From Candidatus Kerfeldbacteria bacterium (GTDB lineage Bacteria; Patescibacteriota; Patescibacteriia; UBA9570), in the NCBI GenBank assembly GCA_016182495.1, contig JACPGK010000009.1:1-50489 (forward strand): DNA of 50,489 nucleotides, read 5' to 3'. The notes under the pieces were generated by a model, which worked only from the letters and a program-made list of their open reading frames with translations, was not told where the DNA came from and did not search any database. How positions within the stretch are numbered: the stretch's first letter is position 1; each line of letters begins with the position of its first letter. The position numbers and the translations under genes were made by a program. Below are positions 1-50,489 of the stretch, piece after piece.

Positions 1-99
1 AACCGCTCCGGACGCCGTTCTGGTCTTTCTAATAGAGGACATAGAATGCCATTAGTATGGCAGAAACCTAAAAAACAACCAAAAAAACCGCCTGATTAA
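1..99 (+). CDS. C-terminal tail of a basic protein, possibly a DEAD-box helicase (partial)
   Basis: The frame is open from base 1 to a TAA at 97-99 and gives a 32-residue tail rich in Arg, Lys, Pro and Gly (…RSGRRSGLSN…KPKKQPKKPPD). Basic low-complexity tails of this kind are common at the C-terminus of bacterial DEAD-box RNA helicases, but no catalytic motif lies inside the window, so the identity is a guess. A terminator-like hairpin overlaps its stop codon. Confidence 0.4.
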   Translation, partial: NRSGRRSGLSNRGHRMPLVWQKPKKQPKKPPD

Positions 100-105
100 G
101 CGGTT
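86..105 (+). terminator. Hairpin over the stop codon of the partial gene
   Basis: AACCGC (86-91) and GCGGTT (100-105) form a 6-bp stem with an 8-nt loop that contains the TAA stop. ATGTTGTTT follows, which is moderately T-rich. It is a plausible intrinsic terminator for the gene entering from the left. Confidence 0.45.
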
Positions 106-112
106 ATGTTGT

Positions 113-655
113 TTGAGAAATGGAGTTGGCAGAAGTCAGGAAGCTATTTGCGCAATTGTAGATGGCTCGGTATCGGCTGAAGTAATCAGCACCACTAGCC
201 GTGGCATGCTAGCTGAAGCGTTAACCCTGGCAAAAATCCATCCTAATATTACAGTCAAACTACCAATCACCGCTACCGCCATGCCCGTGGTGACCAAGTT
301 ACACCAAGCTGGCATTATGACCAATGTCACGCTAGTGTTTTCGGTCAATCAAGCCTTGCTGGCAGCCAAAGCTGGTGCCACCTTTGTATCTCCCTTTGTT
401 GGTCGGCTGGATGATACCCATGAAGATGGTATCCAATTAGTGAGCGAGATTGTGCAATTATATCGCACTCATGGTTTTACTACCCAGGTATTAGCGGCCT
501 CAATGCGTCACCCACAACATGTCGCTCAAGCTGCTTTGGTGGGTGCTGATGTTGCTACGGTGCCGTATAGCGTGTTTACGCAATTATTCGAACATCCTTT
601 AACCGATAGCGGTTTAAAAAAATTTCTGGCGGACTGGAAAACAGTCAAAAAATAG
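113..655 (+). pseudogene. Transaldolase (FSA/TalC-type), N-terminally truncated
   Basis: The protein matches the C-terminal three quarters of the short, about 215-aa, transaldolase/fructose-6-phosphate aldolase family: AIVDGSVSAEVIS, the Schiff-base lysine in VKLPIT, then TNVTLVFSVNQALLAAKAGA, SPFVGRLDD and VLAASMRHP. Family members begin about 45 residues earlier with a strand carrying the catalytic Asp and then a TTNPS segment with the active-site Asn. Both are absent. The only start is a TTG at 113 without a ribosome-binding site, and the preceding gene ends at 99, so no room remains. Either this is a decayed remnant or a deletion or assembly join removed the front. The downstream exporter promoter overlaps its stop. 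Confidence 0.72.
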
Positions 656-657
656 TA

Positions 658-663
658 TATACT
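658..663 (+). promoter_or_regulatory. -10 element (TATACT) of the exporter operon, leaderless
   Basis: TATACT lies 7 nt before the ATG at 671 and overlaps the end of the transaldolase remnant. The spacing predicts transcription starting at or next to the start codon. No Shine-Dalgarno sequence is present. Confidence 0.5.
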
Positions 664-670
664 GCAGCGC

Positions 671-1627
671 ATGATTACATCACTTCCTCAACCACCAACT
701 AAGCGATGGTACCAACGCTGGTGGCTATGGTTCATTATTGTTATTGTGCTGATTGTTGGAGCAGGCCTGGCGATTGCCCAATCAATGTCGCAACTGGCTG
801 ATAGTGCCGCTAACGCTACTCAAGATACCATTACCGCTACCATGCGTACGCTGACTAAAACGGTTAGCACCAATGGTAAAATAGTACCAGAGCACCTTGA
901 TCAGTTGGCCTTTAACCTGGCCGGTAAAACTACTGAAGTATGGGTGGGTGTGGGCGATGACGTCAGTAAAGATCAGCTACTCGTTAAAATTGATGGCGGC
1001 AGTTTTGCGCGGACTGTGGATGAAGAATTAAAAGCTAAATTTGATGGTCGAGTAGTGGCTATCTACACCTTTGTGAACGATACCGTAGCCCCTGGAGTGC
1101 CAGTGATAGAGATTGGTTATCGTAACAATTTTATTGAGTTCATTGCTTCCGAAAGTGAAGTGTTCGATCTGCACGCTGGTTTACCGGTGAATATTACGGT
1201 ACCGAGCTACAATAATGGCCAAACCACCTATCATGGCACGATTGAATTTGTTGATACCCAAAAAACTGCCAGCACTACTGGGATAACCGCCACGGCTGGA
1301 GTAGCCGACCATGGTTACGTGGTACGCATTCGTCCAAACGACCTGCCAGATACCGTGACCAGAAAAATAGGTTTGGGAGTGGATTTAGAAATTGCGGTTG
1401 CTGAAAAAGCTACTGTACTATCGGTAGAACGAGCTGCCGTACAGTACGATGAAGCTGACCAAGCCTATGTGTATATACCAGCCACTACCGCCGATACTGA
1501 ACCAATTGAACAACCAGTCAGCACTGATTTTGAAGGCGATGATTACGTTGAAATTACGGCAGGGTTAAAAGCTGGCGATACGGTAGTGTTATATATTCCT
1601 CATGCCGACGTCACCTCGCCCTTCTAA
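671..1627 (+). CDS. Periplasmic-adaptor (HlyD/MacA-like) subunit of an ABC exporter
   Basis: The 318-aa protein has a cytoplasmic basic start, one membrane anchor at about residues 17-37 and an extracytoplasmic part with a split barrel-sandwich (biotinyl-lipoyl-like) domain at about residues 60-160 (GKTTEVWVGVGDDVSKDQLLVKIDGG, then KFDGRVVAIYTFVNDTVAPGVPV), followed by beta-barrel-like domains. Only some 20 residues separate the two halves of the sandwich. The long coiled-coil hairpin that MacA uses to reach TolC is therefore missing, as expected for a cell without an outer membrane. The ABC ATPase gene overlaps its 3' end, and ATPase and permease genes follow, which fixes its role as the adaptor of a MacAB-type transporter. 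The substrate is unknown. Confidence 0.82.
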   Translation: MITSLPQPPTKRWYQRWWLWFIIVIVLIVGAGLAIAQSMSQLADSAANATQDTITATMRTLTKTVSTNGKIVPEHLDQLAFNLAGKTTEVWVGVGDDVSKDQLLVKIDGGSFARTVDEELKAKFDGRVVAIYTFVNDTVAPGVPVIEIGYRNNFIEFIASESEVFDLHAGLPVNITVPSYNNGQTTYHGTIEFVDTQKTASTTGITATAGVADHGYVVRIRPNDLPDTVTRKIGLGVDLEIAVAEKATVLSVERAAVQYDEADQAYVYIPATTADTEPIEQPVSTDFEGDDYVEITAGLKAGDTVVLYIPHADVTSPF

Positions 1628-2303
1628 AACTGAAGCGATCATTCGCATTACCACGCTCACCAAAACGTATTGGAATGGTGCGGTGGCTATTCCGGCTGTG
1701 CAGGGAGTTGATTTAACTGTTCGCCCCGGTGAATTTATTGCCTTGATGGGCCCATCCGGTTCAGGCAAATCAACGTTAATGAACTTACTGGCCTTTTTAG
1801 ATGCGCCCAGTTCGGGCAGCTATTGGTTCGCTGGCAATAATATTACCGATTTTAGCGAAGATTATTTAGCCGACTTGCGTAATTCGGTATTGGGGTTCGT
1901 GTTTCAACAATTTCACTTACTCCCCCGTACCACCGCCCTGGATAATGTAGCGTTACCATTATTGTATACTGGGGTAAAACGTAAACAGGCCCGCTTACGA
2001 GCTGCCGAATTACTGCAAAAGGTAGGGTTAGGCGATCGAGTGTACCATCGCCCAAACGAATTATCCGGCGGTCAACAACAACGGGTATCGATTGCTCGAG
2101 CGCTAGTAAATAATCCGATGGTATTATTTTGTGATGAACCGACTGGTAATCTTGATACTAAAACGTCAGGCGATATTATGAAATTGATCAGTCAACTGCA
2201 CCACGAGGGCAAAACTATTATTATGGTAACCCATGCCGAAGAAATTGCCGATTATGCCGAACGGCGGGTACAATTGCGTGACGGTAAAATTGTACAATCA
2301 TGA
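1602..2303 (+). CDS. ABC transporter ATP-binding protein, MacB/LolD type
   Basis: The 233-aa ATPase has Walker A GPSGSGKS at residues 50-57, a Q-loop in VFQQFHLLP, the signature LSGGQQQR and Walker B VLFCDEPTGNLD, followed by a His switch in MVTHAEE. The NLD after Walker B and the overall size are typical of the ATPases that power MacB/LolCDE/FtsX-type permeases, which use ATP for mechanical work or export rather than import. The ATG at 1602 overlaps the adaptor gene by 26 nt, and its stop overlaps the permease start by 4 nt (ATGA), so the three genes are translationally coupled. Confidence 0.93.
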   Translation: MPTSPRPSKTEAIIRITTLTKTYWNGAVAIPAVQGVDLTVRPGEFIALMGPSGSGKSTLMNLLAFLDAPSSGSYWFAGNNITDFSEDYLADLRNSVLGFVFQQFHLLPRTTALDNVALPLLYTGVKRKQARLRAAELLQKVGLGDRVYHRPNELSGGQQQRVSIARALVNNPMVLFCDEPTGNLDTKTSGDIMKLISQLHHEGKTIIMVTHAEEIADYAERRVQLRDGKIVQS

Positions 2304-3544
2304 TGCTGGCAACACATATACAAACCTCCATCAAACAACTACTGGCCAATAAAGGTAAAGCCTTTTTAACTATGCTCGGTATTATTATCGGAATTGGGTC
2401 GGTGATTATGATTATGACCTTGGGTGAAATTGCCAAACAGTTTTTATTATCACAAATTACTCAATTCGGCACCAACGTGGTTGAAATTGGCATTACCGGT
2501 GAACTGGGTCCATTCCAAAGTCAAACAGATGTGTATTTTACCTTGGATGATATTAAAGCATTAGAACAATCTAGTTTACTTACCGAAATTACTGGCATAT
2601 CCAGCGCCTATACTTTATCCAGTACCCTGGAATACGCTGGCGATAGTCATGCGGTATCAGTGTGGGGTGATACCGAAGCGGCTTTTTCGGTAAATAATCT
2701 CAACCCCGTAGCTGGTCGAGTATATACCGCCGCCGAGGCTGATCGAGCTGACCGTAGTATTGTACTGACTGAACGATTTGCCGAAGAGGTGTTTGATACT
2801 GCCATTAAGGCCATTGGTAAAACCATCCGGATTAACGGCACATCCTTCAATGTGCTTGGGGTGGTGAATGATTTGCCCTTTGGTGGTGGTCCGATTGGCG
2901 GTAATTATGTTTTTATCCCTCTCAAAACTGCCTACGCTTATTTAGCACCCAGTGAAGATGTCAATAAAATTACTTTTATTTTGGTTGAATTTGCTGAAGG
3001 CACCGAGCCAGCTGGCTTTCAAGATCGCTTACTGTTTGAGATTAAACGCATCAAACATTTAGATAACGATCAAGATGACGTCTTTTTTGTAGCGAATCGA
3101 CAACAATTTTTGGATATTTTTGATAATGTGTTACTAGCCATTCAATTATTTGTAGCTGCCATTGCCGCTATTTCATTGATTGTTGGTGGTATTGGCATTA
3201 TGAATATCATGTTAGTAACAGTGAAAGAACGCACTAAAGAAATCGGTTTACGTAAAGCTGTCGGCGCTAAAAATCGTTCAATTTTAATTCAGTTTTTGAT
3301 TGAGGCGGCTGTACTTACCACCGTTGGTGGCATTATTGGTATTGTGGGTGGGCTCGGGTTATGCTATTTGGCAGTGATGGTTGTAAATGCTGTACAACCG
3401 GATTGGCAAATTCAATTTGTACTAGTGCCGTTAGCCATTGGGTTAGCCTGTGGCGTATCAATGTTAACAGGGATAGGCTTTGGTTTATATCCCGCCTGGA
3501 AAGCCTCGCGCTTACATCCGATTGAAGCCTTGCGTTATGAATAA
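2300..3544 (+). CDS. MacB-like ABC transporter permease (FtsX superfamily)
   Basis: The 414-aa protein shows the MacB topology: one N-terminal membrane helix (about residues 20-42, FLTMLGIIIGIGSVIMIMT), a large extracytoplasmic MacB_PCD domain (about residues 45-270), then three C-terminal helices (FtsX domain) with the typical IMNIMLVTVKERTKEIGLRK loop and the final YPAWKASRLHPIEALRYE motif. It works with the ATPase and adaptor just upstream. Loss of outer-membrane contact in the adaptor suggests export across a single membrane of a peptide, lipid or antibiotic; the substrate cannot be told from the sequence. Confidence 0.93.
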   Translation: MMLATHIQTSIKQLLANKGKAFLTMLGIIIGIGSVIMIMTLGEIAKQFLLSQITQFGTNVVEIGITGELGPFQSQTDVYFTLDDIKALEQSSLLTEITGISSAYTLSSTLEYAGDSHAVSVWGDTEAAFSVNNLNPVAGRVYTAAEADRADRSIVLTERFAEEVFDTAIKAIGKTIRINGTSFNVLGVVNDLPFGGGPIGGNYVFIPLKTAYAYLAPSEDVNKITFILVEFAEGTEPAGFQDRLLFEIKRIKHLDNDQDDVFFVANRQQFLDIFDNVLLAIQLFVAAIAAISLIVGGIGIMNIMLVTVKERTKEIGLRKAVGAKNRSILIQFLIEAAVLTTVGGIIGIVGGLGLCYLAVMVVNAVQPDWQIQFVLVPLAIGLACGVSMLTGIGFGLYPAWKASRLHPIEALRYE

Positions 3545-3547
3545 GCT

Positions 3548-4099
3548 ATGAGTAAAATCTACACCAAAACTGGTGATACCGGCACTACTGGATTATTTGG
3601 TGGCCGGCGGGTTACAAAATCATCCAATCGCCTAGCCGCCTATGGTACGGTGGATGAATTGAATGCCTGGCTTGGATTAATTCAAGCCCACCTCACTGAT
3701 AGCGCTGATCCATTACTGACTACCATGCAAGCTGATGTGTTAGCGATCGGTGCTCACCTGGCTACGCCATATCAAGCCGATCAGGTACCAACTAGTTTGC
3801 CAGCCTTACCGATAGGTACTATAGCCCAACTGGAACAATCCATTGATCAATTCGAAGCTAGTTTGCCGCCATTAAAAAATTTTATTTTGCCTGGTGGCAC
3901 GATAGCAGCCAGCTATACTCATATTGCTCGCACCATTTGTCGGCGAGCTGAACGATTAATCGTGCAGTTAAGTACTACTGATTATGTTGCACCAGACATT
4001 ATTAAATACTTCAACCGCTTATCGGATTGGTTATTTGTGTATGCTCGCTGGCTGAATCAACAACAGCAAGTGGCCGACCAACTATGGCAAAAATCCTAA
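3548..4099 (+). CDS. Corrinoid adenosyltransferase, PduO type
   Basis: At 183 aa it has the family length and motifs: the ATP-binding N-terminus YTKTGDTGTTGLFGG, VDELNAWLG, and the C-terminal RTICRRAERLIVQL. The enzyme transfers the 5'-deoxyadenosyl group of ATP to cob(I)alamin to make adenosylcobalamin. It starts 3 nt after the permease and overlaps the following kinase gene by 16 nt, so it is in the exporter operon. No cobalamin-dependent enzyme or corrinoid importer is encoded in this window, so the user of adenosylcobalamin must lie elsewhere. Confidence 0.9.
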   Translation: MSKIYTKTGDTGTTGLFGGRRVTKSSNRLAAYGTVDELNAWLGLIQAHLTDSADPLLTTMQADVLAIGAHLATPYQADQVPTSLPALPIGTIAQLEQSIDQFEASLPPLKNFILPGGTIAASYTHIARTICRRAERLIVQLSTTDYVAPDIIKYFNRLSDWLFVYARWLNQQQQVADQLWQKS

Positions 4100-5091
4100 A
4101 AACAGCCGCGGGTAGTTTACCGCAACTGCAGCTACAAAAAGCTACTACCACAAACTATGTAGTAGGCATCGATGCTGGTGCCACTAAAACCATGGCTGGT
4201 GTAGGTTTGGATACTACAGTGTTAGGCTATGGCACAGCCGGACCAGCCAATATTCATGTCACCATAGCTGACCTGGTAGTAAAGCATCTCGCTCAAGCCG
4301 TAGCCCAGGCAGTAAAAACTTGTCGGCTACCAGCCACTAGTCGCTGTGTGAGCTTAGTAGTGGGGATGTCAGGCATTGATGCGCCATCAGATCAAATGAA
4401 AGGTGAACGTTTGGTACGCCAGGCCTTGCGAACGTGGTTATCACGTCAAGCAATTGTGACGGTGAGTAACGATATTCATATTGTTCGGCGCAGTGGTAGC
4501 GCTCAATCTTATGGCATCTCGTTAATTGCTGGTACTGGTTCACACGGTTTTGGTATTAATCGATCAGGCGACATTGCTTACACTGGCGGACTTGAATACA
4601 TATTAAGTGATGAAGGCAGTGCTTTTGATATTGGTTGTAAAGCTCTTCGGGCCGCTGTACGCAGCGCTGATGGTCGCGTAAAATTTACCAGCCTACAAAC
4701 CAGCCTGCTCAAACATTTTGGTGCGAGCTCGGTGCGTGGTTTAGTACCAATTATTTACCGCCCAAACAAACTTGATAAAGCGGCCATTGCAGCTTTGGCA
4801 ACACTGGTAGAGGTTGAGGCTGCCCGGGGCGATTGGTATGCTAAAAAAATTATGGAAGAAACCTTAGCCGAGTTGGTGTTACATGTTACCGTGTTGCTGC
4901 GCAAATTACGCCTGCGCACCACACCGGTAGATATTGTGGTAGCAGGCGGTTTATGGTCAATGAAACAATGGCCACTGTTACAACAATTTCAACAAGCCAT
5001 TAAACGTTTGGCGCCAAAGGCACGTGTGATTATTCCAAGCCATCCACCGGTATGGGGTGCGGTAAAACTAGCTCAAGAGCAACTAACGTGA
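4084..5091 (+). CDS. BadF/BadG/BcrA-type ATPase, N-acetylglucosamine kinase-like
   Basis: The 335-aa protein has the actin-like ATPase fold signature: phosphate-1 loop VVGIDAGATKTMAGV, a second phosphate region LIAGTGSHGFGIN, and GGLEYILSDEGSAFDIG, which is typical of eukaryotic-type GlcNAc kinases and their bacterial homologues. I start it at the ATG at 4084, which overlaps the adenosyltransferase stop, because a longer in-frame start would sit deep in that gene. It probably phosphorylates an amino sugar from cell-wall recycling, although BadF-family activators of radical enzymes share the fold. Its 3' end overlaps the convergent 56-aa gene by 9 nt. Confidence 0.78.
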   Translation: MAKILKTAAGSLPQLQLQKATTTNYVVGIDAGATKTMAGVGLDTTVLGYGTAGPANIHVTIADLVVKHLAQAVAQAVKTCRLPATSRCVSLVVGMSGIDAPSDQMKGERLVRQALRTWLSRQAIVTVSNDIHIVRRSGSAQSYGISLIAGTGSHGFGINRSGDIAYTGGLEYILSDEGSAFDIGCKALRAAVRSADGRVKFTSLQTSLLKHFGASSVRGLVPIIYRPNKLDKAAIAALATLVEVEAARGDWYAKKIMEETLAELVLHVTVLLRKLRLRTTPVDIVVAGGLWSMKQWPLLQQFQQAIKRLAPKARVIIPSHPPVWGAVKLAQEQLT

Positions 5092-5253
5092 GCACTGATG
5101 AGCCTCGCTCTCTGGGTATTTCACACCACAGGCCGCACAGCGTTCCATGGCTTGCAAAGGTTGAGCATACCGCTCACAAGCGGCCGCTGCACAATTGCCT
5201 GATTGATCTGATTCGCCATGGCATGAACCAGCACAGACGTATACTTTGGACAT
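5083..5253 (-). CDS. Small Cys-rich (zinc-ribbon-like) protein, 56 aa
   Basis: Reading on the minus strand from the ATG at 5253 to a TAG at 5083 gives 56 residues with seven Cys: CAGSC near the start, C21 and C26 in the middle, a CAACG knuckle at about residues 39-43, and a final Cys three residues from the end. The spacing suggests one or two metal sites (zinc or iron). A TATAAT box lies 14 nt upstream (5268-5273), and the leader matches that of the 18-aa Cys peptide at 29924. I recall similar short proteins in CPR genomes but cannot name a family. It is divergent from the ferric reductase-Fur operon, which hints at a metal or redox role. Confidence 0.68.
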   Translation of the reverse strand: MSKVYVCAGSCHGESDQSGNCAAAACERYAQPLQAMERCAACGVKYPESEAHQCSR

Positions 5254-5311
5254 AGAATGAGATATTAATTATAATCACTACGTTATTATCTGTAGTGTAA
5301 CATATTTTGCT
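5254..5311. promoter_or_regulatory. Divergent promoter region with Fur-box-like and CACTAC/GTAGTG dyads
   Basis: This 58-bp region separates the 56-aa Cys-rich gene from the ferric reductase gene. GATATTAATTATAATC (5261-5276) is a partial palindrome (12 of 16 positions) that resembles a degenerate Fur box. CACTAC and GTAGTG with a 10-nt spacer occupy 5276-5297. A minus-strand TATAAT is at 5268-5273 and a plus-strand TAACAT ends 8 nt before the ATG at 5312. A Fur gene lies in the rightward operon. Confidence 0.45.
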
Positions 5312-6616
5312 ATGAAGTACATTTGGCTATTGCTCTATGGATTGATCACAGTCACTCCAGCGGTTATACTGTGGCAACAACAGCCTGATAGTTCATTATA
5401 TACTCTAGCTAAGGTAGCTGCTGTGACTGGTTTTACCATGCTGGTGTTGCAACTGGTGTTGGCGGCGCGCTGGCCATGGATTGAACGCTGGTATGGTCAA
5501 GATCGCATTATGCGCTTCCATCGACGCACCGGTACTATTGGCACCATGCTTATAGTACTGCACCCCGTGTTACTGTATAGTTACTATGGCTCTATTAGTT
5601 CAGCGGTGTTACTAGATTTTTTGCAACCGCAGTTAGATTGGAAACTGGTTGGACAAATTACTCTACTACTGTTATTGGCTATTGTGGCACTAGCTTTATG
5701 GACTAGCCGCTTCAAATTACCGTATCACTGGTGGAAAAAAATCCATCTGCTAGTATACCTAGTAATCATTGGTGGGTTTGTTCATTCATTTTTCTTGGGT
5801 AGTGATATTATAATGCCGGGTACTTTACGTACCTTTTGGTGGATATTAGCTGGCCTGGCGAGCGCAGCATTAGGCTATCGCCATGTGTGGTTACCACTAT
5901 GGTTACGTTGGCGCCGCCACTATGTTATCGATACCATTCAAACACCAGCCAAGGGTGTGCATAGTATTACCTTACTAGCGCACGGTAATGAGCGGTTACA
6001 GTATACACCTGGTCAATTTATCTTTATACAATTTTTATCGGCCGAAGTCAGTAAAGAATGGCATCCTTTTACCATATCAAGTTCCCCCACTGAACCTAAT
6101 CTTACAATTTCAATCAAAGAATCCGGTGATTGGACCAGTACGTTAAAAAATCTTATGCCCGGCGAAAAAGCCTTAATTGAAGGCCCGTTCGGTCGATTTA
6201 GTTCTACCCTGCTGCCTGAACAAGGTGATTTGGTATACATTGCTGGTGGTATTGGCATCACGCCGCTGCGTAGTATGGTGCGATATTTGGCGGATACCAA
6301 CAGTCAACGAGCCGTAACCGTATTCTATTCGGGTCGAACGCGACATGATTTGGCTTTTTACGATGAACTCAAAACTATCACTAGCCAACATCCCAATATT
6401 CGGTTACTGGCCACGGTAACCGATGACCAAAATTTTCCAGCAGAACATAGTCGCATCGATGTACCATTGCTAAAAAAACATCTATCAAACAATTTGATTG
6501 ATAAAGATTATTTTGTGTGTGGCCCGCCACCAATGATGCGAGCAATTAAACAACAATTACTCACAGCCGGGGTAGCGAAACACCAAATTCATACCGAAGA
6601 ATTTTCTCTCAAATAA
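5312..6616 (+). CDS. Ferric reductase-like transmembrane flavoprotein
   Basis: The 434-aa protein combines an N-terminal membrane part of about six helices (residues 1-200) with a cytosolic ferredoxin-reductase module. Heme-type His residues lie in RFHRRTGTIGTMLIVLHP and in KKIHLLVYLVIIGGFVHS. The FAD site is HPFTISSSP, the NAD(P) site is YIAGGIGITPLRSM, and the C-terminus carries FVCGPPPMM. It should move electrons from NAD(P)H through FAD and heme to an acceptor outside, as ferric reductases and NADPH oxidases do. The fur gene starts 1 nt after its stop, which supports a link with iron. Confidence 0.88.
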   Translation: MKYIWLLLYGLITVTPAVILWQQQPDSSLYTLAKVAAVTGFTMLVLQLVLAARWPWIERWYGQDRIMRFHRRTGTIGTMLIVLHPVLLYSYYGSISSAVLLDFLQPQLDWKLVGQITLLLLLAIVALALWTSRFKLPYHWWKKIHLLVYLVIIGGFVHSFFLGSDIIMPGTLRTFWWILAGLASAALGYRHVWLPLWLRWRRHYVIDTIQTPAKGVHSITLLAHGNERLQYTPGQFIFIQFLSAEVSKEWHPFTISSSPTEPNLTISIKESGDWTSTLKNLMPGEKALIEGPFGRFSSTLLPEQGDLVYIAGGIGITPLRSMVRYLADTNSQRAVTVFYSGRTRHDLAFYDELKTITSQHPNIRLLATVTDDQNFPAEHSRIDVPLLKKHLSNNLIDKDYFVCGPPPMMRAIKQQLLTAGVAKHQIHTEEFSLK

Positions 6617-6617
6617 T

Positions 6618-7031
6618 ATGGCCTTGCATTCTCATCAACAACAGATTGTTGAATTACTACAACGGCGTGGTGAGCGTTTAACTAAGCCGCGTCTAGCAGT
6701 GCTGACGGTGCTGTGTCAACAACGTAAACCTGTTAGCGTGAAAGATCTTGAACAATACTTACCGCATATTAATATCGTCACACTGTATCGCATTGTTGAA
6801 CATTTTATCAGCCTGGGAGTAGTGACTGGTTTTAATCACACTAGTAATGAACGAGTGTTTGAAGTATCAGATCCGTTTCATCCCCATCATCATCACACGA
6901 TTTGTCGAGTGTGCGGCACGATGCGCGATGTGGCTTGTAAATTATCAATTCCAAAATTATTAAATTTTACGCCCGAATCGCATAGCGTAGTAATTTACGG
7001 TCGTTGTAAAACGTGCCACGTCTCAAGCTAA
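6618..7031 (+). CDS. fur: Fur-family transcriptional regulator
   Basis: At 137 aa it fits the family: an N-terminal winged helix (LTKPRLAVLTVL…NIVTLYRIVEHFI), then the metal-binding half with HPHHHHTICRVCGTMRDV and a C-terminal CKTCH. Two CxxC pairs would form the structural zinc site, and the His cluster the regulatory site. It could be Fur proper, Zur or PerR. Cotranscription with a ferric reductase favours iron or peroxide sensing. It overlaps the convergent DUF155 gene by 9 nt. A Fur-box-like dyad sits before the operon, so autoregulation is likely. Confidence 0.9.
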   Translation: MALHSHQQQIVELLQRRGERLTKPRLAVLTVLCQQRKPVSVKDLEQYLPHINIVTLYRIVEHFISLGVVTGFNHTSNERVFEVSDPFHPHHHHTICRVCGTMRDVACKLSIPKLLNFTPESHSVVIYGRCKTCHVSS

Positions 7032-7787
7032 AATTTCCCACAGCGTTAGTAAAATATCCACAATTAAAGCAAAAAATACTAAAATCAATTCAATGTGTAA
7101 ATCTTCTCGCTCGGTGATCAACGAAAATAAAAATTGCATTTCTTCGGTTACTGTATCCCACTTGGCGTTCACCTGGGCAATGCGACCGGTAATATCCAAC
7201 TGCATCTTCAGTTCGGCATGAATGCGTTGCCGCCGATCATCATTCGAAGCATCGGCTGGCGCGTTATCAAAACCAAATTCATAAAAGGCGTGCGTGCGAT
7301 CACGTAATACTTGGCCAAGCTGTTTTAATAACTGTTTGCGGCGCATGGTTATTTTGCCGTATTTTTCAATCGGCCGTAAAATTCGATTCAAATGATACAG
7401 TTGTTCATCGGCTTCGGTTTCTAGCCGAGCCAGCACGGTAGATTGGGCAAACACAAATGACATTGAGATAGCATCAGTCAATTCAAGTTTTTGTACAGAA
7501 ATTTTATTATAGCCAATGTCATCCTTTTTATTGATGGATAATTGATACTCTTCCGTATATTGCACTTCCAGTGGAATTTTAGTGTAAACCATCATCTCGG
7601 CCAAAAAATGCTGCTGCTGTACTAGCGGCACATTCCAAAACACTACCACCCCAAATCGAAACACTACCGCAAAACTGGCCTGACCAAAACTATACAACAA
7701 CATGCCGTCGCGTTCGGCATCTGGTAATTTGGCCAAGCGCAGTTTATGGGTAAAAATTCGTAAGGCAATAGCGCGAGAATAAATCAT
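7023..7787 (-). CDS. RMD1/DUF155-family membrane-anchored protein
   Basis: The 254-aa protein has the DUF155 pattern: an N-terminal soluble domain with LLYSFGQASFAVVFRFGVVVFWN and a predicted C-terminal membrane helix (LILVFFALIVDILLTLWEIL) that would leave almost the whole protein in the cytosol. The eukaryotic relatives RMD1, RMD8 and RMND1 are involved in sporulation or mitochondrial translation. The bacterial function is unknown. It is convergent with fur (9-nt overlap) and follows queG, from which it is separated by 46 nt with a TAGGGG sequence just before its ATG. Confidence 0.8.
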   Translation of the reverse strand: MIYSRAIALRIFTHKLRLAKLPDAERDGMLLYSFGQASFAVVFRFGVVVFWNVPLVQQQHFLAEMMVYTKIPLEVQYTEEYQLSINKKDDIGYNKISVQKLELTDAISMSFVFAQSTVLARLETEADEQLYHLNRILRPIEKYGKITMRRKQLLKQLGQVLRDRTHAFYEFGFDNAPADASNDDRRQRIHAELKMQLDITGRIAQVNAKWDTVTEEMQFLFSLITEREDLHIELILVFFALIVDILLTLWEILA

Positions 7788-7833
7788 AGGACCCCTAATA
7801 TTAACGAATAGGTGTGCAACGGCAAGAGTAACA

Positions 7834-8901
7834 TTATGATGAATGGACTTGGCAATTCTTCAGCCCCCAAATTGCATGCTCGCGCACTAAGGCATCAGCA
7901 TCATGTGCTAACACTGTTAAGGCTGCGGCAGCTTCAACGCTACCCCAATTACCAAGCGCCACTGCCACGTTGCGCAATAAACCACTACGTTTCACTCGCC
8001 TAATAGGAGTACCGGCAAAGCGTTGTTGAAAAGTGGCCTCGGTTAATTGAGCCAGCTCCACTAAATAGGGCGCCTGTTGATTACGTAGTGACTCTGGCCA
8101 ATCAACGTTTGGGCGTTTACTGCCAGAGGTACTGTTCCAGGGGCACACCTCTTGGCAAATATCGCAACCATAAATTCGATTTTTCATCAGCGGGCGGATC
8201 GCTTCCGGAATAGCACCATGATGTTCAATGGTTAAATAAGAAATACACTTGCGCGCATCAATCGTGTATGGCGCCACAATGGCTTTAGTTGGACAACTAT
8301 CCAAACACCGCGTACAGCGCCGACAACCATCCTTCAGGCTGCGCGGTTGCCATAGCTCACACGGTTCATCCATCATGATTTCGGCCAAAAATAAATATGA
8401 ACCAATCGCCGAGTTAATCAATAACGAATTTTTACCAATAAAGCCTAGTCCGGCGCGTTGTGCCAGCGCTCGTTCTAACACTGGGCCAGTATCAACATAC
8501 GCTTTGGCTACAATGGCATGACCAACCGTTGTAGTGATGGCGGTAATCAAACCTTGTAATTTTTTTTCCAGGACCTTGTGATAATCACGCCCCCAAGCAT
8601 AGCGGGCAAAAATGCCACGAGCTGGATCGTTCAAAATGGCGGGCGGTAAATCTTGTGTGTAGTATGAATAGGTTAAGGTAATAATAGTTTTGGCACTGGG
8701 TAAAATATGGCGCACGTCGGCTCGCTTATAATCGCGACCCTGGGTATGCATCCAGGCCATGCTGCCTTGATAATCGTGTTCGATCCAGTGTTGATAAGCC
8801 GAAAAAGTGATGGTTGGTTCAGCCGGAATAATCGCCACGCCAGTAAAGCCAAACTGCTGTTGGGCGATGCTAACAATCTGTTGTGCTAACGTTAAGGTCA
8901 T
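7834..8901 (-). CDS. queG: Epoxyqueuosine reductase QueG
   Basis: QueG carries out the last step of queuosine synthesis in tRNA, reducing epoxyqueuosine with cobalamin and two 4Fe-4S clusters. The 355-aa sequence has the N-terminal DUF1730 domain, the DTGPVLERALAQRAGLGFIGKN segment, the first cluster motif CRRCTRCLDSCPT and the second CDICQEVCPWN, then HEAT-like repeats at the C-terminus (AAALTVLAHDADALVREHAIWGL). The cobalamin requirement is known for the family. Its ATG is 21 bp from that of mutY on the other strand, and a shared -10-like sequence fills the gap. Confidence 0.95.
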   Translation of the reverse strand: MTLTLAQQIVSIAQQQFGFTGVAIIPAEPTITFSAYQHWIEHDYQGSMAWMHTQGRDYKRADVRHILPSAKTIITLTYSYYTQDLPPAILNDPARGIFARYAWGRDYHKVLEKKLQGLITAITTTVGHAIVAKAYVDTGPVLERALAQRAGLGFIGKNSLLINSAIGSYLFLAEIMMDEPCELWQPRSLKDGCRRCTRCLDSCPTKAIVAPYTIDARKCISYLTIEHHGAIPEAIRPLMKNRIYGCDICQEVCPWNSTSGSKRPNVDWPESLRNQQAPYLVELAQLTEATFQQRFAGTPIRRVKRSGLLRNVAVALGNWGSVEAAAALTVLAHDADALVREHAIWGLKNCQVHSS

Positions 8902-8922
8902 ACAATTTGGTATAATCCAACC
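8902..8922. promoter_or_regulatory. 21-bp divergent queG/mutY promoter, leaderless
   Basis: The whole gap between the two start codons is 21 bp. On the plus strand TGG-TATAAT (8908-8916) is an extended -10 placed 6 nt before the mutY ATG. Read on the minus strand, the same bases give GGATTATACC, with TATACC 7 nt before the queG ATG. Both transcripts would start at their ATG, and any -35 contacts would fall inside the opposite gene. Confidence 0.6.
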
Positions 8923-9858
8923 ATGAAATCTTTGACGCTGTCAACGCAGTCAATTCAGCGCTTACGCAAAAATCTACTAAACTGGTATGGCCACTGTGGC
9001 CGTAATCTACCCTGGCGCCAAACGCATAATCCTTACCGAATTTTAATTTCTGAAGTAATGCTGCAACAAACCCAAGTTGATCGCGTGCGACAGCGTTATC
9101 GGCAATGGCTGCAGCAGTTTCCCACGGTTCAGCACTTGGCTACCGCTCCAACCGCTGCCGTGTTGCGGGCTTGGTCGGGGTTAGGCTATAATCGACGAGC
9201 GCTAGCTTTGCAACACACTGCTAAAATGATTGTTGCACACTACCATGGCAAATTTCCCCAAACCATTGCCGAATTGCAAACCTTGCCTGGGATTGGTCGC
9301 TATACGGCTAGCGCCATCGCTGCCTTTGCCTTTGCACAACCGGTAGCCATTATGGATACGAATGTCAAACGCGTACTAGGACGAATATTGTTGGGCTGGC
9401 GACGCTTAGCCGAGCTGCGTGATGATAACGCCGCCGCCTGGGCACTTACCGAACAGGTGGTGCCAACTGGTACTACGGCCTACAATTTTAATCAAGGGCT
9501 GATGGATTTTGGAGCATTAGTGTGCACTGCCAAAGCTCCGCGCTGTCCTACTTGTCCAATGCGTCGTTTTTGTAAATCGTACCCTGATATTGGAACAGCC
9601 TCGAGTGACCAATTGCGCGTAAAAAGTAAGCGAACCGAGCCGTTATTTTTTGGTCAGCCCCGTCGGATTTGGCGAGGTAAAATTTTACAATTTTTGCAGT
9701 ACCAGTCTAAACCATCAGTTGGCTATACCCAAATTGGGCGAGCCATTCAAGCTGATTGGTCAAGCACTCGCCTACCCTGGCTAAAGCAAGTGCTGCAATC
9801 CATGATTAACGATGGTTTAATTAGGCAACAGCGTAACCGGATCGCTTTGCCAAAATAA
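8923..9858 (+). CDS. mutY: A/G-specific adenine glycosylase MutY
   Basis: This DNA repair enzyme removes adenine paired with 8-oxoguanine. Residues about 30-225 are the HhH-GPD core: SEVMLQQTQV with the catalytic Glu, LPGIGRYTASAIAAFAF, the catalytic Asp in AIMDTNVKRVLGR, and the 4Fe-4S loop C-x6-C-x2-C-x5-C (CTAKAPRCPTCPMRRFC). In place of the usual NUDIX-like C-terminal domain there are about 85 residues that look like a winged helix (YTQIGRAIQADWSS…LKQVLQSMINDGLI). The 8-oxoG recognition domain is therefore reduced or replaced. Its last 38 nt overlap the convergent coiled-coil gene. Confidence 0.93.
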   Translation: MKSLTLSTQSIQRLRKNLLNWYGHCGRNLPWRQTHNPYRILISEVMLQQTQVDRVRQRYRQWLQQFPTVQHLATAPTAAVLRAWSGLGYNRRALALQHTAKMIVAHYHGKFPQTIAELQTLPGIGRYTASAIAAFAFAQPVAIMDTNVKRVLGRILLGWRRLAELRDDNAAAWALTEQVVPTGTTAYNFNQGLMDFGALVCTAKAPRCPTCPMRRFCKSYPDIGTASSDQLRVKSKRTEPLFFGQPRRIWRGKILQFLQYQSKPSVGYTQIGRAIQADWSSTRLPWLKQVLQSMINDGLIRQQRNRIALPK

Positions 9859-10375
9859 ATTCTCCGCGTAAATCAGCTAGTTTATCGTCTAAATAATCTT
9901 TAGTCACCATCACCGATCGAGTAGCTGTTGAATTCTGCTTAATCTCTTCTGTAGTCTGTTCCAAGGTTTGTAAGCGGACTTCGGTGTTGGTAGCAAAATT
10001 ATTAATTGAAGCCAAAATCAATTGATGAATGTCGTTCGATTCTTGAATATGCTGTTCTAATCGTTGAGCAACAGATGCCAGTTGAGCATTGATCGACGCC
10101 ACCGTGCTATTGGTAACATCTAATCGATTATTGGTAGCATCTAATCTTTGAGTATTGAATTCTATTTTGGCACTGGCTGCATCTAAACGCTTACTAGTGA
10201 ATTCTTGAGATGACTGAATAGCATCTAAGCGTTCGTTGGCAAACTGAAGAGATGCATCATTTGCATCTAACCGCTGATTGATACCATCTAACCGCTGATC
10301 GATTAAATTTAACCGTCCAGAAATCTGGCTAAGCAGGCTAAATATAGCTTGAGAAGATGATTGTGATTGGTTCAT
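9821..10375 (-). CDS. Coiled-coil protein with RLD heptad-like repeats
   Basis: The 184-aa protein contains at least five copies of a 14-residue unit built on RLDaxxxxxxFxxxR (INQRLDANDASLQFANERLDAIQSS and so on), at about residues 20-115, then a further coiled coil. Such RLD/RLN repeats occur in many bacterial hypothetical proteins. It is probably a rod-like trimer or dimer; no catalytic motif is visible. The repeat appears in the DNA as recurrent GCATCTAA on the plus strand. A GGGAG lies 12 nt before the ATG. Function unknown. Confidence 0.65.
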   Translation of the reverse strand: MNQSQSSSQAIFSLLSQISGRLNLIDQRLDGINQRLDANDASLQFANERLDAIQSSQEFTSKRLDAASAKIEFNTQRLDATNNRLDVTNSTVASINAQLASVAQRLEQHIQESNDIHQLILASINNFATNTEVRLQTLEQTTEEIKQNSTATRSVMVTKDYLDDKLADLRGEFILAKRSGYAVA

Positions 10376-10428
10376 AAAGACACAAAACTCCCGGATTACC
10401 GGAAGCGCTCATTACTGCTACTATAGCC

Positions 10429-12918
10429 TTACTCGAAAAAATAGTCAACCACTGGAACAGTGCCAGCATTGTCCGAAATCGAGTAGGCGCGTAGGCGCGA
10501 GCCCACTTGTCCATCAATATTTTCAACGGCCACTTCGTAGTAACCAGGGTCCATGTACCCAAACGGAATCACCACGCTTAATTCAGTATCAGAGTTTACA
10601 TAAGTGGCATTGGCTTTAAATGATCCAAAATAAGCAATGGCACCGTGTTGAAAATTGCTGCCACGGATACTTAAGGCTTTGGTATCAGTACTGCTGCCAG
10701 CTACTTTATTGCTGCTGGGCGTAACACTGCTTACTACGGCGGCCGGATCGGTATACGGAATACTGTCGCCGTCGCCCAAATCAATTTTTCGGATGACGTC
10801 GTTTAAACTATCTGCCACCAGTAAATTTTTTCCTTTTTTAACAATTCCAACCGGATTATCAAACTGACTATTATCGCGATCGCCATTGACATAGCCGCGA
10901 TTACCATCACCAGATACTAATTTCACCGCGCCATCACCTAAATCGGCCACCCGGACGCGTTCGGTACCCGATTCGGCAAAGTAAATATGATGATCGTTAT
11001 AGTACACTTCCACTGGCAAATTCAGATACGAATCCTCCAGCTTGCCATCGCGATAGCCTATGGTACTAGGGCTACCAGTTACGGTAGTTACTACCCCGGT
11101 GCTAATATCAACCTGACGAATGGCGTGGTTATCACGATCAGCCACATACAACGTATCACCAACTGAATCGATGGCTAAAGCAATCGGCACATTAAAACGA
11201 GCTTGGGTTTTGGTACCATCGCGATAGCCTTTTTGGCGCGGATTGCCAGCCAATAATTTGGTGCGTCCTTTATTAGCTCCGCGTAAGGTTAAACGCCGAA
11301 TGATTTGATTCCCAGTATCGGCCACATAGGCATACTTACCACTGGGTTCCACTACGATAGCACCGGGCCTGGTAAAATAGGCACAATTTTTGCGATCCAA
11401 TTCAAATTGATTCGGACAAGCTCGGCCTTCTTGATAGCCGTTATCAAATCCACCACCCACATTCACTTCGCCAGCGCCGGTTAAATAGTCGACGGTTTTT
11501 TCTTTGATATTAACCTCGCGAATGCGGTTGTTATTACGATCGACAATATATAAGTACTGTTGATTGGTTGATAGCGCCAATGATAACGGATCTGAAAAAC
11601 GCCCGGCGGTACCGGCCCAAGCTTTATCATCGTGCTTTTGATAATTATCAATGGTACTGCCGACTAATTTTTTAATGCGCCGCTTATCAGTGGTAATCAT
11701 TTTAACGCGATTGTTCTCGGTGTAATAAATTTTTGATGCATCAGGGGTAATGACTAAATCTTTTGGCCGACCAGGTAAGCCGTTCAAACCGTTACGATTA
11801 TGGAATCGATCTTTACCGGCAAAAATTTCAACACTAGTAGCGTCGCCAATGGTAAAACGAGCTACTTGGCTAATACCAGTGACCGCTACGTAAATACTGG
11901 AACCATAGCGGGTGATGGCATTGGGATAATTCATGGCAAAAGTTTCTGAATCTTTGGCAAATAAGTACACTTCGCAATTGACATCTGCCAGCGCATAGTT
12001 ACTGGCAGTATCATCGGCTAATACTAAATCTTCGGTGGTTTCGGGCACATCAGAACCATTCAAATCAAGTACCCGAATTTTGCCAGCATCGGCTGTGTTT
12101 TGAATTGGCACATCGCGATCGATAATATTACCAGGATCGCCAGTACCATCGGTAACATACACATCATCTTCATCCAACGAATTACCTTCAATTACCGTAA
12201 CGCCCCATAAATTTTTGAAACGTGCCAAATTACACATGCCATTACTTTTGCCAGCTTCGCCGCTGGCACCGGCTATAACACTGCGGCTGCCATCAGATAA
12301 TTTTACCCGCACTACGGTGTAATCTTGCGCATTAGTGATGTAGGCGTAATCGTTACTGGTGCGGACATAGATTTTTTTTGGGCCACGCAATGATGCCGTA
12401 ATGGTGCGCAGGTTACTACCATCACGATTAATGGCATATAATGTATTGGCGGTATAATCGGTAAAATACACTGTGTTGTTGCGTACAAACACCGCCTCGG
12501 GGCGCTTAAGATCAGCTTTTAGCGTAGTTACCTTACCGCCGCTATATTTTTTTATCTTGCCGTTGGCCGAATCGGCAATGTAAATGTTATTGTCATCATC
12601 CAAGGCTACGCCACCGGGATGGGCAAATTTAGCCACATTACCTGAACCGATAATATCGCCATAGCCACCTACTCCCACTACCGTAGAAACTGTGCCATGA
12701 CCATCAATTTTACGAATGACGCCGTTATAGGTATCGGCTAAATAAAAATTGCCGGAGCCATCCGAAGCAATATCTTCCGGAAAATCAAAATAGGCATCGG
12801 TGCGAAACCCGCCATCACCATATTTCAGTTGGCCAATATATACGCTGGTATCACCAAAGGCAGCCAAAGCAGTCGCCGGAAATAATAAACTAAAAAGCAA
12901 TATGATACTAGGCTTCAT
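10429..12918 (-). CDS. Secreted NHL-repeat beta-propeller protein with TIG/IPT domain
   Basis: The 829-aa protein starts with a signal peptide (about residues 1-20, MKPSIILLFSLLFPATALAA). Many NHL-type repeats follow, recognisable by DxxNNxIRxxD and ADTxNxxIRK patterns (for example ADRDNHAIRQVD and VDRNNNRIREVN), enough for about two propellers. Residues about 735-820 form an Ig-like TIG domain (SVTPSSNKV…LSIRGSNF…VVIPFG…YEVAVEN). It is probably a surface or secreted binding protein involved in adhesion. An extended -10 TGT-TAAAAT ends 7 nt before the ATG. Confidence 0.85.
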   Translation of the reverse strand: MKPSIILLFSLLFPATALAAFGDTSVYIGQLKYGDGGFRTDAYFDFPEDIASDGSGNFYLADTYNGVIRKIDGHGTVSTVVGVGGYGDIIGSGNVAKFAHPGGVALDDDNNIYIADSANGKIKKYSGGKVTTLKADLKRPEAVFVRNNTVYFTDYTANTLYAINRDGSNLRTITASLRGPKKIYVRTSNDYAYITNAQDYTVVRVKLSDGSRSVIAGASGEAGKSNGMCNLARFKNLWGVTVIEGNSLDEDDVYVTDGTGDPGNIIDRDVPIQNTADAGKIRVLDLNGSDVPETTEDLVLADDTASNYALADVNCEVYLFAKDSETFAMNYPNAITRYGSSIYVAVTGISQVARFTIGDATSVEIFAGKDRFHNRNGLNGLPGRPKDLVITPDASKIYYTENNRVKMITTDKRRIKKLVGSTIDNYQKHDDKAWAGTAGRFSDPLSLALSTNQQYLYIVDRNNNRIREVNIKEKTVDYLTGAGEVNVGGGFDNGYQEGRACPNQFELDRKNCAYFTRPGAIVVEPSGKYAYVADTGNQIIRRLTLRGANKGRTKLLAGNPRQKGYRDGTKTQARFNVPIALAIDSVGDTLYVADRDNHAIRQVDISTGVVTTVTGSPSTIGYRDGKLEDSYLNLPVEVYYNDHHIYFAESGTERVRVADLGDGAVKLVSGDGNRGYVNGDRDNSQFDNPVGIVKKGKNLLVADSLNDVIRKIDLGDGDSIPYTDPAAVVSSVTPSSNKVAGSSTDTKALSIRGSNFQHGAIAYFGSFKANATYVNSDTELSVVIPFGYMDPGYYEVAVENIDGQVGSRLRAYSISDNAGTVPVVDYFFE

Positions 12919-12925
12919 TGAGATA

Positions 12926-12934
12926 ATTTTAACA
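12926..12934 (-). promoter_or_regulatory. Extended -10 (TGTTAAAAT) of the NHL protein gene
   Basis: On the minus strand TGT-TAAAAT ends 7 nt before the ATG at 12918. Transcription would begin at or next to the start codon. Confidence 0.5.
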
Positions 12935-12984
12935 TTATTTAAAAATAGTAGCTAGACTCCAGCGTAGTAGTCAAACACGCAAGC

Positions 12985-13034
12985 GAGCCCGGGGGATATA
13001 TGGGTTGTTTGTACAACACCAATCCCGCGGGCTC
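12985..13034 (-). repeat. Structured hairpin A, downstream of the 165-aa gene
   Basis: A 12-bp outer stem (12985-12996 with 13023-13034, one mismatch at position 8) encloses a second small stem, GTTGT/ACAAC. Hairpin B at 14868-14918 has the same two-tier design, the same mismatch position, the shared GATAT and GTTG/CAAC elements and the same TCTG…TCCTCC flank. No clear T-run follows on the minus strand, so it is not a textbook terminator. It may be a 3'-end stabiliser or processed RNA. Confidence 0.6.
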
Positions 13035-13095
13035 TGCCTCCTCCTTATTGCAGCGCATTTTTGTTTACCCAGTATGCGCTCAACTGGGTTAACGG

Positions 13096-13593
13096 TTACT
13101 TTCCCATCATCACCCTCCAATCCTCCACGAACCGGCTCCAAAACTCGGCCGGGCCGTGGGTCCAAAACGCGAACCCGACAATCACGGACAGGGCACAAAT
13201 GCCCCATCCGCAAAGCTTCAGCCAATTCGGCGTCTTGCTGTACATCAGCAAAAAAACGCCGAAGAAAAAGCTCTCGATCAGGCCGTGGTGGTGTCCCCCG
13301 GCCTGAAAAAATTGGATGGCGTTACGAATCGCCAAAATGTTGGGATAGTGCCACTGGTCAGCCATGAAGTTCATGGCGTACCGGGCGCTATACAACATAA
13401 CGGCGGTCATAACAATCGACTCCACCAACCCCGGACCGTGGGCGTGGTGTTCGCCACCGGCGTAAGGCCTGCCACCATGCCGGCGGCCGTGGCCAATGGA
13501 GTTGGTTCGGCCACCACGAGTGAGCCGAATCAAAATAAAACCAAGAATCGAGAGAATCAAAACAATAATAACTAGCGTTCCGAAGAAGAACAT
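13096..13593 (-). CDS. GC-rich small membrane protein, 165 aa, unknown
   Basis: I do not recognise this protein. It has an N-terminal helix (FFFGTLVIIVLILSILGFIL), a Gly/His-rich linker (HGRRHGGRPYAGGEHHAHG at about residues 34-53) and three more hydrophobic segments: VESIVMTAVMLYSARYAMNF, LIESFFFGVFLLMYS and LCGWGICALSVIVGFAFW. The His-rich stretches could bind metal. Codon use is clearly more GC-rich than in the flanking genes. It also has a strong Shine-Dalgarno (GGGAGG, 5 nt from the ATG), unlike the mostly leaderless neighbours. A long untranslated leader with a stable hairpin precedes it, and hairpin A follows it. Confidence 0.72.
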   Translation of the reverse strand: MFFFGTLVIIVLILSILGFILIRLTRGGRTNSIGHGRRHGGRPYAGGEHHAHGPGLVESIVMTAVMLYSARYAMNFMADQWHYPNILAIRNAIQFFQAGGHHHGLIESFFFGVFLLMYSKTPNWLKLCGWGICALSVIVGFAFWTHGPAEFWSRFVEDWRVMMGK

Positions 13594-13889
13594 ACTTACC
13601 TCCCGTGAGGGTGGTGGATTGATTGATGGTTAGACAGACCAGGGATTGTACCCCTCCTTCAGATTCCTCCCCTTTCAGGGGAGGATATCAACAGAGATGT
13701 AAAATCCGTGAACTGCCTAATAAACCGCTAAATTGACAAAGAGCTACTAACCATTAATTATCTCACTATTAGGCTGTTGGTAATATGCCGCCACAGTGCC
13801 TAACATTGGCTTTTCGCTGGTATGCGAAAAACCGATAATAATAGCAGAAAAGCCATAAAACTTCAAGGGCTAAATGGTGCATAACAAAA
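13594..13889 (-). promoter_or_regulatory. Long leader region of the 165-aa gene with stable hairpins
   Basis: This gene-free stretch runs up to the terminator at 13890. It holds the SD GGGAGG at 13599-13604 (minus), a perfect hairpin CCTCCCCT-TTC-AGGGGAGG at 13666-13684, and TTTTCGC…GCGAAAA near 13815. The last can alternatively be opened by a GGCTTTT/AAAAGCC pairing across it. No coding frame looks convincing. A TTGACA on the plus strand near 13735 has no good partner. Confidence 0.4.
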
Positions 13890-13911
13890 CATACCTGCCG
13901 GCGCAGGTATG
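13890..13911 (-). terminator. Intrinsic terminator of the mntA-hepT operon
   Basis: A perfect 9-bp stem, CATACCTGC/GCAGGTATG, with a 4-nt GCCG loop is followed on the minus strand by TTTTGTT. It lies 22 nt after the hepT stop. Confidence 0.8.
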
Positions 13912-13933
13912 GCTGTTCGCATTAAGTTAGGTA

Positions 13934-14362
13934 CTATTTTTTCTCAATATAGCGAACAAAATAGCGAGAAAATCTCTCAAAAATACTTGGGCCAGATTGT
14001 ACTGCTTTATACACTTCCATCAGCTTTACTTCAGCATACCCATGAATAATTAAATTACGAAAGTCAGTCATAGTAGCATGCTGTTGAGCAAATCGATTAG
14101 GAATAATTTTATGTTTACCAAGACTAAGAATGATATCTTTATAGGTAGATTCTGCTTGGCCAAATTGTTCGGCTAAAATATGATTACCAATGTTCACGAT
14201 AATTTCAATACTTTCCACTAGGTAGTGCATGGCGGCACCTTGGACTGTATAATCTTCTAAAAATACTTTCTTAGAAATCTGTTGATAGCTACGCAGTAAA
14301 GTAATATTTTTCTCTAACAAGACAAGTTTGGCCTGGATGGTTTGTTTGTTAATGGGAGTCAT
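13934..14362 (-). CDS. hepT: HepT-like HEPN-domain ribonuclease toxin
   Basis: The 142-aa protein is an all-alpha HEPN/DUF86 member. The catalytic motif Rx4HxY appears as RNLIIHGY at about residues 103-110. In the characterised MntA/HepT systems, HepT cuts RNA (tRNA in at least one case) and is silenced by AMPylation of the Tyr in this motif by MntA. The Tyr is present here, so that control is possible. The gene begins 1 nt after mntA, on the same transcript, and a clean terminator follows. Composition matches the host rather than the GC-rich genes on either side. Confidence 0.88.
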   Translation of the reverse strand: MTPINKQTIQAKLVLLEKNITLLRSYQQISKKVFLEDYTVQGAAMHYLVESIEIIVNIGNHILAEQFGQAESTYKDIILSLGKHKIIPNRFAQQHATMTDFRNLIIHGYAEVKLMEVYKAVQSGPSIFERFSRYFVRYIEKK

Positions 14363-14363
14363 A

Positions 14364-14819
14364 TTATTTCAACAACTTTTGTAAATATACACTGGTAGGT
14401 TGGATGCGACCAAACATTTTAGTTTGTAAACGGCGTTTGAGTAGCCGAAATTGGGTATTACGTAATGATATGGTGTCTTCAAAATCACGCTGTACCTGGT
14501 GTTCAAAATGAAAACGATCTAGCTGGTTAGCTGCATATACTAGCCGACCAGAAAAAACAGCATTATGCCTAAGTAAAGGTTGATAGTTAGTGTTTAAATT
14601 AACGAGGTCTATTTGATCACTGTGTAAGGCCTGGTGTAATTCATCACGTAACATTTGTTCATGATAACGGTAGCGACTAACTTTGACCGTTGGGGAAAAT
14701 AGGATAGCAATGTCAATATCAGAATGAGCTGTGGCATGACCACGAGCTTGTGAACCAAATAAATAAGCCAATGCTACCTGATGGCGTTTAAAAATTGTTT
14801 TTATTATCTTACTATCCAT
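14364..14819 (-). CDS. mntA: MntA-like nucleotidyltransferase antitoxin
   Basis: The 151-aa protein is a minimal nucleotidyltransferase with GSQARGHATAHSDIDIAIL, the family motif GSxxRG…SDxD, which supplies the metal-binding Asp residues, and a helical C-terminal part. In the known type VII toxin-antitoxin pair it transfers AMP to the HEPN toxin. It sits directly upstream of hepT. Its promoter is an extended -10, TGC-TATACT, exactly 6 nt before the ATG, which predicts a leaderless mRNA. Confidence 0.88.
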   Translation of the reverse strand: MDSKIIKTIFKRHQVALAYLFGSQARGHATAHSDIDIAILFSPTVKVSRYRYHEQMLRDELHQALHSDQIDLVNLNTNYQPLLRHNAVFSGRLVYAANQLDRFHFEHQVQRDFEDTISLRNTQFRLLKRRLQTKMFGRIQPTSVYLQKLLK

Positions 14820-14825
14820 ACATAT

Positions 14826-14834
14826 AGTATAGCA
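14826..14834 (-). promoter_or_regulatory. Extended -10 (TGCTATACT) of mntA-hepT
   Basis: On the minus strand TGC-TATACT ends 6 nt before the ATG at 14819. The arrangement is identical at rpiB and at 49937. Confidence 0.65.
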
Positions 14835-14867
14835 ATAATGGTTGGGCTTGGTCTATATAAACGAACC

Positions 14868-14918
14868 GAGGCCCAGGAGATATGCGTTGCGCGTGTGCGA
14901 CAACATCTCCCGGGCCTC
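14868..14918 (-). repeat. Structured hairpin B, downstream of the 562-aa gene
   Basis: A 14-bp outer stem (14868-14881 with 14905-14918, one mismatch at position 8) encloses a second stem, GTTG-CGC/GCG-CAAC. Outer and inner stems, the GATAT element and the TCTG…TCCTCC flank match hairpin A at 12985-13034. Both lie just after a GC-rich membrane-protein gene on the same strand. Confidence 0.6.
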
Positions 14919-14945
14919 TGATTCCTCCGTTTTATCTATACACTT

Positions 14946-16634
14946 TCAGTGCTGGCCGCCCGAGCCACCGCCCGAGCCACCGCCCGAGCCACCGCGTCCG
15001 CCACCGCTACCGCCCGCAGGAGGGGCAGCAGCCGGAGCCGCGGGCGCCGCTGCCGGAGCAGGGCGTGCCCCGGCGGCAGTGGGGTTGAGACTTGAGTTGA
15101 TGATGTTCATCCGCGCCAGTAGACCAGTAATGCCCTGGTCGTTCTGCGCGAAAATGAACGTGGCCGCAGATTCGAGGATACGACCTCGCGCCTCGGCCGA
15201 GAGCGTCGAATTCTCAAGGGTGTCAACCATCCCCTGGAACTTGGCGCTCTGCACCAACCTTTCAGTCTCCGCCGTCATGGTCGCAGCCGTGCGTCCAGCA
15301 CGTGCCGCCATGATGGCAGAAACAGCCGCCTCAACCATCTCGTGAAGCTTGCCAGACTTGTAAACAAGCCGGCGAGCATCGGACCGAATACCACCAGCGG
15401 CCATATCGCGATCGAACTCGTCGAACGCAACCGCCAGCTGGGGAGTACCCGGCACGTCAATCATCTCCGGCGTCAAAGCGGTAGCGTCGTACCCACGCCG
15501 ATTGGCGAGAAGTAGACCCAATTCGCCGTTGAAGCCGACGATGTTTGGCCCTTGAGCCGCATGCACCTCGATCATCAGCCTATCGTAGGCATGATCAAGG
15601 CGCTGGCTCGGGAACTGTGTTACCGTCCAATAGCGGACCACACTCCACAGCCGGAGTGTGCCGCCAATGATACCGGTAACGGTCTTGGACAAAAGCCCAG
15701 TGGCGCCGGGCTTCTGAATATCGATATCCGGAACCTCGGTAACATTCAAAGTCACCGGGTTCAGGTGCAGCAACCTTTCCCACCACTGCTTGGCGGGGGT
15801 CTGCCTGATAGCACCATGGTCAACATCGGCCGCCGGTGGGCCGATCCAGGGTTCCTTGGCGGACTTCACCTTCTTTAGAAGGGGCACGCCATACACCCCG
15901 GGAATCAACAACAACCAGGGAGCCGTTTCCGGGTCCACGCTCTGGTTGTTGCTGTTTTCCTGCAAACGAGCGATGTCTTCCCACCGCTCGTCATCTATCC
16001 ATTCCTGGGGGATAGCGACAACCGGCGGCTCAACACCGTCGGTGTTCGTCACTGCCCTCCAGAACTTGTCACCCTGGGTGATCACTCGCGTGTCACCCGG
16101 ATTTGGCAGATTGAAAGAGCCGAAGCCAAAATAGCTCAACACGTCCGTGCTCTTGAGAATGAGCACAATCATGCTGGCCGTTATGGCAACGCTCACGATC
16201 AGCCCGACCACCAACAGCCAGCCCGAGAGGCTAGCGCACTGAACCAGGGCCCAGTGCAAAAAGCCAGCCGGGAAGGCCATGATGATAACGGGCAGGAAAA
16301 AGGTGATCATCCAGTTGCGTCGGCTGGGCTTAGCCCAGTAGCCGAGCCACAGGATGATGCCAACGAACACCACGATCGCCAGGATCGTGTCGTTCGCCAT
16401 CACCTTATTCCACAGGATCATCGGGATGTGGTATGCCAGGAACAGCGCTGCTCCTTGCACACCCTGGCCCCAGTTGTCAACATCCGTGCGTCGCGCTTTC
16501 GCCAACGACGACACCAACGCCAAACTGGCGCCAGTACCAGCGAAAATCGTCAACCACGGGGTGCCGATATCGCCAGTAACCAGGAGGGAGAAAAGACAAA
16601 GCAGTCCAGAAATAGCGAGAATCAGCATTTGCAT
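14946..16634 (-). CDS. GC-rich multi-pass membrane protein with large soluble domain, 562 aa, unknown
   Basis: I do not recognise this protein. The first 165 residues hold about six membrane helices, followed by a large soluble region (about residues 170-510). Its second half is helical and Ala/Arg-rich (SAIMAARAGRTAATMTAETERLV), slightly like the coiled-coil part of SPFH proteins, but this is weak. The last 50 residues are a low-complexity tail: Ala/Pro repeats, then Gly/Ser repeats ending in GGQH. Codon use is much more GC-rich than in the surrounding genes. A GGAGA precedes the start by 11 nt, and the leader contains a GGGcGGTGT/ACACCaCCC hairpin. It shares these traits and a 3' hairpin with the 165-aa gene. 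Confidence 0.72.
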   Translation of the reverse strand: MQMLILAISGLLCLFSLLVTGDIGTPWLTIFAGTGASLALVSSLAKARRTDVDNWGQGVQGAALFLAYHIPMILWNKVMANDTILAIVVFVGIILWLGYWAKPSRRNWMITFFLPVIIMAFPAGFLHWALVQCASLSGWLLVVGLIVSVAITASMIVLILKSTDVLSYFGFGSFNLPNPGDTRVITQGDKFWRAVTNTDGVEPPVVAIPQEWIDDERWEDIARLQENSNNQSVDPETAPWLLLIPGVYGVPLLKKVKSAKEPWIGPPAADVDHGAIRQTPAKQWWERLLHLNPVTLNVTEVPDIDIQKPGATGLLSKTVTGIIGGTLRLWSVVRYWTVTQFPSQRLDHAYDRLMIEVHAAQGPNIVGFNGELGLLLANRRGYDATALTPEMIDVPGTPQLAVAFDEFDRDMAAGGIRSDARRLVYKSGKLHEMVEAAVSAIMAARAGRTAATMTAETERLVQSAKFQGMVDTLENSTLSAEARGRILESAATFIFAQNDQGITGLLARMNIINSSLNPTAAGARPAPAAAPAAPAAAPPAGGSGGGRGGSGGGSGGGSGGQH

Positions 16635-16853
16635 GCTGTTTTCTATCTCCAGTGGGCGGTGTTGTCACACCACCCGTGCGCGAAGCTTTTTGAAGCTGAA
16701 AGGTTTTGGTAGATAGGGTTAAATATTGTGTGGTGAATTGTATAATGGATGCTAAATCACAAAAAAACATCCAACCCTACCTACATTTGTAATGAACAAA
16801 ATGAGTGTTTTTCGCAGATACGAAAAACGCCACAGACTATCATATTTATGCGT
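16635..16853 (-). promoter_or_regulatory. Structured leader of the 562-aa gene
   Basis: The stretch between lgt and the 562-aa gene carries GGAGA at 16646-16650 (minus), a hairpin GGGCGGTGT-TGTC-ACACCACCC near 16660, a TATACA-like -10 near 16740, and GTTTTTCG-cagata-CGAAAAAC at 16807-16828. The last hairpin lies 26 nt after the lgt stop. It could end the lgt transcript, but no T-run follows. A similar TTTTCGC/GCGAAAA hairpin precedes the 165-aa gene. Confidence 0.4.
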
Positions 16854-17621
16854 TTATGTCAATCCGTCCGTCCGACCCCGCTTCCGCCATGTTCGTACCG
16901 CCACCACCACACCTATAATAATCATTATAATTCCCACCCATTGGGCGGCGCGTAAGCCATACCATTGGCTATCCAAAATTCTAAATGAATCTAACCACAG
17001 CCGCACTACTCCTTCCCAAATCAAATATAGTACAATATATATCGGCGGCGACAGTTTAAATTTATAGCGCAACAATGTAAAAATACCAAATAATACCAAG
17101 CCATCAATAACCAAATACAAACCATGGTTATGCCGCACCAAGCCATCGCCATAATACACCTCGCCCAGAAAAAAATCGGTAACGGTACCAGGATGATCAA
17201 AAATAAAAAAACAGCCCAAACGCCCAATGCCTACACCAAGTGGTAAAGCATACAAGGCCGTATCAACATACGGCCAAAACGATAACTGCTTTTTCTTAAT
17301 ATACAATGCCGCCACCACCACTGCTCCAATGAATCCGCCGCTCAACGACATACCGCCTTGCCAAATTTTTACAACATCCAGTAGGTTACCTTGAAATAAC
17401 GACCACTCGGTGACCACAAAAAATATCCGGCCACCCACTAACCCACCCAGTACCGACCAAAAAATTAAATCAACCATCAGTTGGCTATCCAACCCCCGCT
17501 GTTGAGCAAATTGCCGCGCTACCGCCAGGCCAGTAATAATGCCTAGGGCTACAAACAATCCCCACACCTGAATGGTAATGGGCCCCAACTGTATAATCAT
17601 CCAATGTAAATTCGGTAACAT
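16854..17621 (-). CDS. lgt: Prolipoprotein diacylglyceryl transferase
   Basis: Lgt attaches diacylglycerol to the lipobox Cys of lipoprotein precursors in the cytoplasmic membrane. The 255-aa sequence has about seven helices, the YxxG-like N-terminus (QVWGLFVALGIITGL), GGLVGGRIFFV, the QGGMSLSGGFIG segment and the signature LGVGIGRLGCFFIFD with the essential Arg. The length is typical. It follows a membrane-anchored DsbA-like gene by 13 nt on the same strand and is probably cotranscribed with it. Confidence 0.95.
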   Translation of the reverse strand: MLPNLHWMIIQLGPITIQVWGLFVALGIITGLAVARQFAQQRGLDSQLMVDLIFWSVLGGLVGGRIFFVVTEWSLFQGNLLDVVKIWQGGMSLSGGFIGAVVVAALYIKKKQLSFWPYVDTALYALPLGVGIGRLGCFFIFDHPGTVTDFFLGEVYYGDGLVRHNHGLYLVIDGLVLFGIFTLLRYKFKLSPPIYIVLYLIWEGVVRLWLDSFRILDSQWYGLRAAQWVGIIMIIIGVVVAVRTWRKRGRTDGLT

Positions 17622-17634
17622 GGTGACTACTTGG

Positions 17635-18396
17635 TTAAAGATACTCGGCCAAAACGCTGGTTAAATACTCCACCCCCACATAGCCATCAATCAGTTGCTT
17701 AGTGTTATCGTTGTGCCAAATAATTAAATTAGGTTGGCTGCGGATACCTAAACGTAAAGCTTCAACAGTGTCAGCTTCAATCGCCGCCAGGGTAGCGGCA
17801 TCGGCCTGACAAACAGCAAAAGTTGATACATCCAAGCCAATGTCACTAGCCAAACTAGTGTACACATCTGTTCCTAATACTTCTTGTTGACTAAACAGTT
17901 GCTTACTATATTCCAATAATTTATTTTGCTGGCCAGCGCAGGTAGCTGCTACGGCCGCCTGCTTGGCTTGCGGATGAATTTGCACCAAGGGATACTGTTT
18001 TACAATCAAACGAACAGTGGCACTATGATCACTAACAAACTGGCTTACTTCCGGAAAAAACTTTTTACAAAAACGACATTCATAATCAACGTATTGCACC
18101 AACGTTACTGCGTAATCAGTGACGGCGCCAAACACCTGCTGCTCGTTCGGCACAGCAATACTATCATTGTCTGCTGCCGGGAGATCAGTAATGGGTTCCG
18201 CCAAAATTGATTTTGAAACATCAAAGGGAGCTACGTCATAATGCTTCAGTTGGCCACCACTTAAAGCGTACACAAAAAATAGCAAGCCGGCTACGGTCAT
18301 TGTAGTCATGCCAAACACAATGCCAAATACAAACGTCAAGCGGGCATTACTATGGCCGGTAAAAAAATGTTCCGATTGTACAATCGATTCCAACAT
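17635..18396 (-). CDS. Membrane-anchored DsbA-family thiol oxidoreductase (copy 1)
   Basis: The 253-aa protein has an N-terminal anchor (about residues 20-48) and a thioredoxin-fold domain with the CxxC active site CRFC in YVDYECRFCKKFFPEV at about residue 110, the DsbA helical insertion, and the C-terminal RSQPNLIIWHN segment in the place of the cis-Pro loop. It should form or exchange disulfides outside the membrane. Its promoter is an extended -10, TGC-TACACT, 6 nt before the ATG. This overlaps a perfect dyad GCTACA-G-TGTAGC (18398-18410). It is the first of three such proteins in the window. Confidence 0.88.
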   Translation of the reverse strand: MLESIVQSEHFFTGHSNARLTFVFGIVFGMTTMTVAGLLFFVYALSGGQLKHYDVAPFDVSKSILAEPITDLPAADNDSIAVPNEQQVFGAVTDYAVTLVQYVDYECRFCKKFFPEVSQFVSDHSATVRLIVKQYPLVQIHPQAKQAAVAATCAGQQNKLLEYSKQLFSQQEVLGTDVYTSLASDIGLDVSTFAVCQADAATLAAIEADTVEALRLGIRSQPNLIIWHNDNTKQLIDGYVGVEYLTSVLAEYL

Positions 18397-18397
18397 G

Positions 18398-18411
18398 GCT
18401 ACAGTGTAGCA
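18398..18411 (-). promoter_or_regulatory. dsbA copy 1 promoter with GCTACA-N-TGTAGC dyad
   Basis: On the minus strand TGC-TACACT lies 6 nt before the ATG at 18396. A 13-bp perfect dyad spans it (18398-18410) and includes a TACA/TGTA core of the sort bound by BlaI/CopY-type repressors. Its spacing differs from the other dyads found here. Confidence 0.4.
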
Positions 18412-18420
18412 GAGGCTAAA

Positions 18421-19605
18421 CTACTTTGCCAATAATTTTGGCCAAAGCTTAATCAAACGATCAATCGCTAATTGCAAGCGATTACGTGAATTATTAGCAA
18501 AGGACATTCGAATATACCCTTCGCCATATTGACCAAATGATGTGCCTGGTAACACAGCAATGTTGGCTTGATCGAACATAAAATTATACACCGCCTGACT
18601 GGTTTGACCGGTGCCAGTAATATTAGGGAATAAATAAATGGCTCCTTTCGGTAAATGACACTGTACTCCAGGCAACTGCTGGAGGCCAGCGTATAATAAA
18701 TCGCGGCGCTGACGCAATTCATCACGCATCGCTGCCACATCAGCCGCTACCGTGGGGTTGACCAATCCAGCCATAGCACCCCACTGGGTAAAATTAGGAG
18801 CACATGAAACCGAATTATTCACTAAGTTAGCAATGGTACTGGCGAAATCAGCATTCGGACACAAACCATATCCCACCCGCCAACCACTCATGGAATATGT
18901 TTTGGTAAAGGCATCTAACATAATGGTACGTTCGCGAGCACCGGGAATAGATAAAATACTTTCAAAATCACCCTCGAATACTAACTCGGAATATACTTCA
19001 TCGGCAAAAATCCAAGCGTCGTATTGTTTGGCCACATCCACAATGGCTTGCAGTTTTTCACGGCTTAATATTCCTCCGGTTGGATTTTGCGGCGAATTAA
19101 CAATAATTAATTTGGTACGATCGTTAGCCAAACGACGCAGTTCTTCAATATCAAATTCAAAACCAGTATCACCATTCATTTGTAACGGTACGGCCTTACC
19201 GCCCATAAAATTAATCACCGATTCGTACGTGGGAAATCCCGGATTGGGATAAATCACTTCATCACCCGGGTTAACTGTGGCTAAAATGGTATAAAAAATC
19301 ATTGGTTTGCCACCGGGTGTTACTACAATGTCATCGGCGTGAGCAGCCAAACCGCGGCTAACAGATATTTTTTTAGCCAGAGCCTGGCGCAACTCTAATA
19401 AACCGGCTGATGGTAAATACTTAGTTTTATTTTCATGCAAAGCAGTAATGGCAGCTTCAACAATGGCTGTGGGTGTGTGAAAATCAGTATCGCCGATTTC
19501 CATATGAATCATGTCGCGGCCGTCACGTTCGGCTTGTTTGGCCCGAGCCAATACATGAAAGGCTTGTTCGGTACCTAATTGTGATAAACGATCAGCTAAT
19601 TTCAT
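18421..19605 (-). CDS. Class I/II PLP-dependent aminotransferase
   Basis: The 394-aa enzyme is of the AspC/AlaT type: NSPQNPTGG, FADEVYSELVFEG and the PLP-lysine in DAFTKTYSMSGWRVGYG, with the final Arg region GYIRMSFANN. Substrate choice cannot be read from the motifs. It is the last gene of the sugar operon, directly after glycerate kinase (11-nt gap) and hydroxypyruvate reductase. Transamination of serine to hydroxypyruvate, or of another amino acid feeding this branch, is a reasonable inference. Confidence 0.9.
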   Translation of the reverse strand: MKLADRLSQLGTEQAFHVLARAKQAERDGRDMIHMEIGDTDFHTPTAIVEAAITALHENKTKYLPSAGLLELRQALAKKISVSRGLAAHADDIVVTPGGKPMIFYTILATVNPGDEVIYPNPGFPTYESVINFMGGKAVPLQMNGDTGFEFDIEELRRLANDRTKLIIVNSPQNPTGGILSREKLQAIVDVAKQYDAWIFADEVYSELVFEGDFESILSIPGARERTIMLDAFTKTYSMSGWRVGYGLCPNADFASTIANLVNNSVSCAPNFTQWGAMAGLVNPTVAADVAAMRDELRQRRDLLYAGLQQLPGVQCHLPKGAIYLFPNITGTGQTSQAVYNFMFDQANIAVLPGTSFGQYGEGYIRMSFANNSRNRLQLAIDRLIKLWPKLLAK

Positions 19606-19616
19606 ATTCGCATGAT

Positions 19617-20912
19617 TTATTGAATTAATAGTAAAACAATATCGCCAACATTAGTACCAGTTGGACCAGTGCGCACCAGGCAGCCAAGGCGTTGCAAACA
19701 CTGAAACGAATTATTGGCATATAAGTATTCATGCCAATCAATGCCGGCGGTAACGCATTGTTCAGCCACGCTGGCATCGGCCATGGCTCCAGCAACGGGA
19801 TGCGGAGTAATACCATCAATCCCATCGGTGGCTAAGGATAAAATTGACATCTGTCGATTTAAAAATGGAACGGCCGCTAACACGAGTTCTTGATTACGCC
19901 CACCATGACCTTTACCCAGCACGGTAACGGTAGTTTCACCGCCGGCAATTAATAAGGCTGGCCTACGAATAGGACGATTATAACGATCAACTTCGTAGGC
20001 AATGGCGGTAAGTACCCTGGCCACTTCTTTCGCTTCGCCACGTAACACCGATGTTAAAATGAGCGGGTGTAACCGTTGAGCTCGAGCCAAGCGAGCCACT
20101 GTTTCGAGAGCAATTTGGTTACTGCCGATTAAAAAGTTGTGTACTGGTGGTAATTGCTTTGGCGTTTCATGTAATGGCGGTGCGGCTACATGATAACGTT
20201 GTAACACCTGCTGGGCATCGGCCAGGGTAGTAGTATCCAAAACAGTTGGTCCAGAAGCAATCATGCCTATATCATCACCAATCACATCTGAAATCAACAC
20301 ACTAATCACTGTAGCCGGAGCCGCCAACTGAACCAGTTGGCCACCTTTGATGGCTGATAGATGTTTACGAACAGTGTTTAACTCACTAATGGTGGCACCG
20401 GCTCGCATTAACTTTTGACTAACGGCCTTTTTTTTAGCCAAACTTACCCCCAGGGCTGGTAATGGCATTAAGCTAGAACCACCACCACTCAATAATCCCA
20501 GCACTAAATCATCCTTGCCAGCTTGTCGCAGTAACCGAACAATCTGTTGCGTAGCCCGTACACTGGTTGCATCGGGATACGGATGGCTGGCCTGTTGCAC
20601 TACAATAGTACCAATCCGAGAACGCCTTACCTGCGGCACATTAATGACGCCAGCGGTAATGCGCTTACCCAGTAATTGCACCAAGGCTTCAGCCATACCG
20701 GCAGTGGCTTTACCTGCTCCCACTACATAAATATGGCGATACCGGTTCAGCCTAAACTGTTTACCTTGAATGGTAAGAATATTGGAACGATACCGCACCG
20801 CCTGTTGCATTAATGTACTAGGTTGCAAACAATGCAACACTTGCTCGGCTAAATCAAGCAACTGTTTGCCATGGTTGAATTGTGTTCGTAGGGTTTGATA
20901 ATTTTTAATCAC
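19617..20912 (-). CDS. Glycerate 2-kinase (GckA/MOFRL family)
   Basis: The 431-aa protein has the DUF4147 domain with VVGAGKATAGMAEAL, LLSGGGSSLMPLPA and LNTVRKHLSAIKGGQL, then the MOFRL domain with GKGHGGRNQELVLA and LATDGIDG. It phosphorylates D-glycerate to 2-phosphoglycerate using ATP. The start is a GTG that overlaps the stop of hydroxypyruvate reductase (GTGA), so translation is coupled. Together the two enzymes lead hydroxypyruvate into lower glycolysis. Confidence 0.9.
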   Translation of the reverse strand: MIKNYQTLRTQFNHGKQLLDLAEQVLHCLQPSTLMQQAVRYRSNILTIQGKQFRLNRYRHIYVVGAGKATAGMAEALVQLLGKRITAGVINVPQVRRSRIGTIVVQQASHPYPDATSVRATQQIVRLLRQAGKDDLVLGLLSGGGSSLMPLPALGVSLAKKKAVSQKLMRAGATISELNTVRKHLSAIKGGQLVQLAAPATVISVLISDVIGDDIGMIASGPTVLDTTTLADAQQVLQRYHVAAPPLHETPKQLPPVHNFLIGSNQIALETVARLARAQRLHPLILTSVLRGEAKEVARVLTAIAYEVDRYNRPIRRPALLIAGGETTVTVLGKGHGGRNQELVLAAVPFLNRQMSILSLATDGIDGITPHPVAGAMADASVAEQCVTAGIDWHEYLYANNSFQCLQRLGCLVRTGPTGTNVGDIVLLLIQ

Positions 20913-21895
20913 ACTGACCTCGCTGGGTGGTTAACCACGCTCGGGAGGCGTTGATGTTTGATAAAGGCGATAATATTTTTTACGGCCAGCATGCCCATCG
21001 CTACCCGCGTTTCATGGGTAGCCGAACCAATATGCGGCAACAACACTACATTGGGTAAAGCCGCTAACCCAGGGGTAAGGCGTGGTTCGTGTTCATACAC
21101 ATCAAAGCCAGCTCCGGCAATGCGCTGCTGTCGTACGGCTTGCACCACAGCTGCTTCGTTTACCACCGGACCACGGGAGGTATTAATCAAAAAAGCCGTT
21201 GATTTCATTTGAGCCAATTGTGGCTGGCTGATTAAATGAGTAGTTTCGCGAGTGAGTGGCACATGCAAGGTAACAAAATCAGATCGCCGCAGCAGACTGG
21301 TTAATGGTACTTTTTTGGCACCGAGTGATTTTTCAACATCACGCTCCTTATGCTTGGTATAGTAGAGAATGTGCATACCAAAACCATGATGAGCAATTTC
21401 AGCCACGCGTGAACCGATTCTACCTAAACCAATAATTCCTAATGTTTTTCCAGATACGCCATGACCTAAATATTGTAATGGTCCCCAACCTGGGTAACGA
21501 CCAGTGCGCATTTGCTGATCGGCCCACACTACTCGGCGGGCAACGGCTAACAGTAAAGTAATCGCCAATTCAGCTGTGGTATCAGTTAATACATCAGGCG
21601 TGTTGCTAATCAACACACCGCGCTTAGTAGCGGCGGTGACATCAATATTATTGTAACCAGCCCCAAAGTTGGCAATTAATTTTAACTTGGGTGCCGCCGC
21701 CAGCACTTGATCGTCAATGGCATCGGTTAAAATTGGTAAAAGAATATCAGCTTGGCGTATGCCGCGCAGTAATTCTGTTCGGGTAATGATACTATCCGTT
21801 CGGCGAATAATGACCCGAGCATATTTTTTTAAAGCGACAATACATTCAGTAGGAATTGGCCGCGTGATAAATACCGTTAGCTGGGCTTTTGGCAT
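20909..21895 (-). CDS. D-glycerate dehydrogenase / hydroxypyruvate reductase
   Basis: The 328-aa protein is of the D-2-hydroxyacid dehydrogenase family, with NAD(P) motif GIIGLGRIGSRVA, the catalytic Arg in INTSRGPVVNE, Glu in YEHEP and His in LLPHIGSATHETR. Reduction of hydroxypyruvate or glyoxylate is the likely reaction, because the next gene encodes glycerate kinase. Phosphoglycerate dehydrogenase activity cannot be excluded, but the ACT-type domain is absent. Its first 50 nt overlap the end of the 429-aa gene. Confidence 0.88.
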   Translation of the reverse strand: MPKAQLTVFITRPIPTECIVALKKYARVIIRRTDSIITRTELLRGIRQADILLPILTDAIDDQVLAAAPKLKLIANFGAGYNNIDVTAATKRGVLISNTPDVLTDTTAELAITLLLAVARRVVWADQQMRTGRYPGWGPLQYLGHGVSGKTLGIIGLGRIGSRVAEIAHHGFGMHILYYTKHKERDVEKSLGAKKVPLTSLLRRSDFVTLHVPLTRETTHLISQPQLAQMKSTAFLINTSRGPVVNEAAVVQAVRQQRIAGAGFDVYEHEPRLTPGLAALPNVVLLPHIGSATHETRVAMGMLAVKNIIAFIKHQRLPSVVNHPARSV

Positions 21896-23135
21896 AGGGT
21901 TGAATTGGCGTAAATAAATGCTCCAAATTAATGTAGCGCTGGGCTAAATGTTCAATGATGTTTTGTTCTACAGCTTGATCGCCAATGTAACCGGCTAACA
22001 CACTATTCCACAAATCTTCAATCACATGATAGGTTACTACGGTGCTGTTTGATAAAATCGCGTCGGCAAAATTGAGACTGACCAGTTGATGATTGATCAA
22101 ACTAGCTGCAGTATAGCAGTTTGTCCAAAAATCGACCATGGCATAATTTGGTTGCGTTTTTAATAATGCTAGTAGCGCGCTAGTGGCTTTACGCCAATGC
22201 AAGGCTTCGGGCATAACATGGGGAGCAAAGGCACACGGGTGAGGCTGTGGGCGTTTTAAATGGTACTGCTGAATGATCGGCAAACAGTACTGACTGAGAA
22301 TACAAATATCGCCATCGCCTTTTAAAATACGGGCGTAGAGTCGTCCAAAATTTTTGGTGGTACGATGCTGCTGTACCCAGCGAGTATAAAAATTGACTTC
22401 AAAAATATAGTGCAGCACCATGGCAAAAAAAACTGGCAGATCGTTTTGATTCGTTACTTGATCAACCGTAGGAAAAGCAAACACTATCCCATATTCTTTT
22501 AAATGGCTAAAAAAATGCTTTTTCTTTTTAGCAAAATTGACTGCGGCTGTACCCCATTGGTTGGCCGGTAATACCAGTATCTGCACCGGGCGCTCTTCAA
22601 AATCGTCTGGACTCAATTGATGATATTGACTCAAAAATTTCTTCATCCATTGATCTGTCTCGGTAAAACGTAAAGCGGCTAATACTTCTAGGATTGGATG
22701 CTTTTTTAAGCAATCCGTGATAGTAGTATACCCCAACTGCTGTAGTACACCCGCTGGTGGGTAGTGTAACAAAAAGCTTTTTGCTACCGACAGTTTAATA
22801 AATTCACCACGCTGTACGGCGTTAGGTAACGTAGCCATGACGGTTTGCATACTGTGTTGCCAGCTGGCAGCTGTGGCTTGATACACGGTGGGGAAACGTT
22901 GCTCTAATAGGGTAGCTAACAGTTGGCGACGTTGTTGGATAACTGCTTGAATGGTGGCGGCATCGGCCTGGGGCGATAACTGTAATTGCTGTAAAGCAGT
23001 TTGCCAAACTTGATTCTGCTGAACAGTCACCCGAGCAAAGCTACCAGGTTCATGAGATAAATGCTCCAGTACGTTAATGTACTGTTCAAGGGTAATGCGA
23101 CCGTGATTATACTGATGTAAAATTTCGACCAACAT
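21846..23135 (-). CDS. Unknown 429-aa protein in the pentose/glycerate operon
   Basis: I do not recognise this protein. It is soluble and mostly helical, with no signal peptide, no membrane segment and no P-loop or other common motif. Notable parts are a basic KKKKHFFSHLKEYG segment near residue 230 and a Cys/His-containing stretch, GDGDICILSQYCLPIIQQYH, at about residues 290-310. It overlaps the phosphatase stop by 1 nt and the dehydrogenase start by 50 nt, so it is made together with them. That links it to sugar phosphate or glycerate metabolism, but no reaction can be assigned. Confidence 0.8.
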   Translation of the reverse strand: MLVEILHQYNHGRITLEQYINVLEHLSHEPGSFARVTVQQNQVWQTALQQLQLSPQADAATIQAVIQQRRQLLATLLEQRFPTVYQATAASWQHSMQTVMATLPNAVQRGEFIKLSVAKSFLLHYPPAGVLQQLGYTTITDCLKKHPILEVLAALRFTETDQWMKKFLSQYHQLSPDDFEERPVQILVLPANQWGTAAVNFAKKKKHFFSHLKEYGIVFAFPTVDQVTNQNDLPVFFAMVLHYIFEVNFYTRWVQQHRTTKNFGRLYARILKGDGDICILSQYCLPIIQQYHLKRPQPHPCAFAPHVMPEALHWRKATSALLALLKTQPNYAMVDFWTNCYTAASLINHQLVSLNFADAILSNSTVVTYHVIEDLWNSVLAGYIGDQAVEQNIIEHLAQRYINLEHLFTPIQPYAKSPANGIYHAANSY

Positions 23136-23917
23136 TACTGGTTTAACAATTGAATAATTTTTCGGTGCAGGGTGGGATTCGCCGTCACAATTTGTTGATT
23201 AGTATCACGCCATTGCCAGCTACTGCCATCTAATCTGGTAATTTTACCGCCCGCTTCGCGCAATAATAATGCGCCAGCTGCAATATCCCACGGATACGCT
23301 CCGGCAATAATATAGGTATCTATCCGACCACTGGCCAGCGAGGCCATGGCTTGAGCAGCCGAACCATACGATTTATAGTAGGTGGTATACAACGCCAACA
23401 GGGCTCGCCAATGGGCAAAACGTTCTAGCGAGCTGCGGTGACGAATATTACTAATATACACCACCATTTCTTCCAGTTGTGTTTCGCTACTAACATGAAT
23501 ACGCTTACCATTGCAAAAACTTCCGGCACCGCGCTTGGCAAAAAATAATTCGTCATGAATCGGATCATAAATAACGCCGTGCGTAATAACATTGCCTTTT
23601 GCTAAAGCCACACAAACGCCAAATAATGGAACGCCGCGAGCAAAATTAGCAGTGCCATCAAGCGGATCAATAATCCAAGTATAATCACTACGGCCGGTTA
23701 ATTCACCAGCTTCTTCGCTAAGAATACTGTGGTATGGAAAACGCCGCCGAATCGCCGAAATCAACAATCGTTCCGAAGCGTAATCAACTTCGGTAACAAT
23801 ATCATGCTGCGAAGTTTTTTGTTGGCCGGTAGTAACAATGCCAAATTGTCGCTTGATAATTTTACCAGCCCGCACGCTAATATCTTGAATAAAACGATCA
23901 AGCGTAGTAGTGGTCAT
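23135..23917 (-). CDS. Inositol monophosphatase-family sugar phosphatase
   Basis: The 260-aa protein has the metal-dependent phosphatase motifs SEEAGE, the central WIIDPLDGTANFARG and the C-terminal AYPWDIAAGALLLREAGG. Family members hydrolyse inositol phosphate, fructose 1,6-bisphosphate, sedoheptulose bisphosphate or nucleotide substrates. Its place immediately after both transketolase subunits (4-nt overlap) favours a sugar bisphosphate as substrate, acting as FBPase or SBPase. That assignment is inferred from context only. Confidence 0.9.
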   Translation of the reverse strand: MTTTTLDRFIQDISVRAGKIIKRQFGIVTTGQQKTSQHDIVTEVDYASERLLISAIRRRFPYHSILSEEAGELTGRSDYTWIIDPLDGTANFARGVPLFGVCVALAKGNVITHGVIYDPIHDELFFAKRGAGSFCNGKRIHVSSETQLEEMVVYISNIRHRSSLERFAHWRALLALYTTYYKSYGSAAQAMASLASGRIDTYIIAGAYPWDIAAGALLLREAGGKITRLDGSSWQWRDTNQQIVTANPTLHRKIIQLLNQ

Positions 23918-24900
23918 TGCCGTTGCAGCAGACGTTTGATGGCAGCCACAATATCAACCGCTTTCATCTGAAATTTTCCTAATAATTCATCCGCTTGGCC
24001 AGATTCGCCATAGATATCATGCAACCCAATATATTCCATTGGTACCGGATACTGTCTGCTTAAAGTTTCAGCCACCGCTCCCCCTAACCCACCAATAATA
24101 CTAGCTTCTTCGGCTGTTACTACGGCTCCGGTTTTTTTAGCCGATGTCACAATGGTAGCTTCATCAAGTGGCTTAATGGTAGTTGAATCAATCACCTCAA
24201 CGCTAATAGTGCCTTCTAATTGTTTGGCTGCTAGTAGCGCTTGGTACACCAATGGTCCGCAGGCTACTACCGTTACATCGCTACCTTCGTAGAATACTTC
24301 GGCTTTACCAATTTGAAACGGGGTAGTTGGGGTAGTGAACACAGGGTATTTATCACGTCCAAACCGAATGTAACACAAATGGCCAACCGTAATGGTAGCC
24401 ATGGTGGCTTGTTGCGCCCGCACTGCATCGCACGGCGCTAACACTGTACAGCCAGCAATTGTTCGCATGGTGGCGATATCCTCCACCGCCTGGTGAGTAG
24501 CACCATCCGGGCCAACCGATACGCCAGCATGCGCTCCGGCTACTACGCCATGAAGATCATTATAACCAAAGGTAGTTCTAATTTGTTCCCAGCACCGACC
24601 AGGCGCAAAGGCAGCATACGAGGCCATGTATGGTATTTTACCAGCGGCCGCTAACCCTGCCCCAACGGTAATTAAATTTTGTTCAGCTACGCCAATTTCA
24701 ATAAAACGATCAGGAAAGGCTTTTTGAAATAAATTCGACCGGGTTGATTCGGTTAAATCAGCGCACAGTACCACTACCCGTGGATCTTGTTTACCTAATT
24801 CAACTAACCCTTGGCCGTAGCCATCGCGCGTACCAGCTTGTTTGATAGTAGCGGCATCGAATAGATTTGGTACTAAATTGGCGGATTGGTTTAAAGGCAT
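23914..24900 (-). CDS. Transketolase, C-terminal subunit
   Basis: The 328-aa protein covers the pyrimidine-binding and C-terminal domains of transketolase: VLCADLTESTRSN, the TPP-activating Glu in GVAEQNLITVGAGLAAAGKIPYMASYAAF, GPDGATHQAVEDIATMR, and the transketolase_C domain with EEASIIGGLGGAV. The other half is encoded directly upstream (5-nt gap). Split transketolases are frequent in CPR bacteria and archaea. The complex moves two-carbon units between sugar phosphates in the pentose phosphate pathway. Confidence 0.93.
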   Translation of the reverse strand: MPLNQSANLVPNLFDAATIKQAGTRDGYGQGLVELGKQDPRVVVLCADLTESTRSNLFQKAFPDRFIEIGVAEQNLITVGAGLAAAGKIPYMASYAAFAPGRCWEQIRTTFGYNDLHGVVAGAHAGVSVGPDGATHQAVEDIATMRTIAGCTVLAPCDAVRAQQATMATITVGHLCYIRFGRDKYPVFTTPTTPFQIGKAEVFYEGSDVTVVACGPLVYQALLAAKQLEGTISVEVIDSTTIKPLDEATIVTSAKKTGAVVTAEEASIIGGLGGAVAETLSRQYPVPMEYIGLHDIYGESGQADELLGKFQMKAVDIVAAIKRLLQRQ

Positions 24901-24905
24901 GGTGG

Positions 24906-25796
24906 TTATGTCATGTGGTCTGTTTCAATCTGTTGGCGCATTTTTGCTAAATCGGCTAAGGCAACCGGTAACTGATCGGCCTTGGAGGGTGCTCCTGGTA
25001 CATCACCTATACCGGGCGGGGCGCCGTGCCAAATATAATTATTTTCCATATAGCTCACGCCCTTGCCTGGTACCACATTGGCTAAAATCAACGTAGGACG
25101 ATGGTGCATACTTTTAGCTTCTTCCAGAGCATCAATAATGGCCTCCATATTATGACCATCAATTTCAATCACGTGCCAATTAAAGGCTCGATATTTATCG
25201 GCCAATGGATCCAGTGGCATGATAGTTTCAGTAGTGCCATCAATTTGAATGTAGTTACGATCCATGATCACGGTTAAGTTATCTAACTGCTTGGCCGCAG
25301 CAAACATCACTCCTTCCCAGGTATTACCTTCTTGTTGTTCCCCATCACTGGTTAAGCACCAAACCCGCTGGCTGGTACCATCCATTTTAAAAGCTAGCGC
25401 CATACCGGCCGATTGTGACGTACCGGAACCAAGTGGTCCACTGGTCGTTTCTAAGCCCGGTAAAGCACTACGGTGTGGATGACCTTGTAAGCGGGTGCCA
25501 AGTTGGCGTAAGGTCATTAATTCTTCTTTCGGAAAAAAGCCAGCCTGCGCCATGGTGGCATACAATACGGGACAAATGTGGCCATTTGATAACACAATGC
25601 GATCGCGCTCGGGCCAGCTAGGATTAGTAGGGTCAATCTTCGCTACATTAAAAAACAAGGCTGTAAAAATATCAGCCATGCCTAATGGTCCGGCGGAATG
25701 ACCCGATTTGGCCGCCGCTAAAGATGTCATGATATCCTGGCGGATATCCATAGCCTTCAGGCGTAAAGCTTTTAAATCGGTCAGGCGATGGTTCAT
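24906..25796 (-). CDS. Transketolase, N-terminal subunit
   Basis: The 296-aa subunit binds the diphosphate of TPP: KSGHSAGPLGMADIFTALFF at about residues 31-50, SNGHICPVLYA, GPLGSGTSQSAGMALAF and the TPP motif CLTSDGEQQEGNTWEGVMFA through MDRNYIQIDG. It starts with a 4-nt overlap with rpe and is followed by the C-terminal subunit, so the pentose phosphate genes are strictly coupled. Confidence 0.93.
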   Translation of the reverse strand: MNHRLTDLKALRLKAMDIRQDIMTSLAAAKSGHSAGPLGMADIFTALFFNVAKIDPTNPSWPERDRIVLSNGHICPVLYATMAQAGFFPKEELMTLRQLGTRLQGHPHRSALPGLETTSGPLGSGTSQSAGMALAFKMDGTSQRVWCLTSDGEQQEGNTWEGVMFAAAKQLDNLTVIMDRNYIQIDGTTETIMPLDPLADKYRAFNWHVIEIDGHNMEAIIDALEEAKSMHHRPTLILANVVPGKGVSYMENNYIWHGAPPGIGDVPGAPSKADQLPVALADLAKMRQQIETDHMT

Positions 25797-26422
25797 TGTT
25801 GTAGGTTGGCGATGGCAGCGGCAATATCTTTAGATTGAAAAATGTAACTATTTGAACACACAATGCTGGCGCCGGCTTTGATAATATCAGCTTTAGTGAC
25901 TGCATTAACTCCTCCATCCACCACAATTGATAAGGTTGGTTTTAAACTGCGCAGGTAAGAAATTTTTTCCAAGACATCAGCATTAAAGGCTTGCGCTGAC
26001 CAACCAGGCTCTACTGCCATAACCATTATGGCATCAACCTCATGTAAAAATTCCTTCACATCATAGGTGGGGGTATGGGGATTAATAGCCAAGCCGATTT
26101 TTTTTTCGAGCCCTTTGATTAACCGGATACATTCGGCCATGTTCTGCACAGCTTCGCGATGTACAAATATAGTGCTCACTTGCGGAAAGGCCCATTTCCG
26201 TAAAAACAAATCAGGATGATTGATCATTAAATGCAGCGATACCTGTAAATTGCCCCAATCTAATTCGGCCACGGCCTGGGCATCGTTGACAGTAGTATTC
26301 GGTACAAATTCTCCATCCATCACGTCGAGATGCACCTCATTACAAACCCCTTTCACCAGATTAAGTTTCCGTTGAATTTCGTTGATATCTTTTTCTAAAA
26401 TAGCTGGTTGAACTTGAATCAT
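25793..26422 (-). CDS. rpe: Ribulose-phosphate 3-epimerase
   Basis: The 209-aa TIM-barrel protein carries the expected metal ligands and acid/base residues: HLDVMDG (His and Asp), SLHLMI (His), MAVEPGWSAQAF, and VVDGGVN (Asp). It interconverts ribulose 5-phosphate and xylulose 5-phosphate. The loop usually written MSVNPGFGGQ reads MAVEPGWSAQ here, a mild deviation also seen in distant epimerases. It is the second gene of the operon, 5 nt after rpiB. Confidence 0.9.
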   Translation of the reverse strand: MIQVQPAILEKDINEIQRKLNLVKGVCNEVHLDVMDGEFVPNTTVNDAQAVAELDWGNLQVSLHLMINHPDLFLRKWAFPQVSTIFVHREAVQNMAECIRLIKGLEKKIGLAINPHTPTYDVKEFLHEVDAIMVMAVEPGWSAQAFNADVLEKISYLRSLKPTLSIVVDGGVNAVTKADIIKAGASIVCSNSYIFQSKDIAAAIANLQQ

Positions 26423-26427
26423 ACTGT

Positions 26428-26883
26428 TTAGTGCCAGTGTTGCTGTTCAAATTGTTTAATAGTATCAAGCCGGCGCAAATGTCGATCGGCTTGAGAAAAT
26501 GCTGTGTTCAACCAGATGTGCACAATGTCTTTAGCCATTGCTTCGTTTAACCAATCACCCGATAAGCCAAGCACATTGGCATCGTTATGCTCACGGGCAT
26601 GTTGAGCGGCTGTTACATCGTGTGGCGCTACTGCCCGAACATTTTTCACTTTATTGGCTGCTATCACCATGCCAGCAGCCGAACGGCAGGCCAATATGCC
26701 GCGATGTTCTTGAGGATGCCGAGCCACGGCTTGAGCCACCGCCAACGCAAACTGTGGGTAATCATCTTGAGCATCAAACTGCTGCGCTCCGATATCTTGG
26801 TATGGTATGTTCCACTGGTTGAGCCACTGTTTAATTTGTTCTTTTAGTTGAAATCCGCCATGATCAGCTCCCAGGTATACCAT
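26428..26883 (-). CDS. rpiB: Ribose-5-phosphate isomerase B
   Basis: The 151-aa protein has YLGADHGGFQLKE with the active Asp and His, and the family core at GILACRSAAGMVIAANK. The catalytic Cys and the downstream GM.IAANK are kept, but the usual CGTGIGM loop is CRSAAGM, so Thr is replaced by Ser and two Gly are lost. The HDVTAAQHAREHNDANVLGL segment is typical. It opens the sugar operon from a leaderless extended -10 promoter (TGC-TATACT, 6 nt before the ATG). Confidence 0.9.
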   Translation of the reverse strand: MVYLGADHGGFQLKEQIKQWLNQWNIPYQDIGAQQFDAQDDYPQFALAVAQAVARHPQEHRGILACRSAAGMVIAANKVKNVRAVAPHDVTAAQHAREHNDANVLGLSGDWLNEAMAKDIVHIWLNTAFSQADRHLRRLDTIKQFEQQHWH

Positions 26884-26889
26884 ACGGCT

Positions 26890-26898
26890 AGTATAGCA
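26890..26898 (-). promoter_or_regulatory. Extended -10 (TGCTATACT) of the rpiB operon
   Basis: On the minus strand TGC-TATACT ends 6 nt before the ATG at 26883. This is the only evident promoter for the nine-gene operon down to 18421. Confidence 0.65.
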
Positions 26899-26901
26899 TA
26901 T

Positions 26902-27624
26902 TTATTTGGTCTTTTCTACTACACTAGCCACGATACTTTCCCACTGTTCTACACTATGAACACCCAACACCAGCTGACCATTCACAAAGTAGGTAGGAGT
27001 AGCCGTTACTCCGCCTAATATGCCTTCATCGCGATCTTGCTGAATTTCGGCTAAATAGCGTTGCGATTCATAGCAGGCTGTGAAATCAGTCACATTAAGG
27101 CCTAGTTGGTTAGCCCAGGTACGGTAAATACCTGGCAGAGCTAATTTACTCTGTTCACTAAAAATTAAATCATGGTATTCCCAAAATTTATCTTGTTCGT
27201 TAGCACAATTAGCTGCTAAGGCAGCGTTGATAGCCTGGGGGTGTACTGAATCAAGTGGAAAATCACGATACACAAAAGCTACATCGGTTGGATGATTTTG
27301 CAATAACTGTATCATAATCGGAGCAGCTAATTCACAGTACGGACATTGAAAATCTTCAAACGATATAATTTGTACAGCAGCCTTAGGATTACCCCGAATA
27401 GGATCATCATCCCTACTGGGCACAAAGCCCGACACAACATTAGTAAGATTGGTCGCTGAATTAACCGTACTAGTATTAGCGAATTGTGAAATTTCACCCC
27501 GCTGAATTTTTTGATACTCCTGCAGTACTAACCAAATAAATAAAACGACCACAGCTACTATACAAACAATCACTACTAATCCTACCACTACCCAAAACCG
27601 TTTATACCACGGTTGATCATTCAT
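26902..27624 (-). CDS. Membrane-anchored DsbA-family thiol oxidoreductase (copy 2)
   Basis: The protein (about 240 aa) has an N-terminal anchor (residues about 10-35), a linker, then a thioredoxin-fold domain with CPYC in FEDFQCPYCELAAP at about residue 95, the helical insertion and the cis-Pro loop GVTATPTYFVNGQLV. The SIDPIRGNPKA-like region before the fold is typical of DsbA/NhaA-type membrane thioredoxins in CPR. I place the start at the ATG at 27624; the alternative is a TTG nine bases upstream. It overlaps the stop of the M56 peptidase gene and so belongs to the blaI-blaR1-like operon. Confidence 0.9.
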   Translation of the reverse strand: MNDQPWYKRFWVVVGLVVIVCIVAVVVLFIWLVLQEYQKIQRGEISQFANTSTVNSATNLTNVVSGFVPSRDDDPIRGNPKAAVQIISFEDFQCPYCELAAPIMIQLLQNHPTDVAFVYRDFPLDSVHPQAINAALAANCANEQDKFWEYHDLIFSEQSKLALPGIYRTWANQLGLNVTDFTACYESQRYLAEIQQDRDEGILGGVTATPTYFVNGQLVLGVHSVEQWESIVASVVEKTK

Positions 27625-28564
27625 ACAGTACAATGGTCATGTTCACAGGTATCGGTTGCGACATAATCGCCTGACAAATCGGCTGTTCCATTAAACACAG
27701 TTGCAAGGCGGGTGATGATTCCTGCTTGGCCAGCACCCGACCAGTGGTTAATAATACTACCATCACACTAGCGGCCATCAGTATCAGCCAGCGTAACCGT
27801 GGGCGAGCGGCTGATCGGCCGAGTAAACGATCGAGTCGAACATTCAGGCTAGAAAAAAAAGTGGCGGCAACTTTAGGTTGAGTGGCCGTACCAGATAATA
27901 ATTTCATTAATACTTGCCGCAGCTGATGATCGTCATTCATATCAGCATCAGCCGCCAATTCACGCATACCCATGAGATATTCCACCACTGCCCGGCTGAA
28001 CGGTAAGGCCGCTTGTACCAGGCTAAGACCAAAACGTTGTAATGGATCAGCATGGTGGGCGTGACTTAATTCGTGTCGCAACACGGCCCACAGTTCCAGG
28101 CCAGATAACGTAGCTTCTAAACCGGTACTAATATACACCTGCGGTTGCCATAAACCAATAGTAACCGCTACTGGTTCAACTTGATCTACTCGATGAACAA
28201 CTACTCCCTGACAAACCGTAGTTGAAATAGTATGCTGTTGTAACACATTATGTAAACGAGCAGTATTACGTATTATGGTGATGGCTGCATACCCTATGCG
28301 ACTGATTAACACTACTACTAACGTCACTCCGGCACCAATACTTAAGGCGATCCAGGGGGATTGCACAAATTCAACATACGAACTACAGCCACACGTAGCC
28401 ACCACTGTACCACTGAACTGCTGCCACCAAATAATTACCTGCGGCCAAAATTGATACCAGGCTACAGCTGCACTGATGATCAAACCACTGATGATCAACA
28501 CGAGCGTAATCAATGTGAACCAATACTGTCGACGTAAACTAGTAGCATTATTTAGCGCGTTCAT
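27617..28564 (-). CDS. M56-family membrane metallopeptidase, BlaR1-like without sensor domain
   Basis: The protein has several membrane helices (about residues 16-40, 58-85 and 225-245) and a zinc-peptidase motif HELSHAHHADPL at about residue 170, with a downstream Glu-containing helix (MRELAADAD). BlaR1/MecR1 proteins share this M56 domain but carry an extracellular penicillin-binding sensor at the C-terminus. Here only about 35 residues follow the last helix, with two Cys (LCLMEQPICQ) that could form a redox-sensitive pair. It is encoded next to a BlaI-type repressor (17-nt overlap) and should cleave or inactivate it on signal. Confidence 0.88.
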   Translation of the reverse strand: MNALNNATSLRRQYWFTLITLVLIISGLIISAAVAWYQFWPQVIIWWQQFSGTVVATCGCSSYVEFVQSPWIALSIGAGVTLVVVLISRIGYAAITIIRNTARLHNVLQQHTISTTVCQGVVVHRVDQVEPVAVTIGLWQPQVYISTGLEATLSGLELWAVLRHELSHAHHADPLQRFGLSLVQAALPFSRAVVEYLMGMRELAADADMNDDHQLRQVLMKLLSGTATQPKVAATFFSSLNVRLDRLLGRSAARPRLRWLILMAASVMVVLLTTGRVLAKQESSPALQLCLMEQPICQAIMSQPIPVNMTIVLYE

Positions 28565-28928
28565 CAATTTGACGCTTCAACTCTTTAAGTTTGCTGCCAT
28601 CAATCTCATCCAGCGCGTCCACAAATTGAGCAATAGCTAAATCGCCGTATTGACGCAACAGATTACCCAGCATAGTGCGCGATACAGTGGCATTAAATTG
28701 TTGTTCATTACGAGTAGCTTGATACAGGTAGGCTTTTTGTATTTTACGACGTTGCAGTATACCTTTTTTAGTTAGCCGTTCCATGGTGGTCATAACAGTA
28801 GTATAGGCAATAGCTCGCCGCTTATTCAATTCAGTGCATACACAACGTACATTCACTCGCTCGTAGCGCCACACAATATCCATAACGGTTTGCTCTAATT
28901 CTCCTAATGGTTTAGTAACAGAGGCCAT
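28548..28928 (-). CDS. BlaI/MecI/CopY-family transcriptional repressor
   Basis: The 126-aa winged-helix protein has LGELEQTVMDIVW, the recognition part RRAIAYTTVMTTMERLTKKGILQR, and a dimerisation tail, as in BlaI. The family binds TAC-containing dyads and is removed by BlaR1-type proteolysis. A 17-bp dyad overlaps its own -10 box. Two Cys lie together in the helix-turn-helix region (VRCVCTELNKR), an unusual CxC that might make DNA binding redox or metal sensitive. The next genes encode the M56 peptidase and a DsbA-like protein. Confidence 0.92.
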   Translation of the reverse strand: MASVTKPLGELEQTVMDIVWRYERVNVRCVCTELNKRRAIAYTTVMTTMERLTKKGILQRRKIQKAYLYQATRNEQQFNATVSRTMLGNLLRQYGDLAIAQFVDALDEIDGSKLKELKRQIDERAK

Positions 28929-28930
28929 AC

Positions 28931-28949
28931 TACTATCTAGTGTAGTATA
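28931..28949 (-). promoter_or_regulatory. blaI promoter with 17-bp BlaI-type operator
   Basis: On the plus strand TACTAT-CTAGT-GTAGTA (28931-28947) is a dyad with a 5-nt spacer and one mismatch. The minus-strand -10 TATACT (28944-28949) overlaps its right half. The dyad geometry relative to the -10 is identical at 29944-29962. An overlapping perfect dyad ATACTAC-N8-GTAGTAT spans 28927-28948. Confidence 0.7.
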
Positions 28950-28958
28950 AAGCTTTGG

Positions 28959-29798
28959 CTATGACAAGAGTTCACCAGCCGCTTGATAGGCTTGGGTGAG
29001 CACGTCGTGTCGTATACCAGTACGCTTGAATAGTTGTGTTAATGGCTGCTTCACAAATTGATCAATCACAATAATCTGCTGTTTGATGAGTAATTGTTTT
29101 TCTTGAACGGTGAGCATTGGCAACACTGTAATAGGGTATAAGCGCTGTTCTTCCAGCAGATGATTTAAACCTTCCCCCGCCGGAAAGTGCCAGGCCAACA
29201 AGCGCATCTGAACACATTGGGCATATTGAATAGCATCACTGGTAACTTTGGTATTCGTAATCACCCATGGTTGATAGTGTTGATCGGACAATTGATGGCG
29301 TTGCTGCCAAACAGCGCTAACATCTAAAAAACGAGCATACACATACAGAGCCACTTTGACATCTGTTTTAGCACCAATAAATTGATGATGCTTACACTCA
29401 ACCAAATAATGCTGATTTTTCTTTTGAGCAATAATATCAACTTCATGAGTAACACATTTTCCCGGCACTTGTTGATTGGTGCGCACCTGATAATTAAACC
29501 GTTCTAACACCTGGGCAACAAACTGCTCAAATGGATAGCCCGATGGCCCCAATTCCATAATGGCTCGTTTTAAATTATACCGAGCCGCGGCAGCCAGTTG
29601 ATTACGTTGCAGTAACAATTGGGCAGTCTTCACGTGTAAATGATTAGTCGAAGCTAAACTAGCATCATCAGCGGCTACCATTTCGGCTACTTCTTCTGCC
29701 AGGCTATGTTCTACACCAGCCGAACGCACGGATTGATACAGTTTGGTTTGATTAAACGGTTCAGAGGCGCCAGAGCCTTTTTGAATATGTTTGACCAT
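28959..29798 (-). CDS. ATP-cone / Mrr-like restriction endonuclease fusion
   Basis: Residues 1-85 form an ATP-cone (VKHIQKGSGASEPFNQTKLYQSVRSAGV…), the nucleotide-sensing module known from ribonucleotide reductase and NrdR. After a linker, residues about 95-200 are a PD-(D/E)xK nuclease: HEVDIIAQ supplies the Asp and YLVECKHH the ExK. A helical C-terminus follows. The fusion occurs in many bacteria, but its function is not established; a nucleotide-gated nuclease in DNA defence or repair is a fair guess. The ATG at 29798 is preferred because TGT-TATAAT lies exactly 6 nt before it. Confidence 0.82.
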   Translation of the reverse strand: MVKHIQKGSGASEPFNQTKLYQSVRSAGVEHSLAEEVAEMVAADDASLASTNHLHVKTAQLLLQRNQLAAAARYNLKRAIMELGPSGYPFEQFVAQVLERFNYQVRTNQQVPGKCVTHEVDIIAQKKNQHYLVECKHHQFIGAKTDVKVALYVYARFLDVSAVWQQRHQLSDQHYQPWVITNTKVTSDAIQYAQCVQMRLLAWHFPAGEGLNHLLEEQRLYPITVLPMLTVQEKQLLIKQQIIVIDQFVKQPLTQLFKRTGIRHDVLTQAYQAAGELLS

Positions 29799-29804
29799 AT
29801 ACAA

Positions 29805-29813
29805 ATTATAACA
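29805..29813 (-). promoter_or_regulatory. Extended -10 (TGTTATAAT) of the ATP-cone nuclease gene
   Basis: On the minus strand TGT-TATAAT ends 6 nt before the ATG at 29798. It immediately follows the terminator of the 18-aa gene. Confidence 0.6.
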
Positions 29814-29814
29814 T

Positions 29815-29854
29815 AAAAACGTAGGAAACGGTCGCGACTGTTTCCTACGTTTTT
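29815..29854 (-). terminator. Terminator of the 18-aa peptide gene
   Basis: A perfect 15-bp stem (29815-29829 with 29840-29854) encloses a 10-nt loop that contains GTCGCGAC. It ends in TTTTT on the minus strand and would work on either strand. It begins 13 nt after the 18-aa stop. Confidence 0.9.
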
Positions 29855-29867
29855 GTTTATGTTATAT

Positions 29868-29924
29868 TTAACAAGCGCATTGACCGCCACAATCGCAGCC
29901 ATCGCCACTTTTGAATGTATACAT
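29868..29924 (-). CDS. 18-aa Cys-rich peptide (CDCGGQCAC)
   Basis: An ATG at 29924 and TAA at 29868 enclose MYTFKSGDGCDCGGQCAC. Four Cys in CxCGGxCxC spacing at the C-terminus resemble a minimal metallothionein or metal-cluster site. Although tiny, it has its own promoter (TATACT, 29957-29962), a BlaI-type operator overlapping that promoter, and a strong terminator 13 nt after the stop, so a dedicated short transcript is very likely. The leader before the ATG (ATAATTAATATTGATTCT) nearly matches that of the 56-aa Cys-rich gene (ATAATTAATATCTCATTCT). Confidence 0.65.
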   Translation of the reverse strand: MYTFKSGDGCDCGGQCAC

Positions 29925-29943
29925 AGAATCAATATTAATTATT

Positions 29944-29962
29944 TACTACAGCTAGTAGTATA
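29944..29962 (-). promoter_or_regulatory. BlaI-type operator and -10 of the 18-aa gene
   Basis: TACTAC-AGCTA-GTAGTA (29944-29960) is a perfect 6-bp dyad with a 5-nt spacer. The minus-strand -10 TATACT (29957-29962) overlaps its right half with the same 2-bp offset as in the blaI promoter. It begins 19 bp upstream of the 18-aa ATG and 2 bp before the mauE stop. Confidence 0.72.
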
Positions 29963-30445
29963 TCAATGCTTCAACCACTTGTCAAACGACCAAAGATTGT
30001 GTTGAGTGATAATAAGAATACTGGTCAAAGCCAATAGAACAAGATCACGCCAAAGCAACTCCGGAAAAGTTTCGCCAAAAGAAAAACTTGAACCGAAACA
30101 ACCACATTCATCTAGGGTGCGACCACGACTCATATTAATAACAATACCAATAATAAACGATAACAATAATCCAGCAATACCGCCAGCCGCCAGCCGCCGC
30201 CATAATCCTACAATTACCAGTAAGCCAAACACCACCTCGGCCCATGGCACAATGGTAACGTACCAGGTAAGCCAGGGATCAGCTATAATATTCCATTGTC
30301 GAGCAATGCCAATAAACTCTTCAATTGGTTGAGTGAGTTTAGCCAGGCCAGCCAATACAAAAATACCGCCAACTAAACCTCGGCTGATAATAACTACCCA
30401 ATGATTATTCCAAATATTTTTGAATGGCCGTTCGGAGATTATCAT
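29963..30445 (-). CDS. MauE/DoxX-like membrane protein
   Basis: The 160-aa protein has four membrane helices and the MauE pattern: an N-terminal helix with FVLAGLAKLTQPIEEFIGIA, a central WAEVVFGLLVIVGLW, then the extracytoplasmic-face motif DECGCFGSSFSFGET and a last helix. MauE proteins assist disulfide formation in methylamine dehydrogenase, and relatives are regular partners of thioredoxin-like proteins. It overlaps the DsbA-like gene by 41 nt. It probably keeps that DsbA oxidised, a DsbB-like role, as no DsbB or VKOR is present in the window. Confidence 0.85.
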   Translation of the reverse strand: MIISERPFKNIWNNHWVVIISRGLVGGIFVLAGLAKLTQPIEEFIGIARQWNIIADPWLTWYVTIVPWAEVVFGLLVIVGLWRRLAAGGIAGLLLSFIIGIVINMSRGRTLDECGCFGSSFSFGETFPELLWRDLVLLALTSILIITQHNLWSFDKWLKH

Positions 30446-31031
30446 AACTACCTACTCCAACATAACGTTCATCGTTAATAAACAAGGTAGGAGTTGATGA
30501 CACTTTGGCATCTTTACCTTCAACCACATCTTCTTGTACAGCAGCGCGTTGTTCATGATTAGTGATACACGATTCAAATTGAGTGGTATCAAGAGCCAGT
30601 TGTTCAGCATAGATCACAAAGGTAGCAGTAGGATCACGTTCAATGCTCCAAATATCTTGCTGCTCGAATAACACATCATGGTATTGCCAAAATCTATCTT
30701 GCTGCCAAGCACATTGAGCGGCTTCGGCCGCAGCAAAACCATTGGGATGAATTTGTGTTAAAGGATAATCGTTGTATTGTAATTGAATGCTATCGCCAAA
30801 TTCATCAGCGGCGCGCTCCAATAACACTACCATTTGTTCACAAGCCGGGCATTGAAAATCGCTGTATTCTTTAATGGTTACTACCGGCGTGGTACCGCCC
30901 CGAATTGGATCGGGCGTAGTGCCGGGTTGTACCCCAGCTGGTAGCAAAAACTGTTGCATCAGAAAGATAGCCACAACAATTCCAAGTACAATGCCTCCAC
31001 CCACCACGATTTTTTTGGTAGTAGGGTTCAT
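30405..31031 (-). CDS. Membrane-anchored DsbA-family thiol oxidoreductase (copy 3)
   Basis: The 208-aa protein has an N-terminal anchor (residues about 8-28), then GGTTPVVTIKEYSDFQCPACEQMVV with the CPAC active site at about residue 60, the helical insertion, and the cis-Pro loop VSSTPTLFINDERYVG. It is translationally coupled to fba upstream (ATGA) and overlaps mauE downstream. The DPIRGGTTP segment before the fold matches DPIRGNPKA of copy 2, so the two are close paralogues. Confidence 0.9.
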   Translation of the reverse strand: MNPTTKKIVVGGGIVLGIVVAIFLMQQFLLPAGVQPGTTPDPIRGGTTPVVTIKEYSDFQCPACEQMVVLLERAADEFGDSIQLQYNDYPLTQIHPNGFAAAEAAQCAWQQDRFWQYHDVLFEQQDIWSIERDPTATFVIYAEQLALDTTQFESCITNHEQRAAVQEDVVEGKDAKVSSTPTLFINDERYVGVGSYDNLRTAIQKYLE

Positions 31032-31981
31032 TTAATTTTAGAAGCGTTACCAGCCGCACCAAAAGCAATTAAACGAGCAGCCACCATGGCTTTTAAAGCA
31101 GCTCGAGCTGGGCCAAGGTATTCACGCGGATCAAATTTATCGGGGTGTTCAGCAAAAAACTGTCGAATTGCTCCGGTCATAGCAATGCGACCATCTGTAT
31201 CTACATTAATTTTGCTGACGCCTTGTTGGATAGTGCTTTGCAATTGTTCAATATCAACCCCTTTGGTATCGGGCATTTGGCCACCATAGCGATTAACGAT
31301 GGCCACCAATTCAGCCGGCACCGATGACGACCCATGCATCACTAATGGCGTGGTGGGTAGCCGGCGATGAATATCTTGCAATACGCTGTGCTGCAGTTCG
31401 CATTTCTCTTTAAACTTATAGGCTCCGTGCGATGTGCCAATGGCAATAGCCAAAGAATCAATCGGTGCCTGTTGTACAAACTGTTCGGCTTGAGCAGGAT
31501 CGGTTACTAAAATACGCTTCACACCAGCGCCATCCTCTACCCCACCAATCGTACCAAGTTCAGCTTCAACACTCACACCCCGCGGCCGAGCATAGTCGAG
31601 CACCGCTTGAGTGATAGCGAGATTATCTGTAAAGCTTAAAGCTTTTTTACCAGATTCATCGAGTGAACCATCAATCATCACTGAAGTAAACCCTAAACCA
31701 ATGGCTGTTTTAACAACGGCTAAACTATTGCCGTGATCCAGATGCATGGCCATGGGAATTTCAGGGTGTTCTTCAGCGGCAGCCTGAATAATGTTGCGTA
31801 GATAAATTAAACGCGAATATTGTAAAGCACCGCGCGATACTTGAATGAACACGGGTGATTGCGTTTCGGCAGCGGCATCAATAATAGCTTGCACTTGTTC
31901 CATGTTATTAGCATTAAACGCACCCACGGCGTAGTGGTTGTGAAAGGCGTGATCGAGAATAATTTTACCAGGTACGAGCAT
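31028..31981 (-). CDS. fba: Class II fructose-bisphosphate aldolase
   Basis: The enzyme (about 317 aa) has the zinc-dependent aldolase motifs: VGAFNANNMEQVQAI, MHLDHGNSLAVV with zinc His, SVMIDGSLDESGK, AELGTIGGVEDG, GTSHGAYKF and LVMHGSSSVP, then INVDTDGRIA. It splits fructose 1,6-bisphosphate; some members also act on sedoheptulose bisphosphate. I use the ATG at 31981 (MLVPGK), because an extended -10 TGC-TACACT lies 7 nt upstream, rather than a longer start at 32002. It leads the fba-dsbA-mauE operon. Confidence 0.93.
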   Translation of the reverse strand: MLVPGKIILDHAFHNHYAVGAFNANNMEQVQAIIDAAAETQSPVFIQVSRGALQYSRLIYLRNIIQAAAEEHPEIPMAMHLDHGNSLAVVKTAIGLGFTSVMIDGSLDESGKKALSFTDNLAITQAVLDYARPRGVSVEAELGTIGGVEDGAGVKRILVTDPAQAEQFVQQAPIDSLAIAIGTSHGAYKFKEKCELQHSVLQDIHRRLPTTPLVMHGSSSVPAELVAIVNRYGGQMPDTKGVDIEQLQSTIQQGVSKINVDTDGRIAMTGAIRQFFAEHPDKFDPREYLGPARAALKAMVAARLIAFGAAGNASKIK

Positions 31982-31988
31982 AAAAAAT

Positions 31989-31997
31989 AGTGTAGCA
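31989..31997 (-). promoter_or_regulatory. Extended -10 (TGCTACACT) of fba-dsbA-mauE
   Basis: On the minus strand TGC-TACACT ends 7 nt before the ATG at 31981, which gives a leaderless mRNA. A BlaI-type dyad lies at the -35 position. Confidence 0.58.
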
Positions 31998-32005
31998 AAC
32001 AATCA

Positions 32006-32022
32006 TACTACCGGCAATAGTA
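32006..32022 (-). promoter_or_regulatory. BlaI-type operator upstream of fba-dsbA-mauE
   Basis: TACTAC-CGGCA-ATAGTA has the same half-sites, 5-nt spacer and single mismatch as the blaI operator. It covers the place where the -35 of the fba promoter would be (about 32012-32017). Confidence 0.6.
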
Positions 32023-32080
32023 CGTACTTGAGTCAGGCATCCAATTGATTTTATTCAATCTACAAAACTGATATTTTTAT

Positions 32081-32141
32081 TTGACAAAATTACTATGTTA
32101 GAATTATACTATAAGTAATACTTTACTTTAAAAGTAATACT
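32081..32141 (+). promoter_or_regulatory. Promoter and operator of the abrB-vapC operon
   Basis: TTGACA (32081-32086), an 18-nt spacer and TATACT (32105-32110) form a consensus promoter. Two direct repeats AAGTAATACT (32113-32122 and 32132-32141) sit between the -10 and the ATG, with a TACTTT-A-AAAGTA palindrome between them. This is the expected position for antitoxin autoregulation. Confidence 0.75.
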
Positions 32142-32144
32142 ACT

Positions 32145-32384
32145 ATGATTTTTCAAACAACACTTACCCAAAAAGGTCAAATTACTATTCCAAAAGGTAT
32201 TCGTGACATTTTAAAACTATCCCCGTTCGCTAAAGTTCGCATTCGCTTGGCTAACGATCAAAAAACTGCTCTGATTGAACCAGCGGAAGATTTTATCAAC
32301 CTGGCTCAACAAGTAACAGTAAAGAAAAAACATAACCCAATAAAAGCTCGTGAACTGCTGGAGCGCCGCTATGAAAGAATTTAG
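32145..32384 (+). CDS. AbrB/SpoVT-type antitoxin (VapB-like)
   Basis: The 79-aa protein has a swapped-hairpin AbrB domain: TTLTQKGQITIPKGIRDILKL, then VRIRLANDQKTALIEP. The C-terminal tail of about 30 residues (LAQQVTVKKKHNPIKARELL) would wrap around the toxin. It overlaps the PIN toxin gene by 14 nt. The two form a type II toxin-antitoxin pair, with the antitoxin binding the repeats just upstream. Confidence 0.88.
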   Translation: MIFQTTLTQKGQITIPKGIRDILKLSPFAKVRIRLANDQKTALIEPAEDFINLAQQVTVKKKHNPIKARELLERRYERI

Positions 32385-32808
32385 CGTTTTTATTGACACT
32401 AATATTTTTTTACGTGTCTATACACGCGATCAAGAAAAAAAAGCCAAAGAATGTGAAACTGTACTGCGCGCTATTCAGCAAGGCAAAATTATTGCGGTAA
32501 CAGCCGAGATTGTATTGGCGGAATTTATTTGGACTTCGTTAAGTTATTATGATATTCAAAAAGAATCTGTCATTGCTATGGTAAAAGCAATTGTGGCGTT
32601 ACCTAATCTGCATGTTCAAGGAGTATCTGATATGCTCACCGCCATTGAATTCTACGAACAGCACTCAATTAAATTCATTGATGCCATTATTGCCTCGTGC
32701 GAGTTAGTGCGAGTGGGCACTTTACCAATGTTATCATACGATGCTGATTTTGATAAAATTGGCATCAAACGCTACGAACCAGCTGATTTGCTTAAACGCA
32801 TTGGATAG
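32371..32808 (+). CDS. vapC: PIN-domain ribonuclease toxin (VapC-like)
   Basis: The 145-aa PIN protein has catalytic acids in SVFIDTNIFLRVY, an internal Glu in EIVLAEFIW, an Asp in KFIDAIIASCEL and the final LSYDADFDKIG. VapC toxins cleave tRNA or rRNA in a Mg-dependent way. I start at the ATG at 32371, which overlaps the antitoxin stop; an upstream GTG would add seven unlikely residues. It ends 2 bp from the convergent ahcY stop. Confidence 0.88.
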   Translation: MKEFSVFIDTNIFLRVYTRDQEKKAKECETVLRAIQQGKIIAVTAEIVLAEFIWTSLSYYDIQKESVIAMVKAIVALPNLHVQGVSDMLTAIEFYEQHSIKFIDAIIASCELVRVGTLPMLSYDADFDKIGIKRYEPADLLKRIG

Positions 32809-32810
32809 AA

Positions 32811-34067
32811 TTACGTGCCCATTTCCCAGGATGCTAGATATTTTTTCTGGGCTGGAGTGAGTTGTTCTAGTTTCACGCCCATAGTTTTTAATTTAAGCCG
32901 GGCCACTTGATCATCAATTTGCGGGGGTACATTATATACTTGAGCCTGGAGTTGGCCAGTTTGCCGCACTGCCCATTCGGTGGTAAGGGCTTGCACAGCG
33001 AAACTCATATCCATTACCGAAGCTGGGTGTCCTTCGGCGGCTGCCAAATTAATTAACCGACCTTCGCCTAATACATGAATGGTTTTGCCGTTCTTGAGAT
33101 GGTAGGCTTGAACAAATTCACGCACTCGTACTACCGATTTACTCATTTTTTTCAAGGCATCTAAATTAATTTCCACATTAAAGTGCCCAGAATTAGCAAT
33201 CAAAGCGCCAGATTTCATAGTTTTAAAATGCCGACTATCGAGCACATTGATATTACCAGTGACCGTACAAATCACATCAGCCAATTGAGCAGCTTCGGCC
33301 ATTGGCATTACTCGAAAACCATCCATCACGGCTTCGAGCGCTTTAACTGGATCGATTTCGGTAACAATCACATTCGCACCCATACCACGGGCGCGATCAG
33401 CTAAACCACGGCCGCACCAACCGTAACCAGCTACGACAAAAGTACTACCGGCCAATAACACATCAGCCGCTCGTACAATGCCATCAATGGTAGATTGACC
33501 AGTGCCATAACGGTTATCAAAAAAATGTTTGCAGGCGGCATCGTTGACTGCCACCACCGGAAAACGAAGCACACCATCAGCGGCCATGGCTTTCAGGCGA
33601 ATAACGCCGGTAGTAGTTTCTTCCATCGAGGCCACAATGTGATGATGTAATTCGGGATGATCACGTAAAATGGCCGTCACCAAATCGGCTCCGTCATCCA
33701 TAGTAACATTAGGCTGATGCGCTACCGCGGCGTGAAGATGTTTGTAATAGGTTTTATTATCTTCTCCAGTAATCGCAAACACGGGAATGCCATAGTGTTT
33801 CACCAAGGACGCGGCAATATCATCTTGAGTTGATAGTGGATTAGAAGCACACAGCACCACATTAGCGCCACCGGCTTTAAGAGTGCGCACTAAATTGGCA
33901 GTTTCGGCGGTCACATGCAAACAACAGGACATTTTTAAACCACGTAACGGTTTTTGCTTGGTAAAGCGCTCTCGGATAGTTTGCAATACCGGCATATCGT
34001 GATCGGCCCACTCAATGCGTTGTTTGCCGTGATTAGCTAAAGCGATATTTTTGACGTCGTATTTCAT
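32811..34067 (-). CDS. ahcY: S-adenosylhomocysteine hydrolase
   Basis: The 418-aa enzyme splits S-adenosylhomocysteine into adenosine and homocysteine with bound NAD. Visible are [17 protein letters not shown], the N-rich [24 protein letters not shown], the NAD motif [27 protein letters not shown] and [13 protein letters not shown]. The C-terminus ends in LASWEMGT rather than the KPDHYRY-type tail that closes over NAD in eukaryotic enzymes, as in the shorter bacterial and archaeal type. It is 15 nt downstream of the PfkB kinase and belongs with metK. Confidence 0.95.
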
Positions 34068-34082
34068 AAACGCGTTGTTACA

Positions 34083-35042
34083 TTAAATAGCTACTTTCTT
34101 TTTAAATAGTTGATAATATCTTTTTTTAAACTGTTGCCGAGTATACCTATGTTGCTGGGTACCATACTGCTCAATGGCATAGGTAGCACATAAGGCTGCT
34201 ACTTGACCAGTAGTCATAATATCCCAATCATACAACAATCCCATAATAACGCCGGCGCGATAGGCATCACCAGCGCCAGTGGGATCGACTACCCGGATTG
34301 GTTTGGCAATAGGCATTTTAAAAATTTTACCATCAACGTACCAGTTGGCACCATGATCTCCCAGTGTCACTATTAAACGATCTAACTTGTTTGCTAAGGC
34401 TTTAGCCGTGGTGTTCAATTTTTTTTCAATCAAGGCCAACTCATAATCATTCACCACCAACACCGCTGCACCCCGGAGCAGAGTTTTAAATTGAGTTGCC
34501 GTGAGCCAGATAGTTTGCTGACCGGGATCAAGAATATAACGTACTCCTTTACGGAGATACAACTGCGCTAGAGTAAGCATATCGGATAAATTGCCAGCCG
34601 CTAATAGGCCAAGAGCGGTGGGTTGAGTGAGTTGCTTGGCTAGTTGGCGTGTTACCAGGCTGGTTACAGCTGGCTGCTGCATAGCACCAAAATGAAAGGC
34701 GGCAATTTGATTATCGCGTTGATCAGTAATAATGTGAGCGGTGGCGCAGGTTTCTGTGGCAATGAATCGAACGTACTGTAAACGAACTCGCTGCTGTTGT
34801 AGCCAACGTTGATAGGGTTTAAAATCGTGACCAATTTGAGATACTACATACGGATGCTGGCCAAATAAACTAAGGTTGTAGGCAATGTTACCAGCGGTAC
34901 CACCAAACTGAATATTCAACTTTTCTAAACCAAAGCTGACATTAATGTTGTGAATTTTGTGCGGTAAAATATGATCAGAGAACTTTCCAGGAAAGTTCAT
35001 GATGCGATCATAGGCTAGCGAACCGGAAATGAAAATGTTCAT
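34083..35042 (-). CDS. PfkB-family kinase, probably adenosine kinase
   Basis: The 319-aa protein has the ribokinase fold with an N-terminal [31 protein letters not shown], and the C-terminal [12 protein letters not shown] signature with the catalytic Asp and anion hole. It lies between metK (4-nt overlap) and ahcY. Since AhcY releases adenosine, phosphorylation of adenosine to AMP would pull that reversible reaction forward. That is the most economical role, though a sugar substrate cannot be excluded. Confidence 0.82.
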
Positions 35043-36244
35043 CGGACCGCCGCGCGCAATTGTTTCACCCGATCGGTTTGTTCCCAGGGCAAACGCAAAT
35101 CATTACGACCAAAATGGCCATAGGCGGCTACTTGGCGATAAATTGGTCGGCGTAAATTCAAGGCTTTAATAATCATGCCGGGGCGTAAATCAAATACTTT
35201 ACTAACAGCTTCGGCAATCAGTAAATCTTCCACCAGGCCGCTGCCAAACGTATCTACCCGCACTGATAACGGTTCGGCAATACCAATAGCATAGGCAATT
35301 TGTACTTCAGCTCGAGTAGCCAGTTTAGCAGCCACGATATTTTTAGCAATCCAACGAGCTGCGTACGAACCAGTGCGATCAACTTTGGTAGAATCTTTAC
35401 CGGAAAAAGCCCCGCCACCATGCCGAGAATAGCCACCATAGGTATCAACAATAATTTTACGACCGGTTAAACCAGTATCACCCTGGGGACCACCAATCAC
35501 AAATCGACCAGTGGGGTTAACATAGTACAACGTTTTATTATCTAATAAGCTAGCCGGTACCACCTGTTTAATCACTTTGGCAATAATTTGTTTACGCAGC
35601 GTAGCATGTTTAATTTCGGGATTATGTTGGGCAGCAATCAACACCGAGCGCACCCGCACTGGTTTGTCGCCGGCGTATTCTACCGTCACCTGACTTTTTC
35701 CATCAGGCCGTAAACCCAGGACCAGATTTTTTTTACGCACTTCGGCTAAACGCTTAGCCAATTTATGCGCTAATACAATGGGCAAAGGCATTAACTCTTT
35801 GGTTTCGGTACAGGCATAACCAAACATTAAACCTTGATCACCAGCCCCAAGTTTTTCGAGATCTTCTTGGCCGACTCCGCCAGTCTTATTTTTTTTAAAA
35901 CTATCCACCCCCATAGCAATATCGGTCGATTGTTCTTTGATCGCCACCATCACACCAGAAGTCTCCCATTGAAAACCGTATTCAGCTTTAGTATACCCAA
36001 TATCACGAATGACGCCACGGACAATTTTTGGAATATCAACATAGGTTGAGGTAGTCACTTCTCCACCAACCACACAAACGCCATTGGTCAAAAACGTCTC
36101 CACTGCTACCCGACCCTTTGCATCTCCCGCCATAATGGCATCAAGCACTGCATCAGAAATTTGATCAGCCATTTTATCGGGATGTCCTTCGGTGACCGAT
36201 TCGGAGGTGAATACTTTACGAATGTGATTATCTTGCCGTGCCAT
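35039..36244 (-). CDS. metK: S-adenosylmethionine synthetase
   Basis: At 401 aa it has the complete set of motifs: [36 protein letters not shown], and the [23 protein letters not shown] phosphate loop. It makes SAM from methionine and ATP. It heads a three-gene cluster with the PfkB kinase and ahcY that covers SAM synthesis and removal of SAH. No homocysteine methyltransferase is encoded here. A TATCAT box lies about 8 nt before the ATG in an AT-rich leader. Confidence 0.96.
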
Positions 36245-36319
36245 AATATATAATGATATGTGAATAAAAAATAATAATGCTCAAAGGCCGCTGTATTATA
36301 AAATAGCTTGATAGTTCGG

Positions 36320-37186
36320 TCAATAATACTGCCGATACGTTCCATCAGGCTGAATACTAAAGGTAATGGTTCCTAACTGATCGTTGCGCAACACCGTGGC
36401 CACTGGTGCCAGCCTGGCCAAAGTTTCGGCATGCGGGTGGCCATAGCTGTTACCCGCGCCGGATTGAATAATCGCGTACTCGGGTTGACTGGCTTGAATA
36501 AAATCAGCTGTCGATGAATAGCGGCTGCCATGATGGCCAACCTTAAGAATATCAACATCCGTCATCAGCCCGGCTTGCAGGAGTTGATCTTCTACCAGCT
36601 GGGTGGCATCGCCCATCAGTAATACCGAACGAGGTTGAACACTAGCTAAATCGTAACGCAGTACAATTGAAGTATCGTTAACATCTTTTAGGGCAGTTAG
36701 ATTGGTTTCAGCAAATGGATACAACACCGTGAATTGCTCCAGTGGGCCAAGAGTAATGGTATCGCCAGTGTGTACGATTTGAATGGTTGTATGCTGCTGA
36801 TTAGCCACTGCCAGCAAGGCTTCATAAGCGGCATTGTTATACTGGACTGGTTCCAGCACTAATTGATTAACTTGATAATAATTAAATACTTCTACTAACC
36901 CGGCTACATGATCAAGATGCGGGTGAGTCAGCACCATAATTTCAATAGTGCGATCCCAAAATGGCATCGCCTGGCCAAGTTGATTGACCAATAAACGATC
37001 TGGGCCACCATCAATTAAAATATCCTTACCTGATAGTGTCCGCAAATACATGGCATCGCCTTGACCAATATCAAAAAAATGCAACTGGGCGCTAGCCACT
37101 GATTGATTGGTCCAATGCCAGTAGGCTGCCACCGACCAAATCATGGTAGCAAAAATAATTAGGCTGTAACGTGTCGCTCGTGCCAT
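36320..37186 (-). CDS. ComEC C-terminal-type metallo-beta-lactamase domain protein
   Basis: The protein (about 288 aa) has an N-terminal hydrophobic segment, then a metallo-beta-lactamase fold with FFDIGQGDAMYL, the metal motif LTHPHLDHVAGL, LLMGDAT and KVGHHGSRYSS. In Bacillus ComEC this domain is fused to the channel and may degrade the non-transported DNA strand. Here it is a separate gene overlapping the channel gene by 28 nt. I place the start at MARATRY (37186); a longer start reaching 37231 would overlap ComEC more. Confidence 0.88.
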   Translation of the reverse strand: MARATRYSLIIFATMIWSVAAYWHWTNQSVASAQLHFFDIGQGDAMYLRTLSGKDILIDGGPDRLLVNQLGQAMPFWDRTIEIMVLTHPHLDHVAGLVEVFNYYQVNQLVLEPVQYNNAAYEALLAVANQQHTTIQIVHTGDTITLGPLEQFTVLYPFAETNLTALKDVNDTSIVLRYDLASVQPRSVLLMGDATQLVEDQLLQAGLMTDVDILKVGHHGSRYSSTADFIQASQPEYAIIQSGAGNSYGHPHAETLARLAPVATVLRNDQLGTITFSIQPDGTYRQYY

Positions 37187-38571
37187 AGAATAAACATAGT
37201 GAGGCCGGCATACCAGGCTACCATACTCCAACTGGGCAATTGAATATCAGTGAGGCTGGCCCATGGTAGCTCGGCTGATCGTTCAACAAACCAAATCATC
37301 CAATCAGTCAGTGTATGCACTGGGTAGGTAGCTAGCCAAGGCCACTCACCCAGTAGCGGAGCAATAGCCACCGTAATAATTCCGGCAAACAGTAAAATAT
37401 TTGAGGTGGGCACAACCACAATATTGGTGAATGGCCCCACTACTGCTACGCTACCAAAAACCGATAATAATAATGGGGTGGTAGCAATGGTGGCGGCTAA
37501 GGTAGTAGTTAACGTTTCACGCAAGGTTAAACTAGTTGGCACCCACCCACAATATGGTTCCAGCAATGGACGAATATAAATAATGCCAAGGGTAGCCAAA
37601 AATGATAACTGAAAACCGACATCGTGCAGTACAATGTAGGGATTATGGGCTGCCATGCTGGCTGCTACCACTACCAAAGAGTGGTGCATTGTTGGACGCC
37701 GCTGATAGGCCCGCGCCAATACTGGAATACTACCCATTAAACTGGCCCGCCACACCGAAGCAGCTAATCCAGTGAGCACAGTAAACATGCCTAGAATTAG
37801 TATCAGTATAATCAACAGTTGTCGCGGTGATAACCAACGCTGCATGACCGCCGTCATTACCGCCACAATAATACTAATGTGCATGCCTGATACTACCAAA
37901 ATATGAATCACGCCGGCCCGACGAAAAGTGTCGACTAGCTTGGGTGATAAATCATCTTGAATACCAAGCAGTAAGCCCAGCATAATACTGGCGGTTGGTT
38001 GAGGCCATAATTGCTGCACGCGCTGTTGAATAGTGTCGCGCCACTGACTAATTTGTCGATACCACCAATATCCCCCTTGCCCTGGTACGTGGTGTAAGTG
38101 AGGCTGTCGGCAGATAGCTTTAGCGCCATGCCGAGCTAAATATTTATCAAAAGCAAAGTCTTCAATTGGTTCTGGCGGCACAATCATACATTGGCCCTGC
38201 ACCATATCGCCATAGTGATACTGTGGATACAGCGGCACAGTCAGATAGATGGCTCCCGACCATTGTTCAGTAGTGACATATAGTTTTTGGTCAGTAGCAG
38301 TGCGGCGGGGATAGGCGCTAACATAGCCAACTAAGTCAACTGTGGTGTTGAACGGAATATCATCGGCCACTTGGCCAAACAGCTGGTAACGCCATTGGCC
38401 TAACCACCAACCGAGAATCACTAATACAATGACGACAAATTTTTTAGGATGTCGCCATACTAATACTACCGCCAATGATGCTACTACCGTTAGGGTCAGC
38501 TGACCAACACCCGCTAACAAACCAAGGGCCAGCCAAAAAATAACTTGTGAGATATGAATACGATCAAACAC
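37159..38571 (-). CDS. comEC: ComEC/Rec2-type DNA-uptake channel
   Basis: The 470-aa protein has an N-terminal pair of helices, an OB-like soluble domain (about residues 65-160: VDLVGYVSAYPRR…, YGDMVQGQCMI) and the polytopic Competence domain with GLLLGIQDDLSPKLVDTFRRAGVIHILVVSGMHISI, which is the family signature. It would carry single-stranded DNA across the membrane in natural transformation. The start is GTG. It lies 38 nt after glmS, and the nuclease-like half follows as its own gene. Confidence 0.92.
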   Translation of the reverse strand: MFDRIHISQVIFWLALGLLAGVGQLTLTVVASLAVVLVWRHPKKFVVIVLVILGWWLGQWRYQLFGQVADDIPFNTTVDLVGYVSAYPRRTATDQKLYVTTEQWSGAIYLTVPLYPQYHYGDMVQGQCMIVPPEPIEDFAFDKYLARHGAKAICRQPHLHHVPGQGGYWWYRQISQWRDTIQQRVQQLWPQPTASIMLGLLLGIQDDLSPKLVDTFRRAGVIHILVVSGMHISIIVAVMTAVMQRWLSPRQLLIILILILGMFTVLTGLAASVWRASLMGSIPVLARAYQRRPTMHHSLVVVAASMAAHNPYIVLHDVGFQLSFLATLGIIYIRPLLEPYCGWVPTSLTLRETLTTTLAATIATTPLLLSVFGSVAVVGPFTNIVVVPTSNILLFAGIITVAIAPLLGEWPWLATYPVHTLTDWMIWFVERSAELPWASLTDIQLPSWSMVAWYAGLTMFILWHERHVTA

Positions 38572-38609
38572 AAAAGCGCTCCCAACCGGACAGCGCTCAT
38601 AGGGTAAGT

Positions 38610-40445
38610 TTACTCTACCGTGACTGATTTGGCAAGATTACGCGGCTGATCGATATCACGCTTTAACTGATCGGCAATATGGTAGGCCAATAATTGTAAG
38701 GGTACTGCTGCCAAAATAGGTGTGAGCATCTCGAGTGTTTTTGGAATGGCAATCACAGTATCAGCCACCTTGGGTAAAATGGTATCGCCGGTGGTGACAA
38801 TGGCAATCACTTTACCTTGGCGAGCTTTTATTTCTTGAATGTTGCTGACAGTTTTTTGATAGACGCTATCCTGTGGAGCAATGGCTACGGTGGGAAACTG
38901 GTCATCAATTAAAGCAATCGGGCCATGCTTCATATCACCAGCCCCATACCCTTCGGCATGAATATAGGAAATTTCTTTCAACTTCAAAGCCCCTTCTAGG
39001 GCCATGGGGAAATTATATTTGCGGCCAATAAAAAAGAAATCGTGGTAAGCGCCATACTGTTTAGCCAAGCCAGCAATAGTATCAGCCTGATCTAAAATCT
39101 GCTGCATCTTGTGAGGCATCTCTAATAACTCTTTAGCGATACGTTGGCCCATTACCAAGCTTAAATCGCGCTGCCGACCAAGAAACAAAGTTATTAACGC
39201 CAGCACGGTTAATTGAGCGGTAAACGCCTTGGTTGAAGCCACGCCAATTTCTGGGCCGGCATGAGTGTAGGCGCCGGCATGAACTTCGCGCGCCATGGTA
39301 CTGCCCACCACATTCACAATACCCAATACTAAAGCGCCTTTTAATTTAGCCTCGCGCACCGCGGCAATGGTATCGGCGGTTTCGCCACTTTGAGAAACAG
39401 CAACCACCACAGTGCGATCGTCTAAAATTGGTTTACGGTAGCGAAATTCGGCGGCGGATTCAATTTCGACTGGTAATTCGGCGTACTCTTCAATCATGTA
39501 TTCCCCCACCATGGCGGCATGCAGGGCGGTACCCATTCCCACAATAATCATCCGATTACACTGCTGCAAACGTTCACTGTATTCATGCAAGCCCCGTAAA
39601 TGGGCTAGACCTTCTTCGATTTTTACTCGACCGCGCAAACAATCTAATACTACCCGTGGTTGTTCCATAATTTCCTTGAGCATGAAATGCGGGTAGCCTT
39701 GTTTTTGGGCTTGCGATACATCCCAATCTACTTCATTTACGGCGTGATCAATTTTTTTAGCTTGCAAATCTTTAATCGTGTACCCTTGAGGTGTGAGCAC
39801 ACACACTTCACGATCTTCTAAATAAATCACTTGGCGGGTATGCTGCATAATAGCGGCTACATCTGAAGCAACAATATATTCACCATCACCAACAATGCCT
39901 AAAATCATTGGGCTGCCTAAACGGGCTGCTAAAATTTTCTCGGGCTCTTTATTAGAAATAGCCACCACCCCATAGGTGCCAATCACTTCGTTCAAAGCTG
40001 CTAAAAAAGCCTCTTCAAAATTCAAGGTTTTATGGTGTTGTTCAATTAAATGGGCCAACACTTCGGTATCGGTGGCAGAATAAAAAGTATGTCCTTGTTG
40101 TTCGAGGGCGGCTTTAATTTCGTAATAATTTTCAATGATACCGTTATGATTCAAATAAATTTCTTCCTGGCAGTCATGGTGCGGATGGGCATTGATATCA
40201 TTTGGTTCACCATGAGTAGCCCAACGGGTATGGCCAATGCCAACGCTGCCTGGTAAATCATACTTAGCCAATTCAGCCTGTAAATTTGCTAACTTACCCA
40301 TTTTTTTTCGACACTCGATGCGTTGATCATTCACGATCACGGCTAAACCAGCCGAATCGTAGCCGCGGTATTCCATGCGCTTAAGGCCATCCATAATAAT
40401 CGGTGTGGCCGGTTGTTTTCCAATATAGCCGATAATACCGCACAT
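38610..40445 (-). CDS. glmS: Glutamine-fructose-6-phosphate aminotransferase
   Basis: The 611-aa enzyme makes glucosamine 6-phosphate, the first step to UDP-GlcNAc for the cell wall. The N-terminal glutaminase has the nucleophile Cys2 (MCGIIGYIG), GHTRWATHG and the acceptor HNGIIENY. Two SIS domains follow (VAVSQSGETADT, FFIGRKYNFPMALEGALKLKEISYIHAEGY), with the conserved end DQPRNLAKSVTVE. The length is normal. The leader contains an inverted repeat at the -35, and I see no glmS ribozyme. Confidence 0.96.
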   Translation of the reverse strand: MCGIIGYIGKQPATPIIMDGLKRMEYRGYDSAGLAVIVNDQRIECRKKMGKLANLQAELAKYDLPGSVGIGHTRWATHGEPNDINAHPHHDCQEEIYLNHNGIIENYYEIKAALEQQGHTFYSATDTEVLAHLIEQHHKTLNFEEAFLAALNEVIGTYGVVAISNKEPEKILAARLGSPMILGIVGDGEYIVASDVAAIMQHTRQVIYLEDREVCVLTPQGYTIKDLQAKKIDHAVNEVDWDVSQAQKQGYPHFMLKEIMEQPRVVLDCLRGRVKIEEGLAHLRGLHEYSERLQQCNRMIIVGMGTALHAAMVGEYMIEEYAELPVEIESAAEFRYRKPILDDRTVVVAVSQSGETADTIAAVREAKLKGALVLGIVNVVGSTMAREVHAGAYTHAGPEIGVASTKAFTAQLTVLALITLFLGRQRDLSLVMGQRIAKELLEMPHKMQQILDQADTIAGLAKQYGAYHDFFFIGRKYNFPMALEGALKLKEISYIHAEGYGAGDMKHGPIALIDDQFPTVAIAPQDSVYQKTVSNIQEIKARQGKVIAIVTTGDTILPKVADTVIAIPKTLEMLTPILAAVPLQLLAYHIADQLKRDIDQPRNLAKSVTVE

Positions 40446-40454
40446 AAGATCTAT

Positions 40455-40494
40455 ACGCTAAAGCCTATCATTGAATTAGTCAACACAATTCAAT
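40455..40494 (-). promoter_or_regulatory. Putative glmS promoter with an inverted repeat
   Basis: ATTGAATT/AATTCAAT (40470-40477 and 40487-40494) is a perfect 8-bp inverted repeat with a 9-nt spacer. Its loop contains TTGACT on the minus strand (40478-40483), which is 17 nt from a weak -10 TAGCGT (40455-40460). The glmS ATG follows 9 nt later. The repeat could be an operator. Confidence 0.45.
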
Positions 40495-40515
40495 CTGCAT
40501 ACCTAAACTAGGTCA

Positions 40516-40602
40516 TCAAATTACTTGAATAATAACCAAACCACCAGCCTGATTTAAAGCTGCTTGCGAAATTGTCACCATTGATCGTACTGCTGTAGTC
40601 AT
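40516..40602 (-). CDS. 28-aa ORF upstream of glmS, possible leader peptide or antitoxin remnant
   Basis: ATG at 40602 to TGA at 40516 encodes MTTAVRSMVTISQAALNQAG and eight more hydrophobic residues. The start looks like that of Phd-type antitoxins, but the frame stops where the fold would continue. A consensus promoter (TTGACT-17-TAATAT) lies 7 nt upstream, so it is probably transcribed, perhaps into glmS. Coding status is uncertain. Confidence 0.35.
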   Translation of the reverse strand: MTTAVRSMVTISQAALNQAGGLVIIQVI

Positions 40603-40609
40603 ATTTACT

Positions 40610-40638
40610 ATATTAGAAAAAATTAGACGCTTAGTCAA
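40610..40638 (-). promoter_or_regulatory. Consensus promoter TTGACT-17-TAATAT
   Basis: On the minus strand TTGACT (40633-40638) and TAATAT (40610-40615) are separated by exactly 17 nt. It lies just after the RelE-type toxin gene and reads toward the 28-aa ORF and glmS. Confidence 0.7.
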
Positions 40639-40669
40639 TGAAGTATAGGCTGACTTCATTTGAAAGAAA

Positions 40670-40900
40670 CTAATAGAGTTGGCTATGGGAACCAAGCTCT
40701 ACAAAAGTTGCCGTATCATCGCTGGTTTTGATATATAAAGCTCTTAAGTCGGGTGCGATGTCGATGCTGCGATAACCTTGATAGCGTCCAACCAAAGGAT
40801 GCACCATAAATAACTTCAACCGTTCGGCTACTTTAGTTTTTTCTTTCTGTGATAATTTCTTAAGCTGTTTATTGAAGTTTTTATGGAAGACGATGATCAT
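40670..40900 (-). CDS. RelE/YafQ-family toxin
   Basis: The 76-aa protein has the RelE/ParE fold pattern: a basic N-terminal strand-helix (FHKNFNKQLKKLSQKEKTKVAERLKLF), HPLVGRYQGYRSIDIAPDLRALYI with the DLR(A/I)xY core, and a C-terminal ELGSHSQLY with a His near the end, as in YafQ. Such toxins cut mRNA in the ribosome. The gene overlaps the antitoxin stop by 4 nt. Confidence 0.88.
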   Translation of the reverse strand: MIIVFHKNFNKQLKKLSQKEKTKVAERLKLFMVHPLVGRYQGYRSIDIAPDLRALYIKTSDDTATFVELGSHSQLY

Positions 40901-41178
40901 AGCTTCCGAAAAAACTCATCAATATCCTCGGCAGTAGACAGCGACCGAGATAAATTCTTACCTTGTTTAATATCTTTATCAATAGATTGTAACTTTTTTT
41001 CTAATGTAGGAGACATCTTCTCGGCAGTAAATATTCTAAACGTTACCTCATCCGCATGAATAAACTGCTTTAATTGCGCATTAATCAGTGTACTCAAAGA
41101 AAAGCCTAATTGTTCAGACCGTTTTTGTGCAGCGATTTTAACGTCATTATCTAATTTGATATACGTAGCAACCTTCAT
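40897..41178 (-). CDS. RelB/DinJ-like ribbon-helix-helix antitoxin
   Basis: The 93-aa protein begins with a ribbon-helix-helix domain (TYIKLDNDVKIAAQKRSEQLGFSLSTLINAQLKQF), followed by a helical toxin-binding tail that ends in LSTAEDIDEFFRKL. It is the upstream partner of the RelE-type toxin. The promoter is TTGACT-17-TATACT, with the -10 just 8 nt before the ATG and the -35 overlapping the prfB stop. Confidence 0.88.
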   Translation of the reverse strand: MKVATYIKLDNDVKIAAQKRSEQLGFSLSTLINAQLKQFIHADEVTFRIFTAEKMSPTLEKKLQSIDKDIKQGKNLSRSLSTAEDIDEFFRKL

Positions 41179-41186
41179 ATGACTGA

Positions 41187-41215
41187 AGTATATATAATAG
41201 TTAGAGTTTAGTCAA
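41187..41215 (-). promoter_or_regulatory. Promoter of the relBE-type operon
   Basis: On the minus strand TTGACT (41210-41215), a 17-nt spacer and TATACT (41187-41192) precede the ATG at 41178 by 8 nt. Confidence 0.72.
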
Positions 41216-42329
41216 CATCGTCATTACTAACACGCGCAGTAATAGTGTGACGCAAATAGGCCTCCACAAAACCATCCAGGTGGCCATCGAGCACAGCACT
41301 GGGATCAGTTTCTTCGTAATCGGTGCGATGATCTTTCACTAATTTATACGGATGCAACACGTACGATCGAATTTGATTACCCCATTCAGCCGAGGTGTAC
41401 TCACCGCGTAACTTCGCCGCCTCGGCTTGATGTTTTTCTAATTCAAGTGTATGCAATTTGGCCTTTAAAATTTTCATAGCCGTAGCTTTGTTTTGGTGCT
41501 GCGATCGTTCATTTTGACAAGTGACTACCGTACCAGTAGGCAGGTGAGTAATACGCACAGCTGAATCGGTGGTATTCACGCTTTGACCCCCATGGCCGCC
41601 TGATCGAAATACATCAATTCGTAAATCTTCTTCTTTAATTTCAATTGGATTCAATTCGCCTAAATCTGGCAACACTTCAATCAAGGCAAACGAAGTTTGA
41701 CGAAGAGCATCGGCATTAAACGGTGATTGCCGTACTAGCCGATGCACACCATGTTCACTTCTTAAATACCCATAAGCATAGCGACCGGTCACCTCGAGAA
41801 TGGCCGATTTAATGCCAGCTTCATTACCAGGCGAAACATCAATGGTTTTGGCGGTTAAACCACGTTGTTCGCAATAGCGTAGTACCATACGCAACAACAT
41901 GTCGGCCCAATCTTGCGCATCCACGCCACCAGCTCCGGCATGCACGCCAATCAAAGCCGGATAATCATCGTATGACCCACCGAGTAGTAATTGGAACTCG
42001 AGCTGCTGAAACTGCTGGGCGGTCGACTGGAGTTTGTGTTGCAGTTCTGCAGTAATGTCGGGGTCGGGAGTAGTACGATTTAATTCGGCCAATTCCGTAA
42101 TGGTGGTAAGATCAGTCTGCAACCCCTCCCAACGGTTAACTTCGGTTTGTAAGTCGTTCACCGTTTTACTGACCTGTTGCGCATGATGCGGCTGCGACCA
42201 AAAATCGGATTCAGTCATTTCCACTTGCAAGGCGTGCAATTTAGTTTTCATGCCAGCGATGTTGAGTTGCTTGCCAATATGATCAAGACGATCAGCCAAC
42301 GCTTGAGCTGTTTGAATTAGTTCATCCAT
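41208..42329 (-). CDS. prfB: Peptide chain release factor 2
   Basis: The 373-aa protein has the class I release factor layout. The stop-codon tripeptide SPF lies in RLVRQSPFNADALRQTSFA and the catalytic GGQ in RSGGHGGQSVNTTDSAVR. SPF marks recognition of UGA and UAA. The gene reads through in one frame from the ATG, so the autoregulatory +1 frameshift known from many prfB genes is absent. Its presence fits the many TGA stops in this window and argues against a reassigned UGA codon. Confidence 0.96.
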   Translation of the reverse strand: MDELIQTAQALADRLDHIGKQLNIAGMKTKLHALQVEMTESDFWSQPHHAQQVSKTVNDLQTEVNRWEGLQTDLTTITELAELNRTTPDPDITAELQHKLQSTAQQFQQLEFQLLLGGSYDDYPALIGVHAGAGGVDAQDWADMLLRMVLRYCEQRGLTAKTIDVSPGNEAGIKSAILEVTGRYAYGYLRSEHGVHRLVRQSPFNADALRQTSFALIEVLPDLGELNPIEIKEEDLRIDVFRSGGHGGQSVNTTDSAVRITHLPTGTVVTCQNERSQHQNKATAMKILKAKLHTLELEKHQAEAAKLRGEYTSAEWGNQIRSYVLHPYKLVKDHRTDYEETDPSAVLDGHLDGFVEAYLRHTITARVSNDDVD

Positions 42330-42353
42330 CGGCCTAACACTAGCATAGTTTTG

Positions 42354-42362
42354 TGGTATAAT
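42354..42362 (+). promoter_or_regulatory. Extended -10 (TGGTATAAT) of the propeller protein gene
   Basis: TGG-TATAAT ends 10 nt before the ATG at 42373, in the 43-bp gap divergent from prfB. Confidence 0.6.
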
Positions 42363-42372
42363 AAAGGCTGGT

Positions 42373-44313
42373 ATGAGCCGATATTTTCGTTTATTTATTA
42401 TCAGTGCTGGCGCTATTCTGGTGATATTGCTGGGAGTGATTGGCTATCAACGTTGGCAAGCCAATACCCAACCCAAGCAAACATCTGAACAAACGGCTCA
42501 ATTGCAACAATTAGCCGACGTGTTGGCTAGTGAATATCAAAAAATTATTTTTCTGACCGATGATGGTACCCAGTATGTGGGAGATTTAGCCTTACGCAAA
42601 ACTGCTGCTTTAACCGCACCAGCCAGTGCCACAATGAGTAATGTGATTAGTTCGCCTACCAGCTGGTTTGGTATGACTGATACAACTCTGGTGCACTACA
42701 CATTTACCGGGTCGACTACGGTGGGTAGTGTTACGCACCCAAGTACTGCTGATGGATTAGCGCTTGATACTACTGGTCAATGGCTAGCTTGGGTAACTGG
42801 TTCTTCTGGAAAACAACAGATTATTCTATACAATGTAAACGATCATACAGAAACAGTGTTATTTGGAGCAGATGGGGGTGGCAGTTTTTCCAATTTAACG
42901 TGGGCACCAGATAGTTCAGCCTTGGCGTTTACTACCGCCACCAATACAGTACACTTTATCACTCCCCAGGGAGTGGAACCCTATACCCCAATTGGTTTCA
43001 CTGACCTAGAAATTAATTATTTACATTGGCTGGCTGACGATCAATTGGCTGGCGTAATTACTCCAAACGAACAAAGCAGCAGCTCGTTTGCACCGTATTT
43101 GGGAGTATTTGATCGATCTGGTACCATGATTGAACAGCACCGGGTATTTGAAAAAATCGGTATTCCAAAAGTGATTTGGGCTCCGGATGCAAAAACTTTT
43201 GCGTTATATAATCCCTGGAAAAATTATTTTGTGGTGTATAACCGTTACGATCAAATTCAACAATTGTTACGCCTAACATTACCAGGAAAAATTACAGCAC
43301 TTGGTTGGGTGAACGGTAACGTTGCTCCTGCTACCACCTTTGGTACCACGACCAACTCTACCACAACCAACATCAACTCCATTGCGCCTGATACTACACC
43401 GGGATTATTTACGGTCACAGCCGATGACTGGGAGCAGTATAACGACACAGTGCGCAACGTGCTCAATCAGTTCAAAATTGATTTTTCCAGTTATCGTTTT
43501 TCAACCACTAATCAAGGTATTGTTATTACCGCCGAGCTTCAACCTGAAGCTAATCAACCTGAATTGATTTTCATTCAAGTGCTAACGCAAACGTTTGCAC
43601 TGTTACCTGATATTCCCACTATCTCCCTCACCTGGCGGTATAATACCAATCACATCATTACGGTAGAACAATTATCACGAGTTCAAGTTGAAACGCTCGC
43701 TCAACAATTTACCAATCACTCAATTGTTGAACTATTTGTAATAACGAAAAAATTCCCGCTTGGTAAAAAAACCCCCAAACCAGCTAACCCTAACCATACC
43801 TACTTGGCCGATACGGTGTATTCAAATTTTGGAGAATATATTCCCCTGCCGGCGCTTGGTTTTATCAAGGCGTTGATTGACGAAGATACTATTCATTATA
43901 GTTCAAACTATACACTGCGCTATCCAAACAGTTGGAGCATAAAAAATCGTGGCGAAGGTAATATCGTTTTTTATACAGCTGATACCGAGTTTGTGTCTGA
44001 ATCATCATGGACTGGCTTTAGTGTTACTGTGCGACGTTATCCCGTGCCAGATATCACTCTCGATCAATGGCTATTCGTGAACCGCAGTGATCGTACTGTA
44101 GAAAATGTCACCATACCGTTAGCGGCACCGTTGCAGGCTAAACACATTGTGGCCGAACAAACTTTTGCCGATGAATATATCATGATGGCAAATCATACTG
44201 TTTATGTGCTCAACATCGAACGGCCTGGCGGTTTAACCACTATCGATCAGGAACAATTTACTCGTTTAGTCAGCAGCTTTATTGATGGTTCCGCCTATGT
44301 TCGAAGTTACTAA
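42373..44313 (+). CDS. Membrane-anchored TolB-like beta-propeller protein
   Basis: The 646-aa protein has one N-terminal anchor (about residues 8-27) and an extracytoplasmic part. Residues about 130-300 contain WD40-like PD40 blades (LTWAPDSSALAFTT, VIWAPDAKTFALYN). A Thr/Asn-rich linker follows at about 325-345, and residues about 510-640 form a PsbP-like or unknown alpha/beta domain (YTLRYPNSWSIKN…GFSVTVRRY). Propellers of this type bind proteins or peptidoglycan parts; the role here is unknown. Its last 17 nt overlap the folate operon's first gene. Confidence 0.75.
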   Translation: MSRYFRLFIISAGAILVILLGVIGYQRWQANTQPKQTSEQTAQLQQLADVLASEYQKIIFLTDDGTQYVGDLALRKTAALTAPASATMSNVISSPTSWFGMTDTTLVHYTFTGSTTVGSVTHPSTADGLALDTTGQWLAWVTGSSGKQQIILYNVNDHTETVLFGADGGGSFSNLTWAPDSSALAFTTATNTVHFITPQGVEPYTPIGFTDLEINYLHWLADDQLAGVITPNEQSSSSFAPYLGVFDRSGTMIEQHRVFEKIGIPKVIWAPDAKTFALYNPWKNYFVVYNRYDQIQQLLRLTLPGKITALGWVNGNVAPATTFGTTTNSTTTNINSIAPDTTPGLFTVTADDWEQYNDTVRNVLNQFKIDFSSYRFSTTNQGIVITAELQPEANQPELIFIQVLTQTFALLPDIPTISLTWRYNTNHIITVEQLSRVQVETLAQQFTNHSIVELFVITKKFPLGKKTPKPANPNHTYLADTVYSNFGEYIPLPALGFIKALIDEDTIHYSSNYTLRYPNSWSIKNRGEGNIVFYTADTEFVSESSWTGFSVTVRRYPVPDITLDQWLFVNRSDRTVENVTIPLAAPLQAKHIVAEQTFADEYIMMANHTVYVLNIERPGGLTTIDQEQFTRLVSSFIDGSAYVRSY

Positions 44314-44641
44314 ACAATTTAACTTTTCAGCCGCCCATTTTTTAACCAACTACCATGGACGCTGTGAAAATATGCATGGCCATAATTATGTAGTAGCGGT
44401 GACGGTGCGCGGACCACTACAACCTGATGGTATGGTGATTGATTTTGTTGAACTAAAACAGCTGGTAGATAGTAAAATAATTAGAGAGTTAGACCACACC
44501 AATTTGAATGACCGGTTTACTAATCCCACCTGTGAAGTGGTCGCTCAATGGATTTTTGATCAATTGAAACCGACCGTGCCCATCACCACAGTACGGTTAT
44601 GGGAAACCGACACATCATTTGTGACCTATAATGAAGCATAG
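44297..44641 (+). CDS. 6-pyruvoyl-tetrahydropterin synthase family (PTPS-III-like / QueD)
   Basis: The protein (about 114 aa) has zinc ligands in SAAHFL and MHGHNY, the catalytic-type Cys in RCENMHGH directly followed by Glu, the ELDHTNLND motif and a C-terminal WETD. In queuosine synthesis QueD uses the Cys. In PTPS-III proteins a Glu replaces or accompanies the Cys, and the enzyme cleaves dihydroneopterin triphosphate to 6-hydroxymethyl-dihydropterin, which bypasses FolB. This gene opens a folate operon without folB, which favours the second role. queG elsewhere in the window keeps the first possible. The ATG at 44297 is chosen over a TTG at 44282. Confidence 0.82.
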   Translation: MFEVTKQFNFSAAHFLTNYHGRCENMHGHNYVVAVTVRGPLQPDGMVIDFVELKQLVDSKIIRELDHTNLNDRFTNPTCEVVAQWIFDQLKPTVPITTVRLWETDTSFVTYNEA

Positions 44642-45038
44642 GTATTATCTAGCCTTAGGTAGTAATTTAGGTGATCGATCAGATCATCTGCAACAAGCCC
44701 GTACTCAATTGGGACAATTCGGTGATATTATCAAAGCTTCCAGCATTATTGAAACTAAACCGTTTGGCGCAGCTGACCAGTTGTTTCTGAATCAAGTGCT
44801 GGTCTATCAAACTGACCTGGAACCAGTTGCCCTGCTTGATGCTATTAAACAGATCGAAACTGAACTGGGCAGAACATTTGCCGCCCGCTGGGGTAACCGC
44901 GAAATTGATATTGATATTATCTTGTGGGATGGTGAGAAAATTGATACAGTAACGCCCCACGGTTATCGGTTAATTATACCCCATCCCGGTTTACCACAAC
45001 GTCAGTTTTTCATTAAATTGTTAGATGAAATAAAATGA
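44631..45038 (+). CDS. folK: 2-amino-4-hydroxy-6-hydroxymethyldihydropteridine pyrophosphokinase
   Basis: The 135-aa enzyme pyrophosphorylates hydroxymethyl-dihydropterin for coupling to p-aminobenzoate. Visible are YLALGSNLGDR, FLNQVL, a short form of the LxxIExxxGR motif (QIETELGRTFAARWGNREIDIDIIL) with two metal-binding Asp residues, and IPHPGLPQRQF. It overlaps the PTPS gene by 11 nt and folE by 4 nt. Confidence 0.94.
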   Translation: MKHRYYLALGSNLGDRSDHLQQARTQLGQFGDIIKASSIIETKPFGAADQLFLNQVLVYQTDLEPVALLDAIKQIETELGRTFAARWGNREIDIDIILWDGEKIDTVTPHGYRLIIPHPGLPQRQFFIKLLDEIK

Positions 45039-45595
45039 ATATAAACAAAAGTACCATAGCACAATTAATTAAAAAAATTCTCACCGAAATTGACCCCGAA
45101 CCCGACCGTGAAGGTTTGCGTGATACGCCGGCTCGAGTAGTGAAGAGTTTTGAAAAATTATTTGGCGGCTATCAGGTGGACCCAGCCAGTCAGCTGACAT
45201 TTTTTGATAGTGAATCCTACGATGAAATGATTACCTGTAAAGAAATTGATTTTTATTCTACCTGCGAGCATCATCTGCTGCCATTTTACGGTCAGGCGCA
45301 TATTGGGTATATTCCGAATAAAAAAATTGTTGGATTATCGAAATTACCGCGCGTAGTTGAACTGTTTGCGCGTCGCTTGCAAAATCAAGAACGACTAACT
45401 TCACAAATCACCGCTTGCTTGGATCGAGCTTTGCAAGCTAAGGGCATTGGCGTGATTCTTGAAGCTACTCATTTATGTATGCAGGCGCGCGGTGTGGAAA
45501 AACAAAACACGATTGTAATCACTTCATCATTTCGCGGTTTGTTCAAAAATAATTTAAATACCAGGAATGAATTTTTGAAAATAGTCAATGCCTAG
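45035..45595 (+). CDS. folE: GTP cyclohydrolase I
   Basis: The 186-aa type IA enzyme converts GTP to dihydroneopterin triphosphate. DREGLRDTPARVVKSFEKLFGGY, the zinc site STCEHHLLPFYG (Cys and His), KIVGLSKLPRVVELFARRLQNQERLT and the third zinc Cys in LCMQARGVEK are all present. It overlaps pabB by 8 nt. It supplies the substrate for the PTPS-family protein two genes upstream. Confidence 0.95.
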   Translation: MNINKSTIAQLIKKILTEIDPEPDREGLRDTPARVVKSFEKLFGGYQVDPASQLTFFDSESYDEMITCKEIDFYSTCEHHLLPFYGQAHIGYIPNKKIVGLSKLPRVVELFARRLQNQERLTSQITACLDRALQAKGIGVILEATHLCMQARGVEKQNTIVITSSFRGLFKNNLNTRNEFLKIVNA

Positions 45596-46613
45596 CACTA
45601 TATTTGCCTTAGTTGATAATCATCGAGCCTGGCTGGGAATTGGCTTACAGCGGATTATCACATCATGGCTAGAGCTGGAGCGTTGGTTTTACGGTAACAC
45701 AGCCGCTCGCCAAATTGCCATCGGGTATATTCGCTATGACCAAACTGTTTATTTTGGAATTTTTCAAAAGCTGCAATCAATCCTTTTACGCCAATTAACT
45801 GACGCTAGTCCGTTTTGGATAGAACCATTACGTGGCGAATCATTAAACGTCTATGCCGAAAAAATAGCCAAACTCAAACGTCACTTAGCCATCGGCGATA
45901 TCTACCAGGCCAATTATTGTTATCGTTTCAGCGCTCACACCAATGCTACAGCCAATCAATTACTGTATTGGTTTACTCAAAAACAGCCTACGCCGTATGG
46001 GGCACTGATCAGCACGCCAACTGTGCAAGTGATTAGTAATTCCCCCGAACTTGGCCTGCGCATTACTGGTAGTGTGATTGAAACCAGGCCGATGAAAGGA
46101 ACGCAACCGCGCAAAAAAAACATGTATCGCGCTTTGCTCACCAGCGCCAAAGACAAAGCTGAACTGGATATGATTACTGATGTTGCCAGAAATGATTTGG
46201 CTCAATTTGCCGTTCCGGGTAGTGTTAGCGTTAAGCGTCGCCGCCAGATTGTTGGCTACAATACTATCTGGCAAGCCCAATCGATTATTCAAGCGCGCCG
46301 GCCAAAGCACATTGATAGTTTGGCTGTCATTCAGGCCATGATACCATTTGCTTCTGTAACTGGCGCTCCTAAATTACGGGCTGTAAAAATATTAAAAAAT
46401 TTAGAAACTCATCCGCGTGGCCTGTATTGCGGAGCCATTGGCTATATTGCTGGCAAAAATAAAGCCGAATTTAACGTCGCCATTCGTACAGCCACATTGC
46501 AACACGGCCAACTGCAGTATTATGTTGGCGGTGGCATTACGCTTGATTCTGATATTAACCAGGAATATCAAGAAACTGTAGATAAAGCTGCTATACTATT
46601 AGCATGTCAGTGA
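45588..46613 (+). CDS. pabB: Aminodeoxychorismate synthase component I
   Basis: The 341-aa chorismate-binding enzyme has GDIYQANYCYRF (PabB rather than TrpE wording), the PabB lysine in RPMKGTQPR, MITDVARNDL, VTGAPKLRAVKI and GGGITLDSD. TrpE would have Ala in place of that Lys. The protein is about 100 residues shorter than E. coli PabB and lacks most of the N-terminal subdomain. No pabA glutaminase gene is in the operon, so it uses free ammonia or a distant subunit. pabC follows with a 10-nt overlap. Confidence 0.9.
   Translation: MPSTIFALVDNHRAWLGIGLQRIITSWLELERWFYGNTAARQIAIGYIRYDQTVYFGIFQKLQSILLRQLTDASPFWIEPLRGESLNVYAEKIAKLKRHLAIGDIYQANYCYRFSAHTNATANQLLYWFTQKQPTPYGALISTPTVQVISNSPELGLRITGSVIETRPMKGTQPRKKNMYRALLTSAKDKAELDMITDVARNDLAQFAVPGSVSVKRRRQIVGYNTIWQAQSIIQARRPKHIDSLAVIQAMIPFASVTGAPKLRAVKILKNLETHPRGLYCGAIGYIAGKNKAEFNVAIRTATLQHGQLQYYVGGGITLDSDINQEYQETVDKAAILLACQ
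46589..46597 (+). promoter_or_regulatory. Internal extended -10 (TGCTATACT) before pabC
   Basis: TGC-TATACT lies 6 nt before the pabC ATG, within the end of pabB. It has the same form as the leaderless promoters elsewhere, so pabC-folP may also be transcribed separately. Confidence 0.45.
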
Positions 46614-47317
46614 TTATGAAAAACCATCGAGGCGTCTTTGAAACTATTCGGACATATCGAGGCAGACCATTTGAATTACCAGCCCATCTACGGCGTTTGC
46701 GCGCTTCGGCTCGGACACTACGCATACCAATCCTAGAAAATAATCGTAGCTTAACTCAACGCATCATAACCCAGTGTCGAATACGGGGTGAAACTCGTTT
46801 AAAAATTATAGTAACGCCGTCTGGCCGGTTGATTGAAGCAACCGCACTGCGCTTTTCTAAAAAAATATACACTAGCGGTGTGGCGGTAGCGACGTATCAA
46901 GTAGAACGAAAAAATCCAGCTGTAAAAAGTATCGAGCGCAAAGCAGAAGATACCGCCTATGCCAAAGCATCCAACCGCGGCTACTTTGATGCTTTACTAG
47001 TGCGCCGTGATGCTACTATTCCAGAAGCATCACGATCTAATTTATTTTTGGTAAAACATGGCATCATTTACACCGCCAACCGGCACATTTTGTATGGCAT
47101 TACTCGGGCAGTGATTTTACAATTAGCCAAGCGATCTTTTAAAATAGATTATTTTTTGCCAACTCTGCATGATCTATACGAGGCTGATGAATGTTTTTTA
47201 ACCAGAACATCAACAGGCATTGTGCCAGTAGTTAAAGTCAATCGACGCAAAATTGGAAATGGGAAGCCAGGACCTATCACTAAGCAGTTAATGAAGCTAT
47301 TTGAACGTTATGTCTAA
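46604..47317 (+). CDS. pabC: Aminodeoxychorismate lyase (class IV aminotransferase fold)
   Basis: The 237-aa PLP enzyme has FETIRTYRGRPFELPAHLRRL, the lysine region KSIERKAEDTAYAKA, EASRSNLFLVKHGIIYT and GITRAVILQLAK. The fold is shared with branched-chain and D-amino acid aminotransferases. Its place between pabB and folP supports release of p-aminobenzoate from aminodeoxychorismate. It overlaps folP by 8 nt. Confidence 0.87.
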   Translation: MSVIMKNHRGVFETIRTYRGRPFELPAHLRRLRASARTLRIPILENNRSLTQRIITQCRIRGETRLKIIVTPSGRLIEATALRFSKKIYTSGVAVATYQVERKNPAVKSIERKAEDTAYAKASNRGYFDALLVRRDATIPEASRSNLFLVKHGIIYTANRHILYGITRAVILQLAKRSFKIDYFLPTLHDLYEADECFLTRTSTGIVPVVKVNRRKIGNGKPGPITKQLMKLFERYV

Positions 47318-48098
47318 GCATCTTCCCCAACTCATGGCCATTCTCAATGTTACGCCGGATTCATTTTCGGATGGTGGGCGCTATCGCACAGTAAAACAGG
47401 CTGTGTGCCAAGCCAAACACTTTATCAGTGAAGGAGCAAACTTGATTGATATTGGTGGTGAGTCAAGCCGCCCTGGAGCTCAACCAGTTTCAGTTGTGGA
47501 AGAATTACGTCGAGTTATTCCGATCATTGAACAGATTCGCAATTTTTCGGATATCCCCCTATCAATTGATACCTATAAACCAGTGGTGGCAGCCGTGGCA
47601 TTACGTTATGGTGTGAACATGGTGAATGATATTACTGGTTTACGTGATCCACTAATGCGCCAAGTGGTGGCGCAGGCTCACTGCCAGGTAGTTATTATGC
47701 ACATGCAAGGCAGGCCCGGCACAATGCTACGCCAACCTCGCTATAACAATGTGGTGTTGGATATTAAAAAATTTTTTCAGCAACAGGTACGTTTAGCGCA
47801 GCAAGCTGGCATTAAAAAAAATGATATTATTTTAGATCCGGGCATTGGCTTTGGCAAAACCGTCAAACATAATTTGGAAATTCTAAAAAACCTGCAGCAA
47901 TTTTCCAGTCTGCGTTTACCACTATTGATTGGCGCGTCACGCAAATCATTTATCGGCAAACTCACTGGTGCAGATGTACAGGATCGTTTAGCTGGTACGT
48001 TAGCGGCGCATTGGCTAGCGGTGCACAATGATGCCAGCATTGTGCGGGTGCATGACGTAGCAGCCCATAAACAGTTTTTTACAATTCTTTCATCCTAA
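47310..48098 (+). CDS. folP: Dihydropteroate synthase
   Basis: The protein (about 262 aa) joins p-aminobenzoate to the pterin. All marker motifs are present: MAILNVTPDSFSDGG, LIDIGGESSRPGA, SIDTYKP, MVNDITGL, DPGIGFGKTVKHN and GASRKSFIGKLTG, then the final RVHDVA. The ATG at 47310 is chosen over a TTG at 47301. It is the last gene of the folate operon. No folC or folA is visible here, so the later steps must be encoded elsewhere or supplied. Confidence 0.95.
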   Translation: MSKHLPQLMAILNVTPDSFSDGGRYRTVKQAVCQAKHFISEGANLIDIGGESSRPGAQPVSVVEELRRVIPIIEQIRNFSDIPLSIDTYKPVVAAVALRYGVNMVNDITGLRDPLMRQVVAQAHCQVVIMHMQGRPGTMLRQPRYNNVVLDIKKFFQQQVRLAQQAGIKKNDIILDPGIGFGKTVKHNLEILKNLQQFSSLRLPLLIGASRKSFIGKLTGADVQDRLAGTLAAHWLAVHNDASIVRVHDVAAHKQFFTILSS

Positions 48099-48205
48099 AT
48101 AATTTTAGAACGTCATTCAAACAAAATCGTTTCGAGATATTGATTGAATTCATTTTTTTCGATATTGTCCTGATCGCCTTTACAATCAACAGTCAAGAAT
48201 TAGTA
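48099..48205. other. Convergent intergenic region folP/SDR
   Basis: The stretch is AT-rich with short T-runs (around 48150-48160). I see no strong hairpin, RNA gene or coding frame. Confidence 0.4.
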
Positions 48206-49003
48206 TCAACGACCAATCGTCATCCGTCGCACTAACCATAAACCAATTCGGTGCGGTAATACTTTCAACAAGGCAATGTTAATATGAGCATCGCGCGAGG
48301 CCGCATACCGTAAACGATTATTGTTACTGATAGCAGCTTTGTAAATCACTTTAGCAACCACCATTGGGTCGGCACCGGTTTTTCCAGCGCGTTCATATTG
48401 TGGCCATAATTTATCAGACATCGCTTTATATTCTGGCGTGTAATCCATGTTTTTCCCTTCTTGGCGAGAGCGATCATAAAAACCAGTGTTAATGGCACCA
48501 GGTTCAATTACTTTTACCCGAATACCATATGGCAACACTTCATGCGCTAAACCTTCACTAAATCCCTCCACCGCAAACTTAGTACTGTTATACAGGCCGT
48601 AATACGGCACCACAAATCGGCCACCGATAGAAGAAATATTAATAATCGTCCCAGTGTGGTTGGCCCGGAAATGCGGCAAGATCGCCCGGCACACGTTCAT
48701 CGTGCCAAATACATTAACAGCATATTGGGCTTGCACATCGGCTTCTGAACATTGTTCAAACGCCCCAAACAAACCGTAGCCGGCATTATTAAGCACCACA
48801 TCAATGTGGCCATGTTCAGCTACAATCATATTGATACAATCAGTCACCGCTGCAGCGTTTGTCACATCCAACTGATACAACAATGGATCGGTTGTAGTAG
48901 TACGAGTAGTACCAATTACTTTCCAACCGCGTGCACGAAAATAATCAGCGGTGGTTTTGCCAATGCCACTGCTCACACCGGTAATAATAATAGTGTTATG
49001 CAT
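48206..49003 (-). CDS. Short-chain dehydrogenase/reductase
   Basis: The protein (about 265 aa) has the classical SDR motifs: cofactor loop TGVSSGIGK at about residue 8, LDVTNAA, VLNNAGYG, the Ser in INISSIGG and the catalytic YNSTK, followed by VIEPGAINTGF. The C-terminal extension (HINIALLKVLPHRIGLWLVRRM) resembles that of oxidoreductases acting on lipids or retinoid-like substrates. I start at the ATG at 49003, because a longer reading would place 47 unrelated residues before the Rossmann fold and run back through the neighbouring gene. Confidence 0.9.
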   Translation of the reverse strand: MHNTIIITGVSSGIGKTTADYFRARGWKVIGTTRTTTTDPLLYQLDVTNAAAVTDCINMIVAEHGHIDVVLNNAGYGLFGAFEQCSEADVQAQYAVNVFGTMNVCRAILPHFRANHTGTIINISSIGGRFVVPYYGLYNSTKFAVEGFSEGLAHEVLPYGIRVKVIEPGAINTGFYDRSRQEGKNMDYTPEYKAMSDKLWPQYERAGKTGADPMVVAKVIYKAAISNNNRLRYAASRDAHINIALLKVLPHRIGLWLVRRMTIGR

Positions 49004-49004
49004 A

Positions 49005-49937
49005 CTAACAGCCATAATACGCGCAAACTGGGCTGGAATCAATAGTACCAGTTTGGTTGATAATGGCATTGATAACAGCTTGAACGTGCTGGCGGTACTT
49101 GAGCTTGCCTTGGCTATCAGCGTAGCGGTTAAAGGTGCGTTCAATTGCAGATTGAATTTTAGCTTGGCTTAACTTGGGATACAACGCACTGATGGTATTG
49201 AGATACGTTATGAAATCGCTCCAGGATAGTTGAGTATGATAATAGTAGCCATTATAATTGCTCGGGTGTTGCAAACGACTGGTTATATCGCTGATAGCAG
49301 TAGCATGATCATGTGCCGTGTCATCCTGTAAACAATCAAGTAGATTTGTTTTGGCTAAACAATTGGCGCGATCAGTGTTAAAGATAGTGTTGAATTCTTG
49401 AAACCATAAACCGCGGTTGTAGGCAATGGAAATAATTTTAATGCCAGCTTGAGTATCCTGCGATTGATCTACAAACTCGCTAAAACGATAATCAAATGAG
49501 CGATTCAACATTGTTTTGGTAAAAATATCATAGTAAGCTTTCGCAATAGCCGCGGTGACGAAATGATTAGTACCAATAACGCTGGCATAGTCAACATCGG
49601 CAAAGCGCTCTGGCCAAATGCGCTGCAGTTCGGCATAGGCGGTGCCTTGTTCAATTTGAAAGTAACCATCGGTCCAGGTGGATTGTAGATTTGATTCTTT
49701 AATGGCGGTGGCAAAAATAACGTTCGTGGGATAGTGTTTTAAGCCGCTGCGCTTCATTAGTTGGTGAGCATGCACCAGCGCCAAGGCCCACTGTTTGTTT
49801 TTGATTGATTTGGTTTGAGTTTCACCCCAGTTGAATACTGTCACATCAGTACCCAATTGTACGGCGGCTTGAACTGTTACCGGCTTAATCCAAAATATTC
49901 CAACCAGTGCTACTATCAGCCCGATTATTTTTAGCAT
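49005..49937 (-). CDS. Secreted lysozyme/transglycosylase-like protein
   Basis: The protein (about 310 aa) begins with a signal peptide (MLKIIGLIVALVGIFWIKPV). FATAIKESNLQSTWTDGYFQIEQGTAYAEL recalls SLT-type transglycosylases, with the catalytic Glu in KESN and a GxxQ-type segment. The rest is helical. A short Cys-containing tail (VCAYYGC) could form a disulfide. It is probably a peptidoglycan hydrolase, but the match is distant. The start at 49937 is supported by TGC-TATACT exactly 6 nt upstream. Confidence 0.68.
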   Translation of the reverse strand: MLKIIGLIVALVGIFWIKPVTVQAAVQLGTDVTVFNWGETQTKSIKNKQWALALVHAHQLMKRSGLKHYPTNVIFATAIKESNLQSTWTDGYFQIEQGTAYAELQRIWPERFADVDYASVIGTNHFVTAAIAKAYYDIFTKTMLNRSFDYRFSEFVDQSQDTQAGIKIISIAYNRGLWFQEFNTIFNTDRANCLAKTNLLDCLQDDTAHDHATAISDITSRLQHPSNYNGYYYHTQLSWSDFITYLNTISALYPKLSQAKIQSAIERTFNRYADSQGKLKYRQHVQAVINAIINQTGTIDSSPVCAYYGC

Positions 49938-49943
49938 GGTTAT

Positions 49944-49952
49944 AGTATAGCA
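49944..49952 (-). promoter_or_regulatory. Extended -10 (TGCTATACT) of the transglycosylase-like gene
   Basis: On the minus strand TGC-TATACT ends 6 nt before the ATG at 49937. Confidence 0.65.
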
Positions 49953-49994
49953 CATACCATAGTAGAAAATCTTTTTTCAACACCTCAAAAATAC

Positions 49995-50075
49995 TTGACG
50001 ATTCCCTCTTAACCAATTAAGGTAGTCTCACCAAAATCTGCAGCGAGTGGTTCCGCTGTAGATGGTAGGAAGGAG
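49995..50075 (+). promoter_or_regulatory. Promoter, leader hairpin and strong SD of the zinc-ribbon gene
   Basis: TTGACG (49995-50000), 17 nt, then TAAGGT (50018-50023) form a fair promoter. A hairpin CAGCG/CGCTG (50041-50058) and a long Shine-Dalgarno AGGAAGGAG (50067-50075), 5 nt from the ATG, follow. This layout differs from the leaderless genes nearby. Confidence 0.6.
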
Positions 50076-50080
50076 CATCA

Positions 50081-50296
50081 ATGAACCACGCTCATACTGC
50101 TTGCTCGCATTGCGGGATTGGTTTGAATGGTTCAGAAAGAATTTGTCCGAGCTGTGGGATTGGATTTAATCTTAATCCCACACTAACGTGTACCACCTGT
50201 GGTGGTGGTGATACGTTTAAAGATTTTAGTCATATGATAGTACGGGGGTTTTGTCGGAAGTGCAACAAGCACTTTGAGATCCCCAGAAGGAGATGA
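50081..50296 (+). CDS. Zinc-ribbon protein with four CxxC pairs
   Basis: The 71-aa protein has four Cys pairs: CSHC, CPSC, CTTC and CRKC. The first two form one knuckle pair and the last two a second ribbon (CTTCGGGDTFKDF…GFCRKCNKHFEI), with a basic end, PRRR. It is soluble and probably binds two zinc ions, perhaps with RNA or DNA. No named family is evident. Strong ribosome binding and a structured 3' region suggest high expression. Confidence 0.82.
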   Translation: MNHAHTACSHCGIGLNGSERICPSCGIGFNLNPTLTCTTCGGGDTFKDFSHMIVRGFCRKCNKHFEIPRRR

Positions 50297-50348
50297 TAGG
50301 TCAACTATGGAGGCACGACCCCAGCGGTGATCCGAACCAAAACGCTAC

Positions 50349-50484
50349 CCACCTGAACCCATAAATTCCCTTTAGGCTAATTCCAGGGATAAAATCTGGT
50401 AGCCGAGCAAGATGCGGACATAATGTACAAAGTATCCAGTGACCGATCGTGGAAACGATGTCACCAGGTTGAGGTGGTCTTTTA
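50349..50484 (+). ncRNA. Candidate structured RNA or 3' element after the zinc-ribbon gene
   Basis: An 11-bp closing stem with one mismatch joins 50349-50359 to 50467-50477, directly before TCTTTT. Inside are a CCCT/AGGG hairpin (near 50370-50390) and a long hairpin with a GGAA tetraloop: GTGAC/GTCAC (50439-50443 and 50460-50464) and ATCGT/ACGAT (50446-50450 and 50455-50459). It could be the 3' end of the mRNA or a separate small RNA. It does not match RNase P, tmRNA or SRP RNA as far as I can tell. Confidence 0.4.
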
Positions 50485-50489
50485 AATAA

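Follow-up and report, generated by a model that had tools for sequence, protein, structure and literature searches.

In this bacterium a BlaI-family repressor and an adjoining M56-type membrane protease probably protect the cell surface from copper and thiol damage, although the family, which includes the BlaI/BlaR1 switch of penicillin resistance, is best known from antibiotic resistance. The ground for this reading is a conserved 17-base tag that many related species carry in promoters of genes for copper export and for protein disulfides. The reading that we favour, and consider likely, is of a regulon under one repressor, in which the M56 protease would sense the copper or thiol state outside the cell, cleave BlaI, and thereby open copper and disulfide genes. 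The initial annotation of the window (the whole stretch of 50,489 nucleotides that was analysed, contig 26 of 38 in a genome of 1.3 Mb) had proposed a BlaI/BlaR1-like regulon made up of the repressor's own operon, a Cys-rich peptide, and fba-dsbA-mauE. That proposal is supported by a strict 17-mer that is enriched, located in promoters, and conserved; judged by its sequence, this 17-mer is a conserved operator to which BlaI presumably binds. The predicted regulon is larger than first proposed and takes in copper exporters, thioredoxin reductase, HtrA, and CcdA as well.

Operators and genes in the window

Three dyads, identical in position and sequence to those first reported, are read by genes of the minus strand, and the underlying pattern TACTA-N7-TAGTA occurs three times in the 50-kb window against 0.04 expected from dinucleotide shuffles. 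Operator 1 (TACTATCTAGTGTAGTA, 28931..28947, minus strand) lies 2 bp before the blaI ATG and contains a -10 element, TACACT, 17 bp after TTGTCA. Operator 2 (TACTACAGCTAGTAGTA, 29944..29960, minus strand) overlaps the -10 of the peptide promoter, TTGACA-17-TATACT, and operator 3 (TACTACCGGCAATAGTA, 32006..32022, minus strand) lies over the -35 of the fba promoter, TTGCCG-17-TACACT, as had been described. The initial annotation also placed a TATACT -10 at the same offset in operators 1 and 2; both the string and the offset were recovered, and for the peptide the full promoter goes with them, but for blaI the better fit is the TTGTCA-17-TACACT promoter, whose -10 is inside the operator. An Rfam search of 26-34 kb returned no element.

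Operator 1 fronts the genes for the BlaI-like repressor (126 aa, 28548..28928, minus strand), the M56-type metallopeptidase (315 aa, 27617..28564, minus strand), and a membrane-anchored DsbA-like thioredoxin-fold protein in the same operon (26902..27624, minus strand). Downstream and in equal direction follow rpiB, rpe, and a split transketolase (23914..26883, minus strand), an order that is matched after blaI-M56-dsbA in the related genome G003. Between operators 1 and 2 lies a gene for an ATP-cone and Mrr-type nuclease protein (28959..29804, minus strand), whose synteny is kept in G001 and G002 and for which control of its own by BlaI is not evident. Operator 3 precedes the class II fructose-bisphosphate aldolase gene fba (31028..31981, minus strand, ATG at 31981), a second DsbA-like protein (30405..31031, minus strand), and a MauE/DoxX membrane protein (29963..30445, minus strand).

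The 18-aa peptide behind operator 2, MYTFKSGDGCDCGGQCAC (29868..29924, minus strand), has syntenic counterparts ending in CAC in two relatives: downstream of the equivalent operator G001 encodes MVLGGDGCAC and a frame ending GGEGGCCEGGECAC that lacks a usual start codon, and G002 encodes MRNIGGEGCCGNCAC and MKTQGGEGCAC. Short open frames ending in CAC and a stop number six in 281 kb of this DNA, and five of these lie at the peptide locus. In all three genomes the region ends, at the equal place, in a terminator-like hairpin (29815..29854 in the window), which implies a stand-alone short transcript. The simplest guess from these features is that the predicted product is a short, thiol-rich, metal-binding peptide. 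Attenuation by the peptide was considered and rejected, as the gene further downstream seems to be served by a separate promoter that follows the terminator.

Sites across the genome, the family, and the class

The initial annotation had named a whole-genome scan and conservation before orthologous operons as checks on its proposal, and both came out in its favour. Against a control, the strict pattern TACTAY-N5-RTAGTA gave nine matches versus three in the whole genome, and seven of the nine are in promoters (intergenic and just 5' of genes; p ~3e-6 at 10% intergenic DNA); the other two, C21:25489 and C30:725, are inside genes and were taken as chance. Looser versions are not enriched genome-wide, neither the relaxed TACTA-N7-TAGTA (14 versus 12 for the reversed control) nor the pattern with one mismatch (49 versus 46), and the one-mismatch sites fall mostly within genes (8 of 38 intergenic; Fisher p 0.0025 against the strict sites). 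Consequently only the strict promoter sites are believable, and sites of the looser patterns were dropped as targets, although one of them, in front of a DUF4399-like lipoprotein (L079), may be genuine.

Besides blaI-M56-dsbA, the Cys peptide, and fba-dsbA-mauE, the strict promoter sites of this genome (annotated by Pfam, NCBIfam, and open reading frames) front four further target loci. At C1:34477 the site precedes a small membrane protein followed by an HMA-DsbD2-cupredoxin protein and a CopA-type Cu-ATPase, with a second Cu-type ATPase and a YHS-ABC protein just upstream. At C7:20851 a 17-mer identical to that of blaI precedes a DsbA with a Cys-rich N-terminus (CAGCSCEAGQCSCGAC) and thioredoxin reductase; at C15:10903 the targets are HtrA and then two cupredoxin proteins; and at C13:32514 the target is a GldA-type ABC exporter. 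Some targets, namely fba and this exporter, are not evidently connected with copper or thiols.

Conservation in the family follows the repressor. One BlaI orthologue, 49-56% identical, was found in each of three other genera, with strict sites exceeding controls in each (14 versus 1, 7 versus 3, and 4 versus 0). Together with the genome studied here, the four genera hold 34 strict matches against 7 controls, whereas six genomes of the order in which a BlaI match is absent or only 35% identical hold 3 against 9, a contrast between presence and absence of a close orthologue with a Fisher p of 3.5e-4. Individual sites are kept as well: G001 repeats the layout of the window, with sites for blaI, the peptide, and fba; the site of the DsbA beside a phosphoenolpyruvate carboxylase gene is kept in four genera (in G003 at a contig end), that of HtrA orthologues in three, and that of the ABC exporter in two. 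A Cu-ATPase/DUF3105/DsbA/CcdA/Lgt block, or parts of it, carries a site in G001-G003, and G001 has extra sites at ArsR-CcdA-TlpA and at a thioredoxin-like lipoprotein.

The geometry of the promoters is likewise retained, for operators 1 and 2 in their orthologous sites in G001 and G002. In three genera the -10 of blaI begins 3 bp into the operator, the -10 of the peptide gene begins 2 bp before it, and the -35 of htrA lies inside it. A best-fit -10 or -35 is overlapped by 21 of 22 family operators examined. As the search for promoters settles on the best fit in the vicinity of a site, the evidence lies in the shared offsets and not in this raw count.

Beyond the family, a profile of the M56 protein had matches in 50 of 286 class genomes, and of 40 M56 loci read from other families 39 have a BlaI gene. 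In 26 of these 39 loci the ~200 bp before blaI contain an operator with at most one mismatch (perfect in 16); the same test over 628 gene starts of test and control loci gave 38 matches in total, blaI sites included. The class consensus is TRCTACANNNTGTAGTA, which amounts to a flanked TACA-N3-TGTA. Fifteen genomes that were picked for a perfect blaI site hold 52 sites versus 16 controls, or 37 versus 16 once the 15 picked sites are subtracted. A second site often stands directly after M56, before HMA (GMHCRSC)-DsbD2-cupredoxin genes, CsoR-type regulators, or DsbA/GILT-like thioredoxin folds. Known copper or thiol genes accompany 24 of the 39 class blaI loci versus 4 of 20 control stretches, with no such gene recognised by the queries used at the remaining 15. 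The upstream regions of blaI in Chloroflexi and Thermoactinomyces relatives contain no matching 17-bp dyad.

Repressor, protease, and signal

The repressor is a Penicillinase_R winged helix (PF03965, 89.7 bits against a cut-off of 22.6, residues 8-123) and the only copy in the genome above that cut-off. Its alignment with S. aureus BlaI and MecI runs over the full length, and that with M. tuberculosis BlaI covers the N-terminal part; solved relatives are 2g9w, 1sd4, and 1okr. Most relatives keep a [QH]-F pair, in the region that holds the cut site of the staphylococcal repressors. The M56 protein scores 22.8 against Pfam M56, below the cut-off of 31, and carries HELSH and RELAAD motifs; H164, E165, H168, and the downstream glutamate ligand E202 are invariant among six proteins of the order. 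Equally invariant in these six is a CGC in the first predicted outer loop, and the short outer C-tail of the window protein has a C-x6-C. Across the class, the first loop holds a CXC in ~23 of 40 M56 proteins and lacks CGC in ~17, and the tail contains Cys in 39 of the 40. Hydrophobic segments and charge distribution suggest that the protease domain is inside and that the CGC loop and Cys tail are outside.

These features are consistent with a simple switch. BlaI dimers on TACTAY-N5-RTAGTA operators over -10 or -35 elements would keep the target promoters shut, while the M56 protein, which has no beta-lactam sensor, would read the membrane exterior through its CGC loop and Cys tail. Excess copper bound to these residues, or their oxidation, would activate the cytosolic HExxH domain, and the active protease would cut BlaI near the conserved Q-F pair (AQFVD), with the cut predicted at Q101-F102. 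Derepression would then supply copper export, copper-binding and envelope disulfide-exchange proteins, HtrA, the Cys mini-peptide, and blaI-M56 itself. The CGC loop and the Cys tail offer testable candidate sensor residues, alongside a predicted cleavage site and a 17-bp operator. More tentatively, and at somewhat less than even confidence, the arrangement may represent a class-wide extracytoplasmic copper/thiol receptor, an M56 protein without a sensor domain but with a C[GD]C loop and Cys tail that signals by destruction of BlaI, with the 10-18 residue CAC-ending peptides as a dedicated effector of mini-metallothionein type.

As the signal, copper (or silver) appears no less likely than thiol stress, a distinction that sequence alone does not make. 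The same regulon might instead answer to envelope thiol/disulfide imbalance (oxidants, misfolded disulfides), with CGC as a disulfide switch and the copper genes induced only through damage that copper causes. CXC motifs can form disulfides, and the most conserved targets are the thiol exchangers DsbA, CcdA, TlpA, TrxB, and MauE, plus HtrA; this account is nonetheless the less probable one, because in several distant families HMA-DsbD2-cupredoxin copper genes stand right behind an operator and because the BlaI/BlaR1 relative known experimentally outside drug resistance, PetR/PetP, is copper-responsive. Both points favour a copper signal.

That BlaI itself binds metal, as CopY does, with M56 merely aiding turnover, is improbable. 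The repressor does contain a CXC (VRCVC), and its best NCBIfam score is to CopY_TcrY (TIGR02698, 48.5 bits, below the cut-off of 121.95), but the metal sites of CopY are C-terminal CXC motifs, which alignments of the relatives show to be absent here; further, conservation of VRCVC fails at its second Cys in G001-G003 and at both Cys in other families. A system for beta-lactams is less probable still. Membership in the BlaI family would fit it, as would the best PDB fold matches of the M56 model, which are S. aureus BlaR1 (8exs top, E 1.1e-6), albeit from a poor, low-confidence model (pLDDT 66). The protein, however, ends ~36 residues after its last membrane helix, without the penicillin-binding sensor domain of BlaR1/MecR1, and no beta-lactamase was seen among the targets in this genome or its relatives, which bears out the suggestion in the initial annotation that the signal is not a beta-lactam. 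Finally, chance sequence, suggested by the control-level frequency of the relaxed dyads, has a negligible claim against strict sites that are enriched only with BlaI present, lie in promoters, and are kept before orthologues and class-wide before blaI.

Relation to known systems

Copper-dependent control by such proteins is already known, from PetRP for a BlaI/BlaR1 pair and from CopY for a BlaI relative. PetR/PetP of Synechocystis comprises a BlaI-family factor and a copper-responsive protease of the BlaR1 family (PMC7896320, PMC10141476, PMC13421787), which switches between plastocyanin and cytochrome c6 within a regulon of four proteins (PMC7896320, PMC13421787). The likeness, drawn from these descriptions, lies in a BlaI-type regulator that adjoins a membrane metalloprotease, both at our locus and in the class, and in a link to copper and a cupredoxin (plastocyanin in PetRP; here cupredoxin genes near or under operators in this genome and the class). 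The difference lies in the targets, which here are copper export, Dsb/CcdA/Trx, HtrA, and blaI itself. Literature searches, outside which most subscription papers fell, turned up no BlaI-M56 regulon in which copper export is combined with Dsb/CcdA/Trx/HtrA, nor any from Patescibacteria. On this evidence the use of BlaI/BlaR1-type switches to control copper and disulfides in the envelope may extend far past cyanobacteria. For small genomes of the Patescibacteria type, where few stress regulons are known and cultivation is difficult, a promoter code legible from sequence is useful.

With the BlaI/BlaR1 and MecI/MecR1 systems of staphylococci the present pair shares an operon of winged-helix repressor and zinc protease, autoregulation, an operator over promoter elements, and the BlaR1 fold. 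It differs in lacking the beta-lactam sensor domain, in a TACA-N3-TGTA core within a 17-mer as compared with the cited TACA/TGTA, and in a copper/thiol regulon of several operons, and caution is warranted in annotating such genes as regulators of penicillin resistance. By sequence the closest solved relative of the repressor is M. tuberculosis BlaI, Rv1846c (PDB 2g9w). CopY belongs to the same repressor family and likewise controls copper ATPases, but it binds metal itself and needs no protease, and the CopY/CopR operator of Firmicutes, RNYKACANNTGTMRNY (PMC7253601), has a central spacing of N2 as against N3 here.

Pentose-phosphate and thiol genes beside BlaI-M56

In the genome under study (window 23914-26883) and in G003, another genus of its family (locus L069), blaI, the M56 peptidase gene and dsbA are followed by rpiB, rpe and a split transketolase, and the same genes lie a short way downstream at L147, a locus from a different family. 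Across the three, the link between the BlaI-M56 pair and the pentose-phosphate pathway is conserved. In Chloroflexi relatives BlaI-M56 precedes TlpA/SurA-like genes together with CcdA (locus L045) or DUF1573 (L046), so the association with thiol genes may predate the class itself. Within the order, blaI of G006, whose BlaI is 35% identical, is preceded by a different 17-bp dyad, ACCTAT-N5-ATAGGT (L097), possibly a product of operator drift.

The Cys-peptide locus

Tiny ORFs ending in CAC-stop, with terminators 3' of them, occupy the same locus in three genera (window 29868-29924; L054:7500-7780; L064:6709-6960), in tandem in two. Three genera also keep, with the peptide on one side and blaI on the other, a fusion of an ATP-cone with an Mrr-type nuclease domain (window 28959-29804; L054:6621-7541; L064:6909-7778).

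Proteins and genes next to other operators

Immediately 3' of the copper/Dsb block operator, three genera encode small Cys/Met/His-rich membrane proteins without a Pfam match (L055:3157-3498; L063:3642-3983; L023:5500-5895). The second operator of several class genomes is immediately followed by a protein of about 250 aa without a solid Pfam match (loci L134, L140, L145, L152, L153 and L164), its gene often adjoined by DUF1573 or thioredoxin-fold genes. Operator 3, before fba, is adjoined by a divergent AbrB/MazE-like and PIN-domain-like gene pair (window 32145-32808), likely a toxin-antitoxin module.

Follow-up and report, generated by a model that had tools for sequence, protein, structure and literature searches.

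Bacterial metallothioneins such as SmtA, of 56 amino acids (PMC12292863), and MymT, of 4.9 kDa (PMC7558416), are short and Cys-rich, carry CxC pairs and are associated with a metal-type regulator. CxC motifs are also present at the C-terminus of CopY-family repressors, with one Cu per CxC (PMC7253601). In Synechocystis, the BlaI/BlaR-type pair PetR/PetP, consisting of a BlaI-like repressor and an adjacent BlaR-like M56 protease that act on copper-protein genes, is an established copper switch (PMC7896320), and the BlaI/BlaR1 beta-lactam system likewise pairs a repressor with an M56 protease and has a palindromic operator over the promoter. Small Cys-containing ORFs have in turn been linked to copper as copper-sensing uORFs, as for CruR (PMC9426467).

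The locus considered here lies in a 50,489-nucleotide stretch of DNA from a Candidatus Kerfeldbacteria bacterium (contig JACPGK010000009.1), analysed over its whole length and referred to as the window. It is predicted to encode a peptide of 18 amino acids with 4 Cys that resembles the metallothioneins in the above respects, at a fraction of the size of SmtA and MymT. Judged by sequence comparison, the peptide gene is real and conserved, with a frame that is conserved and an operator that is shared.

The peptide gene and its transcription unit

The peptide, MYTFKSGDGCDCGGQCAC, is encoded on the minus strand (29868..29924, with the ATG at 29924 and a TAA at 29870-29868), and its C-terminal end reads CxCx3CxC, that is, two CxC pairs. 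The tail of CopY also holds two CxC pairs, in the arrangement CxCx4CxC; here, however, the pairs are on a free peptide, and the local repressor has no C-terminal CxC. With Cys at 4 of its 18 residues, the peptide has the composition of a metallothionein (short, high in Cys, with CxC/CxxC), and in related peptides of sister genera the Cys content is 4/15 and 2/10-11.

Upstream, an extended -10 promoter (TTGACA-17-TATACT, with TG before the -10; 29957..29985, minus strand) lies within the 3' end of mauE and is the joint best among 24 promoter-like sites scanned in 5.8 kb. An operator palindrome, TACTACTAGCTGTAGTA (TACTAC-N5-GTAGTA; 29944..29960, minus strand), starts within the -10 box and extends over it; the chance expectation for an operator match at 3 mismatches is 0.09 per window. 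Downstream, a terminator-like hairpin with a perfect 15-bp stem starts 13 nucleotides past the stop codon (29815..29854, minus strand; arms 29854-29840 and 29829-29815). The hairpin ends in U5, but these residues are part of the stem, and a further U run is absent 3' of the stem on the minus strand. The ATG, peptide, stop codon, promoter, operator and hairpin were thus each found where the original prediction had placed them. Its further claim, that the transcript would carry nothing else, holds for the window, where there is one peptide, but not for the sister genera, where each unit has two mini-ORFs.

The peptide ORF lacks a Shine-Dalgarno sequence, an absence that is uninformative because only 5 of the 45 long ATG ORFs of the window have such a sequence. 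In several of these 45 ORFs, a TATAAT-like box is found 6-12 nucleotides 5' of the ATG which, together with the small number of Shine-Dalgarno sequences, suggests that leaderless mRNAs are frequent in this lineage. An Rfam search of the window returned zero matches.

Conservation of the locus in sister genera

Short ATG-initiated ORFs with at least 4 Cys at a density of at least 20% number 5 in the window, against 1.55 per Markov shuffle. Because Cys-rich mini-ORFs are not rare by chance, conservation has to decide, and the significance of the peptide ORF is, on comparison with its relatives, that position, frame and residues are kept in two other genera. The order of the locus in all three genera is operator, promoter, tiny Cys ORF or ORFs, hairpin, Mrr/ATP-cone gene and blaI-M56. 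In the sister genus represented by genome G001, the interval from mauE to the Mrr/ATP-cone gene likewise contains a promoter and the palindrome TACTACATTGCGTAGTA, followed by a mini-frame ending in YVGGEGGCCEGGECAC, then by MVLGGDGCAC, and then by a hairpin. The first of these mini-ORFs has no in-frame ATG, pointing to an ATT start, a frameshift or a sequence error. In the third genus (G003), the order after the palindrome TACTACGCAGTGTAGTA is MRNIGGEGCCGNCAC, MKTQGGEGCAC, a hairpin, the Mrr gene and blaI. The promoter architecture of both is that of the window, but with a 16-bp spacer. The mauE gene of G003 sits elsewhere in the genome, and the conserved unit is therefore peptide-Mrr-blaI-M56-dsbA.

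Both mini-ORFs in each sister genus end in GG[DE]G(G)C...CAC-stop, and G[DE]G(G)C...CAC-stop is common to five peptides from the three genera. Within the shared core codons of these five peptides, all 7 of the 7 variable sites are at third positions (p ~2e-5, or p = 0.012 when limited to the three codons that were unused by the search that found G003), although aligning the frames on the motif makes both p-values optimistic. The peptide tail is the same in the three genera, whereas the terminator sequences are unrelated and the predicted RNA folds differ; the original prediction would have been undermined by relatives that kept the hairpin and lost the frame or the Cys codons, and the reverse was found.

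Beyond these genera, a first search with a strict Cys motif in 57 relatives, in which the spacing was set too strictly, matched only in the window. In 380 genomes of the class, mini-ORFs with the pattern GG[DE]G...CAC-stop are confined to this locus, in three genomes of the family. Four scattered matches elsewhere were set aside, three with a spacing of non-whole codons and the fourth in an apparently unrelated frame. One out-of-family match, in G233 (L068), seems to sit inside another gene in an unrelated frame. A reversed control motif likewise matches here and there in other genomes, such that four is about the number expected by chance. Scanning ~85,000 species for an operator together with CxC-stop yielded 23 stretches; those of the two sister genomes alone appear genuine, the remainder being short wrong-frame or coincidental matches. 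The peptide motif was not found in the order-level relatives G004-G009, and the BlaI-M56 pair is present in G004 and G006. A gene for an NRAMP-like metal transporter (L036 8335-10742; named by eye) comes after that of the M56 protease in G006. In G002, matches to the peptide, Mrr and mauE are absent, but a contig end truncates blaI there, which makes an assembly gap the probable reason. On present data, the peptide gene is lineage-restricted by sequence, its family being seen in three genomes only.

The repressor, the M56 protease and the operator family

Approximately 1 kb from the peptide gene lies blaI (28548..28928, minus strand), whose product matches Penicillinase_R (PF03965, E 2.2e-25) with 89.7 bits against a cut-off of 22.6, placing it in the BlaI/CopY family. 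Its best NCBIfam model, CopY_TcrY (TIGR02698), gives 48.5 bits against a cut-off of 121.95, and the repressor, also lacking the C-terminal CxC, is not a CopY/TcrY equivalog. An operator, TACTACACTAGATAGTA (28931..28947, minus strand), precedes blaI, an arrangement suggestive of autoregulation. The proximity of this gene, and the presence of a like operator before blaI in three genera, support the BlaI-type control that had been proposed for the peptide.

Overlapping blaI is a gene for a BlaR1-like M56/M48 membrane protease (27617..28567, minus strand), which scores above the Pfam cut-off for M48 and below it for M56 (E 6e-5). Residues H165, E166 and H169 (HExxH) and E203 are invariant in 6 genomes, and the HExxH motif, the downstream Glu, the membrane helices and the position adjoining blaI are those of a BlaR1/PetP-type M56 protease. 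A CGC motif between the first two predicted TM helices is invariant in 6/6 M56 partners, and a C-terminal Cys is conserved in the six genomes; by analogy to BlaR1-like topology, both would face outward. This CGC loop distinguishes the protease (316 amino acids) from BlaR1, as does the fact that a penicillin-binding sensor domain was not found in it. The operator also differs from that of BlaI/BlaR1, being TACTAC-N5-GTAGTA and not TACA-NN-TGTA, and no beta-lactamase was seen among the operator targets. The resemblance to PetR/PetP is one of logic, with different targets, here copper export, thiol repair and a Cys peptide.

The surrounding genes on the minus strand include a DsbA-like thiol oxidoreductase 3' of the protease (26902..27633), a MauE/DoxX membrane protein 5' of the peptide gene (29963..30445) and a further DsbA-like protein (30405..31031). 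Between the peptide gene and blaI, in all three genera, is a gene with an Mrr-type nuclease domain and a weak ATP-cone match (28959..29804). On the plus strand, an AbrB-like small protein and a PIN-like protein (window 32145-32808; named by eye) form a probable VapBC-type toxin-antitoxin pair.

Operators were examined site by site, and the consensus of the family is TACTAYnnnnnRTAGTA. A third operator in the window, TACTATTGCCGGTAGTA (32006..32022, minus strand), is 5' of the fba-dsbA-mauE operon, and an operator is also found 5' of fba in G001. Further sites precede membrane DsbA with trxB or ccdA (G000, which is the genome of the window, G001 and G003), htrA (G000, G001 and G002), an ABC-2 ATPase (G000 and G001) and ArsR-ccdA-tlpA and, in G001, a cupredoxin-like protein (named by eye) and a thioredoxin lipoprotein. 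Small Cys-containing membrane proteins are preceded by operators in G000, G001, G002 and G003, and are linked to copper operons in the first three; in G002 the site is at the ortholog of the copper operon's small membrane gene, and in G001 and G003 at related genes. The operator-headed copper operon of G000 encodes an HMA-DsbD-cupredoxin protein, a CopZ-like HMA protein and a Cu P-type ATPase (CopA), which is above the TIGR01511 cut-off and has a CPC motif. The regulon predicted from these sites covers both copper export and envelope thiol repair.

Operator matches in G001 number 18 in the forward orientation as against 4 for the reversed control. In G003 and G002, the count is not in excess of the reversed control, and the evidence there is thus the sharing of sites between orthologues rather than counts. 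An operator was not found at the copA locus of G003, and two operator-like sites were discounted, one in G000 (C21) at the end of a gene and the other (C30) within a predicted protein.

The operator-controlled membrane DsbA of G000 (L110 1956-2828, minus strand), which adjoins trxB, has a Cys-rich N-terminal tag, FCAGCSCEAGQCSCGACS, containing CxCx4CxC; similar membrane DsbA proteins of G001, G002 and G003 are without this tag. Fructose-bisphosphate aldolase is preceded by an operator in two genera, and in G001 an operator is also found near a 6-phosphogluconate dehydrogenase-like gene (window 32006-32022; L113 1423; L112 1380), and rpiB, rpe and transketolase genes are near blaI-M56-dsbA, which together hint at a link to NADPH supply.

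A candidate copper or thiol buffer and its alternatives

Because the repressor's other predicted targets are copper-export and thiol-repair genes, the gene product probably serves to bind copper (or to buffer thiols) and would be unusually small for a genetically encoded peptide of this kind. A copper-inducible mini-metallothionein explains the observations most economically, and on balance the evidence tilts towards one that binds Cu(I) and is de-repressed once the M56 protease has responded to copper or thiol stress by inactivating the BlaI/CopY-like repressor. From the arrangement of the locus we infer metal binding, Cu(I) as ligand and inducer, translation, repression and proteolysis of the repressor. 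The repressor, bound to the palindrome over the -10, would keep the peptide promoter off until copper, or thiol damage provoked by copper, is sensed by the M56 protease through the CGC motif and C-terminal Cys, both predicted to be outside the cytoplasm. The protease would then inactivate the repressor, allowing the strong promoter to fire and a transcript of ~135 nucleotides to make MYTFKSGDGCDCGGQCAC, whose two CxC pairs may bind Cu(I) in the cytoplasm as a buffer until copper is exported by CopA, itself part of the same putative operator set. The metal-binding function first proposed for the peptide is supported, at the level of sequence, by the conserved Cys codons and by the operator held in common with copper-export genes. 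However, copper may be one inducer among several, since the regulon holds fba and many thiol-redox genes (DsbA, TrxB, CcdA, HtrA).

These DsbA, TrxB and HtrA members are also what makes a thiol buffer the main rival, possible if rather doubtful, in which ribosomes make the peptide as a low-molecular-weight thiol that acts as redox buffer or Trx/Dsb substrate under disulfide stress, and in which the copper genes are only part of a thiol-stress regulon. The operators at DsbA with TrxB or CcdA, the thioredoxin lipoprotein, ArsR-ccdA-tlpA, htrA and fba-dsbA-mauE would fit such a role, the second mini-peptide has only a single CAC pair, and the CGC of the sensor loop could be a disulfide switch. 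Yet an operon dedicated to copper export and a cupredoxin-like gene have the same operator, and two CxC pairs exceed the need of a buffer thiol.

It is unlikely that the ORF is instead a Cys-rich leader peptide or uORF regulating the downstream gene by ribosome stalling or attenuation, in the manner of CruR or a Cys attenuator. Copper-sensing uORFs do exist, the short ORF ends in Cys codons followed by a hairpin, and in G001 and G003 small predicted hairpins cover each of the four mini-ORF stop codons (L015 1190-1340, minus strand; L024 1560-1690, plus strand). In contrast to CruR, however, the ORF apparently forms a terminated unit of its own rather than the head of a copper operon: the terminator-like hairpin separates it from the next gene, which is Mrr/ATP-cone and no copper gene, and which has an apparent promoter of its own, with a -10 (TATAAT in the window) close 5' of its start codon in three genera. 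In addition, an antiterminator is absent from the predicted fold in G000, and GG[DE]G is conserved at the amino-acid level.

Lower still in probability is a small regulatory RNA of ~135 nucleotides with an incidental ORF, to which the discrete promoter-terminator unit, the stable hairpins and the missing Shine-Dalgarno would be suited; core changes at codon third positions only, and a peptide tail that outlasts differing terminators and folds, argue against it. A similar argument weighs against the original alternative of a regulatory RNA with a coding part, in that the amino-acid sequence is conserved and that of the hairpin is not. A RiPP precursor or secreted signal is very improbable, since the variable leader and conserved C-terminal core that recall one are accompanied by no modification enzyme, exporter or peptidase among the neighbours in three genera. 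That the ORF arose by chance and has no function, as Cys-rich mini-ORFs can, is the least credible explanation, given that its frame, residues, position and regulation are conserved across the three genera.

If the mini-metallothionein reading is correct, the locus would encode a conserved and functional metal- or thiol-binding peptide, far smaller than SmtA and MymT and short enough for gene callers to miss, in the Patescibacteria, a phylum about whose stress biology hardly anything is known. The computed regulon, which includes copper export, disulfide repair and an envelope protease, would together with the CGC sensor protease make both the peptide and the sensing directly testable. More tentatively, a lineage of ultra-small bacteria may use ribosomal peptides of 10-18 residues ending in Cys as its cytoplasmic copper and thiol buffer, some genera encoding two types on one transcript, with an outward M56 sensor based on CGC, and such peptides could possibly replace thiols of the glutathione type.
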